NCBI RefSeq assembly: GCF_033100135.1
Contig: NZ_CP136920.1
Location: forward strand, 1,302,001 to 1,366,000
Source of the DNA: Rubellicoccus peritrichatus
Lineage (GTDB): Bacteria > Verrucomicrobiota > Verrucomicrobiia > Opitutales > Cerasicoccaceae
Reading direction: 5' to 3'
DNA: 64,000 bases
Both the position numbers and the translations under genes were made by a program. Shown here in pieces: positions 1 through 64,000 of the stretch. The notes under the pieces were generated by a model. It did not search any database. It was given only the letters and a program-made list of their open reading frames with translations, and was not told the DNA's origin. How positions within the stretch are numbered: the stretch's first letter is position 1; every line of letters begins with the position of its first letter.

Positions 1-110
1 CTCCGGCTCCTAGAAAAGCCTCCTGAGCCGCCGAGTTTCGGGCACTTTCGCCTGCTTCGGAGTGATTTCTCTTCAAGTGTTTCCAGCTTGAGCGAAGTTT
101 TGATGCTCAT
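1..110 (-). CDS. Start of an unidentified protein, cut by the left window edge
   Basis: On the minus strand an ATG at 110-108 opens a frame with no stop down to base 1 (36 complete codons), and an in-frame TGA lies 15 bases upstream of the ATG. The visible N-terminus begins MSIKTSLKLETLEEKSLRS and becomes basic and glycine/serine rich. No family is recognisable from so short a piece. The layout fits a leftward gene divergent from the rightward epimerase-like gene at 257, with about 145 bases between them for promoters. It could equally be a chance open frame, because only 110 bases are visible. Confidence 0.35.
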   Translation of the reverse strand, partial: MSIKTSLKLETLEEKSLRSRRKCPKLGGSGGFSRSR

Positions 111-256
111 TATTTCGCTTAATCAGGATCACTTTAGTTGAGTGATTCATTATAGACAGTTTACTAAACGCCTTCTTATACATGTTTGTTCTGTGCCTAT
201 CCCACATAAGTAAGTTTGTTCGTTGCAGATTTCGATATGGGCGCTTCCCTGTGTGA

Positions 257-1171
257 ATGGAATCAAGCAAGTCGATTGTCATTTTAGGATGCGGCTACGT
301 TGGGGCAGCCATGGCTGAACAAGCTCTGGCGCGAGGAATGCATGTCATTGCATTGACTCGAAACGCTGACAAGGCAGCTGGGCTTAGAGCCAAAGGTGTG
401 CAATGCGTTGTGGAAGCGGATCTGGGGTCGGACGATTGGCACACGCAAATCGAGCCTCGGCAAGACTATGTATTCAATTGCGTTAGTTCTGGTGGCGGTG
501 GTCTGGATGGTTACCGGAAGTCTTATGTTGCCGGTCAGCAGTCGCTGTTGCGTTGGGCAGCAAAAGGCAATATCGGAACTGTCATATATACAGGAGCGAC
601 CAGTGTTTACTCGCAATCTGATGGCGAAATTGTCGATGAGGATTCAACCTCTGGAGACTTGTCGCCCTCAGGTGAGATATTATTGGAGGCTGAAAAGGTT
701 TTATCTGAGGGAGCGGCTGCAGCGAAGATTGCACGCTGGTTCGTCCTCCGGCTTGGTGGAATTTATGGCCCTGGCCGTCACTACCTGCTCGATAAATTGC
801 GTGCGGGTGAAACAGCTTTTCCTGGGAGTGGTGATTTTTATGTTAACATGATCCATCGCGATGATATTGTCTCAGCCGCCTTTGCGCTTTTTCAATCACC
901 CGAAGTAATCAAAGACCGCATTTACAATCTTGTTGATGGAGATTATCCGAGCAAAAGTGAGATGGTCGAGTGGTTGGCGGATCGTCTTAGTGTGGGGAAG
1001 CCGCATTTTGATCCTTCGCAATCCATGAATCGCGAAGGTCGTCGTCGTAATACTGAAGGAAAGCTTCCTAATCGTCGTGTTTCCACCGAACGGATACGAA
1101 GTGAGCTGAACTGGAAACCGACTTATCCAAGTTTTCGCGACGGGTATGAGGAGATTTTGGCAGGGAGCTGA
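257..1171 (+). CDS. NAD(P)-binding SDR/epimerase-like protein (YeeZ-like)
   Basis: A 304-residue protein of the extended short-chain dehydrogenase / NAD-dependent epimerase superfamily. The N-terminus carries the dinucleotide-binding glycines GCGYVGAAMA (residues 11-20) after a beta strand (VIL), as in Rossmann folds. VIYTGATSVYSQ in the middle and LRLGGIYGPGRH near residue 170 are the usual extended-SDR core segments. The classic catalytic YxxxK pair is not obvious, as in the atypical YeeZ-type subgroup, so the substrate cannot be named. The ATG at 257 is the first in-frame start. The gene stands alone and converges on the MFS gene, with an inverted repeat between them. The class is well supported; the reaction is unknown. 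Confidence 0.85.
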   Translation: MESSKSIVILGCGYVGAAMAEQALARGMHVIALTRNADKAAGLRAKGVQCVVEADLGSDDWHTQIEPRQDYVFNCVSSGGGGLDGYRKSYVAGQQSLLRWAAKGNIGTVIYTGATSVYSQSDGEIVDEDSTSGDLSPSGEILLEAEKVLSEGAAAAKIARWFVLRLGGIYGPGRHYLLDKLRAGETAFPGSGDFYVNMIHRDDIVSAAFALFQSPEVIKDRIYNLVDGDYPSKSEMVEWLADRLSVGKPHFDPSQSMNREGRRRNTEGKLPNRRVSTERIRSELNWKPTYPSFRDGYEEILAGS

Positions 1172-1190
1172 TCACGCAGAGGATATACTT

Positions 1191-1242
1191 TACCACGGAG
1201 GAACGGAGCTGCTGGCTTCGCGTCTTCGTGCCCTCCGTGGTT
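1191..1242. repeat. Inverted repeat between convergent genes
   Basis: The arm TACCACGGAGG (1191-1201) pairs with CCTCCGTGGTTA (1231-1242) across a roughly 30-base loop. It lies between the stop codons of the convergent genes ending at 1171 and 1250. There is no long T-run, so it looks more like a REP-type palindrome than a canonical terminator, although it could stop transcription from both sides. Confidence 0.5.
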
Positions 1243-1249
1243 AGTATTC

Positions 1250-2521
1250 TTAGCGAGATTGTACAGTACTTTTTACAGATACAATGGCATCAGCCTCCAA
1301 TGTATCTGTTGCAGTGATTTTTTTTCGATTCAGGCCAAAGCCCCAGAGCATACCGACCGAGATTGCTCCAATGACAGGAGCAATGATCAAGTAACTCTGG
1401 CCGAAAAATTCATAGAGGAAGATTCCGGCCGGTGGTCCGATCATACCACCTGCTGCCCATGAAAGCATTACGACGCCGAGATATCGTCCTCGCATGTGAT
1501 CGGGAGCCAGCGTATTTACATAGACCGAACTGATCGGGAAAGAAATCATTTCGCCCAGTGTGAAAACTGCTTTCAGGATGACGAATGCGGCAAAGCTATG
1601 GGCAAAGGCAATGCCACCCATTGCAATTGCTATGAGTCCATAACCAATTGTGATGGCCAGCTTTGGCGGCAGCCTTCGTGTGTATTGAGAAAGCGGTAAC
1701 TCGCAGAGCAGAATCATCATTCCGTTTAAACCAAGCAGCATCCCATAGTTGGTGTCACTCAACCCGTTACTCTTGACGATGAGTGCCAGGGGAGCAAAGA
1801 GCTGCATGACGACGATCACGGTCAGAAATTGAGCACCGATAAATCTTCGGAACTCTTGGTTCGTCCGCATATCCTGACCGGCCGCCTGTAAACGACCCCA
1901 TGCGACCTTGAAGGGGTTTCCTGCGGGAGCGCGTTCACGCAAGCCATGAGGCAGGTATGCCAATACCAGCATCGCAAAAATAAACGACGACATGGCATCG
2001 CCCGCAAAGAGTAGAAAAGGAGAGATTGTGATCAACCAACCTGCACAGGCAGGACCAAGTGCCCAGCCAGCGTTGACTGCGATACGCGCACCAACAAACG
2101 CTGGAGTTCGTTGTTCGGTTGATGTCATATCTGCGATCAGGGCATTGGCTGCTGCCGGATAGAGAAACCCGGTTAACCCAACAAGGAAGGCCATGCTCAT
2201 TAACGCGAAATGGCTGTCTGCGATAAAAAGCGCGATGATGAGCACTGCTTTACTGGCCAGTGAGGTCACCATCGTATTTCTTCGGCCTATGGTGTCTGCA
2301 AGGTAACCGCCCAAGAGTGCGCCCACAAGTGCTCCCGCGCCGTGAGCAGCGAGGACAATTGCAATCAAGTTTTCACTGTAACCCTGCTGGCTCAGGTAAA
2401 GAGCCAGAAAGGGTAGGACGAAGTGCCCGAAGCGGTTGATAAAACCACCGGCAAAGAGGATATAAACCGGCTTGGGTAACGAGCCGTAATCACGGGCTAT
2501 GGACTTTAGGAGGGTCTTCAT
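1250..2521 (-). CDS. MFS transporter (DHA1, MdtH-like)
   Basis: A 423-residue integral membrane protein with about 12 hydrophobic helices. The loop between helices 2 and 3 carries the major facilitator signature GGYLADTIGRRN (about residues 72-83), and the first helix has the INRFGHFVLPFLALYL pattern of DHA1 drug:proton antiporters such as MdtH/YceL. Antiport of a small molecule across the inner membrane is therefore likely, but the substrate cannot be read from sequence. The ATG at 2521 follows a strong rho-independent hairpin (2550-2583) by only 28 bases on the same strand. Its own promoter must therefore be very close, or expression depends on read-through. Confidence 0.9.
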   Translation of the reverse strand: MKTLLKSIARDYGSLPKPVYILFAGGFINRFGHFVLPFLALYLSQQGYSENLIAIVLAAHGAGALVGALLGGYLADTIGRRNTMVTSLASKAVLIIALFIADSHFALMSMAFLVGLTGFLYPAAANALIADMTSTEQRTPAFVGARIAVNAGWALGPACAGWLITISPFLLFAGDAMSSFIFAMLVLAYLPHGLRERAPAGNPFKVAWGRLQAAGQDMRTNQEFRRFIGAQFLTVIVVMQLFAPLALIVKSNGLSDTNYGMLLGLNGMMILLCELPLSQYTRRLPPKLAITIGYGLIAIAMGGIAFAHSFAAFVILKAVFTLGEMISFPISSVYVNTLAPDHMRGRYLGVVMLSWAAGGMIGPPAGIFLYEFFGQSYLIIAPVIGAISVGMLWGFGLNRKKITATDTLEADAIVSVKSTVQSR

Positions 2522-2549
2522 TGTCAGTCATGGTGTGAAAAACAAAAAA

Positions 2550-2583
2550 AGCCCCCGCTTCATTCGAAAGCGGGGGCTTTTAA
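2550..2583. terminator. Strong bidirectional rho-independent terminator
   Basis: A GC-rich stem GCCCCCGCTT / AAGCGGGGGC (2551-2560 with 2568-2577, loop CATTCGA) is preceded by a run of seven A and followed by TTTT, so it can terminate on either strand. On the minus strand it follows the two lipoprotein genes at 2827-4162 and precedes the MFS start codon at 2521 by 28 bases. Confidence 0.85.
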
Positions 2584-2676
2584 AAAATTAGAATTTCAGC
2601 GATGGCTATTTAGCCGATGCTTATGAATCCTCCCCGCGTTCTCTGGTTATAAGTGCGTACCCAGAAGCAATCTTTA

Positions 2677-2760
2677 TTAAGATTGATTGTATGATTCCCA
2701 TGTTTCGGGGATGTCATGCTCTGGAGTGAAGTCGCCATGGAGGAATTTATATGAGTAACC
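2677..2760 (-). pseudogene. Possible 3' remnant of a decayed gene
   Basis: On the minus strand an open frame of 27 codons ends with TAA (2679-2677). It reads like a protein C-terminus (HGDFTPEHDIPETWESYNQS) but has no ATG, GTG or TTG start after the preceding in-frame stop. It sits about 95 bases upstream of the strong terminator at 2550-2583, which would make sense as the original terminator of a lost gene. This is a judgement on amino-acid character only. Confidence 0.2.
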
Positions 2761-2826
2761 TATAAATCAAATTAATACGAGCTGTAAAGCTTCTAATGAT
2801 CAATTTAAAAGACGAGACATGTGCGT

Positions 2827-3468
2827 CTAATTTATTAATTTTTCCGATTCAGAATTTTGCTTCCGTAAGCTTGTAAGCAACTCTTCATTAAAGATAAGTG
2901 AGCGAATGTATTCAGCTAATGCAGCATTGAGCGCAAGTTCTCTCGTGCTTTCGGTTACAAGTTGAGAGCTCTTAACGCTACTTCCGCTGACAGGAAAGGA
3001 GGCTAGGCTATTGGTTTTAATAGGATTATACACTGTGACATCCGTGCCTATTTCTGCAATTACTTCGACATCGAAAAAATTAGTTACCGTATCTACATCA
3101 ATTCTTCTTAGATTTACTGTTATCAGAACCTCTGGGTTATTCTCTGAACGGACGACATCATGGCCAGCAGCTAAGAATTCAGAGGCAATTGCTGCATGGA
3201 TTTCTTGGGCAACCGGCTCTGTCGAAATTACATTTGCAGTCTTTGATCCAAAACCATTTTTCACAGAACCCACACTGTTTCGTTCACTCTCGGGTCGCTG
3301 ATCAATCACATTGATTTCCACACGCTGAGGTGGGATATCTCTCAGCGGGCTATTGCTTAGAGCATGATATTGTAAGTCGACTTTATTGTCTATGAATGCA
3401 CAGCCGCTGCCGAGTAGGCATACTGTCGCTAATGATACAAGTGGGATGATATTATTGGTTAGGTGCAT
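2827..3468 (-). CDS. Lipoprotein, YajG-like
   Basis: A 213-residue predicted lipoprotein. After a hydrophobic N-terminal segment there is a lipobox, LLGSGC, with the cysteine at about residue 23, so it should be acylated and anchored in the envelope. The body resembles the uncharacterised YajG family: a beta-strand EINVIDQRPESER followed by a helix EIHAAIASEFLAAGHDVV and strands VLITVNLRRIDVDTV. Function is unknown. It overlaps the upstream lipoprotein gene by 17 bases (3452-3468) on the same strand, so the two are cotranscribed and probably work together. The family assignment is moderate; the lipoprotein prediction is strong. Confidence 0.75.
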   Translation of the reverse strand: MHLTNNIIPLVSLATVCLLGSGCAFIDNKVDLQYHALSNSPLRDIPPQRVEINVIDQRPESERNSVGSVKNGFGSKTANVISTEPVAQEIHAAIASEFLAAGHDVVRSENNPEVLITVNLRRIDVDTVTNFFDVEVIAEIGTDVTVYNPIKTNSLASFPVSGSSVKSSQLVTESTRELALNAALAEYIRSLIFNEELLTSLRKQNSESEKLIN

Positions 3469-4162
3469 ATTTCAGTTCGTTGGTTATTCGGTTAGCAAGG
3501 CGGGCCGCTAAACCTCTCATGTCGGTGCGTACCGATTCAATGTCATTAGATAAATGTTCTGGATAATAAGTATTATGTGAGAAAAGTTGAGTGTCATATT
3601 GCCACACTTCTTTTGAAGTGTCTCCTCGTGTCAGTGAAATGCTACATTCCATAAAGGCTGTGACCTGCTTGTCATTGGCGGAAGATCGGCGATAGCCCCA
3701 TCGATTAACAATTATCTCAAGGCGTGCCTGTCCACTGCTTAAGCTGCCATGCATTTGTCCAGGGGGCACTGTGCTGATTGTTTCAAAGAGTCCGGAAGTG
3801 CCTAGGCTTTTTTCAAGATTTGCTTCTATCACCGCCTGTAAGCGAAAGTTTATGAGTTGCTGAACCAAAGGCTCGGAAAGTTCACGATCGTTGCTTGTGC
3901 GAATACTTGATTCTATTGTTGCACCGAGTAAACCTCCAATAGCGAAACCTGTACCCGTTTCATTATCTCGGGAGAGATAGATATCAAACGGCTGCTTGAC
4001 TTGTGTCTCAATGACAAGATCTTTGATTCCCAAAAGATCGTCTGTGGTTAATTTCTTCTTGATACCTGTTGTTGTCGTGCAACCGCTATTCAATGCAAGC
4101 AGCAATAACAGCAGACTGGATATGGCGAATTTTATTCTGATTCTCATGATTCGATGGCACAT
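3452..4162 (-). CDS. Hypothetical lipoprotein, partner of the YajG-like protein
   Basis: A 236-residue predicted lipoprotein: a basic start, a long leucine-rich hydrophobic core and the lipobox LNSGC, followed by CTTTTG. The mature part contains a glycine-rich stretch (GFAIGGLLGATIES) and alternating strands, but no family was recognised. The gene overlaps the downstream lipoprotein gene by 17 bases, so they form a two-gene operon. An internal ATG at 4147 would shorten the basic N-terminus by five residues and still give a complete signal peptide. Confidence 0.7.
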   Translation of the reverse strand: MCHRIMRIRIKFAISSLLLLLLALNSGCTTTTGIKKKLTTDDLLGIKDLVIETQVKQPFDIYLSRDNETGTGFAIGGLLGATIESSIRTSNDRELSEPLVQQLINFRLQAVIEANLEKSLGTSGLFETISTVPPGQMHGSLSSGQARLEIIVNRWGYRRSSANDKQVTAFMECSISLTRGDTSKEVWQYDTQLFSHNTYYPEHLSNDIESVRTDMRGLAARLANRITNELKYAPNQ

Positions 4163-4373
4163 AAGATGAAAATCCGTGATCTAATCAACCCTAATGTTTC
4201 AAGTTTTGATTTTCAAAATGAAAGTTGGCAGTGTTCGAATACATGTGCTTTATGTGGTGTTGCAGAGAATGGGTTAAGTATTGTCAGTAAGAACGAATGA
4301 TCGACATTATACGAATGAATAGGTTAGCTATGGTTTTTAATTAGAATCTGCTAAAAATAACTTTTGTACACTT
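4163..4373. other. Intergenic region between divergent genes
   Basis: This AT-rich stretch separates the leftward lipoprotein operon from the rightward isomerase gene and must hold promoters for both. No convincing sigma-70 pair, operator or RNA structure could be singled out by eye. Confidence 0.4.
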
Positions 4374-5171
4374 ATGGCACAAATCGGCATATGCATCTGG
4401 TCCATCCCTGGCTCCAGTGATCGGGAGAAAATTCAACTCGCGTCAACCTGCGGACTGGATGGGGTTCAACTTGAGCTCGGTGGATATGAAGAAGGCTTTC
4501 CACTTTCGAAAAAGGAACGCCAGCAGGAGGCAATTGCACTTAGGGACGACTTGGGTATTCTTTATCCAACACTTGGGCTCAATGTCTTTTGCGGACATTC
4601 TGCAACGAATCAAAAAGACCATGATATCATTCGACGTGCGATTGATTGTGCATTGGAAACAGCTCTCGCTCTGGATATTAAGTTGCTGCAGTGCCCAAGT
4701 TTTTTTGCCAGTGAGATCAAAGACGAAGCCGGTCTGGAAAACACAGCCAAGATTTTTCAATACGCTTGTCGGCAGGCAGCGGATACTCCGGTCTTGGTTT
4801 CCAGCGAAAATATTCTTCAGCCTGATGCATTGTCCGAATTGGTTAAAGCTGTGGATGCACCAAATTTCCGCATTTATTTTGATACTGCCAATCCATATTG
4901 GATGGCAGGAATGCCGGCAATTCCATTACTCGATGCAGCTTTGCCTTGGCTTGCTGAAGTGCACTTGAAGGAATCCAAAGACGATGGTTCTGCTGCCTTT
5001 CTTGGCGAGGGGGACAGCGATTTCTTTGCTACCTTCAATCATCTTATGAAAGCCAACTATGCCGGCTGGTTGGTTTTGGAAAATGGATATGGCAAGCTTA
5101 TGTCCGAGCGTAGTTCATCTGCCGAAGAAGTCATCCGTGCCGATCTTAAAATTGTTCGTGATCAATTTTAG
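4374..5171 (+). CDS. Sugar phosphate isomerase/epimerase (AP endonuclease 2 superfamily)
   Basis: A 265-residue protein with the TIM-barrel fold of the xylose isomerase-like / AP-endonuclease-2 family. The likely metal-binding positions appear in the usual order at strand ends: Glu in SSENIL, Asp in YFDTAN, His in EVHLKES and Glu in LVLENGY. Enzymes of this family isomerise or epimerise sugars, inososes or hydroxypyruvate-type substrates; the substrate here is not determinable. The N-terminus (MAQIGICIWSIP) starts directly with the first barrel strand, supporting the ATG at 4374. It leads a rightward run with the FAD oxidoreductase 47 bases downstream. Confidence 0.8.
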   Translation: MAQIGICIWSIPGSSDREKIQLASTCGLDGVQLELGGYEEGFPLSKKERQQEAIALRDDLGILYPTLGLNVFCGHSATNQKDHDIIRRAIDCALETALALDIKLLQCPSFFASEIKDEAGLENTAKIFQYACRQAADTPVLVSSENILQPDALSELVKAVDAPNFRIYFDTANPYWMAGMPAIPLLDAALPWLAEVHLKESKDDGSAAFLGEGDSDFFATFNHLMKANYAGWLVLENGYGKLMSERSSSAEEVIRADLKIVRDQF

Positions 5172-5218
5172 TTTATATTATTTCAGAATATTGAAACCGC
5201 AAACACAGATCCAATCGC

Positions 5219-6280
5219 ATGCTTGATTGCGACTATCTCATCATCGGACAAGGCCTGGCTGGAAGTCTGCTTGCCTGGGAGCTGATTGCCACCGGGAAGT
5301 CTGTTTATATTTTGGATGATGGACATTTGAGTGCCTCATCCAAAGTCGCGGCTGGTATGATTAATCCTCTGGCGGGAAAGCGGCTGGCGTTATATCCGGA
5401 GACAGATGCTTTTCTGGAAAGGGCAAAATATACCTACACCAACTTAAGGGAAAAGCTGGGGCAGACCTTTTTCCATGAGTTGCCCATATTGCGCTTACTT
5501 CAGGACGAAGCTGAATCGACACGTTATGAGGATCGAAAGCTTGATTCCGAATTTGATTCTTATCTTGGAGGCGGCTGGATGCTGGGGAGTGGATCCTTTG
5601 CACTCGGAGATGAGTTGGGCGGCTTTATGACGTGTCGTTCCGGTTGGGTGGACGTTCCCGCATTGATCTCTGCTTTGAGGACGTACTTTACTGATGCAGA
5701 TGCTTTGATCCCCGAATCATTTACGCATAGCGATTTGCTTGTTGGAGAAAATACGGCTACATGGCGAGGCGAAGTCAGGGCCCAGCAGGTTGTCTTTTGC
5801 GAAGGTTGGAAAGGGCGAGATAATCCCTGGTTTGATTGGTTGCCATGGGATCCTGTTAAAGGAGAGATTCTGAGCTTGGACATAAAGGGCATTCCCCGTG
5901 ATCGTATTCTCAATCGCGGGAAATGGCTTGTCCCGGGGCCAGCGGGGACTTTTCGCGCTGGATCGACTTACACACGCGACAGTCTTGATCTTGAGCCAAC
6001 CAGGGAGGGGCAAAGTGAGATTCTGTTTGGATTGTCCAAACTGCTTCCCAACCTATCCTATCAAGTCGTTGATCACCTGGCGGGCATTCGCCCCGGTAGC
6101 CGAACGCAGCATCCGCTTATCGGTCGGCACCCTAAGTTTCCACAGCTGGGTCTTTTTAATGGTTTTGGCTCAAAAGGAGCCTTGCTAATTCCGTTGTGCT
6201 CAAAACATTTAGTTTCTTACTTTAGTTCCGATATACCACTACCACCCAAAGTAGATATTCACAATCGATGGCCGACATGA
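5219..6280 (+). CDS. DAO-family FAD-dependent oxidoreductase, possible MnmC(o)-type tRNA enzyme
   Basis: A 353-residue flavoprotein of the D-amino-acid-oxidase fold. The FAD-binding motif DYLIIGQGLAGSLLAWEL is at residues 4-21. Conserved segments follow at AAGMINPLAGKR (about residue 44) and near the C-terminus at GIRPGSRTQHPLIGRHP and LFNGFGSKGALLIP. The family oxidatively cleaves secondary amines of glycine-like groups (glycine oxidase, or the oxidase domain of MnmC). The gene overlaps the next start codon by ATGA, and that gene encodes an MnmM-like tRNA methyltransferase. I therefore infer that it may convert cmnm5(s2)U34 of tRNA to nm5(s2)U34. The superfamily is certain; the substrate is inference from context. 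Confidence 0.75.
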   Translation: MLDCDYLIIGQGLAGSLLAWELIATGKSVYILDDGHLSASSKVAAGMINPLAGKRLALYPETDAFLERAKYTYTNLREKLGQTFFHELPILRLLQDEAESTRYEDRKLDSEFDSYLGGGWMLGSGSFALGDELGGFMTCRSGWVDVPALISALRTYFTDADALIPESFTHSDLLVGENTATWRGEVRAQQVVFCEGWKGRDNPWFDWLPWDPVKGEILSLDIKGIPRDRILNRGKWLVPGPAGTFRAGSTYTRDSLDLEPTREGQSEILFGLSKLLPNLSYQVVDHLAGIRPGSRTQHPLIGRHPKFPQLGLFNGFGSKGALLIPLCSKHLVSYFSSDIPLPPKVDIHNRWPT

Positions 6281-6861
6281 CCGGAAGCAGACGACAGTCT
6301 TTGACTGAAAAAGCCCAGGCAAAAATTGCCAAAGTTTTGTCTTATGGCGACTACGCGGTTGATGCGACTGTCGGCAATGGAAATGATACTTTTTTTCTCG
6401 CTGATCATGTCGGCCCCGAAGGTGCAGTGGTCGGTTTCGATATTCAGGAGCTTGCCTTGCATCGCGCAACAGCAGTCTTGGGCGAGGCACAACTGCTTCA
6501 GCGTGTTAAGCTGGTGCAGAAAAGTCATCATCGTATGGCGGAATTTGTGCCGGACGACTGGCATGGCAAGATCAAAGCGATCATGTTCAATTTAGGCTAT
6601 CTGCCAAGGGGCGATAAGAGTGTCATCACCCAAGCCGATACGACCATCCTGGCGCTGGAAGCTTCGATCAAAATATTGGCTGTCGGCGGTCGCATGACTG
6701 TGGTTGCCTATACAGGACATGATGGCGGGCAGGAGGAGACCAATGCGATTCGCGAATGGCTTCGTCCGCTTACGATTTCACACTATGATGTAGAAATGAT
6801 CCCGGCTGAAGTGCAAACATCCGGAAGCCCGGAGTTGTATGTGATCACTCGAACGGATTGA
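6277..6861 (+). CDS. mnmM: MnmM/YtqB-type tRNA 5-aminomethyl-uridine methyltransferase
   Basis: A class I SAM-dependent methyltransferase of about 194 residues in the rRNA_methylase/YtqB family. The SAM loop is DATVGNGNDTFFLA, the acidic ribose-binding strand is VVGFDIQ, and the family hallmarks MFNLGYLPRGDK and VVAYTGHDGGQEE are present. Family members methylate nm5(s2)U34 to mnm5(s2)U34 at the wobble base of tRNAs in bacteria without the MnmC methylase domain. The ATG at 6277 overlaps the stop of the upstream flavoprotein gene as ATGA, indicating translational coupling; an in-frame ATG at 6268 is the alternative. The family assignment is strong. Confidence 0.85.
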   Translation: MTGSRRQSLTEKAQAKIAKVLSYGDYAVDATVGNGNDTFFLADHVGPEGAVVGFDIQELALHRATAVLGEAQLLQRVKLVQKSHHRMAEFVPDDWHGKIKAIMFNLGYLPRGDKSVITQADTTILALEASIKILAVGGRMTVVAYTGHDGGQEETNAIREWLRPLTISHYDVEMIPAEVQTSGSPELYVITRTD

Positions 6862-6954
6862 TGTTTTTCCGGCAATAACCTTTATCTGATCCTGATATTG
6901 GTAGAAGGGCGGTCGGCTATATCCAATCTTGCCTTTCGCTGGTAATGGAACAGC

Positions 6955-7572
6955 TTGCCAGTTGTGTTTGATTGGTACGAAGATGAAGTGCGTGGGCATG
7001 AGGGAAAGCTGGCCTTGCGGGCCAAGCCTGAATTGCGGGGCCGAGTTGTCCTTTATGGCAGTTCGACTTTGCGTCTGTGGGAACAGTTCGATTCACATTT
7101 TCCGGAACTGTCTTTCGTTAATCTTGCCTTTGGCGGTTCAACGCTTGAAGCCTGTGCTTACTTCTTTGAGCGATTGATACCACCCTGTGATCCGCGCAGT
7201 ATTGTTTTCTATGCAGGTGATAATGATTTGGGTGATGGACACGAACCCAACAAGGTTATTGATTCGCTGAAGACTTTGTTGGATAAAGTAGATAGGGCTG
7301 GTTTGGGTGAGATTCCGTTTGCTTTCATTGCTATTAAGCCGAGCATTGCAAGATGGCCACTTCGGGATAAGATTCGAAAAGTGAACCAGGTTGCGGAGCA
7401 GTGGATGGCCGAGCGTCCTAATCGGCATTACCTTGATATTTGGCCACCTATGCTGAATGAACACGGGCACCCTAGAAAAGAACTCTATGTTGAGGATGGC
7501 TTACATCTGAGCTGGGATGGTTATGATGTCTGGGCTGATGTGCTTCGTGCTCACGCTAATTCCATTTTTTAG
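6955..7572 (+). CDS. SGNH/GDSL-type hydrolase
   Basis: A roughly 205-residue protein of the SGNH hydrolase superfamily. The blocks appear in order: VVLYGSSTLRLW (catalytic Ser, block I), LAFGGSTLEA (Gly, block II), FYAGDNDLGDG (Asn, block III) and VEDGLHLSWDGY (Asp and His, block V). These enzymes cleave or transfer acyl esters on lipids or carbohydrates. There is no signal peptide, so it should be cytoplasmic. The frame opens with TTG at 6955 right after a stop; GTG at 6964 is the alternative. There is no in-frame ATG before the first conserved block, so the exact start is uncertain. Confidence 0.8.
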   Translation: MPVVFDWYEDEVRGHEGKLALRAKPELRGRVVLYGSSTLRLWEQFDSHFPELSFVNLAFGGSTLEACAYFFERLIPPCDPRSIVFYAGDNDLGDGHEPNKVIDSLKTLLDKVDRAGLGEIPFAFIAIKPSIARWPLRDKIRKVNQVAEQWMAERPNRHYLDIWPPMLNEHGHPRKELYVEDGLHLSWDGYDVWADVLRAHANSIF

Positions 7573-7621
7573 CAATCGCTTCAAAAACGTCACACAAATG
7601 TGAACGCTTCCTGCTACACTC

Positions 7622-8356
7622 GTGACTATGCGTCGTGAGTATCACAAATGGTGTAGCTTGAATCTCCATCGGGAGATGGAATTGCTGGTCTTTGGCCATG
7701 CCGGAGCGCGGGTACTTGTCTTTCCTACACGGGTGGGGCGGTTTTTTGATTTCGAAAACTGGGGCTTGGTCAATTCCCTTCGTGATACAATCAATGCCGG
7801 CAATCTCCAGCTCATATGCATTGATAGCGTCGATGCTGAAAGCCTTTATTGTAATTGGGCGCACCCAAGAGGCCGAATCGAGCGCCATCAGCAATTTGAA
7901 AATTATGTGATGCAGGAGGTGTTGCCTTTTAGCGAGAGTATCAATCCGGAGCGATTCCTCATCGCGCATGGATGCAGCTTTGGGGCTTACCATGCGGCAA
8001 ATTTTGCCTTTCGCCATCCCAAGCATTTTCATAAGGTCGTGGCGTTGAGTGGTCGCTATGACATCACGCAGCAGGTGGAGGGCTTTCGTAATCTACTGGA
8101 CGATTATTACGATCAGGATGTTTATTTTCATAATCCGTCACACTACGTTCCCAATCTCACGGACGAGAGTCACTTAAGGCCGCTTCGTGAAATGGAGATT
8201 ACTTTTGCGATTGGCGAACATGATCCTTTTATCGCAAATAATCATTTCATGAGTGCCATTCTATGGGCCAAGGGTGCATGGAACAGTCTTAATGTATGGC
8301 CTGGCCGTGCACACCGGGCACGCTATTGGCGACAGATGTTACCGATATATTTGTGA
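7622..8356 (+). CDS. Alpha/beta-hydrolase, putative esterase (esterase D type)
   Basis: A 244-residue protein of the putative esterase (PF00756-like) alpha/beta-hydrolase group. The nucleophile elbow is GCSFG (Ser, about residue 118), the acid is likely the Asp of GEHDPF and the histidine is in GRAHRARYW, giving the expected Ser-Asp-His order. The EMELLVFGHAGARVLVFPT start is typical of the cytoplasmic subgroup, and no signal peptide is present. Translation begins at GTG 7622 or the in-frame ATG at 7628. It follows the SGNH hydrolase gene by about 50 bases on the same strand, so a common transcript is likely. The natural substrate is unknown. Confidence 0.8.
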   Translation: MTMRREYHKWCSLNLHREMELLVFGHAGARVLVFPTRVGRFFDFENWGLVNSLRDTINAGNLQLICIDSVDAESLYCNWAHPRGRIERHQQFENYVMQEVLPFSESINPERFLIAHGCSFGAYHAANFAFRHPKHFHKVVALSGRYDITQQVEGFRNLLDDYYDQDVYFHNPSHYVPNLTDESHLRPLREMEITFAIGEHDPFIANNHFMSAILWAKGAWNSLNVWPGRAHRARYWRQMLPIYL

Positions 8357-8377
8357 TCTGGTAAGTAATTGAATTTA

Positions 8378-8983
8378 TTAGTTCTCAATGCTTAAGATCA
8401 TTGTCTCGATGTCGGCTTTTAACACAGACGGGTCGTCGTCGGTGGTGAAGCCCCAAAAAGTATAGATTTCCCTCAAGCCCCCTAGCGCAATGTAATACTC
8501 TGTATATCCATCATCATGTGATGAAGAGATGCGGGCGACGTCTTTATCTCCTATTTTTTGAACGCTGCTGTTTTGCATGCTGGCATCTCCATAAACCTCC
8601 CAGTTTGCAGCAGAGTTACGTAGTACCATGTTTTTCTCATTCGCCCTCATCTGGGAAAGTGGCTTTTGCAGAGTGGTTCGTTCAGCTGAAACGATGATCA
8701 TCTTGTTGCCATTCACAATGACGTCACTTGTTATTACAGGATAAGTTCTGCTGGCCAGATAAACCTGGTTATTTGCTTCAATATCAGCTGCCCATGAAGA
8801 TTCAATTTCAGGATCTCCGAGATCAAATTTACGATAGCCTTCCGGGAACTTTATCGAGTAGCCATTGAAGCCGTATTCCCGGTTGACGATGTAACCATCT
8901 TTCGCTGTGCGAAGTTGGGCTGGTTCATTCGTTTTACAACCAGATAAGATGATCATGATTGCGATGCGTATTGAATCTTTCAT
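8378..8983 (-). CDS. Hypothetical lipoprotein
   Basis: A 201-residue predicted lipoprotein with a short N-terminus, MKDSIRIAIMIILSGC, in which ILSGC acts as lipobox with the cysteine at residue 16. The mature part has no recognised domain. It reads as a beta-rich globular domain (GFNGYSIKFPEGYRKF, KMIIVSAERTTL, YTEYYIALGGLREIYTFWGF), a layout reminiscent of lipid-binding or surfactant-type envelope proteins, though that is only a resemblance. The gene is alone on its strand and divergent from the AEC permease. Confidence 0.6.
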   Translation of the reverse strand: MKDSIRIAIMIILSGCKTNEPAQLRTAKDGYIVNREYGFNGYSIKFPEGYRKFDLGDPEIESSWAADIEANNQVYLASRTYPVITSDVIVNGNKMIIVSAERTTLQKPLSQMRANEKNMVLRNSAANWEVYGDASMQNSSVQKIGDKDVARISSSHDDGYTEYYIALGGLREIYTFWGFTTDDDPSVLKADIETMILSIEN

Positions 8984-9140
8984 TTAGAATACAGTATTTG
9001 GAATTGAGACATGGTAATGGTCTCGCCTTGAACAGAGCCGTACAAGGGTATATTTTGTCAATGAATTAAAACCGGTTTCAAAGTTCTTTGATTTAACAGA
9101 GCTTGTTTTTCTGGGCAAAGGGCCATTGTCTGGCGACTGG

Positions 9141-10088
9141 ATGGTTGATATTGAAACAATATTTGGTGCAGTGCTGCCGGTTTTCCTCTTGATCGGGATC
9201 GGCTGGTTTTTGCGTAACAGATCCGTTTTGACAGATGCCGGTGAGCAAAACCTGATGCGTCTGGTTGTCTATTTGCTCTATCCTTGTTTCACTTTTGAGT
9301 TTGTCGTTGGTAATCCACTTTTGAAAGACCCAGTCTTTGTGGCGGAGGCTGGATTCTGTGGATTCATCGCAATCTGTTTTGGGTGCCTGGTTGCGTTTCT
9401 TGTCGCACCGATTTTTGGTCTCAAAGACAACTGGAAACGCCGCACCTTTGGTGTTTCCGCAGGTGTTTACAATTTTGGTTATATCGCGATCCCAGTGGCA
9501 AGATTGCTTTTCGATGCTGAGACGATTGGGGTAATGCTCGTTGTCAACGCCGGGGTTGAGTTCGCGATATGGACGGTTGGCGTCATGATGCTTGTTGGTA
9601 AGCTGGATTTTAAAAGCATCCGTCGGGCGTTTAATCCACCCGTCATCGCCTTGCTCGTTTCAACGGGTTTAAACTTTGCTGGTGTGGATGGTTATGTCCC
9701 GACTTTTATCAACGAGACCATCGGAATGCTGGCCCCATGTGCGATCCCCATTGGCCTCATCATGATTGGAACGGCGGTCTATGGATTGACAAGTGAGATT
9801 TCATTTCGCCAATGGCAGGTGCCGATTGGGGCCGTGATTGTCAGACTGTTAATACTGCCACTGGCGTTTTACACCCTATTGCTGTTTTTGCCCATATCGG
9901 AGGACATTAAGCGTGTCTTTGTCGTACATGCTGCGATGCCCACGGCGGTGTTTCCAATTGTGCTGGCCAAATTCTATGGCGGCAGCACCACAGTGGCTGT
10001 TCAGACAATTATCCCGACAAATCTGATCAGTATTCTGACGATTCCACTCTGGATTCAGTTTGCCTTTTACTGGCTTGGTTTGGGTTAG
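9141..10088 (+). CDS. AEC family transporter (auxin efflux carrier-like permease)
   Basis: A roughly 315-residue inner-membrane protein with about ten hydrophobic helices in two halves, as in the bile acid/auxin carrier fold. The N-terminal helix AVLPVFLLIGIGWFLRN, the broken helix YNFGYIAIPVA and the C-terminal HAAMPTAVFPIVLAKFYGG are hallmark AEC segments. Family members export malate, auxin-like or other carboxylates; the substrate is not predictable. The ATG at 9141 is preferred to the TTG at 9126. Its stop codon TAG (10086-10088) spans the junction with the adjacent MITE, and the stop would also have existed before insertion. Confidence 0.85.
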   Translation: MVDIETIFGAVLPVFLLIGIGWFLRNRSVLTDAGEQNLMRLVVYLLYPCFTFEFVVGNPLLKDPVFVAEAGFCGFIAICFGCLVAFLVAPIFGLKDNWKRRTFGVSAGVYNFGYIAIPVARLLFDAETIGVMLVVNAGVEFAIWTVGVMMLVGKLDFKSIRRAFNPPVIALLVSTGLNFAGVDGYVPTFINETIGMLAPCAIPIGLIMIGTAVYGLTSEISFRQWQVPIGAVIVRLLILPLAFYTLLLFLPISEDIKRVFVVHAAMPTAVFPIVLAKFYGGSTTVAVQTIIPTNLISILTIPLWIQFAFYWLGLG

Positions 10089-10249
10089 GGCGTGTTTTCA
10101 AACCTCGGAACGAGAAGCCGAAGTCGATTTTTGAGTCCAAAATTCAGGCTTCGAACCGAGGCAATTCAAGAATTTCCGAGGTGAGGACATGGATTTTGGT
10201 AAAAAAGCGGCGAGGATTTCGACATGAGTAGGTTTGAAAACACGCCCTA
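10086..10249. mobile_element. 160-bp MITE with perfect terminal inverted repeats and TA target duplication
   Basis: Perfect terminal inverted repeats GGGCGTGTTTTCAAACCT (10088-10105) and its reverse complement (10230-10247) bound a 160-base element with no coding capacity. Each end is flanked by the dinucleotide TA (10086-10087 and 10248-10249), the target duplication expected for IS630/Tc1-mariner-type transposition. Inside, CCTCGGAACGAGAAG and CTTCGAACCGAGG form a second imperfect palindrome. No transposase is visible in the window, so any mobilisation would be in trans. The left TA forms the first two bases of the AEC permease stop codon. Confidence 0.8.
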
Positions 10250-10271
10250 GCTGTTGTTTTGGGGTCGCCTT

Positions 10272-10742
10272 TTAAGGTATCTTATTCGGTTCGAGGTAGA
10301 AATCCAATGATGAGCCACCCCCACGGATTCTACCTGAGTTCAGGGCTCCATCGTCGAGGGTTTCATCAACCGCCAGCATCAAGTCGTTATTTAGATTATC
10401 CCTTGCCAGAGTGATCATGACCGAATCACCGTTACCGGGGTTTGTGAATGAATAGAAGCCTCCAACCGGGGAGCCGTTCACCCAGTCATCTTCGACGATA
10501 TAGCCGATCATCTCTGGAGGAAGTGCTCCGGTGCCGCTGCTGTCTGCAGGCCATTCACCTTCAGTAATGGAGTAGGTTTCGAACGCACTGCCAAATGCGC
10601 GGAAGTTATTCATGACGACACGCGCCTGGGATGCCTGACGAACTTTTTTAAATGCTGGTACGGCTAGCGAGGCGATGATGCCGATGATTACAACAACCAC
10701 CATCAACTCAAGCAGGGTAAAGCCTTTACGATTGTAACACAT
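10272..10742 (-). CDS. Prepilin-like protein with type IV pilin N-methylation domain
   Basis: A roughly 156-residue protein starting with a short basic leader and the prepilin peptidase motif KG^FTLLELMVVVVIIGIIASLAVPAF, including the Glu at mature position 5. This marks it as a type IV pilin or type II secretion pseudopilin processed by PilD and N-methylated. The C-terminal part (GGFYSFTNPGNGDSV, DETLDDGALNSG) resembles small GspG/GspH-like or minor pilins common in Verrucomicrobiota. The ATG at 10742 has an AAGGTGG Shine-Dalgarno just upstream; GTG at 10748 is an alternative. No other pilus or secretion gene is nearby, so its apparatus is encoded elsewhere. Confidence 0.85.
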   Translation of the reverse strand: MCYNRKGFTLLELMVVVVIIGIIASLAVPAFKKVRQASQARVVMNNFRAFGSAFETYSITEGEWPADSSGTGALPPEMIGYIVEDDWVNGSPVGGFYSFTNPGNGDSVMITLARDNLNNDLMLAVDETLDDGALNSGRIRGGGSSLDFYLEPNKIP

Positions 10743-10845
10743 AACCACCTTATAAGTTGGGGATTTCCCTGTAGTTAGGCAATCTTATTTCTGACTCGCA
10801 ATTCAGCTTTGGCCCTACAAGAATTTCAGGCGATTGATTCGTCCA

Positions 10846-11697
10846 ATGCCTTGTTTTATGCGCATTTTCTTATTCTTGGCTTCGTTTCTGGCCTGGAGCT
10901 TTTTGCCGGCGGCAGGAAATTCCACTGATTTAACCGTAGCGCAGACAACGGCCAAACTGAAGGAAACATTATCTCCTGATCAGTGGAAAGTGGCCCAGGA
11001 GCAAATTGCGAGTAAGCGCGAATCCCTGCTTAATGACCCTTTTACGACCAAAAGCTCGATTGAGCGAAAACTTGCGCGATGGATTGAGGAGCAAGCAGCG
11101 TTGGGAGCTTTTGAGCAAAAAGTCATCCCGACGAAGCCAGTTGAGGACAGGGATTTCTGGGAGAAGCGGTTGAACAACTATCAAAATCGACTGGATGAAA
11201 TGGAAACCAAGGTCAGTGAGGCCGAAGAGTCGCAAAAGTTACTCCAGGAGGTTTATATCTATGAGCAGGAGCTGGTCCTGGTTGGTGCGGCCACGATGGA
11301 CGATGCCTATGTTCTCGCTAAATTCCGCAATGGCCAGGATGACAAGGTGACACATATTTCTTTTTCGGTAGAGCTGTCTTTCCCGGGAGATATTGGCCAG
11401 ATATACGACCGTCGCTGGAAGAACGTCCGGCCAAAGGTACCAGTCAACGCCTGGGAGACTCGTGACATTAAAATCCCAATCAAAGAGTTTCTCCCCAAGA
11501 ATTTACATTTTCGGACGAAATCCAGCCGTGATCTGGTTACCGCCAAGGTCAAATTGGAGAATTTCACCTTGGCCAGTACGAAGAAGAACGCGATCAAGCG
11601 CGTCCCAGGTAACATGATGAACAACATGATGGCTGCCAGAATGGGGATGGAGGAAGCAAGCTACGCTTTGAGCTCTCTGGAAGAAAAAGACGAGTGA
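10846..11697 (+). CDS. Exported coiled-coil protein of unknown function
   Basis: A roughly 283-residue protein with a Sec signal peptide (FMRIFLFLASFLAWSFLPAAG, probable cleavage after LPAAG or nearby). The first half is helical and charged with a coiled-coil-like stretch around WEKRLNNYQNRLDEMETKVSEAEESQKLLQEV, which I see as heptad-rich by eye. The second half is beta-like (VTHISFSVELSFPG, VPVNAWETRDIKIPI) and ends in a methionine-rich segment, NMMNNMMAARMGM. No family was recognised. Possible starts are ATG 10846, ATG 10858 and TTG 10834. It is 48 bases upstream of polX on the same strand, so the two may be cotranscribed. Confidence 0.65.
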   Translation: MPCFMRIFLFLASFLAWSFLPAAGNSTDLTVAQTTAKLKETLSPDQWKVAQEQIASKRESLLNDPFTTKSSIERKLARWIEEQAALGAFEQKVIPTKPVEDRDFWEKRLNNYQNRLDEMETKVSEAEESQKLLQEVYIYEQELVLVGAATMDDAYVLAKFRNGQDDKVTHISFSVELSFPGDIGQIYDRRWKNVRPKVPVNAWETRDIKIPIKEFLPKNLHFRTKSSRDLVTAKVKLENFTLASTKKNAIKRVPGNMMNNMMAARMGMEEASYALSSLEEKDE

Positions 11698-11745
11698 ACG
11701 CCAAGAGAGTTTGCCAATCTTTCCGTAGTCTCCGATTCTGCAGCC

Positions 11746-13494
11746 ATGGATAAGGCGCAGATTGTTGATGTTCTCGAGGAAATCGGTGCATTGCTCGAGT
11801 TGAAAGGGGAAAACACCTTCAAGGTTCGAGCTTACCAGAATGGTGCCCGCGCGCTTGGGACTTTGGACAGGGATCTTGGCGAAGTTATTGAAGCGGATGA
11901 GCTGGGCAAGGTCGATGGCATTGGAAAGGCGCTGGTTGAGAAGATTACAACCCTGCACCAGACGGGTGAGTTGGAGTATTACGAGAAGCTCCGCAGCTCG
12001 GTTCCCGATGGCCTGATCGAGATGATGGATATCCCTGGACTGGGCCCAAAAAAGATCAAGAAGGTCAATGACGAGCTGGGCGTCGAGAGCATTGATGCCC
12101 TGCGTGAGGCATGTGAGAGCGGCAAAGTCGCCTCACTGGCTGGTTTTGGTAAAAAGACGGCCGAAAAGATTATTGAGGGCATCAAGAATCGCGAAGCTTA
12201 CGCCGCCAGACACCGATGGTGGGACGCCTTTCAGGTTGCCGATCCCATTCTTGAGGAACTGCGCAAATTGAAGGAAGTGGAGCGTGCTGAGCATGCCGGA
12301 AGTTTACGTCGGCGGATGGAGACAGTGGGCGATCTCGACTTTCTCGTCGCTTCAAAGAAGCCGGGTCCGATCATGGATTGGTTCACCAGCATGGAGGGGG
12401 TCAAAGAGGTTTCCGCGCATGGTGAGACCAAATCCAGCGTTCGACTGGATGATGGTCTTCAGGCTGACCTGCGAATTGTCCCGCCGGACCGTTTTTTCTT
12501 CGCCTTGCATCACTTTACCGGGAGCAAGGACCATAACGTCCGCATGCGGCAACGTGCCTTGGAGCGTGGGCTTTCGCTTTCCGAGTGGGGCATTTTTCCA
12601 AAAGAGTCCAAGGATGAGGATGTTAAGCTTTCTGAACGCGAACCTGTGATCACGCCGAAGTCCGAAGCGGATATTTTCAAGAAGCTGGACATGGAATTTG
12701 TTGTGCCCGAACTGCGTGAAGATCGCGGAGAGATCGAAGCTGCTGAAGCTGGAGAAATGCCGGAGCTCGTTACCGATGAGGACATTCGCGGGGTTTTCCA
12801 CAATCACACTACGGCTTCTGATGGTCGGGCCACCTTGGCTGAGATGACTCAGGCCGCTCAGGATCTCGGGCTCGATTACCTGGGTATTGCCGACCATTCC
12901 AAGGCCAGCTTTCAGGCCAGTGGCCTGGATGAAGAGCGTCTGGAACAGCAGATTGCCGAAATCAAGGCCTTGAACGAATCCGGCGATTTCAAGTGCCACG
13001 TCTTTACCGGAAGCGAAGTGGATATCCTGCGTGATGGCAGCCTGGATTTTGATGATGGTTTGCTCAAGCAGCTCGATTATTCCGTGGCGTCGATTCACAA
13101 TGCATTTTCTCTGAGTGAAAAGGACATGACCGCCCGCATTATCAAAGCATTGGAGAATGAGCACATCACCATGCTTGGACATGTCACGGGCAGGCTTTTG
13201 CTCGCTCGCGAAGGCTACGCTGTCGATATTCCCAAGGTGATTGATGCTGCTCTGGCTAACGGAAAGATTATTGAGCTTAATGCCAGCCCATGGCGCCTCG
13301 ATATGGATTGGCGTTTCTGGCGCAAGGCCTCCGAGCGCGGTCTGCTTTGCTCAATCAACCCGGATGCCCATGCCATTGACCAGCTCAAACTCTATCGCGC
13401 CGGGGTCAGTGTTGCCCGCAAAGGCTGGCTTTCGCCCAAGCACATCCTGAACTGTCGCCCGCTCAAGGAGGTCAAAGCCTACCTCGGGTTGTAA
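11746..13494 (+). CDS. polX: DNA polymerase/3'-5' exonuclease PolX
   Basis: A 582-residue bacterial family X polymerase. An N-terminal 8-kDa-type helix-hairpin-helix region ([16 protein letters not shown], then two HhH motifs around [11 protein letters not shown] and [11 protein letters not shown]) is followed by the polymerase nucleotidyl-transfer motif [18 protein letters not shown] with the catalytic Asp pair, and a third Asp in LQADLRIV. The C-terminal PHP domain carries its metal ligands in [33 protein letters not shown] and NPDAH. The enzyme fills gaps during base-excision repair and has Mn-dependent 3'-5' exonuclease activity. The length is typical of the family. Confidence 0.95.
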
Positions 13495-13594
13495 GTCTAC
13501 AGAGACATTCTGCCTCAGGAACTTATCAAAGTGGAGCCTTACATCGACGTATCGTCCATGTCCAATGCGACGTTGTCGATGGCCCGACTCTTCG

Positions 13595-15169
13595 CTATTT
13601 CGCAAATGCCTCGCCGGCCATTTCCTCTAATTCGTGACGATCAAACTTCCCGGTTGCTGTTTGTGGTAACTCGCTCAGAAACAAATAGTGCTTTGGCAGT
13701 TTGTAAGCGGCAAGTTGTGGTGCAACAAACTCACGGAGCTCAGATTCGACTGGGCGATTCGTATCTTCCATCGAGGCAATACAGGCAACGGGAACCTCGC
13801 CATCGCGGTCATCGGGAACACCGACCACCACCGTGGCATGAATGAGTGGATGCTCATCCAGGACGTTTTCAATCTCAACAGGAGAAATGTTCGACCCTCG
13901 CCGGACGATTAAGAGTTTCTTGCGTGAAACAAACCAGAAATAGCCATCTTCGTCCGCATAACCAAGGTCTCCGGTATGCAACCAGCCATCACTGAAAAGT
14001 CGTTTGGTTGCTTCCGGGTTATTCCAGTAACCGATCGTATTTGTCGGTGATTTGACCATGAGTTCGCCAGTTTCATTCACCGCCGCGGTTTTGTCATCAG
14101 ACTGAACCACGCGGACTTGCATGTTTGGCGCTGGTAATCCGATCGAACCCCATTTGCGTTTCCCGTAGAGTGGATTCACGCTGTAGTAAGTTCCGACTTC
14201 GGTCATGCCACAACCTTCCAGCGCTTCCCAGCCGAATAGCTTTTTAAAACGCTCATGCAGATCATGGGGAACGGCATCCCCCGAAGCGATACACTTACGA
14301 AGCGAAGGGAGACCTTCGTGATGCGCTTCCATGAACTCAACGAAGTCGAGGAAGTTGCTCGCGAGCATTGCATACTCAGTGACCTTATGGCGTTGGATTA
14401 TGGCGACGGCCTCGGCAGGGGAGGGGTTTGTTGCGAGTACGATCTGGCTTCCTGCCGCAAACGCCGGAAAGAGTTGAGTCTGGAGCCCGCCGGCATGACT
14501 GATCGACTTACCAACGAGCACAACATCCTCTTCGTTGAAGTCAAAGATTTGCCGCGCACTATCGAATGCCTCAAATACCGTTCGTTGAGAATGAACAACA
14601 CCTTTTGGAATACCTGTGCTGCCCGAAGTAAAAAGAATCAAGGCCGGGTGATCTTCCGGGATACCGGATGCAGCCTCCAGCAAATCGTTACCAGGTAATG
14701 TTTCAAAAGCTGGCGAATGCTCCGTCTCAACAGCACTTTGATCACCAACACAAAAATATTTTATCTCTGAATAGCGTTGTTTTAGTTCCGTAACAACTGG
14801 CTCCTTATCGACATGGTAAACGAGCAGCTTTGGTTCTACCTGGTCAATGAACTTACTGGCGTCATTCGCCTGGAAGCGATAATTGATTGGTACGATAACC
14901 AGTCCCTGATTGTAGCTGGCAAGCGTCGTGATCAATGCCTCGGGACAGTTGGGAAGCATGAAGCCAACCCGGTCGCCAACTTCCAAGCCTTGCTGGATTA
15001 GTCCCGCTGCCATTTTCAAGCTTTGGTCTTTTAACTCGCCAATCCGATAGGCCTGCTCACCATGATACAAAGCAATGCGTTTTGCTTCCCTGGATAACGA
15101 TTGATCGATTGCTTCCTGAAGTACTGTCATGTCTGGCGTGACGCTCACATATCTTGAAGAGAGAAGCAA
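13595..15169 (-). CDS. AMP-dependent synthetase / acyl-CoA ligase family protein
   Basis: A 524-residue class I adenylate-forming enzyme. The P-loop-like motif LILFTSGSTGIPKGVVHS, the core GCGMTEVGTYYSVNP, GELMVKSPTNTIGYW, GWLHTGDLGYADEDGYFWFVSRKKLLI and the C-terminal lysine region LPKTATGKFDRHEL are all in order. It activates a carboxylic acid to an acyl-AMP and normally transfers it to CoA. The acid could be a fatty acid or an aromatic acid; this cannot be read here. The first ATG (15169) and an internal one (15130, before TVLQEAIDQSL) are both possible. It stands alone, convergent with polX. Confidence 0.85.
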   Translation of the reverse strand: MLLSSRYVSVTPDMTVLQEAIDQSLSREAKRIALYHGEQAYRIGELKDQSLKMAAGLIQQGLEVGDRVGFMLPNCPEALITTLASYNQGLVIVPINYRFQANDASKFIDQVEPKLLVYHVDKEPVVTELKQRYSEIKYFCVGDQSAVETEHSPAFETLPGNDLLEAASGIPEDHPALILFTSGSTGIPKGVVHSQRTVFEAFDSARQIFDFNEEDVVLVGKSISHAGGLQTQLFPAFAAGSQIVLATNPSPAEAVAIIQRHKVTEYAMLASNFLDFVEFMEAHHEGLPSLRKCIASGDAVPHDLHERFKKLFGWEALEGCGMTEVGTYYSVNPLYGKRKWGSIGLPAPNMQVRVVQSDDKTAAVNETGELMVKSPTNTIGYWNNPEATKRLFSDGWLHTGDLGYADEDGYFWFVSRKKLLIVRRGSNISPVEIENVLDEHPLIHATVVVGVPDDRDGEVPVACIASMEDTNRPVESELREFVAPQLAAYKLPKHYLFLSELPQTATGKFDRHELEEMAGEAFAK

Positions 15170-15564
15170 TGATTCTCCATATTTGATATTTACAAGCTAA
15201 GGGAGTGGGGCATTCCTGCCCCCGAGCATCACACACGACGGGGGCAGGAATGCCCCCGCTCCTTTCACTTTAGTCCATGATTTAGAGACTAGACGATGTT
15301 GATACATCCAATACTCAATGAATCCAATTCTCTTATATTCTCCAGTCTATTAATGCGGTGGATTAGTATTGCTGAAAAGTGACTTGAGAGGACATAACGA
15401 TCGCTTCTGAATGCCATGATTATCGGCTTTTCGGGCTTGCTGAGCCTGCTTTGATCCTTGCTTTTTTGTCTTTATATAAAAGCGAGTCTGCGATACATTT
15501 TTCATATGGCATCGCTGCATTACCCCCAAAGAAAGATGTTTAGCCACAGCAATGTGTCACAGGT
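15170..15564. other. 395-base intergenic region with a long hairpin
   Basis: The region lies between the leftward ligase gene and the rightward nrfH gene. It contains the long inverted repeat at 15202-15262; the remaining 300 bases hold no credible gene. The nrf promoter should lie here; an AT-rich TATATAAAA occurs near 15470. I could not find a convincing FNR half-site pair (TTGAT-N4-ATCAA) or other known anaerobic regulatory site. Confidence 0.45.
15202..15262. repeat. GC-rich inverted repeat (hairpin)
   Basis: The arm GGAGTGGGGCATTCCTGC... (15202-15224) is nearly the reverse complement of the segment 15239-15262 (CGGGGGCAGGAATGCCCCC then GCTCC), with one substitution and one gap, around a 14-base loop. 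It has no T-run and looks like a dispersed REP/BIME-type palindrome. It lies upstream of both the ligase gene and nrfH. Confidence 0.6.
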
Positions 15565-16185
15565 ATGGATGCTGGCCATGAGCTGTCTCTTTCATCAAAA
15601 TCACAGCCAATCACCACCCAGCTGACCCAGATGTTATCTCAAGGCAAAGGGCTCTCATGGTTGCGCCCTCGTTCGTCTCGAGGTTGGTTGGCCTATGGCA
15701 GTATCTTTTACATCATACTTGCAGTCATGACAGGAATATTGAGCGGGCTTGGGGTGTTCACCTTTGGGTATGCCGAAGGTGCTAGCTATTTGAGTAATAA
15801 TCCCCAGTCCTGTACGAACTGCCATGTCATGCAGCCCTACTATGATTCATGGCAAAATAGTAGTCATTCCCATGTGGCGGTCTGCAATGATTGTCATCTG
15901 TCACATCATCCAATCGGAAAATGGGTGACCAAGGCCGACAATGGTTTTTTCCATTCACTTGCATTTACTTTTGAGAATTACCACGAACCGATTCAAATCA
16001 AAGGACGCAATCGCGAAGTGACGCAAAACGCCTGCCTTTACTGTCACGAGGAAACCGTCCATCAAATGATATCCATCAATCAGGGCAATGATATGCTTCA
16101 TTGTATCAATTGTCACAGTGATGTCGGGCATGCCTTAAACCTTCCGCGTACCACCGTCCACCCACTTGAACCCCGCCGACCATGA
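15565..16185 (+). CDS. nrfH: Cytochrome c nitrite reductase small subunit NrfH
   Basis: A 206-residue membrane-anchored tetrahaem cytochrome of the NapC/NirT/NrfH family. One transmembrane helix ([24 protein letters not shown], about residues 44-67) precedes four CxxCH haem motifs: CTNCH (83-87, with a nearby Met89 as in NrfH), CNDCH (107-111), CLYCH (157-161) and CINCH (180-184). It oxidises menaquinol and passes electrons to NrfA on the periplasmic face. It overlaps nrfA by four bases (ATGA at 16182), so the subunits are translationally coupled. The N-terminus is about 40 residues longer than typical, so a later start is conceivable, although none with a better ribosome binding site was seen. 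Confidence 0.93.
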
Positions 16186-17852
16186 GTGAAGAAAAAGATA
16201 CGTCCGCTGAAAATTCCAACACAAGCCCCCGTGGCAAAAGCCTCATGCTGCCTGTGATTTTATGTGTCGTGGTTGCTGTTGTCACGGTGGGAGTCGCTGT
16301 TTTGCTGATGACCATATTTGAGCACAAGCAGGAAGCCCGACAACCTTATGTCCGCCTGGTTGATGTCAATGAAGCCAGCACCGATCCGGTTCCCTGGGGA
16401 ACCAACTGGCCTTATCAGTTTGATTCCTACCGTCGCAGTGTTGACAGCACGAAAACGGAACACGGTGGTTCCAGTGCCATGCCTGCAAGTAAACTGGAAC
16501 AGGATCCCTGGTTAAAGCGCCTTTATTCCGGTTATGCTTTCAGCATCGATTATCGTGAGGCACGTGGGCATGCCTACATGCTGCATGATCAGGAGGTTAC
16601 CGAGCGCGTAACCAAGCGCACGCAAAGTGGAGCCTGTCTGCATTGTCATGCTTCGGTTATTCCAACTTACCGGCGACTTGGTATGATTTCATTGGGTGAG
16701 GAACCGACTCCCGAGAATCTCGCAGAAGACTTTAACTGGCCCGCAGTGATGGAGGGTTTTAGAGTATCCAGTGGGATGACTTACGCCGAGGCGCATGCAG
16801 AGCTTTTGAAAACACCCGATGGTACGCCCGGCAAAGCCATGAGTCTGTTTCCGAGCGGTCTGGACGGTGACGCAAGTGATGAGGATATCGAGTCTGCTGC
16901 TATCATTGACGCCCATCATATGATGGGTGAAGCTCATCCGGTTAGTTGTGTGGATTGTCATTCGCCTGATGACATGAGCGTACGTGTCACCCGTCCCGGC
17001 TTCATGGAAGGCATTGCCAAGCTTGCGGAGAGTGATGACCCTGTCCCGCATTTACCGAGTATCGAACGCTGGCGTCAGGGTTCACGGAAGCAGCCTTATG
17101 ACCCTAATATCAATGCTTCCCGCCAGGAAATGCGTTCTTTCACCTGTGCCCAATGCCATGTGGAGTATTATTGTGCCACCAAGGAAACGCTTTTCTTTCC
17201 CTGGGACAATGGGTTAAAGGTCGAGCAAATCGAGGCCACTTTTGATGATCATGTTTTTCCAGACGGAGAATCATTTTATGACTGGAAGCATGGTGAGACC
17301 GGAGCCAAGGTTTATAAGGCACAACATCCTGAGTTTGAACTTTGGAGCCAGGGCATTCATGCGCGTAGCGGTGTTAGTTGCGCAGACTGTCACATGCCCT
17401 ATGAACGTCAGGGCGCAACCAAGGTTAGCAGCCATTGGGTTCAAAGCCCAATGCTCAATATTAACAATGCCTGCCAGACTTGCCATAATGTCCCCGAATC
17501 AGAGTTGCGCGAAAAGGTGGCCACGATTCAGGGGCGGACCAAGAAGATGATTCAGCGCGCAGCTGTCGCCATGACAGACATGCTCGACGCTATGCACGAG
17601 GCCAAAGCCGCAGGTGCCACGGAAGAACAAATGGCTGAACTCTATGAGTTACAGAAAAAGGCGATGTGGCGTTTGGATTTCATCAGTAGTGAAAACTCTA
17701 AAGGCTTTCACGCCGATCAGGAAGCGGTGCGCATCCTTGGCGAATCAATCGATTACAGCCGACAGGCGCAGGCAATGGCTAACCGAATTCGTGCTCCGAA
17801 GGCTCCATTGACTAAGGCGAAAGCCGAGCCAGTGCATGGTGTGACGAAGTGA
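16182..17852 (+). CDS. nrfA: Ammonia-forming cytochrome c nitrite reductase NrfA (CxxCH catalytic-haem type)
   Basis: A 556-residue pentahaem nitrite reductase that reduces nitrite to ammonium in six electrons. A signal-anchor helix lies at about residues 21-44. Haem motifs are CLHCH (152-156), CVDCH (256-260), CAQCH (322-326), CADCH (400-404) and CQTCH (431-435). The first, catalytic haem site has histidine where the E. coli enzyme has CxxCK, as known for some NrfA clades (for example Campylobacter). The calcium-site residues are kept: Glu328-Tyr329 in HVEYYC, Lys379 and Gln381 in YKAQHPEF. No CxxCK-specific lyase genes (nrfEFG) are near, which fits a CxxCH protein. It is coupled to nrfH. 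Confidence 0.95.
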
Positions 17853-17907
17853 GGTGTCACGACTGTATCTTCTTTGATGCTTGCGTCCTTAAGCGTGAAA
17901 TTCTCTC

Positions 17908-19698
17908 TCACCCCAGGCGCTCTGTCGCGACGTGATACTGGGGATCTTCCGAAAGGTTGACCTCGACCATGTCGCCCGCCTTGTCGAGGAGCTTGCGACA
18001 CTCCGGGCTTAGATGCGTCAGGTGGAGTTTTTTGCCGAGCTGACGGTACTTTTCAGCCAGGCCGTTGATGGCTTCGAGGCCGGACTGGTCGTAAACGCGG
18101 GTGTAATAGAAATCGATGATGACATCATCCGGGTCTTCACGTGGGTCGAAGAGTTCTTTGAACGATGCGACTGAGGCGAAGAAAAGTGGGCCGTGGAGTT
18201 GGTAGACCTTGCTGCCTTGCTTGTTTGTCTTGATGTCGGCGCCAAGGTGAGTGGCGTGCTGCCAGGCAAAAATCAGTGCGGATATGATAACCCCCAGAAT
18301 CACGGCGGTTGCCAGGTCATGCATGATAACGGTGTAGCCGGCTACAACAACCATGACCAAGATATCGCTCTTGGGGATCTTGCCAAAGGTGCGCAGGCTG
18401 GCCCATTCAAAGGTGCCGATCACAACCATGAACATGACGCCGACCAGCGCCGCCATCGGGATCATTTCGATCCAGGGAGCCAGAACCAGAACAAAGAGCA
18501 GGAGGCAGACCGCGGCGGTGATGCCACTGGTGCGCCCGCGTCCGCCGGAATTTACGTTGATGAGAGACTGACCAATCATGGCGCAGCCACCCATTCCGCC
18601 AAACATGCCACAGACCACATTGGCCAGGCCCTGTCCGACACATTCGCGATTACCACGTCCACGGGTTTCGGTGATTTCGTCGATCAGTGAAAGGGTCATC
18701 AACGACTCGATTAAGCCAACCCCGGCCAGAGTCAGAGCGAACGGCAGAATAATCCACAGTGTTGCAAAGTTGAGTGGCGGCAGGAAGTCATATTGAGAAT
18801 CAAGGAAGTAGGGGATGGGCAGGCCGGCCTTGATGCCGCCTTCTTCAGCCGCTGCGGTTGTCATGGCGCTGGTGATGGCGGCAGGGGTCACGTTTTCGCC
18901 GAGTTCCTTTTCGACCTTTGTGGCTGCCTGGGCCATGGTGTTGGTCTTCAACATGTCACCAACTGTCAGCAGGACGTTGCTTTGGTTGGGGGCGGCCCAG
19001 TCGGTCGGAACCATCTTGTTCACTCCGATGGAGAGGCCACTGACGACCAGAATCGCCACGAGTGAGGACGGCACGGCACGGGTCAGCTTGGGCAGGAGCC
19101 AGATGATGGCCATGGTCAGCGCCACGAGGGCGAGCATGATCCAAAGGGCTGGGCCTGAAATATTGATCAAAGAGCCGGCGTCATTGACGGTCTTGAAGCT
19201 CCCGAATTGCGCCATAAAGATGACAATGGCGAGTCCGTTGACGAATCCGAGCATCACTGGATGGGGCACCATGCGGATGAATTGCCCCAGCCGCCCGATA
19301 CCGGCAGCGATCTGAATGATGCCGCAGAGGACGACCGTTGGGAACAGGTATTCGACACCGTGGATTGCGACGAGTCCAACCACAACCACCGCCATGGCAC
19401 CGGTTGCACCTGATATCATTCCTGGTCTTCCGCCAAAGATCGCAGACAGCAGGCCAATAAAAAACGCTGAGTAAAGCCCGATTATGGGCGAGACACCTGC
19501 CACAAAGGCAAAGGCGATGGCTTCCGGCACCAGCGCAAGCGCAACGGTTAAGCCCGAAAGGATGTCATCCTTGAGATTACGTGGTCTTCTTCTGAAAAAA
19601 TCTAGCATTCCTGTTTGTCCTGATCGATGCCTTCTGGCGGAAAGGCGCGTGAAGGGGCGAAGGGGATAAGCGCCTTTTATGCCATTGTCGAGCTTCAT
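17908..19698 (-). CDS. SulP family anion permease with C-terminal STAS domain
   Basis: A 596-residue SLC26/SulP transporter. About 10-14 hydrophobic helices begin with the family signature [35 protein letters not shown] (about residues 44-78), followed by a central [24 protein letters not shown] motif and a cytoplasmic STAS domain at the C-terminus ([20 protein letters not shown], with [19 protein letters not shown]). These carry sulfate, bicarbonate or other anions. The first ATG (19698) has a GAGG ribosome site six bases upstream; an ATG at 19608 would start right before the first conserved segment. The gene converges with nrfA, and no sulfate-assimilation genes adjoin it. Confidence 0.9.
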
Positions 19699-19849
19699 TG
19701 ATACCTCGCCGTATCCTCGGCACCGGTTAAGTTTGCCTTATCCTCCGTCGCGTAAGCCACGTCCCCCATCGCGAATGGTCCGTCTTCATATTGATATTGA
19801 ATCTCTTTTTTCGTGCTTCCTTCACCGAAAATTGATTTAAGCCTTTGTT

Positions 19850-20692
19850 ATGCAAGTCATTCAGTCGCTGCAGGAAATGCAAGGCCTGGCCATCGAGATG
19901 CGTGGCAAGGGCAAACTGCTTGGGCTCGTGCCGACGATGGGGGCTCTCCACGAGGGGCATCTTTCGCTCATCGATATTTGCAGGGAAAAGGCGGATGTCA
20001 CCATCGTTTCCATTTTTCTGAATCCAACCCAGTTTGGGCCGAATGAGGATCTGGACTCCTATCCGCAGCCTTTGGAAGAAGATCTCGAAGCTTGCAAGGC
20101 ACGTGGTGCGGATATCGTTTTTGCCCCAGCCCGGGGTGAGGTCTACCCGAAGGATTATTCGACTTACATTAATGAAGAGCTCTACTCCCGTGGGATGTGT
20201 GGGACTTCACGGCCGGGTCACTTTCGCGGTGTTACAACGGTGGTGGCGATTCTTTTTAATATCTGCCGTCCGGACGTTGCTGTTTTTGGCCAGAAGGATG
20301 GTCAGCAAGTGGCAATCATCCGGAAAATGGTCCGCGACCTACACTTTCCAGTCGAAATCGTCACTGGCCCAACTGTCCGCGAGCCGGATGGCCTTGCGAT
20401 GAGTTCCCGTAACCGCTACCTCGACAGCGTTCTGCGGCGGGAGTCGATTAAACTATACAACGCATTGATGGAGGGCAAAAAGCTGGTCGATAAAGGCTTC
20501 CTCAACGTGAATCGGATTACGGCTGAAGTGACGCATTACCTCAGCCAAACGCATTTGATCCGCATCATCTATATAGAAGTGGTCGACAAGGAAACCATGC
20601 TGCCTGAGCAGGAAATCCGCCCCGGAAAGAGCATGCTTGCCGCTGCCATTTGGCTCGATCAAACCCGGCTGATTGATAATCTGGAGTTGTAG
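19850..20692 (+). CDS. panC: Pantothenate synthetase (pantoate--beta-alanine ligase)
   Basis: A 280-residue enzyme of the nucleotidyltransferase-like class I ligases. The ATP-binding HIGH-type motif PTMGALHEGHLSLI, the pantoate-contact segment SIFLNPTQFGPNEDLDSYP, RPGHFRGVTTVV, FGQKDGQQ and GLAMSSRNRYL are all present and in order. It joins pantoate and beta-alanine using ATP, the last step of vitamin B5 synthesis for coenzyme A. The length is standard. panB and panD are not in the window. It is followed after four bases by a dispersed inverted repeat and then nadB. Confidence 0.97.
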   Translation: MQVIQSLQEMQGLAIEMRGKGKLLGLVPTMGALHEGHLSLIDICREKADVTIVSIFLNPTQFGPNEDLDSYPQPLEEDLEACKARGADIVFAPARGEVYPKDYSTYINEELYSRGMCGTSRPGHFRGVTTVVAILFNICRPDVAVFGQKDGQQVAIIRKMVRDLHFPVEIVTGPTVREPDGLAMSSRNRYLDSVLRRESIKLYNALMEGKKLVDKGFLNVNRITAEVTHYLSQTHLIRIIYIEVVDKETMLPEQEIRPGKSMLAAAIWLDQTRLIDNLEL

Positions 20693-20695
20693 CCT

Positions 20696-20780
20696 GAGTG
20701 AGAAGTGAGTAGATCCATTTCTCCTTTTTGATTCGTCGTTTTTCTTCTGCCTTAGCTCTTCTGCCTTCTCACTTCTGATT
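20696..20780. repeat. Dispersed inverted repeat, copy A
   Basis: The left part GAGTGAGAAGTGAGTAGA starts four bases after the panC stop, and the right part TTCTTCTGCC...CTTCTGCCTTCTCACTTC ends near 20778. It shares the core GAAGTGAGAAGGCAGAAG / CTTCTGCCTTCTCACTTC with copies at 50310, 51108 and 53366. No coding capacity. Confidence 0.7.
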
Positions 20781-20824
20781 TTGACAACCCGTGTTCATGT
20801 GTATGTTAATTCCTCGTTAACGAA

Positions 20825-22435
20825 ATGAGAAGTTTTGATGTCATTATCGTCGGCTCAGGAATCGCTGGCTTGAGTTTCGCACTCAAGGTAGCACAGGGCG
20901 GGCGCAGCGTCGCCATCATCACGAAGAAGAATCGGGCTGAATCGAATACCAACTATGCTCAGGGAGGCATTGCGTCGGTCACGTCGCAGACGGATGATAT
21001 CGAGCTTCATGTCAAAGACACCTTAACAGCGGGTGACGGGCTTTGCGATGAGGATGTGGTTCGTGAGATTATCCGATCCGGTCCCGAGCGGATTGAAGAA
21101 CTGCGTCAGGCCGGGGTTGATTTTACCAATTTGGATGATGGACGGGTTTCGCTTCACCGTGAAGGTGGTCACTCAAAGCGCCGCATTCTCCATGTCAAAG
21201 ACCTGACCGGGGCAGCGATCGAAGGTGCCTTGCTGGATGGGGTGGCCCGCTCGAAAAACATCACGGTTCTGGAGCATCACTTTGCGATTGATTTGATCAC
21301 CCGAGAGAAACTGGCAGCTCGTGGCAAGATAGCAGATGCCGGCGATGGCGAGGTGCTGGGGCTTTACGTGCTCGATGTATATAGCGGTGAGGTTATTACC
21401 TTTCGCGCTCCGGTTATCATGTTGGCCACCGGAGGGGTGGGGCAAGTCTACCAGTATACAACTAATCCTGATATTGCGACGGGTGATGGTATCGCCATGG
21501 CTTACCGGGCAGGTGCGGAAATACGAAACATGGAATTTATCCAGTTTCACCCGACCGCACTTTATACCGCGACGAACGACCGCTTTCTGATTTCAGAAGT
21601 CGTCCGGGGCGAGGGAGCCATTCTGCGTAATTCGCGCAAGCAGGCTTTCATGCCGAAGTATGATGAGCGCAAAGATCTGGCTCCGCGGGATATCGTTGCG
21701 CGTGCGATTGATTCCGAGATGAAACGCCTGGGCGCGGAGCATGTCTGGCTGGATATCACGCATCGCTCGGAGGCCGAACTGCGGGAGCGCTTCCCGAATA
21801 TTTATGAGGCCTGCATGAAGACAGGTATCAACATGGCCACGGATTTCATGCCAGTGGTTCCAGCTTGCCATTATCTTTGTGGCGGGGTCGTTACCAATCT
21901 TAAGGCTGAGACCGATATTCCCGGCTTACTCGCCTGTGGTGAGGTGGCCTGCACGGGTCTTCACGGTGCGAATCGTCTGGCCAGTAACTCGTTGCTTGAA
22001 GCCTGTGTGTTGGCAGATACGGGAGCGCAAACCGCGCTCAATTATCTTTCAAAATACAAGCCGGCCCCAGTCCAGTTAGCTGACTGGGTGGATGGTGATT
22101 CGCGTGATCCGGACGAACGTGTCGTCATCTATCACAATTGGGATGAGCTTAAGCGCACGATGTGGGATTACGTTGGTATTGTGCGAACCAAGAAGCGCCT
22201 CCAGCGCGCTCGCAGTCGTATTCTTAACCTATCCAATGAAATCACTGAGTATTACTGGAATTTTAAAGTGGAGCCCAAGTTGCTCGAGCTTCGCAACCTG
22301 ATCAAAGTGGCCGAACTCATTATCGGCTGTGCCCTGCAGCGCGAAGAGTCGCGCGGATTGCATTACACGTTGGATCACCAGGAGAAGGACGCTAAGCCGA
22401 GCGACAGCTCGATGCGCCGGAACTTGCGGGAGTGA
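20825..22435 (+). CDS. nadB: L-aspartate oxidase
   Basis: A 536-residue flavoprotein of the succinate dehydrogenase/fumarate reductase flavoprotein family. The FAD motif is VIIVGSGIAGLSFALKVA (residues 6-23). NTNYAQGGIASV, the substrate-site HREGGHSKRRILH, MEFIQFHPTAL, MPVVPACHYLCGG and HGANRLASNSLLEA identify it as NadB rather than SdhA. It oxidises L-aspartate to iminoaspartate, the first step of de novo NAD synthesis. Full length, with the C-terminal helical domain ending LHYTLDHQEKDAKPSD. nadA and nadC are not in the window. Confidence 0.97.
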   Translation: MRSFDVIIVGSGIAGLSFALKVAQGGRSVAIITKKNRAESNTNYAQGGIASVTSQTDDIELHVKDTLTAGDGLCDEDVVREIIRSGPERIEELRQAGVDFTNLDDGRVSLHREGGHSKRRILHVKDLTGAAIEGALLDGVARSKNITVLEHHFAIDLITREKLAARGKIADAGDGEVLGLYVLDVYSGEVITFRAPVIMLATGGVGQVYQYTTNPDIATGDGIAMAYRAGAEIRNMEFIQFHPTALYTATNDRFLISEVVRGEGAILRNSRKQAFMPKYDERKDLAPRDIVARAIDSEMKRLGAEHVWLDITHRSEAELRERFPNIYEACMKTGINMATDFMPVVPACHYLCGGVVTNLKAETDIPGLLACGEVACTGLHGANRLASNSLLEACVLADTGAQTALNYLSKYKPAPVQLADWVDGDSRDPDERVVIYHNWDELKRTMWDYVGIVRTKKRLQRARSRILNLSNEITEYYWNFKVEPKLLELRNLIKVAELIIGCALQREESRGLHYTLDHQEKDAKPSDSSMRRNLRE

Positions 22436-22439
22436 ATCT

Positions 22440-22525
22440 ATTGTGGATTTCAAATTTCGGATTTCGGAATCAAGGACGATGGTTATGAGTTAAGGACTGG
22501 TGTAATTCGCAATCCACATTTCGCA
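22440..22525. repeat. Imperfect intergenic palindrome between nadB and tcdA
   Basis: The 101 bases between the genes contain TTGTGGATT followed by repeated ATTTCGG-type segments, and later AATCCACAT with ATTTCGCATTTGA, giving an 8-base inverted repeat TGTGGATT/AATCCACA across a roughly 70-base loop. It resembles degenerate REP-type spacer sequence; function unknown. Confidence 0.35.
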
Positions 22526-22536
22526 TTTGATTAGTA

Positions 22537-23325
22537 ATGGACGACTTCCAACAACGTTTCTCCGGCCTTGGTCGCCTGTATTCGACAGACGGGCTTGATC
22601 GGCTTCGTGCTGCGCATGTTTGTGTGATCGGCATCGGTGGTGTTGGTGTCTGGACGGCTGAGGCTTTGGCTCGGTCGGGTGTGGGCGCGCTGACTCTGGT
22701 TGATCTGGATGACATTTGTGTGACCAACACCAACCGTCAGCTTCATGCCTTGGACGGGACATTTGGTAAGCTGAAGGTTGAGGCTATGGCTGAGCGGATT
22801 CAGGCGATCAACCCCGCTTGTAAAGTCGACGCACGGGCAGAGTTTTTTACAGAAAAGAATGCGCATGATTTCTTGGCTCAGGACTTCGACTGTATTGTCG
22901 ATGCGATTGACAGTGTTAAGAACAAATGCCTGCTAATCTCGGAATGCCGTCAGCAAAAGATGCCGCTTGTTTCGACTGCTGGGGCTGGTGGTCGGCGTGA
23001 CCCTACGACCGTGCGGGTCGTTGATCTGACCCGTGTATTTAATGATCCACTTTCTGCCTTGGTCAGAAAGAAGCTCCGCTACGAGTTTGGGTTTCCCAAA
23101 GACCTGAATGAAGACTTTGGCATCCCTTGTGTCTTTTCAACCGAGCGTCCAATTTACCCGCGAGACGATGGCAGTGTCAGCACGGAGCGTGAGTCCGGCG
23201 CCGACTATCGGTTGAATTGTGACTATGGTTTTGGGACCGCTGCATTCATCACGGGTGCCTATGGATTTGCCGCAGCGGCTGAAGTTGTTCGGTTGATAAC
23301 AAATGGATTTCAAAACTCGCCATAG
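22537..23325 (+). CDS. tcdA: tRNA threonylcarbamoyladenosine dehydratase
   Basis: A 262-residue E1/ThiF-fold ATPase of the TcdA (CsdL/YgdL) family. It has the glycine-rich nucleotide site VCVIGIGGVGVWTAEALARSG, LVDLDDICVTNTNRQLHAL, VDAIDSVKNKCLLI and the C-terminal GFGTAAFITGAYGFAAAAEVVR. It adenylates and dehydrates t6A37 in ANN-decoding tRNAs to the cyclic form ct6A. Members usually have about 265 residues, as here. It is the second tRNA-modification function in the window besides the oxidoreductase/MnmM pair. A stop-to-start gap of under 20 bases places it in a transcript with the downstream MFS gene. Confidence 0.93.
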   Translation: MDDFQQRFSGLGRLYSTDGLDRLRAAHVCVIGIGGVGVWTAEALARSGVGALTLVDLDDICVTNTNRQLHALDGTFGKLKVEAMAERIQAINPACKVDARAEFFTEKNAHDFLAQDFDCIVDAIDSVKNKCLLISECRQQKMPLVSTAGAGGRRDPTTVRVVDLTRVFNDPLSALVRKKLRYEFGFPKDLNEDFGIPCVFSTERPIYPRDDGSVSTERESGADYRLNCDYGFGTAAFITGAYGFAAAAEVVRLITNGFQNSP

Positions 23326-23343
23326 TATTTGATTCTTATTGTC

Positions 23344-24591
23344 ATGACCAATATGGACGATGCCGGTCATAAATACCGTTGGTTTCTCTGGATTTTGACG
23401 ACAGCAATGCTGGCGTTTGTGAATCTGGAGTATTTTACCGCCGGCGCTGTGGCCTCCAGTGTGCAAAAAAGCCTAAAGATAGATACGTCGGATATTGGCA
23501 CGCTTTTTGGAACCTATACGCTCTGTTATGCTGTTATGCAACTCCCGGTAGGCCTTGCATATGCACGTTTTAATCCGTTTCGCCTGCTCATCTTTGCCTG
23601 CACTACTTTTGCCCTTGGAAACATTACTTTTGCCTGGGCTCCATCTTTCGGTGTCGCCGCCGGCGGGCTCTTTATCGCTGGAATTGGCGGAGCATTTTTC
23701 TTTCTGGGTTACTTTTATATTTCAGCCAAACATTTTGAGCCAGTTCAGTTCGCCCGACTAATGGGCTACAATCAGACGGCAAAATACGCACTGATGCTGG
23801 TTGCTCTGGTTGCAATTCCTGCGATATTGTCGATTTTCAACTGGCGCATCTATTTTACTGCGGTCGGGTGTGTCTTCTTGCTGTTTACCATCCCGCTATG
23901 CGTATTTAATCGTATTGTCGTCGTTGATCGTAGTGAGCAAAGAAAGACTTCTATTTGGAAAGACCTCCGGATACTGTTTTCCAGCCGACAGGTTCTGTAT
24001 ATATTGTTTGTCGGTTTTCTTGGTGTCGGATTCATCATTGCATTTTCCGGACTATGGTATGTGCCGTTTGCCGAGAAGCTCGGTTACTCCAGTAACAAGG
24101 CTGATTGGATGACTGCTTCGATGATGTTTAGCTTTGCCGTTGGTGTGGCTGCGACAGGCTGGCTTTCCGACTATCTAAAGAAACGTAAGGCGGTAATGAT
24201 TTGGGGATTTATAGGCACGTTGCTTCCCTTGTGCGTTGTTCTGATTTGGCGTAGCTCGCCACTGTGGCTGGAAATTGTTTTCCTGATGCTTGTGACCACG
24301 GCTTCCACCGCCTTTTATCCCGTCATATATTCTTTAGCAAAAGAATCTGTTTCAGCTGGACTTGCTACTACGGTTGGCGGTGTTTTGAACACTGCGATTT
24401 TCCTTGGCGTTGCCTTTATGCAGTTTATGCCTGGTTTGGATCTTCACTTGCTTGAAGAGAGAGCGGCCGCCAGCCATACTGGTTCGGTTACAGAATATCA
24501 ATGGGCTCTTGTTGTATATCCTATTGCATTGATTGTATGTTTCATTGCGTCGTTTAGACTCAAGGAAACAGGTGGAGTTCAGCCTGAATAA
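23344..24591 (+). CDS. MFS transporter
   Basis: A roughly 415-residue major facilitator with 12 hydrophobic helices. The opening FLWILTTAMLAFVNLEYFTAGAVASSVQKSL, the LFGTYTLCYAVMQLPVGL segment and the inter-helix GWLSDYLKKRKAVM motif between the two halves resemble the anion:cation symporter / nitrate-sugar-phosphate-like branch. The substrate is unknown. The ATG at 23344 is preferred over the TTG at 23329. It lies directly downstream of tcdA. Confidence 0.85.
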   Translation: MTNMDDAGHKYRWFLWILTTAMLAFVNLEYFTAGAVASSVQKSLKIDTSDIGTLFGTYTLCYAVMQLPVGLAYARFNPFRLLIFACTTFALGNITFAWAPSFGVAAGGLFIAGIGGAFFFLGYFYISAKHFEPVQFARLMGYNQTAKYALMLVALVAIPAILSIFNWRIYFTAVGCVFLLFTIPLCVFNRIVVVDRSEQRKTSIWKDLRILFSSRQVLYILFVGFLGVGFIIAFSGLWYVPFAEKLGYSSNKADWMTASMMFSFAVGVAATGWLSDYLKKRKAVMIWGFIGTLLPLCVVLIWRSSPLWLEIVFLMLVTTASTAFYPVIYSLAKESVSAGLATTVGGVLNTAIFLGVAFMQFMPGLDLHLLEERAAASHTGSVTEYQWALVVYPIALIVCFIASFRLKETGGVQPE

Positions 24592-24969
24592 CTGGCTTCC
24601 TGTGGATTGGCTGGTGTGGGCGCGCTCGGGCTTTGGGAGATCTTGCGTTTGCCCCAGTATCGTTTATTGAGGGCTACGTTCAGTCGTGATCTCGCATGGC
24701 GATAACTTTTGTGCGGTGAAACAAGAATGGCCTTTTGGTTTTTGAATGACTTTGTGGAGAATAGAGGCATTGCATTATGGCTTTGAATGTTATGTTTTCA
24801 GGAGCTGTGAATAAATTCCCAGTTACAAGAATGGATTAAGCTCAAAGAACTGATTCGATTGTATTCTGGAGGTTGTTTCGAGATCTAGTTAAGTATATCA
24901 CTTTAGGAATGAAAATGAGGCATTCATAAGTTCAAAAAATTAACTTTTAGAAAGATTTTCAGTCTTACC
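24592..24969. other. 378-base non-coding gap before the glycan locus
   Basis: No credible gene was found. The second half is AT-rich and precedes the first glycosyltransferase, so the locus promoter probably lies there. A 63-codon minus-strand open frame over the start of this gap has no family features and was not accepted. Confidence 0.45.
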
Positions 24970-26139
24970 ATGCTACCACCTGAAAAATCATCTGTGCGTC
25001 GGATCTGTTTGTTTATTTCAACAGAGATGCATCTTGGTGGTGGCGAGAAAAGCATGCTGACTGTGCTTGAAGGAAAAGAGACTGCCGGCTTTGAACCAGT
25101 TTTGCTTTGCCGCCCAAAGGCTGAGGTTGGCACTGCTGCGAGAGAGTCTGGTGTTCGCGTTGTGGAGGTGGAAATGGTTCAACGTGATTTAGCGAGACAG
25201 CCGTTCGCTTACTTAAGGTCGTTGTTGAGAGCGTTCCGTATCGTTCTTAAGATTAGGCCAGCCATTCTCTGCGGTGATGGATGGCGCGGAGTACCTTATG
25301 CGGTGCCTATGGCCAAATTATTGCGACGACCAGCATTCATTTTTTTGCGCGAAATGGATTTACCACCTTCTTCAGTGACACGATTTCTTACGAAGCAGGC
25401 CGATCATGTGACCACTATATCGAAGGCACAGCGACGGTTTTTGATGGAAGCCGGTATCATCAATGACGATAATTCCCGACTCATTTATAATGGCTTGCCG
25501 ATGAGTTATCTTCGGGAGGGAAATCCGCCTGAAGCACTACGTGTTTCAGTGGGGCTTCAGTCAGAGCAACTCGGAGTGGTTCTGCCCGGTTACCTCTCTC
25601 GGTACAAAGGAAATCTTATTTTTGTTGAGGCAGTGAAACAAATCACCGATCAAATACCCAAGGCACGGTTCTATTTCTTAGGTGGGCCTTTTCCTAATGT
25701 GAGCAATCCTGAAGATGTTGGCTTTGATAAAGTGTTGGCTGAAAAAGTTTCCGAGGAAGGTTTAAGTGACGTGATTAAATTTCTTGGACACCGGGATAAT
25801 GTGGCTGATGTGCTTTGGGCCATGGATCTGGTGGTGGTTCCCAGTATTCATGAAGAAGCTTTTGGACGAGTGGCGGTTGAGGCGATGCTTGCTGGTAAGG
25901 CTGTAATTGTTTCACAATCGGGTGGCTTGCCTGAAGTTATTCAAGATGGAAAAACCGGTATTGTTGTCCCTAAGAATGATCCAACAGCTCTGGCAGAAGC
26001 GATGCTGAAATTGCTTGAGGACGACACGCTTCGTAACGCCTTTGGCAAGGCTGGACAAGAGCGAGCTCAACGCCTTTTCCCAGATACATTGAAGCGTGAT
26101 AAAATGTGGGCAGCGATTGCGGAGGTTTGTCATCAGTAA
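24970..26139 (+). CDS. Glycosyltransferase family 4 protein
   Basis: A 389-residue GT-B fold glycosyltransferase. The N-terminal donor/acceptor loop is seen at STEMHLGGGEKSML, and the C-terminal half carries VLPGYLSRYKGNLIFVEA, the E-x7-E nucleotide-sugar motif EEAFGRVAVEAM with upstream VVPSIHE, and SGGLPEVIQDGKTGIVVP. It transfers a sugar from a nucleotide donor to a growing glycan at the cytoplasmic face. It leads a three-gene overlapping run (glycosyltransferase, flippase, glycosyltransferase). The donor and acceptor cannot be predicted. Confidence 0.88.
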   Translation: MLPPEKSSVRRICLFISTEMHLGGGEKSMLTVLEGKETAGFEPVLLCRPKAEVGTAARESGVRVVEVEMVQRDLARQPFAYLRSLLRAFRIVLKIRPAILCGDGWRGVPYAVPMAKLLRRPAFIFLREMDLPPSSVTRFLTKQADHVTTISKAQRRFLMEAGIINDDNSRLIYNGLPMSYLREGNPPEALRVSVGLQSEQLGVVLPGYLSRYKGNLIFVEAVKQITDQIPKARFYFLGGPFPNVSNPEDVGFDKVLAEKVSEEGLSDVIKFLGHRDNVADVLWAMDLVVVPSIHEEAFGRVAVEAMLAGKAVIVSQSGGLPEVIQDGKTGIVVPKNDPTALAEAMLKLLEDDTLRNAFGKAGQERAQRLFPDTLKRDKMWAAIAEVCHQ

Positions 26140-27370
26140 AGCACTTCCAGTCTGGTTGAAGCAGGGCACCTGGATGGTTGTCCTTCAACTGCTGGGTAAA
26201 CTTGCTTCGTTGGCCGGTGGTATTTGGGCAGCACGGTGTCTGGGGCCGGAGAAACTCGGGGTTTCAGGAATGGCTTTTGTCCTTATGCCTGCGTTCTACT
26301 TGTTTGGAGGGCTCAAGCTCGATGTTTTTTTGGTCAGGCATTACGCTGACTTTGAGAAGGAAGGCAAAGAAGGTTCGATAGCTGATGCCTACTTCACTTT
26401 TCAATTAATGAATGTCGGTGTTCTGACTTTCTTTGGACTTATTATTGTCGCGATTCTAGGGCTCCCTTCTGACGGAATCATCACGCTGCTAGTGGCTGTT
26501 CCGGTAATGTTTTTAGCGTCTTCACAACCTCTCTGGTTGTTACAGGCTCGTGAGCGTATGCCGGCTTTTTATTTCGGCAACACAGTCTTCGCTTTTGTCA
26601 ATGCAGGTTTGCTCTTTGCATTGGTACGGCCAGGTTCACCGGCTGGTGTTGATTTACTGGCCTATCTTGGTGGGCTCACTATTGCCTGGCTATTGATGTG
26701 GCGGAGTGCCCTCAATCAACGTATATTGCCACGCTTAAACTTTGCCTGGTTGAATCGAATTTGGGACATGGCCCGGGCTAATCAGCTCGTGTTTGTGACG
26801 GGCATATTTATGTTTGTGATGAACGCACTTGAAGCCCCTCTTGTCGGATGGCTTGCGGGAATTGAGGAGCTTGGGCTTTACCGAACGGCATTGATTGTGG
26901 CAAACAGTCTACAAACATTTCTTCATATTATTCCGCTTCTCCTTTATCCGAAACTCGTTGCCTGGCAGCGTGAGAACCCATCCGGGTTTCGGGTAAAGCA
27001 AAATCGTTTAGCAACGGTTTTCTTTGGATTGGCATTGCTGGCATCACTTTGTGTGTTCATGCTCTCGCCGTTACTTTACTCAATTCTGTTTGGTGCTGAA
27101 TTTGCTTCAGCAGCTTTGCCTTTTGCCTTACTCTTCAGCGCAAAGCTTGTTGTGATTGTAAGTGGGATTTACACTTGGGGGCTTTGGGCTAAGGATGAAA
27201 CAGTCAAGCCGCTCATCGTTATTGCTCCAGTTGCAATTATTAGTTTGATTGCGGATTTTATTCTTATCCCGACTTATGGTATGACAGCCGCAGCGGCCAT
27301 ATCCTTGGTGTCTGAGTTGTGCGTGCTTGCAGGCATGTTTATTTATGCGAACAGAGAGGCTGGAAGGTGA
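26096..27370 (+). CDS. Oligosaccharide flippase family protein (Wzx-like)
   Basis: A roughly 420-residue MATE/MOP-superfamily polysaccharide flippase with 12 or so hydrophobic helices. The start LQLLGKLASLAGGIWAARCLGPEKLGVSGMAF matches the canonical Wzx/RfbX N-terminus. It should move lipid-linked oligosaccharide across the inner membrane. The frame opens with GTG 26096, giving a 44-base overlap with the upstream glycosyltransferase gene. A later start such as ATG 26174 is possible but would trim the first helix. Its stop overlaps the next gene as GTGA. Confidence 0.85.
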   Translation: MIKCGQRLRRFVISKALPVWLKQGTWMVVLQLLGKLASLAGGIWAARCLGPEKLGVSGMAFVLMPAFYLFGGLKLDVFLVRHYADFEKEGKEGSIADAYFTFQLMNVGVLTFFGLIIVAILGLPSDGIITLLVAVPVMFLASSQPLWLLQARERMPAFYFGNTVFAFVNAGLLFALVRPGSPAGVDLLAYLGGLTIAWLLMWRSALNQRILPRLNFAWLNRIWDMARANQLVFVTGIFMFVMNALEAPLVGWLAGIEELGLYRTALIVANSLQTFLHIIPLLLYPKLVAWQRENPSGFRVKQNRLATVFFGLALLASLCVFMLSPLLYSILFGAEFASAALPFALLFSAKLVVIVSGIYTWGLWAKDETVKPLIVIAPVAIISLIADFILIPTYGMTAAAAISLVSELCVLAGMFIYANREAGR

Positions 27371-28452
27371 AGCAACCAACGATTCTTCATTTTACCGGGA
27401 ACTCGATCGATGAGGGCGGCGTATTTACTTATATCCGTAATGTTGCCCCGCATAACGGTTGTCGCAATGTGTTGGTGGTTGCCAAAGATTTCAAGCAGGT
27501 AAGGAGACCGTATCTGCCGCTCTTGCGTATCCCTTCTTTTGAAAGCGAGAGTCTTTATCACCCAAATACCATTGTGTGGTGTCATCGATTGGCTATTGGC
27601 TTTTATCGCTTGCTGGAGAAGCATCCCGACGCGATTTTTCATGGGCATTCCCGTTCTGGTATGCTGATTGCCTTACTGTTGAACTTTTGGGGACAACGTC
27701 GTGTTGTTGTCTCAGTTCACGCTAACGCAAGGCAGCGTTGGTTTTATCGTTGGGCTAAGTCCCTTCTGGAAGACCGAATGTTCTTTCTTTGTCCTTCAAT
27801 GAAATCTCACTATGGGATCAGGGATCGAAACTGGAAGAGCTGTATGCCGGGAAGTGTGTCGCAGCTTGTTTCAGCTTCCCGACTGCAGAGACAGGATGAT
27901 TCACTACTGCTGCTTGGTGGACTCGGAGCAATAACGCCTTGGAAGCGTTGGCATTTGATTCTTGAAGCACTGAAGCAATTGCCTGTTGGTTTGCGCAGCA
28001 AGCTTCGCTTTATCCACCATGGTAAGGCATTGGATGATGATGCTTCGAAAGCCTACGAGGAAAAGCTAAAGACTTTAACCTGTGAGTATGGTTTGGAGCA
28101 GTTTGTCGAATGGCGCGGGTTTACGAAGGATACAGAATCATTTTTCAGTGAAGTGAATGCCTTGGTTTCACCTTCAGAAAGTGAGCCCTTTAGTTTATCA
28201 ATCCTCGAAGCACTCTTTGCTGATGTTCCCGTGATTTCGGCTGATACCGGAGGCGCTACTGACATAGTTGTTGGCAATGAGAATGGGATCCTTTTCCGGG
28301 ATAATGATTCCGGTGCACTAACTGAAGTTTTAGAACGTGTGCTTTTGAATGAACAGAAACTTCCGCTTGTGAATCACGAATCTCTCAAAGCGTTTTGCTC
28401 TGATATTCAGGGGAAGCGTTGGAAACTGGTTTACTACTCGATGTGTCGATAA
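27367..28452 (+). CDS. Glycosyltransferase family 4 protein
   Basis: A roughly 361-residue GT-B glycosyltransferase. After the strand PTILHFTGNSIDEGGVFTYIRNV (acceptor loop) come LLLGGLGAITPWKRWHLILEAL, a typical GT4 mid-segment, and the donor-site motif SPSESEPFSLSILEALFADVPVISADTGG with E-x7-E and GNENGILF. GTG at 27367 is the likely start because it overlaps the flippase stop as GTGA and is preceded by a purine-rich GAGAGGCTGGAAG. Starts further upstream would add an unrelated N-terminus. It probably adds a sugar to the same glycan as the first glycosyltransferase. Confidence 0.87.
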   Translation: MKQPTILHFTGNSIDEGGVFTYIRNVAPHNGCRNVLVVAKDFKQVRRPYLPLLRIPSFESESLYHPNTIVWCHRLAIGFYRLLEKHPDAIFHGHSRSGMLIALLLNFWGQRRVVVSVHANARQRWFYRWAKSLLEDRMFFLCPSMKSHYGIRDRNWKSCMPGSVSQLVSASRLQRQDDSLLLLGGLGAITPWKRWHLILEALKQLPVGLRSKLRFIHHGKALDDDASKAYEEKLKTLTCEYGLEQFVEWRGFTKDTESFFSEVNALVSPSESEPFSLSILEALFADVPVISADTGGATDIVVGNENGILFRDNDSGALTEVLERVLLNEQKLPLVNHESLKAFCSDIQGKRWKLVYYSMCR

Positions 28453-28579
28453 TTGCTTCTAAGGGATATTCCATGAGCTAATTACATGGTAATTGTGCGA
28501 TTATAAAATCAATTTCAGACAAAATAACGGCTATGGGGGACATTGGCAAAGATGACCATAATTGCTATCATCATAGCCT

Positions 28580-30349
28580 ATGGAACTCGAATTTGGAAAG
28601 CCGACACAGAACGTAGCTCGGATACTGCATGTTGCGACTCAAGGTAGTGATATTGGGCAGGGCACAGCAGAGGCTCCGTTAAGGACGATATCAGCAGCAG
28701 CTGAGTTAGCCTATCCGGGTGATACTGTTTGCGTCCATGCAGGTATTTATCGTGAAGAAATTAACCCGCCTCGTGGTGGTGCGTCTGAGCAGGAACGGAT
28801 TACTTATGAAGCTGCAAAGGGTGAGCACGTGGAGATTAAAGGCTCAGAAGTCATCTCGGGGTGGGAGCAGGTTGAAGGTCTGGTCTGGAAAGTGGTTTTG
28901 GACAATAGCTTCTTTGGTGATTTCAATCCTTACAGTGATTTGATCAGAGGAGACTGGTTTCGCGATGAGGGCCGCTTACATCATACGGGAGCAGTTTATC
29001 TTAATGATGAATGGTTAGTCGAAGCTGATGGCTTGAATGCCGTTTTCGAGAAACAGGATCGGCAAGGATGTTGGTTTGCAGAAGTGACTGATAATCACAC
29101 GACGATCTGGGGGAACTTCAATGGTGCAAATCCTAATGATGAATCTGTTGAGATCAATGTCCGGCAAAGTGTATTTTATCCAAAGGAGAACTTTATCAAT
29201 TACATTACCGTGCGTGGCTTTACGATGCGTAACGCGGCAACCCCATGGGCTCCTCCCACGGCAGAGCAAATCGGTTTGATTGGTACTAACTGGAGCAAGG
29301 GTTGGATTATTGAGGATAATGTGATCAGTCACTCAAGATGTGTTGGTGTGACGCTTGGAAAATATGGCGACGAATGGGATAATACTTCAGAGGACAAGGC
29401 GACTGGTTATGTCGAAACGATTGAACGTGCATTGAAGAAAGGCTGGCATCGGGAAATTGTCGGTAGTCATGTAGTTAGAAATAACCGAATATCTCATTGT
29501 GAGCAGGCAGGAATAGTCGGGAGTCTGGGGGCAATCTTCAGTGAAGTCTATGGGAATGTTATTCACGATATTCATGTCTTTAGATTGTTTGATGGAGCAG
29601 AGCAGGCGGGGATTAAGTTCCATGCCGCGATTGATTCTTTGATTCGAAATAATCATGTCTTCCGCGCATACAGAGGTATCTGGTTGGATTGGATGACTCA
29701 AGGAACCCGGGTAACGGGCAATCTCTGCCATGATAATGATACTCATGATGCTTTCCTTGAGGTTAATCACGGTCCATATATACTTGATCATAATATTTTC
29801 CTTTCAAAAGGCTCGATTCAGAACTGGTCTCACGGAGGTGCTTACATCCATAACCTTTTTGGAGGCGAACTGGAGCAAAGACAGCAGTTGGAACGTACGA
29901 CGCCTTTTCATCAGGCTCATTCCACAGAGATAATGGGGATGAGCAATGTCAGCGGGGGAGATGATCGTTTTATCAACAATCTTATTGTGGATGCTGAGGG
30001 TTTGAAACAATATGAAACAACGCATCGCCCTTCGCACGTAGAGGCTAATGTTGTTTTGCGGGAAACGCCTTCTCTTGTGAAAAAAGATGATGGGGTATAT
30101 CTTCAGATGGATCAGGGTTTTGTTCGAGCAAGCAAAGAGCTTTGCCAGTTGGTTACCAGTGGGCTGCTTGGGAAGTCCAGCTTGGCGAATCTTCCATTTG
30201 GGGGGCATGACGGGCAAAACTTGTGTTTCGACAAGGATTACTTCGGAGATGCCTGTGATCCTGATAGCCCTTGCCCGGGACCTCTTGAATTAGCTGGAGA
30301 TGATGTCTGCTTGGTTAAAATCTGGCCATGTGAAGCTCATGTTTATTAA
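28580..30349 (+). CDS. Right-handed parallel beta-helix protein (DUF1565-like), no signal peptide
   Basis: A 589-residue protein that opens with a DUF1565-type motif: LHVATQGSDIGQGTAEAPLRTISAAAELAYPGDTV, then VHAGIYREEINPPRGG. It continues with many beta-helix rungs such as IIEDNVISHSRCVGVTLG, VVRNNRISHCEQAGIVG and SLIRNNHVFRAYRGIWLDW. Such folds occur in polysaccharide lyases, epimerases and glycoside hydrolases. Unusually there is no signal peptide: the N-terminus MELEFGKPTQNVARIL is hydrophilic. It follows the three-gene glycan run by about 127 bases and may act on its product, but the activity is unknown. Confidence 0.75.
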   Translation: MELEFGKPTQNVARILHVATQGSDIGQGTAEAPLRTISAAAELAYPGDTVCVHAGIYREEINPPRGGASEQERITYEAAKGEHVEIKGSEVISGWEQVEGLVWKVVLDNSFFGDFNPYSDLIRGDWFRDEGRLHHTGAVYLNDEWLVEADGLNAVFEKQDRQGCWFAEVTDNHTTIWGNFNGANPNDESVEINVRQSVFYPKENFINYITVRGFTMRNAATPWAPPTAEQIGLIGTNWSKGWIIEDNVISHSRCVGVTLGKYGDEWDNTSEDKATGYVETIERALKKGWHREIVGSHVVRNNRISHCEQAGIVGSLGAIFSEVYGNVIHDIHVFRLFDGAEQAGIKFHAAIDSLIRNNHVFRAYRGIWLDWMTQGTRVTGNLCHDNDTHDAFLEVNHGPYILDHNIFLSKGSIQNWSHGGAYIHNLFGGELEQRQQLERTTPFHQAHSTEIMGMSNVSGGDDRFINNLIVDAEGLKQYETTHRPSHVEANVVLRETPSLVKKDDGVYLQMDQGFVRASKELCQLVTSGLLGKSSLANLPFGGHDGQNLCFDKDYFGDACDPDSPCPGPLELAGDDVCLVKIWPCEAHVY

Positions 30350-30366
30350 TCGGAGTATTTAATGAG

Positions 30367-30397
30367 AAGCGGGAGACGTTACCATCTCCCGCTTTAT
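30367..30397. terminator. Hairpin terminator between convergent genes
   Basis: A perfect 10-base stem AAGCGGGAGA (30367-30376) / TCTCCCGCTT (30385-30394) with an 8-base loop, followed by TTAT. It sits between the stop of the cytoplasmic beta-helix gene and the end of the leftward secreted beta-helix gene, where a bidirectional terminator is expected. The T-run is short. Confidence 0.7.
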
Positions 30398-30425
30398 GAT
30401 ATTGGTTATGTTGTGAGGAAATCTT

Positions 30426-33017
30426 TTAGGGCCAGACTCGGGTTAGTGTCTCGCCAAGTTCATTGTAGCAGTTGATGATGTTGTTCTTTCCATTGTTGTT
30501 TTTCATTCGAATGACATTCCTGCGGTTGTCGTCGAAGTTTATGGTTAGGTCGATACAATCAGATTCTCCTTCGCCATTGTTCTCATAGAAGTAAGCCACG
30601 TTGGTGCCTGCCTGGCCACAATTGGTAATGTCGATATCGCTGATCGTATATACTGGAGTTGATCCACTTGAGAATGAGCGAATCATGGCGCGGCGTTTGT
30701 AGTAGGTGCCAGTGTATTGCCAGTCGGCAAAAGTGCAGTCGGTCAATGTGACATCATTGTGTGCGAGCAGAACCATCGGGCCCATGGTTTTTGTTCCTGC
30801 TATGAAGGTGTTGTTTCTTACGAGTGTTGGCGAGCAGCCTCCTTTTAAGGTGATGCAGCCTCCTTCTGAACCGTTAAAGGTGCTGTTGTCACTCGGGTTG
30901 ACTGTATTGGAGCCGCAATTCTCTATGTGATTACCTTCAATCAACAAATCAAAGGATTTGGAGTAGATTGCGTTTGCATCTGAATGCCCGTTGAGGCTTT
31001 CCAAATCAACAAGTATGTTCCAGGAAATGGAGACATCATCGCAGCAACGGACATCAGCGAAAACGGATGAGTTGTGTTTGCTGTAAGTGAAGGCACTTAC
31101 GACATTGTAGCATTCATTGTTTTCTACTCTGACTACTTGATTGTTTGCGTGATTAGCCAGAAGGTCTGTTCCGAGCCAAAGGATTGTTCCAATGATTTTG
31201 CCGCCTCTTTTCCCGGTCTGCCTCTGGTCCATGTTCTCGATATAATTCTGATAGAAGTAGAAATGATCAAATTTGTTGCCGATGTATGAAATGAATCCGG
31301 AACCACCGCTAACATAATTACGTGCAACGTGCATGTTTGAGAGGCGGTAATCTTCATTGGTGATCATGGCCATGCCGACGGCACAATCAACGAAATCACA
31401 ATCAAGGATGTTGATGTTACTGATATCGCTGTTGTAGGGGATCCCAAGGCCACTGTTGAAGTTGCTGCCACTGAGCATTTGTGAGTTGAAGCGATTGCTC
31501 AAGTAGTATCCCGAGAGGTAAGTCCAGTTGCTGTGGTATGCGAGTGGCATTGGGAAACCTTCAAATCGAACGTTCTGAACTGTGATGTTCGAGGCTCCAA
31601 GGTAGAGGAATCCACCTTCGACTTTGGTAGGGTCATCCCACCTGAAAATTGGCTTGGTCGCTCCGTAGCCATAGATGGACTGCTGTAGTTCAAGCCTGGA
31701 CGCTGGACCAGGAGTAATCAGGTAAACTCCGGACCCAATTTTACCTGCTTTGCCTTGTGAATTCATGGCCGCGATCCAATCGGCGATGGTGCTGTAGTTG
31801 GATGCGTCCAGGGCATCGGAGGGAATGTCAGTTGATGCATTATATAAAGGCTTTGCATAGCTGGGCGCATAAGCGATACCGGCGCCGTATTCGCCACTTG
31901 GGTAGGTTGCGCTGACGTCGTCAAAGTCAGCTGTGGCTTCATTGCAGTATAAACCAATTTGTCCGTCACTGGTAATCGAGTTGTCCGTCCGGGTATCTAC
32001 TAAGACACCATCCCGGTATATTTCGTAACTGTTCCCGAGGATCTTGACGCCAAGTGTGTAGTAGGTCCCGATCGCATGGCTCAGATAAGTCCATGCACCA
32101 ACCTGTGATACCGTCCCATTGATGCATTTCCAGAATTGGAGGCTGGTGTTACGAATTCGGAGGAAATAGTAGGTGTTTTCGTTATCCAGTTTTCTGAAAA
32201 GTATACCAGCCCGGTCGCCATTGCCGAGTAGCTTGACCTTGGCTTCGAATTCCAGGCCATCGCCAGCGATGAATCCTGTATAATAGGAATTTTTTACACC
32301 GAAGGTTGAGCTTTGACCATATTTATTGCCGGACACGGACCAGGTCGTGCCGCCCGTCCAGGTTTGGGCCAGTCCGTCATTAAAGTCTTCATCGTAAGTG
32401 GTGATTCCAGTGTCCGGGTAAGTCAGGACAACGTCATCGAACTCTGCGGTTGATACATTGCAGTAGAGACCGACTTGACCGTCGCCTGTTATTGCTGTGT
32501 CGGTTCGAGTGTCGACAAGGTTGCCATTGCGATAGATTTCATAGTCGTTTCCGATGATTTTGACCTTAAGGGTGTAGTATGTGCCGACTGAGTGGCTGAA
32601 GTAGGTCCATGCGCCGACCTGAGATGCGCTGCCATTAATACATTTCCAGAACTGGAGGCTATTCGTTCGGATGCGCAGAAAGTAATAGGTGTTCAGGCCA
32701 TCCTGTTTTCTGAAAAGAATGCCCGCCCGGTCACCGTTGCCGAGTAACTTAACCTTGGCTTCAAATTCGACTCCGTCGCCACCTGTGAATCCGGTGTAAT
32801 AATCGTTTTTTACGCCGCTTGTTGATGATTGGCTATATTTGGAACCATTAACGGTCCAGGTGCTTCCATTGGTCCAGTTTTGAGCAAGACCGTCGTTGAA
32901 GTCTTCGGAGTAAGTGGCCGCAGTGAGGCCAGAGGCCGATACAAGTGCGAATGCGATACCTAATGTCGATCGATTGTATCGACTGATTAATCGCGTGAGG
33001 TATTTGTTTTTAATCAT
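30426..33017 (-). CDS. Secreted protein with two tandem lectin-like domains and a beta-helix domain
   Basis: An 863-residue protein with a signal peptide (LGIAFALVSASGLTAA, residues 19-34). It has two tandem concanavalin-A-like domains at about residues 35-201 and 207-373, each containing NTYYFLRIR, LQFWKCING and GNGDRAGILFRK. About 37 of 167 aligned positions differ, so the copies are close to 78% identical. A right-handed beta-helix domain follows to about residue 830, with rungs such as NITVQNVRFEGFPM and LVRNNTFIAGTKTM. It is probably a surface or extracellular polysaccharide-binding or -degrading protein. It converges on the preceding gene and diverges from the DevBCA operon. Confidence 0.8.
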   Translation of the reverse strand: MIKNKYLTRLISRYNRSTLGIAFALVSASGLTAATYSEDFNDGLAQNWTNGSTWTVNGSKYSQSSTSGVKNDYYTGFTGGDGVEFEAKVKLLGNGDRAGILFRKQDGLNTYYFLRIRTNSLQFWKCINGSASQVGAWTYFSHSVGTYYTLKVKIIGNDYEIYRNGNLVDTRTDTAITGDGQVGLYCNVSTAEFDDVVLTYPDTGITTYDEDFNDGLAQTWTGGTTWSVSGNKYGQSSTFGVKNSYYTGFIAGDGLEFEAKVKLLGNGDRAGILFRKLDNENTYYFLRIRNTSLQFWKCINGTVSQVGAWTYLSHAIGTYYTLGVKILGNSYEIYRDGVLVDTRTDNSITSDGQIGLYCNEATADFDDVSATYPSGEYGAGIAYAPSYAKPLYNASTDIPSDALDASNYSTIADWIAAMNSQGKAGKIGSGVYLITPGPASRLELQQSIYGYGATKPIFRWDDPTKVEGGFLYLGASNITVQNVRFEGFPMPLAYHSNWTYLSGYYLSNRFNSQMLSGSNFNSGLGIPYNSDISNINILDCDFVDCAVGMAMITNEDYRLSNMHVARNYVSGGSGFISYIGNKFDHFYFYQNYIENMDQRQTGKRGGKIIGTILWLGTDLLANHANNQVVRVENNECYNVVSAFTYSKHNSSVFADVRCCDDVSISWNILVDLESLNGHSDANAIYSKSFDLLIEGNHIENCGSNTVNPSDNSTFNGSEGGCITLKGGCSPTLVRNNTFIAGTKTMGPMVLLAHNDVTLTDCTFADWQYTGTYYKRRAMIRSFSSGSTPVYTISDIDITNCGQAGTNVAYFYENNGEGESDCIDLTINFDDNRRNVIRMKNNNGKNNIINCYNELGETLTRVWP

Positions 33018-33141
33018 GGTAACGAGCTATTGGTTTTACGTGTGCAATGCAGCTGCTGGCAGATTGCGGAGATAAGCTAATCCAAGATTTATATTGAATG
33101 AGCTATTGGCTAAGTCAGCGGATGGAGGTATTTATACTGAT

Positions 33142-33321
33142 ATGGATTTCATAAGGGAACTTGCCTTTAGGGGATTGAATACGGCAAACTATAAGCATAT
33201 AATAGACATGGAAGAGATCAGAAGTCAATCAGGAAGGTTGAACTTTGTTGGAGCATCGTTCTTGTTTATTGTTGTTGTGGTCAATTGGCTTAGTCAAAAA
33301 TCTCTGAATTACTTTAAATAG
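33142..33321 (+). CDS. Possible small membrane protein upstream of devB
   Basis: A 59-codon frame from ATG 33142 (or 75 codons from TTG 33094) ends four bases before the TTG of the adaptor frame. The C-terminus is a plausible transmembrane helix (NFVGASFLFIVVVVNWL). A GGAGG lies 13 bases upstream of the ATG, rather far for a Shine-Dalgarno. No homology was recognised. It may instead be part of the 5' leader of the exporter operon. Confidence 0.3.
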   Translation: MDFIRELAFRGLNTANYKHIIDMEEIRSQSGRLNFVGASFLFIVVVVNWLSQKSLNYFK

Positions 33322-33385
33322 TTTATTGAGCAGGAAATCGAAAACAGAACTTGGATTTCCTTCGTTTCTCGATTTGCTGAACGGG

Positions 33386-34600
33386 ATGATTTTTCGAATT
33401 TTCTCTGAGTCCAGGCATGTGATTGCTGTTGCGATCGCTGGAATGTCTCTGCTCATGATCCATCCCTTGGCGGCGGATAAGCCAATTGTGGACCTTGGTG
33501 TTGCAGCTGAGGGGCGTTTGGTTCCCGGAATGGGCTTGGTTACCGTTGGTGCATCGAGTCAGGGGGGAGCTGCCATAGTGGATGAGCTTTTGGTTAAAGC
33601 CGGTGATTTGGTGAAGCAGGGCGATCGCATTGCGCTTCTTAAAGGTCATACCCTGGCCAGTGCTGAAGCAAAAACAGCTCAGAAGAGTGTGGTTGTGGCC
33701 AAGGCAGCGATTGAAACTGCCAAAGCAAATGCGAATGCCGCAGAGGCCTCAGTCAGCAATGCTTCGAAGCAGGTCACTGTAGTACGGAAGCAGTTAGCCC
33801 AGGTTCAAGCAGGTGTCCTTTCGGCCGAAAAATCTAAGACCAAGGCTTTGGCGGATCACGATGCCGCTGCGACAGCACTGCAAGGGCAAGTAGCGGAGCA
33901 TCAACGTGTTTTGGATGAACTGGACCCGCCGCGTCGCGATAAGGAGGAGTTGATCGTTAAGCAAAATATGCTGAGGCTGGAGATTGATAAATTGAACGGG
34001 ACGCGCGCTCAGCTTGTTGAAACCTTGGACGCTGGTATTGCTGAGGCTCAAGCTGCTGTTGCCATCGTTCAAGCGCAGGTCGATGCAGCTCAGGTAGCAG
34101 TGGAATCAGCCAAAGCTGATGCGCAAACGGCTGCGAATGATGTTTCACGAGTTATTGCTGAGGCGGAACTCGTTGAAGCCCAGGCTTCTGCTGCGCTTTT
34201 AAGAGCCAGGGATTCACAAATTGTAGCACCAATAACCGGTCGTATTCTCGCTGTTAATACTTTGCCGGGCGAAGTTGTTGGCCAAAGCGGGATTGTCTAT
34301 CTTGGCGATACGAGCAACATGTATGTCGAAGCACAGATATACATTGATGATATCAAGCGGGTGAAAGTGGGGCAACCAGCCAGGGTTACGGGAGCCGCGC
34401 TTGACGGAGAGTTGACTGGAAAGGTCGCGGAAGTTGGCAGGATGGTTTCTCCAGCGAATGTTTTTAATCCGGACCCGACTTTATTCACCGACCGTCGCGT
34501 TGTCACTGTTCGTGTAAAGATGGACGACAGTGCCCCAGTTGCAAATTTGACCTACGCCCAGGTTACAGTGAAGATTTCAACCAACGCCCAATCCGAGTAA
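33386..34600 (+). CDS. HlyD-family periplasmic adaptor (DevB-like)
   Basis: A roughly 404-residue membrane-fusion protein. From ATG 33386 it has a signal/anchor helix (VIAVAIAGMSLLMI) ending LAAD, then the biotinyl-lipoyl half-motif GGAAIVDELLVKAGDLVKQGDRIALL and a long alanine-rich coiled-coil hairpin (about residues 90-285). The returning half-motif RDSQIVAPITGRILAVNTLPGEVV and a beta-barrel ending follow. It would bridge the DevC/DevA transporter to an outer-membrane TolC-like channel. The order adaptor-permease-ATPase and the long hairpin match the cyanobacterial DevBCA type. An upstream TTG at 33326 would add 20 residues. Confidence 0.85.
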   Translation: MIFRIFSESRHVIAVAIAGMSLLMIHPLAADKPIVDLGVAAEGRLVPGMGLVTVGASSQGGAAIVDELLVKAGDLVKQGDRIALLKGHTLASAEAKTAQKSVVVAKAAIETAKANANAAEASVSNASKQVTVVRKQLAQVQAGVLSAEKSKTKALADHDAAATALQGQVAEHQRVLDELDPPRRDKEELIVKQNMLRLEIDKLNGTRAQLVETLDAGIAEAQAAVAIVQAQVDAAQVAVESAKADAQTAANDVSRVIAEAELVEAQASAALLRARDSQIVAPITGRILAVNTLPGEVVGQSGIVYLGDTSNMYVEAQIYIDDIKRVKVGQPARVTGAALDGELTGKVAEVGRMVSPANVFNPDPTLFTDRRVVTVRVKMDDSAPVANLTYAQVTVKISTNAQSE

Positions 34601-34610
34601 GACGTCTTTT

Positions 34611-35780
34611 ATGCTTAACCGTTTGATACCACTGGGCATTCCACTGGCCTGGTTAAATCTCATCAATGAGAAGAAGCGTTTTTTCGCGGCGGTGGCTGGC
34701 ATCATGTTTGCCGTTACCATGATGATGTTTCAGATGGGATTAAACTCAGCGATGTTTTCCCAGGTTGTCTCACCGCACTTGAAGATGCGCGGAGATCTTG
34801 TGCTTGTTTCCAAGCAGTATGAATACTTTGGGATCAGTAAAGGTTTTGCACGCCGCCGTTTGATTCAGGCGCAGGCCTTGGGTTCCGTGACTGGTGTTGC
34901 TTCAATTTACGCAGGTAGTCTTCCGATGTTGAACCCCGCGACAGGTGCCACGCGTGAAGTTTTTATCCTCGCTTTTGACCCCACAGAAAAGCCTTTTGCC
35001 GATGAGGCTATTGAAGAAAATCAATATCGCCTGAAAAGGGATGGTGTGGCACTTTACGATGTTTTGTCACGAAGTGAGTTAGGGCCTTTTGCTGAGCTGT
35101 TGAAAAAAGACGGAGAAGTGGTTACCGAGGTGGGCAATAAGAAGATTACCGTCGAGGGGCTCTTTGAGATGGGACCTACGTTTGTGGCCGATGGTAATAT
35201 GCTGATGAACAAAGATACCTTTCTTGAAATCTGGCCGGGGGGGAACCAGGGCCTGATCAGTTTGGGTTTGGTTACACTAAAGCCGGGGACGGATCCAAAT
35301 GCCGCGGCAGCAGAACTTCGCGAGTATCTCCCGGATGATGTCCGCATCATGACGAACGCAGAGTTTATTCAGAAAGAGAAGGAGTACTGGTCGGAGCGTA
35401 CGCCGATTGGGTTTGTTATCACGGCGTCCATGATTGTCTCTTTGATTGTTGGGGCGGTGATTGTTTATCAGATTCTCTATACGGATGTGGCAGACCACCT
35501 TGAAGAATATGCGACGCTGAAGTCTATTGGTTTTCGTGACAGCTATTTCGTTAGCTTGATTTTACAGGAGTCAGTCATTTTGAGTGTCCTTGGTTTTATT
35601 CCGGGCACAGCGATAACCGCGCTGTTATATTATTTGACGCGCACCATTGCCAATATGCCAACCTACCTGAACCCTCTGAATTGTGCTCTTGTTCTCGGCC
35701 TTACTTTATTGATGTGCATGACTGCTGGAGCGCTTGCTACCCGGAAATTGCGTCAGGCCAACCCCGCCGAGATTTTCTAA
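34611..35780 (+). CDS. ABC transporter permease, DevC/FtsX-like
   Basis: A 389-residue permease with four transmembrane helices: one at the N-terminus (FFAAVAGIMFAVTMMMFQMGL) and three at the C-terminus, separated by a roughly 200-residue periplasmic domain, the MacB/FtsX topology. PLAWLNLINEKKRFFAAVAG at the start and the C-terminal LATRKLRQANPAEIF are characteristic of the DevC family. It is 10 bases downstream of the adaptor gene and its stop overlaps the ATPase start by one base (TAATG). In cyanobacteria this system exports glycolipids with TolC; here the substrate is unknown, but the neighbouring glycosyltransferases suggest a glycoconjugate. Confidence 0.88.
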   Translation: MLNRLIPLGIPLAWLNLINEKKRFFAAVAGIMFAVTMMMFQMGLNSAMFSQVVSPHLKMRGDLVLVSKQYEYFGISKGFARRRLIQAQALGSVTGVASIYAGSLPMLNPATGATREVFILAFDPTEKPFADEAIEENQYRLKRDGVALYDVLSRSELGPFAELLKKDGEVVTEVGNKKITVEGLFEMGPTFVADGNMLMNKDTFLEIWPGGNQGLISLGLVTLKPGTDPNAAAAELREYLPDDVRIMTNAEFIQKEKEYWSERTPIGFVITASMIVSLIVGAVIVYQILYTDVADHLEEYATLKSIGFRDSYFVSLILQESVILSVLGFIPGTAITALLYYLTRTIANMPTYLNPLNCALVLGLTLLMCMTAGALATRKLRQANPAEIF

Positions 35781-36466
35781 TGAAAAAGGAACCGGTCATC
35801 AGTGTGCGCGATCTTTCCTACTCTTTCGAAGAGGGAGAGGGCATGAAGGAAGTTCTGCATGGTATCAGTATTGATTTTCAGCCTGCCGAGATTGTCATTA
35901 TCAAGGGGCCCTCGGGCTCAGGAAAAACAACCCTCCTGAAGCTGCTTGGTGGGCTACGGACGGTGCAGGAAGGCAGTATCATTATCGATGGCCGTGCTCT
36001 CGAGAAAGCGTCGAAGCAGGAGCTGGTTGCAGTTCGTCGCGGCATTGGTTTTATCTTTCAGGCGCATCACCTTTTGGGATCACTCAATGTTACGCAGAAC
36101 GTGATGATGCCACTATCTTTTGATCCGACCTTGAATGCGAGGGAAGCTCGTTTGAGAGCGGAAGCCATGCTCAAACGCGTTGGGTTGGAGGATCATTTGA
36201 CCAAGGCACCATCGAAGTTATCTGGTGGGCAGAAGCAGCGCGTTGCGATTGCCCGTGCGTTGGTTCACAATCCGAAAATCATTCTAGCCGATGAACCAAC
36301 GGCTTCGCTTGATGGCAAAACCGGGCGGGAAGTGGTGGAAATTCTCCAAAAACTTTCGCTGGAATCAGGTGCTACCATTCTACTGGTGACTCATGATCCG
36401 CGCATTCTCGATGTGGCGGATCGCCTCATCACCCTTGAAGATGGGCTTGTCTGTTCTGACGAGTGA
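35780..36466 (+). CDS. ABC transporter ATP-binding protein, DevA/LolD-like
   Basis: A 228-residue ABC ATPase with Walker A GPSGSGKTTLLKLL (about residues 45-58), a Q-loop IGFIFQAHHLL, signature LSGGQKQRVAIARAL, Walker B KIILADEPTASLD and switch histidine VTHD. The family is the MacB/LolD type that pairs with FtsX-like permeases. The ATG at 35780 shares its A with the stop of the permease gene. Longer readings from upstream ATGs lie inside that gene and are unlikely. It completes the adaptor-permease-ATPase operon. Confidence 0.92.
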   Translation: MKKEPVISVRDLSYSFEEGEGMKEVLHGISIDFQPAEIVIIKGPSGSGKTTLLKLLGGLRTVQEGSIIIDGRALEKASKQELVAVRRGIGFIFQAHHLLGSLNVTQNVMMPLSFDPTLNAREARLRAEAMLKRVGLEDHLTKAPSKLSGGQKQRVAIARALVHNPKIILADEPTASLDGKTGREVVEILQKLSLESGATILLVTHDPRILDVADRLITLEDGLVCSDE

Positions 36467-36521
36467 TGAAACTAACGGGAGATGAACTTGTCATTACTTG
36501 CATAGGTGAGTTCAATGTATC

Positions 36522-39128
36522 GTGTTGAAACCTTTCATTAGAGTTCTTTTTGGTATTTGGGGCTTAGCGCAGTTAGGCGGCGCTATGTCATATGCTCATG
36601 CCCAGACATCTGAGGTTCCTTTAACGGGAGATGCCTCCATGACGGCTGATTGGCCGGAATGGCGTTGGACGATTCTAGCCGGTGATGATGCCCTAAAGTC
36701 CGGTTTGCCAGGAATGGCAGAGGATCTTTATCGCTCAGTGCTTCAGTTGGAGCTTCCACCTGAGGCAGCGCGTTCGGTAAAGCTAAAGTTGGTGTCAGCT
36801 CTGATTGCCGAGCGCGGTTTTAATGAGGCTGAGTCTCTTCTGGACGAAATCAGCTCTCCGGAGCGGGCCGACTATCGATTGCGACGTGCGATTGTCGCAT
36901 TCAATACGGATCGTTTGGAGGATGCCAGGAAGGCTCTTTCCGGTGTTGATCCAAAGACATTATCACGGAGCGAGCGTCCCTGGTATTACCTGATTCTCGG
37001 CTTGCTGGATAAAGTCGATGCATTGAATGAAAGTTCTGCCAGATGGATTGAGCAGGCAATGGAGACGAGTGTGTCTCCGGCCCAGCTTGCGCAGTTTGAA
37101 ACGCTTTTACTCACAACCCGTGTTGCTGAATCCAACAATGATTCTGACTTTGTTGATTTACTGCGCCGTAAGGCTGAGGAAAATCGAGGCACGCGTCCCG
37201 GGTTTGGCTATGCACGTGAGTACGCGGTTGCCCTGGATCGTAGTAATCAGAAGTCCGCTGCCATTGATATTCTGGAAGACCAACTGACGCTGATTGCACC
37301 AGATGAGCCTGATGAAAAAGCCCAGACACTTTTGCTGATTGGATTGATTTCCGGCAGGGATGCACGTCGTGGCCAGCTTGCCTTTGAAGAAATCTTACGT
37401 GAAGGGAATGAACCAGGCATACAACGAGTCGCCTTATATTTAATCGCTGATGTCGATCGCAATGAAGAGCAGGAAGCGCTTTTCAGAGAGTTCCTTGATG
37501 GCTTGATTGAAGATCCCAACAATTCGATCCGGGACGAGATTCTTGTTTTGCGTTCACGACTCAGATTGGCTGTGGACGATAAGGATGGTGCGACTGCCGA
37601 TGCCGAACGCTTGTTGGCTGAGTTTCCTGCTTCCCACTTTAGTGATCAAGCACGCTGGACTCTGGCTTACATGGCCTGGCAGGAAGAGCGCTATCGAACA
37701 GCAGCTGATTACTTGCAGCAGATTCGGGAGAAAGCTCCTTCTGGCTATGAAAGCCTTTTTCTGGGTCAACTGGTTGGTGATTGTTACTTTCTGAATGGAG
37801 ACTATGCGACTGCAGCAGAAATTTATGAAGGGGTGCTTCAAAATGCCAGTGATAACAATCCGCATCCCAGTGTCGCCTATCAGAGTGTCATGGCGTATAT
37901 TCGTATTGGCGAGCTTGAGCAGGCGGCAGAAACTTTGGATCGGCTCGCTCTGGAGAACCAAATTGATTCGGATCGCCTTTGGCGTGCAGAGTGGAATCTG
38001 GTCGAGGCTTTGCGTCAGGCAGATAAAACCATCGAGGCTTTTACGCGCTTGTCTTTGAAGTTACGTGAAACGCCGCTTAATTCACTTAAGCCCGAACTGA
38101 GACTCCGGCTCATGTGGCTGGCTGCTTTTCTGTCCTACGATGCCGGTGAATACGCATCCGTGCCGACCACCGTTAATGAGGCACTTGATATTATTGAAGT
38201 CGGTGAAGGCGCATCCTTGCCCGAGTCGGAAAAACGCATGCTTGCCTCAAGTCTGATCTTACTGGAGGGGCAGGCACAGCTTCGCTCCGGAGACGGGGCG
38301 GCTGGAATTACCACACTGGAAAAGGTAAGGGAACAATATCCAAACACGGACTCCGCTGTGCTTTCTTACCTGGTTGAGGCACGTTACCTGGCGGCAGAAT
38401 ATCGTTTGGCTGAGGCGCAACGTCGCTTACGCGAAATGGCTGATCGCTATCAGGAAAACAAACAAGCACCTGTTGCATTGCTTGAAGCTGCCATGATGGC
38501 AGAGAAGCAAGGGCAGACTCGGAATTTTGAAGAAGCCAGGGATATTCTCAAAGTCCTGCTGGAACGCTACCCCGACGACCCTATGGTTTTTCATGCAAAA
38601 TTGCAGTTGGGTAATCTTGCCCGGAAACTCAACCAGTTTGGGGCTGCACAGTTACTTTACGAAAATATACTCCAGGATTACGCTGGCAGTGGAAAACTCT
38701 ATCCTCTTTACCTTGCCCAGCTGTATCGTGCAGACAGCCTTTTAGCGCAATCAGGTGGTGACGTTGCCCGGCTTGATACCGCCGCCGAGGGCCTCGACCA
38801 GGTGCTTGATGACCCGGATGCTCCGCTCGATGCCCGTATTGAGGCAGGTTATAAACAAGCGCTTATTTCTGTTCGCCAGGGCAATCTCAGTCGTGCTCGT
38901 GAGACCATTTGGCTGATGGTGACGCGTTATCTAAAAGACCCTCAAGTTGAAGAACTTTTTGGACCGCGTGAGCGATATTGGATGTCTCGCTCGTTGTTGG
39001 AGCTGGGTCGAATTCTTGAGGAATCGGGTGAAGTGAGAGAGTCAAAGGAAGTTTATAAGCTGATCGTCATTTATGATTTGCCCGGAAAAGCGCTTGCGCA
39101 GGCGAAACTTCAGCCGGCACCAACCTGA
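36522..39128 (+). CDS. Large periplasmic TPR protein heading an ExbB/ExbD operon
   Basis: An 868-residue protein with a signal peptide (FIRVLFGIWGLAQLGGAMSYAHAQ, cleavage after AHA) and a body made almost wholly of helical tetratricopeptide-like repeats. Recognisable ones are DDALKSGLPGMAEDLYRSVL, NGDYATAAEIYEGVL and KLNQFGAAQLLYENIL. TPR proteins upstream of TonB/Tol energy modules are common in Bacteroidota and Verrucomicrobiota and probably scaffold envelope complexes. It starts at GTG 36522; no ATG precedes the signal peptide. The ExbB-like gene follows after 53 bases on the same strand. Confidence 0.82.
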   Translation: MLKPFIRVLFGIWGLAQLGGAMSYAHAQTSEVPLTGDASMTADWPEWRWTILAGDDALKSGLPGMAEDLYRSVLQLELPPEAARSVKLKLVSALIAERGFNEAESLLDEISSPERADYRLRRAIVAFNTDRLEDARKALSGVDPKTLSRSERPWYYLILGLLDKVDALNESSARWIEQAMETSVSPAQLAQFETLLLTTRVAESNNDSDFVDLLRRKAEENRGTRPGFGYAREYAVALDRSNQKSAAIDILEDQLTLIAPDEPDEKAQTLLLIGLISGRDARRGQLAFEEILREGNEPGIQRVALYLIADVDRNEEQEALFREFLDGLIEDPNNSIRDEILVLRSRLRLAVDDKDGATADAERLLAEFPASHFSDQARWTLAYMAWQEERYRTAADYLQQIREKAPSGYESLFLGQLVGDCYFLNGDYATAAEIYEGVLQNASDNNPHPSVAYQSVMAYIRIGELEQAAETLDRLALENQIDSDRLWRAEWNLVEALRQADKTIEAFTRLSLKLRETPLNSLKPELRLRLMWLAAFLSYDAGEYASVPTTVNEALDIIEVGEGASLPESEKRMLASSLILLEGQAQLRSGDGAAGITTLEKVREQYPNTDSAVLSYLVEARYLAAEYRLAEAQRRLREMADRYQENKQAPVALLEAAMMAEKQGQTRNFEEARDILKVLLERYPDDPMVFHAKLQLGNLARKLNQFGAAQLLYENILQDYAGSGKLYPLYLAQLYRADSLLAQSGGDVARLDTAAEGLDQVLDDPDAPLDARIEAGYKQALISVRQGNLSRARETIWLMVTRYLKDPQVEELFGPRERYWMSRSLLELGRILEESGEVRESKEVYKLIVIYDLPGKALAQAKLQPAPT

Positions 39129-39181
39129 AAATACACTCGCTTGCAATTTTGGCCTCATCGCGCTACCTAGATATTATTTAA

Positions 39182-39877
39182 ATGGATTTTTGGAGTTTTT
39201 CGCTGCTGGAAAAAGGTGGACCACTGATGTGGGCCCTGCTTGCGCTTAGCATAATTGGTTTCATTTTCTTCATTGAGCGGACACTGTATCTTCATAAAGG
39301 CCAGATCCGGTCCAATGCATTCATTGAAGGGATTAAAAACCTTCTCAGGAAGCGTCGTGTTCTAGAGGCAATTACAGTTTGCGAAGAAACACCTGGTCCT
39401 ATTCCCAAGGTGGTCGTTGCCGCATTAAGAAATTATGACCGACCTGAAGCCGAGATGCGGGGTGCTATGCGGGAAACGGCATTGGTCGAAATTCCTGTAC
39501 TTGAACGCAGAATTGGTTCGATTGCCGCGATTGCTAAAATTTCGCCAATCATCGGGCTACTGGGGACCGTTGTTGCGATGCTGACCGCTTTTCTAAGAAT
39601 GGAGGAAGCTGGTTCGTATGCAGATGCCAGCCTTTTTTCCGGTCAGGTTGCCCAGGCGTTGATTACAACTGCGTCAGGTCTAGCAATATCAGGGATGGCT
39701 TACCTGGCTCATCATTTTCTTTCGGGTCGGGTGCGTGCGCTCGTGCACGACATGGAATGGGTTAGCAACGATATCATGCAATTCCTACTCCGTGATTTAC
39801 CTGAAATATCTGCTGAAGACGATGATACGCTCCATGTTCTTGAAAAAGACTCCGAAGAAGAATCTCTAGCCCAATAA
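39182..39877 (+). CDS. MotA/TolQ/ExbB proton channel family protein
   Basis: A 231-residue inner-membrane protein with three transmembrane helices. The first is PLMWALLALSIIGFIFFIERTL; helices 2 and 3 carry the family core IAAIAKISPIIGLLGTVVAMLTAF and ALITTASGLAISGMAYLAHHF with the conserved small and threonine residues lining the proton path. It forms the channel with the ExbD-like protein encoded 500 bases downstream, energising the TonB-like protein at the end of the operon. Confidence 0.93.
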   Translation: MDFWSFSLLEKGGPLMWALLALSIIGFIFFIERTLYLHKGQIRSNAFIEGIKNLLRKRRVLEAITVCEETPGPIPKVVVAALRNYDRPEAEMRGAMRETALVEIPVLERRIGSIAAIAKISPIIGLLGTVVAMLTAFLRMEEAGSYADASLFSGQVAQALITTASGLAISGMAYLAHHFLSGRVRALVHDMEWVSNDIMQFLLRDLPEISAEDDDTLHVLEKDSEEESLAQ

Positions 39878-39882
39878 TAGTC

Positions 39883-40395
39883 ATGCGCTCACTTATATTT
39901 CTTTCTATTTTTGCGATTGCGACAACAGCATTCGCATCACCACGTAAGCAGCGTGTTTTTAATGAGAACCCCAAGTATGAGCCCACCTATGACCTGTCGC
40001 TTTCTCAAGACGAGACTTCGCAAAAGCTGAGCGAAGAAGCTGCGATTATTCAGGAGGAATCACGTGAGGGACCTAGATTGACTGAGCGTCGTCAGGGTGA
40101 GACTTTCTTGCAGTATCGTGAGCGTTTAGAGCAGGCTCGTGAGCGTCTTGAAATTCATGAGGAGCGTGACGAAGACCTTAAGAAAAGCCAACGCGAAGCT
40201 ATCCTGCAGGCTCAGTATGAGTTAAGGCGTGAAACCTTCGGAGGTTCTCATAGTGCCTATGGGCATGGTGCCGGGCCGTCTGGTGGGCAGTACCAGCAGC
40301 CTTTGAATCTAGTCACACTCTGGGATTATCTCTTTAGCCCGGAAGAAGAGGCTGCCGAGGCTCCGTCAGAGACAGAAGAGAAATCCGATTCGTAA
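39883..40395 (+). CDS. Exported charged coiled-coil protein between exbB and exbD
   Basis: A 170-residue protein with a signal peptide (SLIFLSIFAIATTAFA, cleavage about residue 19). The mature part is highly charged and helical (ETFLQYRERLEQARERLEIHEERDEDLKKSQREAI), probably a coiled coil, ending in a Gly/Gln-rich and acidic tail. No family recognised. It lies five bases after the ExbB-like gene and its stop overlaps the ExbD-like start (TAATG), so it is produced with the channel subunits and is a candidate accessory subunit of this complex. Confidence 0.75.
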   Translation: MRSLIFLSIFAIATTAFASPRKQRVFNENPKYEPTYDLSLSQDETSQKLSEEAAIIQEESREGPRLTERRQGETFLQYRERLEQARERLEIHEERDEDLKKSQREAILQAQYELRRETFGGSHSAYGHGAGPSGGQYQQPLNLVTLWDYLFSPEEEAAEAPSETEEKSDS

Positions 40396-40892
40396 TGGAG
40401 CAAACCGTTTCCTCAGGATTAAGGCCATTGGGGCTGCAACAGGCGTTGAGTGTTCCAGAGCGTCGAATCGACTTTGTACCGCTATTCGACGTGCTGCTTC
40501 TGGGGTTCATGTTCTTTATGCTGGGGTCACGTTTTGTTTTTGCTCCCGGTATCTCCATTGAGCTTCCTCAGTCTGCTCAGCAGACGCTTGGTGGTATTCC
40601 GACTCTCGATGTTTTGACGGTTAAAAATGATAATTTCCTCATTTTTCAAGGGACGAAATACAGCCTCGATGGGCTTGAGCTATTTCTTGCATCTGACTTG
40701 TGGGAACAACCGCCAGCCGATTCTTACCTCTTGTTGAAGGCGGACCAGTCCGTTGACTTACAGACTTTTGTTAGCATTTCCCAGATGGCAAAAACAGCTG
40801 GTTATGCTGGTGTTCAATTGGCTGTGAAAGATCCTGGTGAAGAATCCCGTTCAGGCCTTGATGAAACGTCGAGCAACTTACTATTTCCATGA
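40395..40892 (+). CDS. ExbD/TolR-like biopolymer transport protein
   Basis: A 165-residue single-pass inner-membrane protein. The N-terminal helix is DFVPLFDVLLLGFMFFMLGSRFVF; its Asp in PLFDVLLL matches the proton-carrying Asp of ExbD/TolR. A small periplasmic alpha/beta domain follows (ADQSVDLQTFVSISQMAKTAGYAGVQLAVK). It begins at the ATG sharing one base with the preceding stop and overlaps the next gene by ATGA (40889-40892). It works with the MotA/TolQ/ExbB-like subunit. Confidence 0.88.
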   Translation: MEQTVSSGLRPLGLQQALSVPERRIDFVPLFDVLLLGFMFFMLGSRFVFAPGISIELPQSAQQTLGGIPTLDVLTVKNDNFLIFQGTKYSLDGLELFLASDLWEQPPADSYLLLKADQSVDLQTFVSISQMAKTAGYAGVQLAVKDPGEESRSGLDETSSNLLFP

Positions 40893-41638
40893 CCGAAATG
40901 GCGGCAAAGGCGAGTCCATTGTTTTCGCTCGGGAATGCGGCGGGTGGCTTGATTGTTTTGGGTGTAGGAATCCATTTGGCAGGCTTCCTGATTTTTCGTG
41001 TCGTGGCTGAACCAACCCATGAGCCCATATTGCAAGAGCCATTTGTAAAACTTTTGCCTCGAACTGTGGAGGCTTCGGGTGCCCTTAACGAATCAGCTTT
41101 GTTGTCGGATTCTGAACCGTTGTTTTTACCAACAAAGTGGAACGCATCTGCCAGCCCTGTGCAAACCAGCACGACTGCGAACCAGGCGAGTCCCTTTGAC
41201 GCCTTTGCAGCTGAAATTCAGATGGGAACGGATGAATCAGGAACGATGTTTGACACCAAAGTACTCATTCCGCAGAGCCCGCTTGAAGGCCTGGAGCTCA
41301 ATCCAGGCTCTGTTTTCTCCTCTTTTGGCCAGGATGTGTCACTTGATGTTGGAGGTAGGATTCCGGGGATCAAGGTGGATGTGCATGATTACACCACTGG
41401 AGAAATTCAGATTTCAGAGACCCTTGATTCCAGTGGCTTAACCATAGAGCTGCCCGAAGAGTGGCGTTTTGTTGAGTTCCGAGTCGCTGTTGATTCTCTT
41501 GGCCATGTGGGTAGGCCAGTCCTTGTTGATGGAACCGGTGATGAGTCGGTTGACCGTGCCTTGAGCGACTATTTGCATTCCGCAAATGCTGTTTCTAAAC
41601 TGCCGCCAGGTTACTATCGTATTGTTCTCGGCCCGTAA
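40889..41638 (+). CDS. TonB-like energy transducer protein
   Basis: A 249-residue protein with an N-terminal transmembrane helix (AGGLIVLGVGIHLAGFLIF), a long proline/serine/threonine-rich periplasmic linker and a C-terminal TonB-like domain: EEWRFVEFRVAVDSLGHVGRPVLVDGTGDESVDRALSDYLHSA then LPPGYYRIVL. That is the beta-alpha-beta pattern of TonB C-terminal domains, although the assignment rests on pattern. Position at the end of an ExbB/ExbD operon with ATGA coupling strongly supports the role. The linker lacks the Pro-Glu/Pro-Lys repeats of classical TonB. Confidence 0.7.
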   Translation: MTEMAAKASPLFSLGNAAGGLIVLGVGIHLAGFLIFRVVAEPTHEPILQEPFVKLLPRTVEASGALNESALLSDSEPLFLPTKWNASASPVQTSTTANQASPFDAFAAEIQMGTDESGTMFDTKVLIPQSPLEGLELNPGSVFSSFGQDVSLDVGGRIPGIKVDVHDYTTGEIQISETLDSSGLTIELPEEWRFVEFRVAVDSLGHVGRPVLVDGTGDESVDRALSDYLHSANAVSKLPPGYYRIVLGP

Positions 41639-41650
41639 GCGGTAAGGCTC

Positions 41651-42550
41651 CTAGCTTTTCAGAATGTCTTTGGCCTTGTCCAGAGTCTCTTTTTCTTCAT
41701 TTGTCAGAGCCCCAAATCCCTGAGAGTTTATCTTGTCGAGGATGCGATCGACTTCTCTCCGTAAATCAGCCCGTGATGTCATATTGATTTTGAAGCGCCG
41801 TGATGGGGTTGCGGTCTTGGGCTTACGTTTCATCCAATCCGGTGCCTCAATCTTAACCTTGTTGCTTTTCTTTCGACTTGGTCGAGGTGCCGCATTCAGG
41901 ACAAATCTGTAGTAAAGGTACCCTGCAAGCATACCGCCAAGATGGGCGGAATAACTTACATTTGAATCACCAATAGGAGTTCTCTGGAAAACTGCAGGAA
42001 GCTCGATAAACAGAAAGCCCAGTCCATCCATGCCCAGCGCAATCCATGCGATCCATTTGGGGCGAAGGCTAACGGGTATGACAAAGAAGAGCAGCAGTGT
42101 GATCGGGCGATCGGGCTGCATGGAACAATAAAGAATTAACAGGCCAAGGGCTCCAGCGGACGCACCAACCACCGTTCCACCGTTCAAATGGACGATTAGG
42201 TAGACCAATCCTCCTACAACGACTGAGAGCAGATAGGCATGCAGGATGCGCTTTTGGCTCATCATGGGCTCCAGCATGCGCCCTACGAAAAAGATGATCA
42301 GTAGATTGAAGATTAAATGAAAGATCCCACCGTGCAGGAGCGCATAGGTGACCAGTGTCCAGATTTTAGCAGAAACGATTTGTTCAATGCCGAGGGCGAA
42401 CCAGTTTGTTATCAACGTGGCCTGCCCACCCCAGACTGAGACGAATTGCTGGATAATGAAGGCCGCGAAGGTCACTCCGATGATCCAGTAAACCCACGGG
42501 ACGATTTTTTCGCCCGAGACGTTTCGCATATATGGACGGTCGTAAAGCAT
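41651..42550 (-). CDS. Rhomboid family intramembrane serine protease
   Basis: A roughly 299-residue protein with six hydrophobic helices. Diagnostic rhomboid features are the FHLIFNLLIIFFVGRMLEP helix after the first loop (HGGIFHLIFN), the catalytic serine in VVGASAGALGLL and the catalytic histidine in SYSAHLGGMLAGY. It cleaves membrane proteins inside the bilayer. A basic cytoplasmic tail with a short helical C-terminal motif (FGALTNEEKETLDKAKDIL) follows, often seen in Verrucomicrobiota and Bacteroidota rhomboids. The ATG at 42550 (MLYDRPYMRN) is the most natural start; ATG 42571 and TTG 42592 are upstream alternatives. It converges with the TonB-like operon. Confidence 0.9.
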   Translation of the reverse strand: MLYDRPYMRNVSGEKIVPWVYWIIGVTFAAFIIQQFVSVWGGQATLITNWFALGIEQIVSAKIWTLVTYALLHGGIFHLIFNLLIIFFVGRMLEPMMSQKRILHAYLLSVVVGGLVYLIVHLNGGTVVGASAGALGLLILYCSMQPDRPITLLLFFVIPVSLRPKWIAWIALGMDGLGFLFIELPAVFQRTPIGDSNVSYSAHLGGMLAGYLYYRFVLNAAPRPSRKKSNKVKIEAPDWMKRKPKTATPSRRFKINMTSRADLRREVDRILDKINSQGFGALTNEEKETLDKAKDILKS

Positions 42551-42722
42551 CTTGATTCGTTTCGGCACCATAGTTACATGCCAAAACGCCAACCATAAGG
42601 CTCAAAGTGAATCTGACAAGGCCATTGCCGCATAACTGGCTTCGGATTTTCGATTCATTAATCACTCCAGAGATTACGAAAGCCGCTTGACTATTCCTCT
42701 TTGTCAAAAATAGTTCAATCAT

Positions 42723-42956
42723 ATGGCTGAAATAGATGACAAGTGGCCCGAGAATGTGGTAGGCAAGTTTTACGTCGATGAACAATGCATTGATTGTGAC
42801 CTGTGCCGTGAGACAGCTCCTGACTTTTTTAGCCGGAGTGATGATGGGGGTTACTCGTTCGTCCACAAGCAACCTGTGGAGCAGGAAGACATTGATATGT
42901 GCATGGAAGCCTTGGAAGGTTGCCCTGTAGAGGCAATCGGAGATGATGGTGATTAA
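42723..42956 (+). CDS. Small ferredoxin with one [4Fe-4S] cluster
   Basis: A 77-residue acidic ferredoxin. The cluster ligands are CIDCDLC (C-x2-C-x2-C, about residues 22-28) and the Cys-Pro of EGCPVEAIGD near the C-terminus, the pattern of single-cluster ferredoxins (Fer4_13/15 type) with the second-cluster cysteines lost. It carries low-potential electrons; the partner is unknown, as neighbouring genes encode no obvious redox enzyme. It is divergent from the rhomboid gene. Confidence 0.92.
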   Translation: MAEIDDKWPENVVGKFYVDEQCIDCDLCRETAPDFFSRSDDGGYSFVHKQPVEQEDIDMCMEALEGCPVEAIGDDGD

Positions 42957-43052
42957 TCATCTGCTTGATTGTTTCCTAGACTAGGCCTATATTCAGGGTT
43001 TCTGTATTTTACACACAGTTGGATCCTCCAGCTTTGTGACACTACTATTTTT

Positions 43053-43223
43053 ATGCCAGGATCCAGAAGAAAGAAGGGGTCTCGGAAGTTTGTTGTTGAG
43101 AAGACAAACATTCGCCGAATCCGCAAATTCAAGAAGCGAAAGAATTTCGCTCCTTACCTCTTTCTTGTGGGAGTGATCATCCTGGGGGTTTTCATGGCGA
43201 TTTATGTCTCACGGAACCGATGA
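43053..43223 (+). CDS. Small basic membrane protein
   Basis: A 56-residue protein from ATG 43053: a very basic N-terminus (SRRKKGSRKFVVEKTNIRRIRKFKKRK) followed by one transmembrane helix (YLFLVGVIILGVFMAIYV) and a short basic end. No Shine-Dalgarno is seen before the ATG, and the upstream extension of the frame to 42969 looks non-coding. No family recognised. The composition argues for a real protein. Confidence 0.5.
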   Translation: MPGSRRKKGSRKFVVEKTNIRRIRKFKKRKNFAPYLFLVGVIILGVFMAIYVSRNR

Positions 43224-43251
43224 TGGGCTAACTTGCCAACAATTTGCCTTT

Positions 43252-44082
43252 TCAAAGCAAATCCAGCAGTTTCATTCGCCCGACGATTAGGATGACACTT
43301 GCGATAAAGCCAAGTATCAGGGCGCAGATATAGAGGCCGAAGAAAGCTTTCTCGCTGAAGCGCTTGTAGCCAATCTGTCCTGCCCATCCTCCAATCGCGA
43401 CTAATGGCAGGAGGATAATCGACGTTCCAAAGTTGCCGAAATGCAGGATGCCAAGCAGGATGAACGGAACCAGCTTGGCAATGTTCTGCGCTAAAAGGTA
43501 TAGGACCTGGGCCGCGACGAAGCGCTCTTTGGGGATGTGGAAGCGAAGGAAAAAGACTGTAAGTAATGGACTGCCTGAGTTGGCCACGGTTTGGCTGATT
43601 CCCACCGCTGACCCAATTGAGAAACTTTCCCACCAGTGAGGAGTTCGATTCGGTCCGCCTTTGGCAATCTTATCGCGGAGTGAAATCAGAAGGACATACA
43701 ACAGGGTGAGTCCACCAACGACGATCTCTACGCGATGATCAATTGATTCGAGATTTCCGGCAGCCATGATTCCCCAAAGGATAAGCCCACCAATGGTGGT
43801 TCCGAATATTGCTGAATAGAGTAGCGGGTTCAGGATAGGCCATTCGATTTCCTTGCGATGCTGCCAGGCACTCATCAGTCCGGAAAAAATCATGATGGGA
43901 GCGAGTACAGCGAGACCATTTCTGCCTCCGAGTCCCAGTAGAATGAGTGGAGACACCACAAAGCCGCCACCGCCGAAAGCACTTCGGGTGAATCCCATTA
44001 AAAATGCCGCAAAGCAGGTCACCGGCAAACAGAACCAGACAACAGGCTGGGAAAGCAGTGGTTGTAGCACGTCTTGAAGCAT
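43252..44082 (-). CDS. Sulfite exporter TauE/SafE family protein
   Basis: A 276-residue membrane protein with 7-8 hydrophobic helices in two inverted halves. The conserved first-half segment FLMGFTRSAFGGGGFVVSPLILLGLG is the TauE/SafE (DUF81) hallmark, repeated in weaker form in the second half (SIGSAVGISQTVANSGSPLLTVFFL). Family members are proposed to export sulfite, sulfoacetate or related organosulfur compounds. The substrate is unknown and no sulfur-metabolism gene adjoins. Confidence 0.85.
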   Translation of the reverse strand: MLQDVLQPLLSQPVVWFCLPVTCFAAFLMGFTRSAFGGGGFVVSPLILLGLGGRNGLAVLAPIMIFSGLMSAWQHRKEIEWPILNPLLYSAIFGTTIGGLILWGIMAAGNLESIDHRVEIVVGGLTLLYVLLISLRDKIAKGGPNRTPHWWESFSIGSAVGISQTVANSGSPLLTVFFLRFHIPKERFVAAQVLYLLAQNIAKLVPFILLGILHFGNFGTSIILLPLVAIGGWAGQIGYKRFSEKAFFGLYICALILGFIASVILIVGRMKLLDLL

Positions 44083-44160
44083 TACATGACAGTAATTAGA
44101 TACGTGGTCTGCTGTCGACGTTCGAATGGTCCTGATCTATTTGAACCCGGAAGTTGCATT

Positions 44161-44225
44161 AGGCGTCCAGCGTCCTCGCTGGACGCAGCGTTGCTTGCAG
44201 ATAATAATGTCCGGCGAGGACGCCT
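44161..44225. repeat. Perfect hairpin plus complementary arm
   Basis: A perfect 10-base stem GCGTCCAGCG (44163-44172) / CGCTGGACGC (44177-44186) with loop TCCT is followed by GTCCGGCGAGGACGCCT (about 44209-44225), which is complementary to the start of the first arm (AGGCGTCC...CTCGCTGGAC). Two alternative foldings are therefore possible. It lies between the ends and starts of leftward genes and looks like a REP/BIME-type intergenic element, possibly affecting mRNA ends. Confidence 0.6.
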
Positions 44226-44233
44226 TCTCATTC

Positions 44234-45535
44234 TTACACCAGAAATATGCCAGCGATGGCTCCAGTCATGAGGCAGGCAACCGTTCCGCCAATTAATGAG
44301 CGCAAGGCTAGCTTTGCAAGAGTTGGGCGTTGATCAGGGGCAATGGTTCCGATGCCTCCAATCTGAATTCCCATACTTGCAAAGTTGGCAAAACCACAGA
44401 GGGCATAGGTGACAATGACAATGCTGTTGGCGTTGGTTATTTCCTTGGTTTGAATCATCTCGCCAAGACTTGCGTAGGCGATGAATTCGTTGAGGACGGT
44501 TTTTTCGCCAAGCAATTGCCCAACCAGGAGTAGATTCTGATTATCGATTCCGATCAACCAGGCAACCGGTGCGAAAAGCATGGCGAATACAAACTGTAGT
44601 GTGAAGCCTTTGAATTCTCCGGCTGTCAGATCAGTGACCCAGGCATTGAGGCCAAACCATTCTCCGATCCACTCTTCTGTAACGTAATTGCCCATGGAAA
44701 TCAGCGCAGTAAAAACCAGGAGAACAGCCCCGACATTGAATGCGAGTTTGAGACCCTGAGTGGTGCCTTCAGTTGCTGCTTCAAAGATGTTGGTGCTTAT
44801 GGTCTCTTTGTTGATTCGCATTTCATCGCGTGCCGCCTCGGTTTGCGGAATGAGGATCTTTGCGATTAAGACAGCAGCCGGAGCGGATAGCAAAGATGCA
44901 GTCAACAGGTGTTTTCCGAAGATTTCCCGCTGCTCAATGCTGTCTCCGCCGAGCATTGCGATGTAGGCGACAAGCACACCGCCGGCAATAGTCGCCATGC
45001 CGCCAGTCATAAGGCACATGATCTCGGACCGCGTCATGCCGGAAATATAAGGACGAACAATGAGCGGGGCTTCCGTCTGACCCACGAAAATATTGGCCGC
45101 GCTGGCCAGACTTTCAGCTCCGGACAAACGCATGGTTCGCTTCATAATCCAGGCAATGCCATAAACGATAATCTGGAGCAAACCAATGTGATAGAGCATG
45201 GCGGAGAGCGCCGAGAAAAAGATAATCGATGGCAGGACTTGGAAGGCAATCACCGCTCCAAAAGAGTTATCGACCAGATTGGGGCCAAAAACGAATTGGG
45301 CTCCATCATGTGAAAAGGCCAGGACTTTGACGAAAAACTTGGACACCAAACCAATGGCCGAACTCACAAAAGGTACTTTCAAGATGAGTGCGGCCAGGAT
45401 GAATTGCATGACAACCCCGGTAATAACCAAACGCCAGTCGACGGCCTTCCGCTTTTCGCTCAGCAGCCAGCAAAAGCCAATCAGGACAGTGATTCCAAAA
45501 AGGCCACGGGTAATTTCAAGCAGTAGGGTCCCCAT
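44234..45535 (-). CDS. NupC-type concentrative nucleoside transporter
   Basis: A roughly 433-residue CNT family permease. It shows an N-terminal bundle of three helices, then the Gate and core motifs: VLPSIIFFSALSAMLYHIG, the family signature GQTEAPLIVRPYISGMTRSEIMCLMTGG (Gln-Thr-Glu nucleoside-binding motif), and in the second half LLVGQLLGEKTVLNEFIAY and the C-terminal YALCGFANFASMGIQIGGIG. It imports nucleosides with H+ or Na+. ATG 45535 is taken as the start; TTG 45565 lies upstream and would add ten residues. The gene is monocistronic in appearance. Confidence 0.92.
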   Translation of the reverse strand: MGTLLLEITRGLFGITVLIGFCWLLSEKRKAVDWRLVITGVVMQFILAALILKVPFVSSAIGLVSKFFVKVLAFSHDGAQFVFGPNLVDNSFGAVIAFQVLPSIIFFSALSAMLYHIGLLQIIVYGIAWIMKRTMRLSGAESLASAANIFVGQTEAPLIVRPYISGMTRSEIMCLMTGGMATIAGGVLVAYIAMLGGDSIEQREIFGKHLLTASLLSAPAAVLIAKILIPQTEAARDEMRINKETISTNIFEAATEGTTQGLKLAFNVGAVLLVFTALISMGNYVTEEWIGEWFGLNAWVTDLTAGEFKGFTLQFVFAMLFAPVAWLIGIDNQNLLLVGQLLGEKTVLNEFIAYASLGEMIQTKEITNANSIVIVTYALCGFANFASMGIQIGGIGTIAPDQRPTLAKLALRSLIGGTVACLMTGAIAGIFLV

Positions 45536-45740
45536 TTGGGCGGGATCATGCAAGACTCGCGCCAACCCGCAAGCTCCGAGGGCGAAATATCAATAAAGGA
45601 CCGTAGGGCAGTGTAAAAGAGACTTGCGTAGCTCTTGTCCGGGTATGAGTGACTTCAGTCTGTGCATCGGATAGAGTGATCTGTGCGTCGGAAAGCTCTA
45701 TTTGGGATGCTTATTTAATCTTCAGCTATAAGACAGCTTC

Positions 45741-47864
45741 TTAAGTTTTGAAGCGCGATATCTCGGCGTCCAAAACTTCCGCACTACGACGCAGGCTGCT
45801 AAGCATGCGATGGGTTTCTTTGACTGCTGAAACGGTATGTTGTGCTGAATCGGACAGTTGGCCCATGGCTTGATTGATTTGTTCAGCACCTTCGGACTGA
45901 CTGTGCATCCCTTCCAGGATCTGATCAAAGCGTGGAGGAAGCCCCTGGACTTGCTGGATCACTTCGGTCAGTCGGCCACTGATCGCGGTGATCTCTTCAA
46001 TGCTTTGGCTGACCTGTGAAGAAAACCCCCGGACTTCGCCAACGCCGGTTTGTACGGCTCCAAGCATATCCTTGACGCTGCCTTCAATTTCCAGAGTCGA
46101 AGCCGCCGCCTGGTCAGCCAACCGCCGGATCTCTGCCGCAACGACCGAAAACCCGCGCCCGTACTGACCGGCTTTACGTGCCTCGATTGAGGCGTTGAGG
46201 GAGAGCAGGTTGGTCTGATCCGCAACCTTGGTCATTGTGACAATGATTCCAGTAATTCCGTTGGCCCGTTTTTGAATGCGTTCGAGTTGTCCGGAAATAG
46301 AAACGTTGGCTTTGTCCAGCTTACTCATGGACTCCTGAATCGCAGCAAGGACGTCTAGGTCGGATTCCGCTTTGAGGGCGATCTCCTGGGTAACGTCATT
46401 GACCTCGGTCATGGTGTTGGCCAGCTCCTTGGATGTCGTCGAAATCTGTTTTGCCGTCGTGTTGACCTCGATGGCAGAGGTTCCCGTCTGTTGAGCGGAG
46501 TTGACCTGCTCCTGGGCGTTGGTTGAGACAAACTGGGCTGTCTTGGTGATCTCCGACCCGGTTACCTTGACCTTGCCAACGAGTGACTTGAGGTTGCGCG
46601 ACATGGTTCGGGTTGCATTGGCCAGCTGCCCGACTTCGTTTCGCCCTCGGCATGGGATTTCTCCGCGCAAGTCACCTTCAGCGAGGTTATTAGCTGCCTG
46701 AGTCAGCATGTTGATGGGATGCGTAATGCTTCTCGACAGCATGATGGCGACGATCGCCACGATCAGCACAGTGATGAGGGCCACGATGATGTTGATACGC
46801 AGCAGACGATTCACTGGTGCGAAGACCTCGTCTTTGTCTACTTTTACAGCCAAGCCGATGCGGAGATTGGGCAGGTAGTCCCAAAGTGCGATTACTTCAT
46901 TACCCTCGAAGTCTTTTGTCAGCGCTCCGCCACTTTGACCACGGACAGAGCGTTGAACCGGTGTCAGTTCTTCACCTTCGGCTGGTTCGTAAGGAATGGT
47001 TAAGCTGAAGGCCGAGTTGGGGTTTCCCCGTAAGTCTGTCAGGAAGAGAATTTCGTCACCAACTCTGGAGGTGAGCATGATGTCGGCATTTTCTCCGAGA
47101 CCTTCGAGGCCGGAGAGTTTCTCTTTCAGTTTCTCGTTATCGAGCGAAAGTATCACAGCTCCCAAGTAGAGGCCTTGATGGATGACTGGCGAACTGATGA
47201 AGATCGACGGTTGCTCGGTTGGCGGGTAAATTCGATAGTCACTGGCCTGGCTGCTCATCATGGCACTTGTCCGCTTAAAAACGCGCCCCAGCTCGGTTGC
47301 ACTGTTCGGTTTTTTCTCAAGATTCCGATGTTCCAGAGCCAGAAAAGGGACCGAATAGGCGACCATTCCATCCGGATTAACGAGGTAGAGTTGGCTGAAG
47401 CCGAATTTATTGACAAACTGCTGAAGAATCGGCCCTACATTGCGTTGCACTTCCTGATACTCGTCCATTGCGAGCATCTTCTCCAGATTTTGCTCATTGA
47501 CGCCTCCCAGGCTTTGCAGTGTCAGGACAACGGCCGGGCTTTGTGAGAGCAGTTGGGCAAAGTCGTCCATTTCCTCCAGGTAGGAATGGATTTCCTGAAC
47601 CTGCCTTTGTGCAATCGTGCCCAGGTATTTGCCTTCCGTTTCAAGGACCGTTCTTTTGGCGGTTAGAAAGTTGATGACACTCACTGCGACCAGTGGGATC
47701 AGTGCAATGACGAGGAAGTAACGCAGCATCAAGCGCGATAGCCCATGCCGCCCTTCCTGCTCTTCCGGGTTCTTTGGTTGCTTGGCCTTTTTGTGCACGG
47801 CACTTTTTGCCGCCTTGGCCTTACCTTTGGAGCTCGCCACTGGAATGATGCGATTGCCTTTCAT
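45741..47864 (-). CDS. Methyl-accepting chemotaxis-type receptor with periplasmic dCache domain
   Basis: A 707-residue receptor: a basic cytoplasmic start, TM1 (FLVIALIPLVAVSVINFLT), and a roughly 275-residue periplasmic dCache-type sensor (LYLVNPDGMVAYSVP, FISSPVIHQGLYLGAVILSLD). TM2 (INIIVALITVLIVAIVAIMLS), a HAMP domain (ITHPINMLTQAANNLAEGDLRGEI) and a long signalling coiled coil follow. The tip SLNASIEARKAGQYGRGFSVVAAEIRRLADQAAAST deviates from classical receptors and resembles the Wsp/alternative-function class. There is one base between the stop of the upstream binding-protein gene and this start, so they are cotranscribed. No CheA/W gene is in the window. Confidence 0.88.
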   Translation of the reverse strand: MKGNRIIPVASSKGKAKAAKSAVHKKAKQPKNPEEQEGRHGLSRLMLRYFLVIALIPLVAVSVINFLTAKRTVLETEGKYLGTIAQRQVQEIHSYLEEMDDFAQLLSQSPAVVLTLQSLGGVNEQNLEKMLAMDEYQEVQRNVGPILQQFVNKFGFSQLYLVNPDGMVAYSVPFLALEHRNLEKKPNSATELGRVFKRTSAMMSSQASDYRIYPPTEQPSIFISSPVIHQGLYLGAVILSLDNEKLKEKLSGLEGLGENADIMLTSRVGDEILFLTDLRGNPNSAFSLTIPYEPAEGEELTPVQRSVRGQSGGALTKDFEGNEVIALWDYLPNLRIGLAVKVDKDEVFAPVNRLLRINIIVALITVLIVAIVAIMLSRSITHPINMLTQAANNLAEGDLRGEIPCRGRNEVGQLANATRTMSRNLKSLVGKVKVTGSEITKTAQFVSTNAQEQVNSAQQTGTSAIEVNTTAKQISTTSKELANTMTEVNDVTQEIALKAESDLDVLAAIQESMSKLDKANVSISGQLERIQKRANGITGIIVTMTKVADQTNLLSLNASIEARKAGQYGRGFSVVAAEIRRLADQAAASTLEIEGSVKDMLGAVQTGVGEVRGFSSQVSQSIEEITAISGRLTEVIQQVQGLPPRFDQILEGMHSQSEGAEQINQAMGQLSDSAQHTVSAVKETHRMLSSLRRSAEVLDAEISRFKT

Positions 47865-47865
47865 A

Positions 47866-49164
47866 CTAGTTTGCTGGAGCTGACCAGGAACCGCCCCATT
47901 CGCGGTTCAGCGTGGCAACGAAGTCTTTCCAGGATTCTGCTGTGCGGAAGACTGGGTAGGGTTCCGGTCTTACTGCAACGTCAGAGGTCCATACAATTCT
48001 GATTTGTCCATCAGAACCGATTTTTCCAATTCTCACTGTTTTATAAAGGTGGTGATTCTCGGGATGGATGAAGACTAATCCACTTGGGGCTTTGAAACTC
48101 TGGCCACTGATATGTGCCCGGACTCCATCGGCACTGCATTGGCCTTCGAAAATACCCTCTTCGACAGCATGTTCTGCATCGAAGGCTGAGCTTGCCCACA
48201 GATAGACTCCGGAATAAGCGGCTTCCATTGGGTCGGAGGTGACCCGGTTCTCTCCATATCGTTCCCCAAACTGGCGAACCCATTCCTTGTTCTCCGGAGT
48301 GTCAATGGATTGAAAGTAATTCCATGAGAGGTAATCTCCTGCTATGTTGCGTGCACCGATTTTCTTCACTTCATTTTCGCCAATACTGAAAGATATTGTG
48401 GGTATCTCATCGGAATTTATCCCGGCATCGCGGAGCTGTTGAAAAAAGGCCTTGTTGGTATCACCATTGAGGGTGTTGAGGATGATATCCGGTTTGGCTT
48501 CGACGATTTGATCAATAGTTGCTTCTACTTTTTTGCTTCCGAGTGGAATGTAAGATTCTCCAACCACCTCGCCGCCAAGTGCTCTCAGCTGATCCTTGAT
48601 AATTTCGTTGGCCGTATGTGGAAAAATGTAGTCTGAACCAACCAGAAAGAAACGCTTTTTACCCATGTCCTTCATCGCCCAGTAAACTGCAGGAATGATT
48701 TGCTGGTTTGGGGCGGCACCCAGATAAATGATATTGGGTGACTCTTCCACGCCTTCGTATTGCACAGGATAAAGCAAAATACTGTCATAGCGCTCTACAA
48801 TTGGCTTAATCGCTTTGCGGCTGGCAGAAGTCCAACCTCCGAAAATTGCGACAACTTTGTCGTCCCGTATCAGTTTCTCAGCTTTGCGGGCAAAGGTTTT
48901 TGGATTGGAGGCGCCATCTTCAACGACGGCTTCGATGTAAATACCTGGTATCAGGTTCTTCTCATTAATCTCGTCGATAGCCATCAAGGTCGCGTCAAGA
49001 ACTGGCTTTTCCGAATCTCTCATCGTGCCAGTCTGCGAGTGTAAGACACCAACTTTGACCTTTTGCTTGGCCACACTGGATTTCCCATCACAACCGACCA
49101 ACAGCAATGCCGCAGTCAGGATCAACCAGACCGCATAGAGTTGTTGTATGTTGCGATGAACCAT
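47866..49164 (-). CDS. Urea/amide-type ABC substrate-binding lipoprotein (UrtA-like) paired with a chemoreceptor
   Basis: A 432-residue type I periplasmic binding lipoprotein. The lipobox LLLVGC has its cysteine at about residue 25. The body has the UrtA/FmdD/AmiC-type signature: VGVLHSQTGTMRDSEKPVLDATLMAIDEIN, EDGASNPKTFARKAEKLI, VAIFGGWTSASRKAIKP, LLYPVQYEGVEESPNIIYLGAAPNQQIIPA. These proteins bind urea or short-chain amides. No permease or ATPase gene follows; a chemoreceptor gene starts two bases downstream instead. The protein may therefore present its ligand to that receptor rather than to a transporter, which is inference from gene order. Signal peptide and family are firm. Confidence 0.88.
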   Translation of the reverse strand: MVHRNIQQLYAVWLILTAALLLVGCDGKSSVAKQKVKVGVLHSQTGTMRDSEKPVLDATLMAIDEINEKNLIPGIYIEAVVEDGASNPKTFARKAEKLIRDDKVVAIFGGWTSASRKAIKPIVERYDSILLYPVQYEGVEESPNIIYLGAAPNQQIIPAVYWAMKDMGKKRFFLVGSDYIFPHTANEIIKDQLRALGGEVVGESYIPLGSKKVEATIDQIVEAKPDIILNTLNGDTNKAFFQQLRDAGINSDEIPTISFSIGENEVKKIGARNIAGDYLSWNYFQSIDTPENKEWVRQFGERYGENRVTSDPMEAAYSGVYLWASSAFDAEHAVEEGIFEGQCSADGVRAHISGQSFKAPSGLVFIHPENHHLYKTVRIGKIGSDGQIRIVWTSDVAVRPEPYPVFRTAESWKDFVATLNREWGGSWSAPAN

Positions 49165-49338
49165 TTGTGTGAAAATTCAGGGAAAACTCACTACGCTTCA
49201 AGGCTATTCATCTATTTCGTGCCCTCATGCTTAGTCCCATGTCGTTGATTCAAGGTTCCTTGGTTTTCGCGGTTAACCTAAGGATTGGCTTAAAAAGTCA
49301 GTTGACGCCCCTGGCACTTTCAGCGTGGATTTGTCGCC
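49165..49338. other. Divergent promoter region
   Basis: These 174 bases separate the leftward binding-protein/chemoreceptor operon and the rightward rnhC gene. A TTGACG hexamer about 40 bases before the rnhC start may be a -35 element, but no clear -10 follows. No RNA gene or repeat was recognised. Confidence 0.3.
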
Positions 49339-50319
49339 GTGCCCAAGAAGCGCAAAAAACAGGAAGAGGTCGATGAGGGCCCAAAAAAGAAAACCATCTA
49401 CACGATCAAGCTGGACGATGCTCAACTTGATGCTGTCAAGGCATGGTGCGACAAGCGCATGTGGAACTTCTATGAAGTGGACTATGCACGTTTCGGTTTT
49501 AAGGGCGATGGTGTCAACATTGTCGGCTACGAGAGTGGCAAACTGGTTGTTCAAGGCAAGAAGACCGAGGATTGGGTGACGTATGTGCTGGAAGGTGAAA
49601 TCACCCACGATCCCAAGCTGGGCTATGATGACGTACTGCATCCTGAATGGTTTGAAACACATGCCGGGCTTGATGAGAGTGGCAAGGGTGACTTTTTCGG
49701 CCCATTGACCACCGCCTGCGTTATTGCTGATCGCCCGATGATTGAGGAATGGCGTGAAGCAGGATTGCAGGATTCGAAGAAGATCACCAGCGATGCTGCC
49801 ATTCTCAAGCTCGACAAGATGATCTGCAACACCAAGGGCGTGGTGGTGAAGCGGATGTGCTTGGGCATGGCCAAATACAACGAGCTTTATCATAAATTTG
49901 GAGGAAACCTGAATCGCCTTTTAGCCTGGATGCACGTAAAAGCGACTGAGGCAGCCTTGGCCGAGCGTCATGTTTCCTGGGGGATGCTGGACCAGTTTAC
50001 AAAGAGCCCAATTGTCCAGAATCAGCTCAAAGTGGAAGGCTTTGAATTGAAAATGATGACCAAGGCGGAGGCGGACCCTGTCGTGGCTGCAGCTTCCGTC
50101 GCAGCCCGGGCCGAGTATGTTCGTCGGATGAAGCAACTGTCCGAAAAATATGGGGAGCCACTGCTTAAAGGAGCTTCGGCAAAAGTTCGCGAACAAGGCA
50201 AAGCCATCGTTAAAAAGTTTGGTGATGATGCCCTCGGCGATTTTGCCAAGCTTCACTTTCGGACGGCCTATGAAGTTCTCGGCCTGCCGGTTCCCGAAAA
50301 GAAGGAATGGAAGAAGTGA
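49339..50319 (+). CDS. rnhC: Ribonuclease HIII
   Basis: A 326-residue RNase HIII: a lysine-rich start, an N-terminal TBP-like substrate-binding domain (YTIKLDDAQLDAVKAWCDKRMWNFYEVDYARFGFKG) and a catalytic type 2 RNase H domain. The HIII-type active site GLDESGKGDFFGPL carries the first Asp and Glu; DSKKI, the Asp of WGMLDQFTKS and EADPVVAAASVAARAEYVRR follow. It cleaves RNA in RNA:DNA hybrids. The start is GTG 49339. The final codons (AAG AAG TGA) lie inside the start of a dispersed repeat, copy B. rnhB follows 90 bases later. Confidence 0.94.
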   Translation: MPKKRKKQEEVDEGPKKKTIYTIKLDDAQLDAVKAWCDKRMWNFYEVDYARFGFKGDGVNIVGYESGKLVVQGKKTEDWVTYVLEGEITHDPKLGYDDVLHPEWFETHAGLDESGKGDFFGPLTTACVIADRPMIEEWREAGLQDSKKITSDAAILKLDKMICNTKGVVVKRMCLGMAKYNELYHKFGGNLNRLLAWMHVKATEAALAERHVSWGMLDQFTKSPIVQNQLKVEGFELKMMTKAEADPVVAAASVAARAEYVRRMKQLSEKYGEPLLKGASAKVREQGKAIVKKFGDDALGDFAKLHFRTAYEVLGLPVPEKKEWKK

Positions 50320-50395
50320 GAAGTCTTGTATCTATGAGTCCTCTAGATGTCATTTGCTTTTGTTGAGTTCTTCTGCCTTCTGGCTTATCACTTCA
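50310..50395. repeat. Dispersed inverted repeat, copy B
   Basis: The left arm GAAGAAGTGAGAAGTC (50310-50325) includes the rnhC stop codon TGA; the right arm TTCTTCTGCCTTCTGGCTTATCACTTCA (about 50368-50395) carries the complementary CTTCTGCCTTCT...TCACTTC core, interrupted by GGCTTA. It fills the rnhC-rnhB gap and belongs to the same family as copies A, C and D. Confidence 0.68.
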
Positions 50396-50409
50396 TTCTC
50401 TAACTTAAA

Positions 50410-51141
50410 ATGCCTGAAACACGATCAGCTCTCTGGCTCCATGATTGTTCGGTGATAGAGGATAGACACTCGCTGGTTGGAGTTGATGAAGCGGGTCGTG
50501 GCTCTCTGGCTGGCCCGGTTATGGCGGCTGCCGTTTATTGCGAAAAGGCATTCTTTGAGAGTCGTGAAGCAGCCTCTGAAGCAGTTGCCATTAATGACTC
50601 CAAACAAGTGAAACCAGAGGATCGAGAGCAGATGGCAGTCATCATTCTCGGTTGGCGCGATGCGGGATTGATACGTGCTTTCTGGGCGGCGGGTTCTGTC
50701 GATGAAATTGCTGAACATAATATTCTGGGAGCAACACGATTGGCGATGAAACGCTCTTTGGAGGGTCTTGATATTACGCTTCCAGGAATGGATGTGGACT
50801 TACCCCTGTTTCAGGATGAACAGAATTCCAATCCCGACATTCTAGTGGATGGTCGCCCATTGAAACCTTTTCCTTACAAGCATACAGGGCTGGTCAAAGG
50901 AGATGGTAAGAGCTTTTGCATCGCCGCTGCTTCCATTCTGGCCAAGGTGCACCGGGATCGACTTATGGCAGAGCTATGTCAGAAGTATCCCCAGTATGGC
51001 TTTTCACGCCACAAAGGCTATGCGACCAATCAGCACTGTAATGCGATTCGAGAAGTCGGACCTTGCCCGGAGCATCGTGAACTATTTCTACGAAAGATTG
51101 TTGGAGAGAGTGAGAAGGCAGAAGTAAGAAGGAATAGGTAA
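50410..51141 (+). CDS. rnhB: Ribonuclease HII
   Basis: A 243-residue RNase HII. The active-site motifs are VGVDEAGRGSLAGPVMAAAV (Asp, Glu), NDSKQVKPEDR, ILVDGRPLKP (Asp) and GDGKSFCIAAASILAKVHRDRLM (Asp-type end). It incises DNA at single ribonucleotides and degrades RNA primers. It carries an insertion-like stretch around LEGLDITLPGMDVDLPLFQDEQNSNPD. The last 10 residues (SEKAEVRRNR) are encoded by the left arm of dispersed repeat copy C and look like an extension acquired from the repeat. rnhB directly after rnhC is notable. Confidence 0.94.
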   Translation: MPETRSALWLHDCSVIEDRHSLVGVDEAGRGSLAGPVMAAAVYCEKAFFESREAASEAVAINDSKQVKPEDREQMAVIILGWRDAGLIRAFWAAGSVDEIAEHNILGATRLAMKRSLEGLDITLPGMDVDLPLFQDEQNSNPDILVDGRPLKPFPYKHTGLVKGDGKSFCIAAASILAKVHRDRLMAELCQKYPQYGFSRHKGYATNQHCNAIREVGPCPEHRELFLRKIVGESEKAEVRRNR

Positions 51142-51192
51142 CAAAGGAGTCGCAGTTATTCACTTCTCACTTCTGCCTTCTCACTTCTGACT
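51108..51192. repeat. Dispersed inverted repeat, copy C
   Basis: The left arm GAGTGAGAAGGCAGAAGTAAG... (51108-51132) lies inside the 3' end of rnhB and the right arm TTCACTTCTCACTTCTGCC... (about 51159-51192) lies before pdxJ. It is the most complete copy of the GAAGGCAGAAGTGAGAAG / CTTCTGCCTTCTCACTTC family, with the right arm carrying the core followed by a second TCACTTC. Confidence 0.75.
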
Positions 51193-51214
51193 TTTCCCCT
51201 ATGATAAGCAAGTT

Positions 51215-51967
51215 ATGAAGTCACCGATTCTTCTTGGTGTTAATATTGACCATAGTGCGACGGTTCGCCAGGCACGTTATCGTGAGCATCCACTTGATCG
51301 TGGGGGTGTGGTGGAGCCTGATCCAGTTGCAATTGCACTGGAAGCGCAACGGGCTGGTGCCGATGCGATTACCATGCATTTGCGCGAGGATCGCCGACAC
51401 ATTGTCGATAGTGATGTCTACCGGATGAAGGAGATGATTCAAGTGCCACTGAATCTTGAAATGGCGGCAACCGATGAGATGACAAAAGTTGCCCAAGAGG
51501 TAAAGCCAGCCACCGTGCTTCTGGTCCCGGAAGGGCGGGCCGAGGTGACAACAGAAGGCGGCCTGGATGTGGTCGGTAATCGGGAGCGTGTATCAGAAGT
51601 TATAGAAGCGATGAAAGCCAGTGGCATTCCGGTTAGCTTGTTCATTGATGCGATTCCGGAGCAGATCGATCTTTCTGCAGAGCTTGGAGCAACTTTTGTA
51701 GAATTGCATACGGGTAATTTTGCTCATGCCTGGGGAACGCCACAGTTTGATTCTGAATTGGATGTTCTCAAGCACGGGGCTATTCGCGCGCATGAAGCAG
51801 GCCTGAAGGTAAATGCAGGCCACGGGATAAACTATACAAACATTCGTCTGGCCCGTACCATTCCGTGGATTTATGAGATGAATATCGGACATAGCATTAT
51901 TGCACGCGCTCTTTTTTCAGGGATCGGAAACGCTGTTCGTGAGATGAAATCTTTAATGAATTCATAG
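51215..51967 (+). CDS. pdxJ: Pyridoxine 5'-phosphate synthase
   Basis: A 250-residue TIM-barrel enzyme. The conserved N-terminal loop LGVNIDHSATVRQAR, the phosphate/catalytic motif AITMHLREDRRHIVDSDV, NLEMAATDEM, the Glu strand TVLLVPEGRAEVTTEGGLDV, VELHTGNFAHAW, VNAGHGINYTN and IGHSIIARALFSGI are all in place. It condenses 1-deoxyxylulose-5-phosphate with 3-amino-2-oxopropyl phosphate to pyridoxine 5'-phosphate, the deoxyxylulose-dependent vitamin B6 route. Length is typical; the acpS gene often found beside pdxJ is absent here. Confidence 0.97.
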   Translation: MKSPILLGVNIDHSATVRQARYREHPLDRGGVVEPDPVAIALEAQRAGADAITMHLREDRRHIVDSDVYRMKEMIQVPLNLEMAATDEMTKVAQEVKPATVLLVPEGRAEVTTEGGLDVVGNRERVSEVIEAMKASGIPVSLFIDAIPEQIDLSAELGATFVELHTGNFAHAWGTPQFDSELDVLKHGAIRAHEAGLKVNAGHGINYTNIRLARTIPWIYEMNIGHSIIARALFSGIGNAVREMKSLMNS

Positions 51968-52103
51968 CCCCTGTTCAGATGTATTTGTGAGCCGGATTAG
52001 TATTCCGTATTGGATATATTGCCTCTGCTGATTTTATACAGCGAGATATGTTTGAAAACTTTTCCTACTAATAAAACTTCTTCGCTTGCAGTTGGCGTTC
52101 GAA

Positions 52104-52148
52104 ATGCTAAACGAACCACTGCCGAGAGGGATGTTCACCATTTAGCAT
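52104..52148 (+). promoter_or_regulatory. Inverted repeat in the 5' leader of the H1-like gene
   Basis: ATGCTAAA (52104-52111) is exactly complementary to TTTAGCAT (52141-52148) across 29 bases, ending about 37 bases before the ATG of the histone-like gene. It could form a leader hairpin or be a protein-binding palindrome. Nothing else in the 51968-52185 gap was recognised. Confidence 0.35.
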
Positions 52149-52185
52149 CAACTCTCTGCCATAGATAACCTACAAACAACGATCC

Positions 52186-52623
52186 ATGGCTACGAAGAAA
52201 ACTACAAAAAAAACAGCTGCCAAGAAGGCAGTTAAAAAAGTCGCGACCAAGAAAGCCGCAGTCAAGAAGACCGCAGCCAAAAAGGTAGCAACCAAGAAAG
52301 TCGCTGCCAAGAAAACCGCAGCTAAAAAAGCTCCAGCGAAGAAGAAGGCATCCGCCGCTAAAGCGCCGGCTCCATTAACGACGATTGTCGCCCAGACCGA
52401 TGTTGGTTTTGGTAACAGCATCTACATCCGCGGTGAAGGCGGCGGTCTCTCTTGGGAGGCAGGCACGTTGATGGACTGGGTAGATGGGGCCTGGACATGG
52501 TCAACGACCGCTGCGGTTGACGGCATTACTTTCAAGTTTATTCTGAACGACGAAAGTTGGGCCGAAGGTGAGAATTCGAGTGTTGCCGCAGGGAGTATCT
52601 CGACTTCATCACCAGCTTTCTAA
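52186..52623 (+). CDS. Histone H1-like Lys/Ala-rich tail fused to a starch-binding-like (CBM20-type) domain
   Basis: A 145-residue protein in two parts. Residues 1-61 are almost only Lys, Ala, Thr and Val in KKxAAKK repeats, the composition of bacterial histone H1-like C-terminal tails that bind DNA without sequence specificity. Residues 62-145 form a small beta domain: VGFGNSIYIRGEGGGLSWEAG, DWVDGAWTWSTTAAVDGITFKFILNDESWAEGEN. It resembles a CBM20/CBM48-type starch- or glycogen-binding E-set (GLSWEAG near the start, ITFKFILNDESW for the ligand strand). No transmembrane segment or signal peptide. It could link DNA with storage glycan or just be a DNA-binding protein with a degenerate domain; the domain call is moderate. 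Confidence 0.75.
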   Translation: MATKKTTKKTAAKKAVKKVATKKAAVKKTAAKKVATKKVAAKKTAAKKAPAKKKASAAKAPAPLTTIVAQTDVGFGNSIYIRGEGGGLSWEAGTLMDWVDGAWTWSTTAAVDGITFKFILNDESWAEGENSSVAAGSISTSSPAF

Positions 52624-52633
52624 GTAGTCGACT

Positions 52634-53353
52634 TTAGGCCGATTCGGTTCCTGCGTTTTCTCGCGGGTGCGGTGTCGTATCGCGATTGGTTTCCTTTAAG
52701 AGTGCTTCAAGTGCTTTTGCGGGCTTCTCTCCGTTGCGACAGCTTTTGAGTAACGCATCATAGGTGTCGTATCGCTCAGCCGACAGTTTCACTTTGGAAA
52801 AGGGACGTGGGAGATAAAACCCGTCCCAACTTCCAAGGCGCTTCGCATTTGCAAATTCAATCCCGAAGATAACTGCGGGGACGTTTGCTTTTTTTGCGAC
52901 TAGAAGGGCTCCAGCTTGAAAGTTGTAGCAGGGGCCACGTGGGCCATCGGGTGTAATCCCAATGTCCCCATCGTCTGTGACGACACGTACGGTTTCTCGA
53001 AGAGCTTCGGCTGCACGCCAGCTACTTGATCCGCGGATAGCGCGGATGCCGACAAGTTGGAAGAAGGCAGCCAGCCAGGCGCCGTCTTTGCTTGCACTGA
53101 TCAGGCCATGCATTTGGCGCCCGCTATGCTTTCGGCGGAAACGTCGATTGATTTCCGCAATTACAAATAGGCGATTGTGCCAGAGTAAAAAGACCTGAGG
53201 CCGGTCATCAGCGAGAAAGCGACGGAACTCCGGAGTTGCCTCCATTCTAAGGGTTGCCGTCCAGAGGCGGGTGAGCATTGCCAAAGGAAACAATGCTAGC
53301 AGCTTCCAACCGGAAACTTTTTCAACACTGCGTTTTTGGGGCTCATCGCTCAT
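52634..53353 (-). CDS. DUF374-type lysophospholipid acyltransferase-like protein
   Basis: A 239-residue protein of the DUF374/LPLAT family. An N-terminal hydrophobic segment (WKLLALFPLAMLTRLW) is followed by the catalytic-type motif FLLWHNRLFVIAEI (where the acyltransferase HxxxxD sits in relatives), LISASKDGAWLAAFFQL, IRGSSSWRAAEALRETV, the phosphate-binding GITPDGPRGPCYNFQAGALLVAKKANVP, and a basic C-terminus. Related proteins act on lipid A or lysophospholipids. The substrate is unknown. It converges with the histone-like gene with a gap of ten bases. Confidence 0.85.
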   Translation of the reverse strand: MSDEPQKRSVEKVSGWKLLALFPLAMLTRLWTATLRMEATPEFRRFLADDRPQVFLLWHNRLFVIAEINRRFRRKHSGRQMHGLISASKDGAWLAAFFQLVGIRAIRGSSSWRAAEALRETVRVVTDDGDIGITPDGPRGPCYNFQAGALLVAKKANVPAVIFGIEFANAKRLGSWDGFYLPRPFSKVKLSAERYDTYDALLKSCRNGEKPAKALEALLKETNRDTTPHPRENAGTESA

Positions 53354-53365
53354 ATCGTGATGTTG

Positions 53366-53466
53366 GAGTGAGAAGGCAGAAGTGAGAAGATAGAAGTGCG
53401 TATGGATTTATTGATGTCTTAACGTTGATGCCTTTTTATCAGAATTCTTCTGCCTTCTTACTTTTT
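53366..53466. repeat. Dispersed inverted repeat, copy D
   Basis: The left arm GAGTGAGAAGGCAGAAGTGAG... (53366-53390) and right arm ATTCTTCTGCCTTCTTACTTTTT (53444-53466) share the family core. It sits between divergently transcribed genes (DUF374 leftward, 53519 rightward) and is thus in their shared promoter region. Confidence 0.72.
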
Positions 53467-53518
53467 AAAATTTCATTTTCGACATGTGTTTGTGCCACGC
53501 CAAGAACTAATACGCTGA

Positions 53519-54049
53519 ATGGACGAATCTCCGAATATCTGCCCCTACTTGCCGAATGCTGACCCAGGTATGGATTGGCGTAGCTTGAATCGCTTTGGCA
53601 AAAGACGTGATGTTGAATTCTATGAAGTTGCTCTTCGTTATGCTCAGGATCTTTGGTTACGCGGGCTTGCCGCCCGCGCTTTGTTATCGGTTGACCGTGC
53701 ACTTTATGCTGATTTGCAAGGCGATGAACCCATACTGAAGCGTTGGCCGCTGCCTTACGCAGCGGTTCCCTGGATGGTTATGAGCACGCCTGATGGCACC
53801 TTTATCGGAAACCCTCGTGTTCATTATCAGCACTTGGCTGATCGCGTTAAAGGAGATCGTCAGGCCCAAAAGAAATGGCGCGCTTGGGCTTGCTGGGCGC
53901 TTGTGCGCAAGTGCTCTCCCGACCTTCCACCTGATCCGAAACACCGGGTCGTTGAACCATCACATGAGGCCATACGTAATGGGCTTACCGATTTTGGTAT
54001 TCCTGATGAGGTGGAGATGTGGGAAAGCGCCTTCTCACTATCTTCATGA
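53519..54049 (+). CDS. Conserved hypothetical protein of a Verrucomicrobia-type family
   Basis: A 176-residue soluble protein with helices RYAQDLWLRGLAARALLSVDRALYADL and a tryptophan-rich region (KKWRAWACWALVRKCSPDLP), without signal peptide or cofactor motif. I recognise the pattern (YAQDLW...LPYAAVPWM...GNPRVHYQHLADRV...KWRAWACWALV) as one repeated in verrucomicrobial genomes, but know no function. The conserved tryptophans and arginines suggest a helical bundle. Its end overlaps leuA (convergent) by six bases at 54044-54049. Confidence 0.65.
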   Translation: MDESPNICPYLPNADPGMDWRSLNRFGKRRDVEFYEVALRYAQDLWLRGLAARALLSVDRALYADLQGDEPILKRWPLPYAAVPWMVMSTPDGTFIGNPRVHYQHLADRVKGDRQAQKKWRAWACWALVRKCSPDLPPDPKHRVVEPSHEAIRNGLTDFGIPDEVEMWESAFSLSS

Positions 54050-55762
54050 AGCCGTCTTTGCCCGATTGATGACGGACGTCACAGCACGCAGACCTGCGAT
54101 CTCGATTGATGGATCAATGCCGCAGCCCCAGAACAGCTTTCCATCGCTGTCTCGTTGGATCTGGACAAAGGCTGCGGCATCGGCTGCAGAACCTTTGCCA
54201 ATTGCCTGGCTTCGATAATCGGTGACTTTGAAATCTTTCAACCCCTCCTTCTCAAGTGCTTGAACGAAGGCATTGATTGGGCCATTACCGTAGCCGGAGA
54301 CTTCCTTTTCCTGTCCATCGAATATGATGTCAAAACCGTGGCGTGGATGTTCCATTGCATGTTCTTGTGCGGTGATGTGCTCAACAACGCCCTTGTGCTC
54401 GACCAGCTTCAGTGGGCTTTCGCAGTTGACGAAACTCTGGCGGAAGGCTTCCCAGATATCTTCACTGCTTAACTCAGCACCACGATTATCAGCCAGCTCA
54501 TTGACGACAAGACCGACTTCAGGGTGCATTGTTTTGGGCAGATCCAAACCGTACTCCTGATCAATCACCCATGCTACTCCGCCTTTACCGCTTTGACTGT
54601 TGATGCGAATAATGGCCTCGTAGTTGCGGCCGATATCTTCGGGATCAATCGTTAAGTAGGGGACTTGCCATCCATATTCACTCGAGCTGCTTTCTGCTTT
54701 GCTGACCCGGTCCATACCCTTCTTGATTGCGTCCTGATGGCTTCCGCTGAAGGCAGTGAAAACCAACTCGCCAGCATAGGGGTGACGGTCATGGATGTCC
54801 ATGCGAGTGACACGTTCATAGACCCTTCGAATGGCATTCAAGTCTGAAAAATCCAATCCTGTTGAAATACCATGGCTGTTCATGTTCAGGGCGACTGTCA
54901 CGATGTCCAGATTACCTGTGCGTTCTCCATTGCCGAAAAGTGTTCCTTCGACCCGGTCTGCTCCGGCTAACAAGCCCAGTTCCGTTGCGGCCACGCCAGT
55001 GCCACGGTCATTGTGGGTATGTAAACTGATGATCGCTTTGTTGCGGTCTTTCAAGTTGCGGCAGAACCATTCAATTTGGTCTGCATGAACATTGGGCGTG
55101 GTCCACTCAACCGTTGCCGGTAAATTCAGAACGATGGGATTAGCTTCGGTCGGCCCCCATACATCCATGACGGCTTCACAAATCTCCAAGGCGTAGTCAA
55201 TTTCTGTGTCCGAGAAACTTTCCGGTGAATACTGCAACCGTATGTTTGTCCCTTTGGCGGTTGGAACCAGCTCTTTGGTCAAACGAACCCCTTTGACCGC
55301 GATCTCTTTGATTTTTTCACGAGAGGCATCACTGAAGGTAACCTTGCGCTGCAAAGGTGAGGTTGAGTTGTAGACATGCACGATTGCCTTTTTTACACCT
55401 TCCAGGCTTTCAAAGGTGCGACGAATCAGATGCTCCCTTGCTTGTACCAGGACCTGCACGGTCACGTCATCCGGGATAGCGTTTTCTTCCACCAGACGAC
55501 GTAAAAAACGGAACTCGGTGTCGGAGGCAGATGGAAATCCGACTTCGATCTCTTTGAAGCCGATCTCGCAAAGCATGCGAAAGTATTCCAGCTTTTCATC
55601 GACGTTCATCGGGACAGAAAGCGCCTGATTGCCGTCGCGCAAGTCGACACTACACCAGATCGGGGCAGCATCAATTACCTTGTCCGGCCATTGGCGATTG
55701 GACAAAGGAATCTGGAATTTTTTGTGGAAAGGTTGGTATTTGCGAATGTTCGCGGATTTCAT
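54044..55762 (-). CDS. leuA: 2-isopropylmalate synthase
   Basis: A 572-residue DRE-TIM metallolyase with the metal/substrate motif WCSVDLRDGNQALSVPM (residues 36-52), IVHVYNSTSPLQRKV, the LQYSPESFSDTE loop, HTHNDRGTGVAATELGLLAGADRVEGTLFGNGERTGN, and the C-terminal allosteric (leucine-binding) domain at about residues 430-570. It condenses 2-oxoisovalerate with acetyl-CoA, the committed step of leucine synthesis. It matches the long (alpha-isopropylmalate synthase type 2-like, about 560-residue) class common in actinobacteria and other phyla. The 5' leader carries a cluster of hairpins. Confidence 0.95.
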   Translation of the reverse strand: MKSANIRKYQPFHKKFQIPLSNRQWPDKVIDAAPIWCSVDLRDGNQALSVPMNVDEKLEYFRMLCEIGFKEIEVGFPSASDTEFRFLRRLVEENAIPDDVTVQVLVQAREHLIRRTFESLEGVKKAIVHVYNSTSPLQRKVTFSDASREKIKEIAVKGVRLTKELVPTAKGTNIRLQYSPESFSDTEIDYALEICEAVMDVWGPTEANPIVLNLPATVEWTTPNVHADQIEWFCRNLKDRNKAIISLHTHNDRGTGVAATELGLLAGADRVEGTLFGNGERTGNLDIVTVALNMNSHGISTGLDFSDLNAIRRVYERVTRMDIHDRHPYAGELVFTAFSGSHQDAIKKGMDRVSKAESSSSEYGWQVPYLTIDPEDIGRNYEAIIRINSQSGKGGVAWVIDQEYGLDLPKTMHPEVGLVVNELADNRGAELSSEDIWEAFRQSFVNCESPLKLVEHKGVVEHITAQEHAMEHPRHGFDIIFDGQEKEVSGYGNGPINAFVQALEKEGLKDFKVTDYRSQAIGKGSAADAAAFVQIQRDSDGKLFWGCGIDPSIEIAGLRAVTSVINRAKTAS

Positions 55763-55864
55763 TGGAAAATCTGAATGCTGAAGGTTGAATGCTAAAAAGA
55801 AAAACAGAAAACCGGAGAAAAGTGATGACCAGTCTACGCGTTTAAATTAGCGTTTGTTTTTTAG

Positions 55865-56000
55865 AATTTTGCCGAAAAACGACTTTCGGCGGCCTGTGCT
55901 CAGGCCATAAAGCAGCGACTTACTCCCCCCTGGGGAGTAGCTTATTTGATGTAAGAAAGAGCTGCTTACTCGCAATCATTGTATTGAATATTTCAAGATT
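55865..56000 (-). promoter_or_regulatory. Hairpin cluster in the leuA leader
   Basis: Between leuA and the porin gene lie three hairpins. On the minus (leuA) strand, reading toward leuA, they are a stem ACTCCCC/GGGGAGT (about 55924-55940), a stem GGCCTG/CAGGCC (about 55891-55906) and GCCGAAA/TTTCGGC (about 55870-55890), the last followed by AAAA on that strand. An outer pair AAGCAGC/GCTGCTT can enclose the first. A TTGACA at 56015-56010 on this strand may be its -35 element. No leucine-rich leader peptide was found. The arrangement suggests leader-based control of leuA, but no known class is identified. Confidence 0.4.
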
Positions 56001-56191
56001 GTTTTCTTATGTCAAGTCTCGTGAGTCGCTATTGGTTTAAGCGATGTCTAATGGTTTCATAGACGATGTTTTGCTTTCATAAACTACTGACACTTCGTAG
56101 TTATTGCTTGTCATGAGACGGTAATTTACTGATAATACATAGCATCTCGTTCATACATTAAACTATTATTATCGATCATTAAGATCGGTTA

Positions 56192-57664
56192 ATGCAAAGC
56201 CCCATTATGTTCCAACTTTCTAACCGTTTTTTGGCGGTAAGTATCATCTCGCTGTTCCCAGTCACCATCTTTGCAGCCGACCAGTTTCATTCGGCACTAG
56301 AACCAAAATTATCTCGGTATTCTGCTAAGTATTTTCAGTCGGAGCAGGCCAGGGCAGATTTGGATCAAGAGTTCTGGCAGAGTCTTGCTGATCGACAGTA
56401 CTTTCTGGGAGATCCATGGAACTATCGTCAAGCTTTGGCGGAAGAAGGTTTCGCCGTTACTTTAACTTACGTTACCAATATTGCTGGTAATCCAGTCGGA
56501 GGCGTCAGTCGTGGTTTTACAGAAACTGATTCAACCGGGCTCAGTGTGGCAGTCGATTTTGAAAAACTTGCCGGACTTGAGGGGCTAACGGGCTTTGTTA
56601 GTACCGCTTATCGTCAGGGGACCAGTCTGTCTCTACGTCGTATTCATAATACGATCAGTGTTCAGCAGGTTTACGGAGGGCAGACTTTTCACTTGGTGAA
56701 TATGTATCTGCGTCAGAAGTTTTTCGATGATCAGTTTATGCTGAAAGTGGGACGCATCGCTCAGTTCGATGACTTTTCACACGACTTTTCCTTCGGTTAC
56801 TATATGAATAATGCATTCGATGGGCAGCCGGTTGGATTCTTTTTCCAAGGACCATTCACTGCCTATCCTGTTACTACTTGGGGGGCGATTGGCAAATGGG
56901 GAATGCCTTTGGATGACCATCAGGGGGTATATGCCTTCCTTGGTGTGTATGGTGCCGATTCCGAGATTGGGAATAATGAGTTTAAAGGTGCAGACTTTAG
57001 TTTTAGTTTCAATCAGGGAGCCAATATTATGGCAGAAATCGGTTATAAGAGAAATTGGGGCAAGGAGGATAGGCATACCGACGGCCTTTCAACCAAAGTA
57101 GGAGTAGGCGGATGGTGGTTTACCGGAGATTTCAAAGTCGCAACACTAGCACCAGGCTCTTCGACTACTAAATCTGGTATTGGTGGATTTTACTATTTGG
57201 CCCACCAGGGACTGTATCGTGAGAATAATAAGACTGAGGGAGGCTCTCGTGTTGAGGAAGACAATGCGGAGACATACTGGGGAACCTCCGGCGGTGATGT
57301 TCATAACGAGCAGCAAGGATTATTCGTATGGACAAGCGGACAATTCGCTGGTGGCAGCACAAGTATCATGGATGTATTTGTCAGCGGTGGCACTTACTAT
57401 CGTGGGTTGATTCCAGGACGTAATAAGGACGTTCTTGCCCTCGGTTACTACCACGCCTTTTTTAGTGATCAGCTTGCTGACAGTCAGAGAGCAAATGGGA
57501 TTCCTGCGCAGGATCACGAATCTGCCATTGAGCTTGGCTATCGTTATTACGTGACGGATTATTTTTACGTTCAGCCTAACATTCAGGGGATATTTAATCC
57601 GGGTGGAGCCGGGCTGATTGATGACGCCCTGGTCCTGGGGGCCCAGATCGAAGTGGACTTTTAG
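56192..57664 (+). CDS. OprB-family carbohydrate porin
   Basis: A 490-residue outer-membrane protein with a signal peptide (LAVSIISLFPVTIFAADQ, cleavage after FAA). The mature protein has OprB-type features: DPWNYRQALAEEGFAVTLTYVTNIAGNPVGG, LRQKFFDDQFMLKVGRIAQFDDF, GFFFQGPFTAYPVTTWGAIGKW and LAHQGLYRE, and ends in the aromatic beta-strand GAQIEVDF required for barrel insertion. It should let carbohydrates across the outer membrane. It lies downstream of the leuA leader, divergent from leuA; a palindrome CGATC-N5-GATCG precedes its ATG. Confidence 0.9.
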   Translation: MQSPIMFQLSNRFLAVSIISLFPVTIFAADQFHSALEPKLSRYSAKYFQSEQARADLDQEFWQSLADRQYFLGDPWNYRQALAEEGFAVTLTYVTNIAGNPVGGVSRGFTETDSTGLSVAVDFEKLAGLEGLTGFVSTAYRQGTSLSLRRIHNTISVQQVYGGQTFHLVNMYLRQKFFDDQFMLKVGRIAQFDDFSHDFSFGYYMNNAFDGQPVGFFFQGPFTAYPVTTWGAIGKWGMPLDDHQGVYAFLGVYGADSEIGNNEFKGADFSFSFNQGANIMAEIGYKRNWGKEDRHTDGLSTKVGVGGWWFTGDFKVATLAPGSSTTKSGIGGFYYLAHQGLYRENNKTEGGSRVEEDNAETYWGTSGGDVHNEQQGLFVWTSGQFAGGSTSIMDVFVSGGTYYRGLIPGRNKDVLALGYYHAFFSDQLADSQRANGIPAQDHESAIELGYRYYVTDYFYVQPNIQGIFNPGGAGLIDDALVLGAQIEVDF

Positions 57665-57705
57665 CCTGAAATGTGCTTGCCTCAAGGGCTTAGAGATTTG
57701 AGGCA

Positions 57706-58755
57706 TTGAGGTTTTTGAGGCACATTCCGTTCGCGGCATTTTTCGTTTTCGCAATTATTACAGGTTCTACAGCGAGGTGTGATGTGCTTGTGCTGCCTTC
57801 TGGTGAGCGTCTGTCCGGCACGCATTTGAAGACCGAAGATGGTGTTGTTTTCTTTGAAACCAAGTACCTCGGCACCGTTCAAGGGCGTGAGGATGAGGTG
57901 GAGGTATTGGCCGAAGAACTGGATGAAGTAGCCTATGAATTCGTCATGCCGGGGCTTGTTTGGCAGCCAATGACGAATGAGCCAGTAAGCTTGAAAGCGC
58001 CCCATAATCCAGCCGATGAAGCAGAAGAAGCGGTTCCTGCTGAGGAGGAAGGTCCCAAAGGGATAAGGGCCTGGACAGCTCACATTATACCTGAAGGTTG
58101 GAAGGGAAAAGCGAATGTCGGGTTTTCCCAACTGCGGACCGATGCTGAAGTTGAGAAGCTCGATTTTTCAGCGAAAGCGAGTAAGAAGGTCGATGATGAC
58201 GAATATATCGTACAAGCAAATTATAACTACGGTAATCAGACTTCCAGCACGGGCGAAGAATCGAAAAACATAGATCGTTATGGTGGTAGCTTTCGTTGGC
58301 TTAACCAATTTGCAGAACACTTTTCTACCGATCTTCGATCCATTTACTCAAAGGACCTTTTGCGTAACGTTGATCACTCCGTGACGCAAAGTGCTGGAGT
58401 TGGCTATCAGTACAATCAAATCGAAGATCTCAAATTCAGCGTTACGCCAGCTGTTTCCGGACTTTACGTGGAGGCAGATGAATTTCAGCAACATTGGATT
58501 GCCTTGGCCACCATCTATCAGGAAATCGTCTACAAGATCAACGACACCTTACGGATTGAGCAGGAAGGCAGCTATAACTACAATCCGAAGCAGGCCATTG
58601 AATACTCCTACGATGTCGAGGCGGGTATTGTCGCGGCTGTTTCAGATTGGGCCGAAGCCGCCGTCCTTTACCAGAATAGTTTCGACAATATCGTTGGAGA
58701 AGGCGGGGATAAAAACGAAGATCGTATTGTGTTTCAGCTGGGCGTGCCGTTCTGA
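57706..58755 (+). CDS. DUF481/YdiY-like outer-membrane protein
   Basis: A 349-residue exported protein: signal peptide (FAAFFVFAIITGSTA), then a small beta domain (VLVLPSGERLSGTHLKTEDGVVFFETKYLG), an acidic Glu-rich linker, and a beta-barrel-like region with alternating strands (YIVQANYNYGNQTS, FRWLNQFAEHF, LKFSVTPAVSGLYVE) ending FQLGVPF, a terminal-Phe signature of barrel insertion. This is the DUF481 (YdiY) layout. Function unknown. The start is TTG 57706; an upstream ATG within the porin terminator region is not available. Confidence 0.75.
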   Translation: MRFLRHIPFAAFFVFAIITGSTARCDVLVLPSGERLSGTHLKTEDGVVFFETKYLGTVQGREDEVEVLAEELDEVAYEFVMPGLVWQPMTNEPVSLKAPHNPADEAEEAVPAEEEGPKGIRAWTAHIIPEGWKGKANVGFSQLRTDAEVEKLDFSAKASKKVDDDEYIVQANYNYGNQTSSTGEESKNIDRYGGSFRWLNQFAEHFSTDLRSIYSKDLLRNVDHSVTQSAGVGYQYNQIEDLKFSVTPAVSGLYVEADEFQQHWIALATIYQEIVYKINDTLRIEQEGSYNYNPKQAIEYSYDVEAGIVAAVSDWAEAAVLYQNSFDNIVGEGGDKNEDRIVFQLGVPF

Positions 58756-58774
58756 TGGCCTCTTGGCTTTTGTA

Positions 58775-58812
58775 GCCCGTCGGGACACTTTTTTTGCAAA
58801 ATGTCCTTAGCT
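58775..58812. terminator. Weak terminator after the DUF481 gene
   Basis: TGTAGCCCGTCGGGACA forms a short stem followed by TTTTTTT; the adjoining GGACACTTTT / AAAATGTCC is a second inverted repeat spanning the T-run. Located 20 bases after the stop at 58755 and before the next gene. Confidence 0.5.
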
Positions 58813-58837
58813 TTGCACATTGCCTTTAGGCACAGTT

Positions 58838-60124
58838 ATGAAAACAGGCCCCCTTTACACTCGTCGACAGGTTCTAAAAAAAGGTGTTATGCTCGGCACC
58901 TCGCTTCTTTCCGCGCCCCTTATTGTCAAAGCTGAGACATTGGGCCTGAACGGAAGAGTTGGTCCGAATAGCCGCATCAATATGGGCTTTATTGGAACAG
59001 GCTCAAAAATGATGAGCAGCATATGGGTGGCTGATAATAAGAAAGTGCAGCCGCTTTATGTCTGTGATGTCCAGCCCCGCAATTTGAAGTGGGCTCAGGA
59101 TTTCATGATCGAACAGGATTATCCTGATGTGATTCCGACCCAGGATTTTGAAGATGTTGTCAATGACACTTCAGTCGATGCCGTCCTTATTTGCACACCG
59201 GATCACTGGCATGCGGCGATATCGCTGGTTGCGATGCGCAATGGACAGGATGTCTATGTGGAAAAGCCCATGACTTTGACCATTGCTGAAGGTCAGGCCA
59301 TGGTGAAAGCGGAAAAACGCTACGGTTCCATTGTTCAAGTCGGCTCTCAGCAGCGCTCAAATGACGCCTTTCGCAAGGCGGCCGAAATTGTGCGGAATGG
59401 GTGGATTGGTGAGATCAAAGAAGTCTATGCTGATCTTGGTGCTTTTCCCGATCCGGTATTAAAGCCGGCTGAACCGATCCCCGAAGGTTTCAATTACGAT
59501 AAATGGTTGGGCCCCGCCCCATATGAGGTTTACTTTGAGGATCGAGTCGATCCCTATCTGAATGGAGGCTGGCGTCGATTTTGGGATTATGGCTCCCGTA
59601 AGAATGGCGACTGGGGAGCCCACCATTTTGATATTATTCAATGGGCTTTGGGGCGTGACTTCACAGGGCCTACCTTATTCATCCCGAAGGGCTATGAAGG
59701 TGAGAAACACATGACCTACGTCTATGATGATGGGGTTAAAGTCATTAAAAACCACCCTGAGATGAAGGGGCATATGATTCGTTTTATTGGCACGGAGGGT
59801 GAAGTGTTGGTCAGTCGTGGTGGCAAGCTGAAGTCAACGCCTAAGGAGTTGGCAAGCCGCCCGCTGAACCCCTCTGAGCTCCATCTCTATCGTTCCGGTA
59901 ACCATTTGCAGAATTGGCTGGATTGCATCGAAACCCGTAAAAGACCAATATGTGATACCGTTATCGGGCATCGTACCGGTACCATTTGTCAACTGGCAGG
60001 TATTGCTGAGCGTCTGGGGCGTCCGATCCGTTGGGATCCGGAAGCTGAGCAAATCCTTGATGATCCCGCAGCAGCACGCTGGCAAGACCGTCCACGCCGA
60101 GCGGGTTATGAGCTTCCGGCTTGA
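58838..60124 (+). CDS. Gfo/Idh/MocA-family oxidoreductase with twin-arginine leader
   Basis: A roughly 428-residue NAD(P)-dependent sugar/inositol-type oxidoreductase. A twin-arginine motif [18 protein letters not shown] lies at the N-terminus, so the folded enzyme is probably Tat-exported. The Rossmann core reads [42 protein letters not shown], the EKP motif [12 protein letters not shown], and [17 protein letters not shown]. Such planctomycete/verrucomicrobial enzymes act on sugars of complex glycans. The substrate is unknown. ATG 58838 is preferred to TTG 58820. It is 148 bases upstream of prfB. Confidence 0.9.
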
Positions 60125-60272
60125 GGTGCATAGGCCTTTAGACAGAATTTACGTAACGAGATTATTTTAAGAGCGTTTATCTAAGCAGCAGGCCATCCGC
60201 TTTAAAACGCTGTTCGCTGTGATTTTGTTTTGCCAGTGGCTCTTTGACTGCCTTTAGACTTTAGGTTTACCA

Positions 60273-61419
60273 ATGACCATTCCACCAGAAGTTCGTTCTC
60301 AAATTGAAGAAATCGCCAAGAGGGCAGGTTACCTCTGGAGGTATCTTTGACGTAGAGAAGAAACAAGAGCGTATTGCCGAACTTGAAAATACGATGGGTG
60401 CACCTGGCTTTTGGGACAGCCAAGAGAAGGCTCAAGCCGTCATTGGTGAATCCAATCGCCTCAAGACTTCCATCGAGAGCATCATACCGTTTTCGGCCCG
60501 TGTCGACGACCTCAAGGCCATGGCCGAGTTGGTCGAGGAAGCCGATGAGGAGGAAGGTGAGGAGTATCTGGCCGAAGTAACGAGCACGGCAACGACAATG
60601 CTGGAGGAGCTCGACAAGCTCGAGATTCAGTCCTTCCTCAGCGGCAAGATGGATCACTGTAATGCGATTCTGAGTATCCATGCTGGGGCTGGAGGAACCG
60701 AGTCCTGTGACTGGGCTAATATGCTCTTGAGACAATATACACGTTGGGCGGAGCGCAGCGGCTACACCATTGAAATGCTCGATATTCAGGCAGGTGAAGA
60801 GGCCGGAATCAGCAGTGCGGAAATGCGCATTATGGGGCCCAACGCCTATGGTTACGCTAAAGCCGAACGCGGAGTCCACCGCCTGGTGCGTATCAGTCCT
60901 TTTGACTCAAATAAGCGCCGTCATACTTCTTTTTGTTCGGTTGATGTTGTAGCCGAGCTGGAGGACGATATCGAGGTAGATATCAATCCGGAAGATCTCC
61001 GTGTTGACACCTACCGAGCCAGTGGTGCTGGTGGACAGCACGTCAACAAGACTGAGTCGGCTATTCGCATCACTCACGTCCCGACCAATATTGTGGTTCA
61101 GTGCCAGAATGATCGTTCTCAACACAAGAACCGTGCTACAGCCATGAAGCAGCTCAAGAGCAAGCTCTACGAATACGAGCAGGACAAAAAGAAGGCGGAG
61201 ATGGAGCGTTTTTACGGCGAGAAAGGTGAGATCGGCTGGGGCAACCAGATTCGCTCCTACGTTTTTCAACCTTATCAGATGGTCAAGGACCTGCGCACTG
61301 GCGTGGAAACCGGCAATGTTCAGGCAGTTCAGGATGGCGATCTCGATGCCTTTATTCACGGCTGGCTCCGCGCTGGCAGCCCAACGAGCCGCAATAAGGA
61401 AATCAATCTGGACGATTAA
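60273..61419 (+). CDS. prfB: Peptide chain release factor 2 (programmed +1 frameshift)
   Basis: A 381-residue release factor 2 read from two frames. Frame 1 runs from ATG 60273 for 25 codons to an in-frame TGA at 60348-60350. The ribosome then shifts +1 at CTT TGA C, so translation continues with GAC (60349-60351) in the frame ending at TAA 61419. Diagnostic domains are [19 protein letters not shown] (with SPF recognising UGA/UAA) and the GGQ motif [20 protein letters not shown] for hydrolysis. RF2 terminates at UGA and UAA; the frameshift autoregulates its level by its own UGA. Downstream conserved [10 protein letters not shown] and [11 protein letters not shown] support the call. Confidence 0.97.
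60336..60351 (+). promoter_or_regulatory. prfB programmed frameshift site
   Basis: The sequence TGGAGGTATCTTTGAC matches the canonical RF2 shift signal: a Shine-Dalgarno-like GGAGG followed by TAT, then the slip codon CTT, the stop TGA and C. RF2 shortage makes UGA be read slowly and favours the +1 shift. This is direct sequence evidence, and the mechanism is established for RF2 in many bacteria. Confidence 0.95.
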
Positions 61420-61470
61420 ACTATCTGCGTTACTCCATGATTTTATAATTTTAACGGTATTGGGATAAGC

Positions 61471-62931
61471 ATGAAACCTAATTGCTGCATTCAGCATTTA
61501 AACAATGTGGCTCAAGAGCTGCATAAGGTTGATGGCCCCGTGAGAATTCTCGATCTCAAGGGCATGCAGGGCATCAATGTCACCAGCATTCATTCCCGTA
61601 TTCGACTCAAGGAACATAATTTGAACCAGGAAAGAGGGACCGTTTCCCTTTGGTTTTTCAGCCTTGAAGACCTGACGCTTCGCTATCAGCGCAGCTGTAT
61701 GATGGCGAACAACCCTTTTAGCGGCAGGATTCCCTTTTTGTCCGATCAGGATAATCCAAATGATTGTGACAGCGCTCATTTCGCCATGTTTTTTGAATAT
61801 GGCTGGCATACACAATTTGTGGCCAAATGGTATCGGGGTCCCCTCTGGCCGGATAAGATAGACCCGCCCCAGAAAGCGATGGTCACATCGGAAAAGTGCT
61901 CTTTTCTCAAGGATCGATGGTATCAAGTCACATTAAGCTGGGATAAACCTAAGGAGGAGCTGCGCCTCTACTACAATGGTATTCTGTCCGGCGTTTCCGA
62001 CCGCTTCAAAAAAGCGTTCTACTTTGAACAAATCCAAAATGGCCTCATTGCAGGTTCTCCGATGCTTTGTCATGGGCCAATCGCTTTTTTCGACGAAGTG
62101 TTGGACGCTGATTCAGTTTACCAGAATTACCGGCAAAATGCAGTAGATTACGATCCAGAGATGGAAGCGAACCTGAGGCATCTATATTTGGGGCAGAACA
62201 GCCAGCCTTTCACTTGGCAGCCTGATGGTGACTGGACGGAAAAACTCAATCTGAGTCTGAAAGAGCCTGATCATTTGGAATCTTTTCATCTGCAAGGCTA
62301 TACAGATGCCCCCTCGATCCTGTCGGGTGAAGGTCTGTTAGTCGAAACGCCTCAGATTCCTCAACAGTCCGACTCACTGGAAAACCAGGTCTATCTTTGG
62401 ACCAGGGAAGTATTTGAAGGAGACCTCTATGTTGAACTCGACTTCAAGCCCCTGCGCCCCAATGGGCTGAGCTTACTCATGCTGCAAGCTATCGGCATGA
62501 GTCGCGAAGATACCTTGACAGACTATGATCCGCCAACTTGCGGCAACATGGACACCGTTCATAGTAGTGACACGCGTAATTATCACTGGGAGTTTTATCG
62601 CGAGATGAACGATGTTCGTAACGATCTCGCTTCCGGCTGTTTCCTGAAAAATCCGTTTTGTTGGCCCCTGGGCTATGGGACGCTTCCCGCTCCACTGGAA
62701 ACGAATCAATGGCATCAGCTCAAATTCCTTCAAAACGATGACCGGCTCATCGGGGCTATTAATGACCAAATTGTTTTTGATGCGAGAGACTCCAGCAACA
62801 CCAACTCGGGCTCTGTCTATAATTGCGGACATGTCGTTCTGCGTTGTATGGTGAACACTAAAGTGCTTTTCCGAAACCTGCGCATCCTTAATGGCCAAAC
62901 GGCATTTCGAGAGTTTTCGCGGCAAGCGTAA
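61471..62931 (+). CDS. LamG-like plus DUF1961-type polysaccharide protein, cytoplasmic
   Basis: A 486-residue protein built of two concanavalin-A-like jelly rolls. Residues about 40-235 resemble LamG-type domains (GTVSLWFFSLEDLTLRYQRS, FLKDRWYQVTLSWDKPKEELRLYYNG, GPIAFFDEVLDADSV). Residues about 310-480 resemble DUF1961 (DLYVELDFKPLRPNGLSLLMLQAIGMSREDTL, NYHWEFYREMNDVRNDLASG, NQWHQLKFLQNDDRLIGAINDQIVFD). It has no signal peptide. Such domains occur in polysaccharide lyases and glycan-binding proteins, so a role in glycan breakdown is likely but not demonstrated. It is 51 bases after prfB. Confidence 0.65.
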   Translation: MKPNCCIQHLNNVAQELHKVDGPVRILDLKGMQGINVTSIHSRIRLKEHNLNQERGTVSLWFFSLEDLTLRYQRSCMMANNPFSGRIPFLSDQDNPNDCDSAHFAMFFEYGWHTQFVAKWYRGPLWPDKIDPPQKAMVTSEKCSFLKDRWYQVTLSWDKPKEELRLYYNGILSGVSDRFKKAFYFEQIQNGLIAGSPMLCHGPIAFFDEVLDADSVYQNYRQNAVDYDPEMEANLRHLYLGQNSQPFTWQPDGDWTEKLNLSLKEPDHLESFHLQGYTDAPSILSGEGLLVETPQIPQQSDSLENQVYLWTREVFEGDLYVELDFKPLRPNGLSLLMLQAIGMSREDTLTDYDPPTCGNMDTVHSSDTRNYHWEFYREMNDVRNDLASGCFLKNPFCWPLGYGTLPAPLETNQWHQLKFLQNDDRLIGAINDQIVFDARDSSNTNSGSVYNCGHVVLRCMVNTKVLFRNLRILNGQTAFREFSRQA

Positions 62932-63067
62932 GCCCTATTCCGTGACGGCAAGCGATGTCTTGCTTTGCAAGGGCTATCTGGTTTCATCAAAGCGATAAGC
63001 GACTAAATTGGATGATTCCGTGAATTCCAGTTGCCTGATGGTGAGGACTGCTTTCACTAGCGGTTCC

Positions 63068-64000
63068 ATGTCGGCACTTTCTTACAACTATCTCCATGAA
63101 TCCCTCGCCGCACAGCCTCTCTTTGAGGATAAAACCTGGCGTCTTTCGCCCGAGGCATGGCGTTTGTCGCAGAAGCAGGTTGATGAGCTGGAGAAAATCG
63201 GACAGGCCTGTTTGGAGTTCTATCGAGCGCTGGATACGCTTTATCAGCGTTCGGCCGCAAAGAAGAACCTTTTACGGAACCGTGATCTAAACGCTTCCTG
63301 GGTTTCCAGTTACCTGGATCGGGGCAAGCCGCGCAGACTGATTGAGCATGCACGATTGAAGGAACTGAGATCCAATGTTCCCTGTGTGATTCGTCCCGAC
63401 CTGCTGATGACTGAAGATGGTTTTGCCCTGACTGAGCTGGATTCTGTCCCTGGCGGTTTTGGGCTGACCGCTTTCCTCAACAAACTTTATTCAAGTGAAA
63501 CGGATATCATTGGTGGTGATGGGGATGCCATGATCGAGGCTTTCTTTGACACACTCGCTGCACAGGTCCCTGATGTCGAAAACCCTGTTGTCGCGATCAT
63601 TGTTAGTGATGAGGCAGCCACCTACCGCCCGGAATTTGACTATATTGCTGAAGTCCTCCGCTCCAAAGCAAAGCATGTCCATGTGCGGCATCCGGATGAT
63701 ATTATGCCGATGGGCAACAAGCTCTTCGTGCCGGTGGAAGGAAATCCACTCCAAATTGATGTGATCTATCGCTTTTGGGAGCTGTTTGATCTCGGAAACG
63801 TTTCAACTGCAGAGCTCATTCTGACCGCAGCCGAGGAGGGTGAGGTCGTCGTGACTCCGCCGATGAAGGCTTATCATGAGGAAAAGCTCAATCTGGCTTT
63901 GCTGCATCACCATGCGCTTGAGGATTTCTGGCGGGAAAATCTATCCAAAGGCGCCTTTCGGACGCTTCGCAAGATTGTGCCTCACTCCTGGGTGATGGAT
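63068..64000 (+). CDS. Hypothetical protein, ATP-grasp-like N-terminus, truncated by window end
   Basis: An open frame from ATG 63068 runs for 311 codons to the window edge without a stop, so it is 3'-truncated. It begins MSALSYNYLHESLAAQP; an in-frame ATG at 63038 is an alternative. Notable segments are VIRPDLLMTEDGFALTELDSVPGGFGLTAFLNKL, VVAIIVSDEAATYRPEFDYIAEVLRS and IDVIYRFWELFDLGNV, which recall the pre-ATP-grasp part of circularly permuted ATP-grasp or glutathionylspermidine-synthase-like proteins. That is a pattern impression, not a confirmed family. Function unknown. Confidence 0.6.
   Translation, partial: MSALSYNYLHESLAAQPLFEDKTWRLSPEAWRLSQKQVDELEKIGQACLEFYRALDTLYQRSAAKKNLLRNRDLNASWVSSYLDRGKPRRLIEHARLKELRSNVPCVIRPDLLMTEDGFALTELDSVPGGFGLTAFLNKLYSSETDIIGGDGDAMIEAFFDTLAAQVPDVENPVVAIIVSDEAATYRPEFDYIAEVLRSKAKHVHVRHPDDIMPMGNKLFVPVEGNPLQIDVIYRFWELFDLGNVSTAELILTAAEEGEVVVTPPMKAYHEEKLNLALLHHHALEDFWRENLSKGAFRTLRKIVPHSWVMD

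Follow-up and report, generated by a model that had tools for sequence, protein, structure and literature searches.

The last two steps towards mnm5(s2)U34 are combined in the bifunctional MnmC of E. coli and other bacteria, in which a DAO-fold oxidase, MnmC(o), carrying GS[KR]G and an Arg within GxR, is joined to the PF05430 methylase MnmC(m) in one polypeptide. In Firmicutes, MnmM (YtqB) is reportedly served by MnmL (YtqA), which Jaroch et al. 2024 are said to have described there as a radical SAM protein. A table that forms part of a 2025 review places MnmL beside MnmC (PMC12548931). Part of the literature on MnmC already proposes a glycine-oxidase-like mechanism for MnmC(o), reports that MnmC does not turn over glycine or sarcosine to a significant extent, and gives Aquifex as an example of a stand-alone MnmC(m), in which half of the MnmC job is separated (PMC3648344); such a protein is also named MnmD. 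In one part of their article, Cho et al. 2023 describe the MnmC(o)-like enzyme as unknown wherever an organism has MnmM or an orphan MnmC(m), and report there, for three Gram-positive bacteria compared with E. coli, no fusion or operon of an oxidoreductase and a methyltransferase (PMC9976899). Our literature search, with most subscription papers (among them the J. Bacteriol. article of 2024 on MnmL) outside its scope, listed no work on a flavoprotein that partners MnmM, so an earlier mention is possible.

The window analysed here, a 64,000-nt stretch of the Rubellicoccus peritrichatus genome, carries at 5219–6861 on the forward strand a pair of overlapping genes for which the same two reactions are proposed. 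The evidence makes it highly probable that these two genes make up a pathway for the final two steps of mnm5(s2)U34 synthesis, with an MnmC(o)-like oxidase that forms a clade of its own and occurs in several phyla together with MnmM or stand-alone MnmC(m). The oxidase resembles that of bifunctional MnmC in its DAO fold, GS[KR]G motif and conserved Arg; unlike bifunctional MnmC, the locus has two genes rather than one polypeptide and MnmM as its methylase, and the oxidase belongs to a different clade and scores under the MnmC1 cut-off. With the MnmL–MnmM system of Firmicutes it shares the methylase and a supply of nm5U from an enzyme of another kind, which here would be a flavoprotein. With stand-alone MnmC(m) it shares the separation of the two halves, although the methylase is MnmM. 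The upstream gene (5219..6280, +) encodes a protein of 353 aa, assigned by PF01266, clade and fold model as a DAO-fold FAD oxidoreductase and proposed as a stand-alone cmnm5(s2)U34 oxidase. Two starts are possible for the downstream gene: ATG 6277 gives an ATGA overlap (6277..6280, +) formed by the alternative MnmM start codon and the oxidase stop codon, and the in-frame ATG 6268 gives a 13-nt overlap with the oxidase. The ATGA overlap claimed in the first-pass annotation therefore holds if MnmM starts at 6277 and is replaced by the longer overlap if it starts at 6268. The gene overlap suggests translational coupling of the two proteins, and a physical complex between them is possible.

The downstream gene (6268..6861, +) encodes 197 aa from ATG 6268 or 194 aa from ATG 6277. 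Its product passes the NCBIfam MnmM equivalog NF053511 (193 bits against a cut-off of 135), matches PF06962 (141 bits) and aligns with the YtqB/MnmM chains 8h0s and 4pon, which bears out its earlier assignment as a YtqB/MnmM tRNA nm5(s2)U34 methyltransferase. According to part of the study of B. subtilis MnmM, that enzyme becomes nearly inactive on change of D34, N101, Y104, K110, Y141, H144 or K11 (PMC9976899); in the alignment to 8h0s, D34, N101, Y104, K110, Y141 and H144 are identical in the window MnmM (6/6), with K11 outside the aligned part. Asn108 of the window protein (within FNLGYLP; 6589..6591, +) aligns with N101, the catalytic Asn proposed in part of that study (PMC9976899). The window MnmM is thus predicted to convert nm5(s2)U34 to mnm5(s2)U34. 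MnmM was also matched in 13 phage records, all at <60% identity, the five listed being short unannotated contigs.

The source genome (single contig, 5.80 Mb, completeness 97.5%) was searched for the rest of the pathway. MnmE (329.5 bits) and MnmG (738.6 bits over the frame) both exceeded their cut-offs and adjoin at 1038446–1041687, and a PF05430 search of the whole genome gave no match, so that it contains no detectable MnmC methylase domain; the check for mnmC, mnmE and mnmG suggested in the first-pass annotation thus came out in favour of the pair. A search with TIGR01212, the family of YtqA/MnmL, likewise gave no match in this genome at E 1e-15. Because E. coli also matches TIGR01212, a match cannot show MnmL, and only the absence in this genome is used here. 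Neither a bifunctional mnmC nor a TIGR01212 protein was matched at any other place in the genome, and both possibilities were rejected.

The main Pfam match of the flavoprotein is DAO (PF01266, 111 bits), in keeping with the DAO-fold flavoprotein first proposed at this position, and no PF05430 domain is present in it. Its top-scoring NCBIfam model is that of ThiO (TIGR02352, 95.2 bits, below the cut-off of 250.8), and it scores 75.7 bits with the MnmC1/MnmC(o) equivalog domain TIGR03197 (cut-off 174.2), so neither model names it. NCBIfam release 20.0 holds no model of this family; the ThiO and MnmC models hit each of the 62 members tested. The AlphaFold2 model of the flavoprotein has a mean pLDDT of 96.3; among solved structures it matches glycine oxidases best (Z 37.3, rmsd 2.6), E. 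coli MnmC follows at a slightly lower score (Z 34.6, rmsd 2.8, 341 residues), sarcosine oxidases have the same fold, and the comparison does not separate ThiO from MnmC(o).

Three motifs stand out in the alignment. The dinucleotide (FAD) binding GxGxxG spans residues G10–G15 (5246..5263, +), with G10, G12, A14 and G15 invariant in 62/62 aligned members. Arg291 (AGxRP; 6089..6091, +), also present in 62/62 members, aligns with the Arg of E. coli MnmC GVRxxTxD and of ThiO AGxRP. NGFGSKG (residues 314–320; 6158..6178, +) aligns with LGSRG of MnmC, so that an MnmC-type GS[KR]G replaces the H[YH]RNG of ThiO; at position 319 the 62 aligned members have K (56), R (5) or H (1). Glycine oxidase binds glycine through Arg residues that match the positions of Arg291 and Lys319. 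On the basis of this alignment, Arg291 and position 319 are proposed to hold the carboxylate of cmnm5U. In the proposed pathway, MnmE/MnmG with glycine would place cmnm5 on the wobble uridine to give cmnm5(s2)U34; the flavoprotein, which would have to bind tRNA, would grip the carboxymethyl-amine through Arg291 and Lys319; FAD would oxidise the C-alpha to N bond to an imine, whose hydrolysis would release glyoxylate and leave nm5(s2)U34; and MnmM would methylate the latter to mnm5(s2)U34.

In three trees (44, 87 and 24 rows) the family members grouped in a single clade, distinct from ThiO and bifunctional MnmC, with support of 100/99, SH-aLRT 100 and 100/100, respectively. MnmC(o) was placed as nearest kin at 97/88 in the 44-row tree and 94/89 in the 24-row tree, and the ThiO alternative was not rejected (p-AU 0.084); kinship with MnmC(o) over ThiO is thus weakly favoured by the sequences. 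A Listeria monocytogenes flavoprotein (L139) scores 102 bits with the oxidase profile described below yet branches outside the family, of which it is possibly a distant relative.

Among the rival explanations, the one that survives best holds that the flavoprotein is a small-molecule amine oxidase, i.e., the glycine oxidase ThiO or its kin, which would act in thiamine or amino-acid metabolism and stand beside MnmM by accident. It draws on the closest solved folds being glycine oxidases (Z 37) and on TIGR02352 giving the top NCBIfam score, though below the cut-off. By analogy, the flavoprotein and ThiO would both oxidise a glycine-like C–N bond. However, GSKG stands in place of H[YH]RNG, the clade is separate, and nothing in the genome exceeds the ThiO cut-off, the best ThiO match being the flavoprotein itself. 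ThiH, by contrast, is above its cut-off (421.9 bits). ThiH is a source of dehydroglycine for thiamine synthesis, which therefore has another supply of it in this genome. No thi genes adjoin the flavoprotein, its window neighbours belonging to other families; annotated ThiO genes adjoin thiS and thiazole synthase on two of three plasmids, a linkage that is common and not general. The ThiO reading also fits poorly with the co-occurrence with MnmM or MnmC(m) and with the adjoining MnmM genes in Verrucomicrobiota, Methylococcales, Nitrosomonas, Mariprofundus and Omnitrophota, described below. We regard it as improbable; the motif, the clade, the score below the cut-off and the ThiH match led us to reject ThiO identity itself.

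For co-occurrence, a set of 194 Verrucomicrobiota genomes, drawn evenly, was searched with an oxidase profile (A1) built from seven paired oxidases (match threshold E 1e-15), and MnmM was counted above its cut-off. MnmM was present in 28/194 genomes and A1 matches in 45/194, comprising all 28 MnmM genomes and 17 of the 166 others. On whole frames the oxidases of the MnmM genomes scored 159–578 bits with A1 in 26 of the 28 genomes; those of the other two gave 196.6 and 199.2 bits in the genome search, in which the weakest oxidase, that of G178, was split into two pieces of ≤86.9 bits. Three of the 17 matches without MnmM (G046, G047 and G074) were weak, at just 61.7–75.1 bits, since such scores fall within the range of the ThiO and MnmC references (46–83 bits; a Halomonas and a Listeria DAO protein scored 99 and 102). 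With these three left out, a Fisher test on the 194 genomes, with kinship ignored, gave P = 1e-23. Within a single genus (g26), the oxidase occurred in 10/10 genomes with MnmM versus 1/7 without (P = 0.0006 (6e-4), again with kinship ignored).

The other 14 genomes with the oxidase and without MnmM were of several kinds. Six, all of family f20, hold PF05430 in a protein whose size fits a stand-alone enzyme (frames of 255–326 aa), and three (G085, G088 and G160) have PF05430 in a frame of 691–725 aa, which by Pfam is a Tgt fusion in G085 and G088. In G146 the oxidase locus as examined is incomplete, and G193 has the oxidase without MnmM or another known methylase. The last three, G169, G181 and G091, have the oxidase (loci L123, L124 and L125, respectively) and no known methylase, with no MnmM above the cut-off and no match to PF05430 or TIGR01212; such genomes would either use a third methylase or end the pathway at nm5U. 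Three of the 28 MnmM genomes (G128, G039 and G172), all among the seven paired ones, also hold a TIGR01212 protein, which argues against a strict division of labour and makes a radical SAM route possible there. One further MnmM genome, G134, has two oxidase copies on different contigs (L101/L040 and L102).

The pairing itself recurs. With 1.5 kb of flank examined, the oxidase gene immediately precedes MnmM, with both on one strand, in 7/28 MnmM genomes of the phylum, window included, and the MnmM genes of the other 21/28 have no oxidase within 1.5 kb. When a species-genome collection was scanned with A1, at least 377 relatives were confirmed and the best 80 were kept as named loci, which form a ranked sample and not a census. 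MnmM is present on the same strand in 39 of these best 80 loci: its frame overlaps the oxidase frame downstream in 35, lies ~0.2, 0.7 and 2.6 kb downstream in three, and lies upstream in one (L151, Omnitrophota). Overlaps in the named loci are approximate, as start codons there were picked by script. Paired loci include Methylococcales, Nitrosomonas, Mariprofundus and Verrucomicrobiota, and also Omnitrophota. Neighbouring genes in 7/28 MnmM genomes and a common locus in 39 of the best 80 show that the coupling of oxidase and MnmM is not by chance, and the question raised at first pass of whether such pairs recur in other Verrucomicrobiota is answered by their recurrence there and beyond and by the oxidase in 28/28 MnmM genomes. 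No oxidase–MnmM fusion was detected among frames of ≥100 aa in the named loci. A xylose-isomerase-like TIM barrel gene (window 4374–5171) stops 47 bases 5' of the oxidase on the same strand; it and the other four of five flanking window genes had no match in the named loci, many of which are just 3.5 kb long.

For the 41 of the best 80 whose locus has no MnmM, the search covered the entire genome, as it did for eight of the other 39, which served as controls (n = 49). MnmM was found elsewhere in 13 of the 41, a stand-alone MnmC(m) without MnmM in 21 (PF05430 frames of 220–297 aa, E <1e-15), and neither strongly in seven, which are six metagenome-assembled genomes and the Emticicia agri draft, with PF05430 at 20.7–24.4 bits in three. 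None of the 49 genomes searched held both MnmM and PF05430 strongly, and PF05430 was not matched in the eight controls. In 21 of these 41 genomes, stand-alone MnmC(m) thus seems to take the place of MnmM with the same oxidase family, which ties the oxidase to the nm5U step rather than to one methylase. Two Omnitrophota loci illustrate this: in L146 the oxidase gene shares 8 bases with the gene of a stand-alone MnmC(m), in L151 the oxidase gene begins 7 bases past the MnmM stop (at the chosen start codon), and the two oxidases are sisters in the tree. The methylase has been swapped and the oxidase kept, which points to nm5U, the substrate common to both methylases, as the product of the oxidase.

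These partners bear on a second rival, in which MnmEG supplies MnmM with nm5U straight from ammonium and the flavoprotein has a different base of tRNA or rRNA as its target. According to part of one study, MnmEG of E. coli does yield nm5U with ammonium (PMC3648344), so the oxidase is not strictly needed; however, it accompanies both unrelated nm5U methylases, which points to the nm5U step, and in predicted fold and motif it agrees with MnmC(o), so that we consider this rival very unlikely. Just as doubtful is a writer/eraser pair in which the flavoprotein demethylates mnm5U as sarcosine oxidases act on N-methyl groups, an idea in line with the common fold and the close coupling to MnmM, but at odds with Arg291/Lys319, which lie where MnmC and ThiO carry Arg and fit a carboxylate substrate, as mnm5U has no carboxylate and the genome would be left without a known route from cmnm5U to nm5U. 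The original proposal, that the flavoprotein is the oxidase feeding MnmM and that the pair replaces MnmC, is instead supported by co-occurrence, recurrence and the absence of mnmC, and the flavoprotein would act as predicted from its fold and motif.

Other arrangements of pathway domains were also observed in the phylum. TIGR01212 and PF05430 share one open frame of 565–1037 aa in 40/194 genomes (e.g., G150:C1:2168402-2169934; L064, L084), apparently an MnmL–MnmC(m) fusion that, judging from these domain matches, would be a further arrangement of the same pathway. By Pfam, proteins of 678–728 aa in all four loci scanned (L114 in G088, L118 in G102, L119 in G085 and L121 in G045) join Tgt (queuine tRNA-ribosyltransferase) to a PF05430 domain like that of MnmC(m), and PF05430 frames of similar size, known from the PF05430 match and size, occur in G075, G098, G125, G140 and G160.

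Collectively, this family probably provides many bacteria with the stand-alone cmnm5U oxidase so far missing from their pathway, an oxidase that would pair freely with either of two unrelated methylases. The partner would be MnmM in Verrucomicrobiota, Methylococcales, Mariprofundus and Nitrosomonas, whereas Bacteroidota would use stand-alone MnmC(m), and a swap of the methylase is visible between sister Omnitrophota. The family offers a concrete, cloneable candidate, present in several phyla, for what Cho et al. 2023, in part of their article, described as an unknown MnmC(o)-like enzyme (PMC9976899). If this assignment is true, it would identify the enzyme sought for organisms with MnmM or an orphan MnmC(m) outside Firmicutes, the wobble-uridine pathway would be modular, with one oxidase and two interchangeable methylases, and the tRNA marks of these phyla would become predictable from their genomes.
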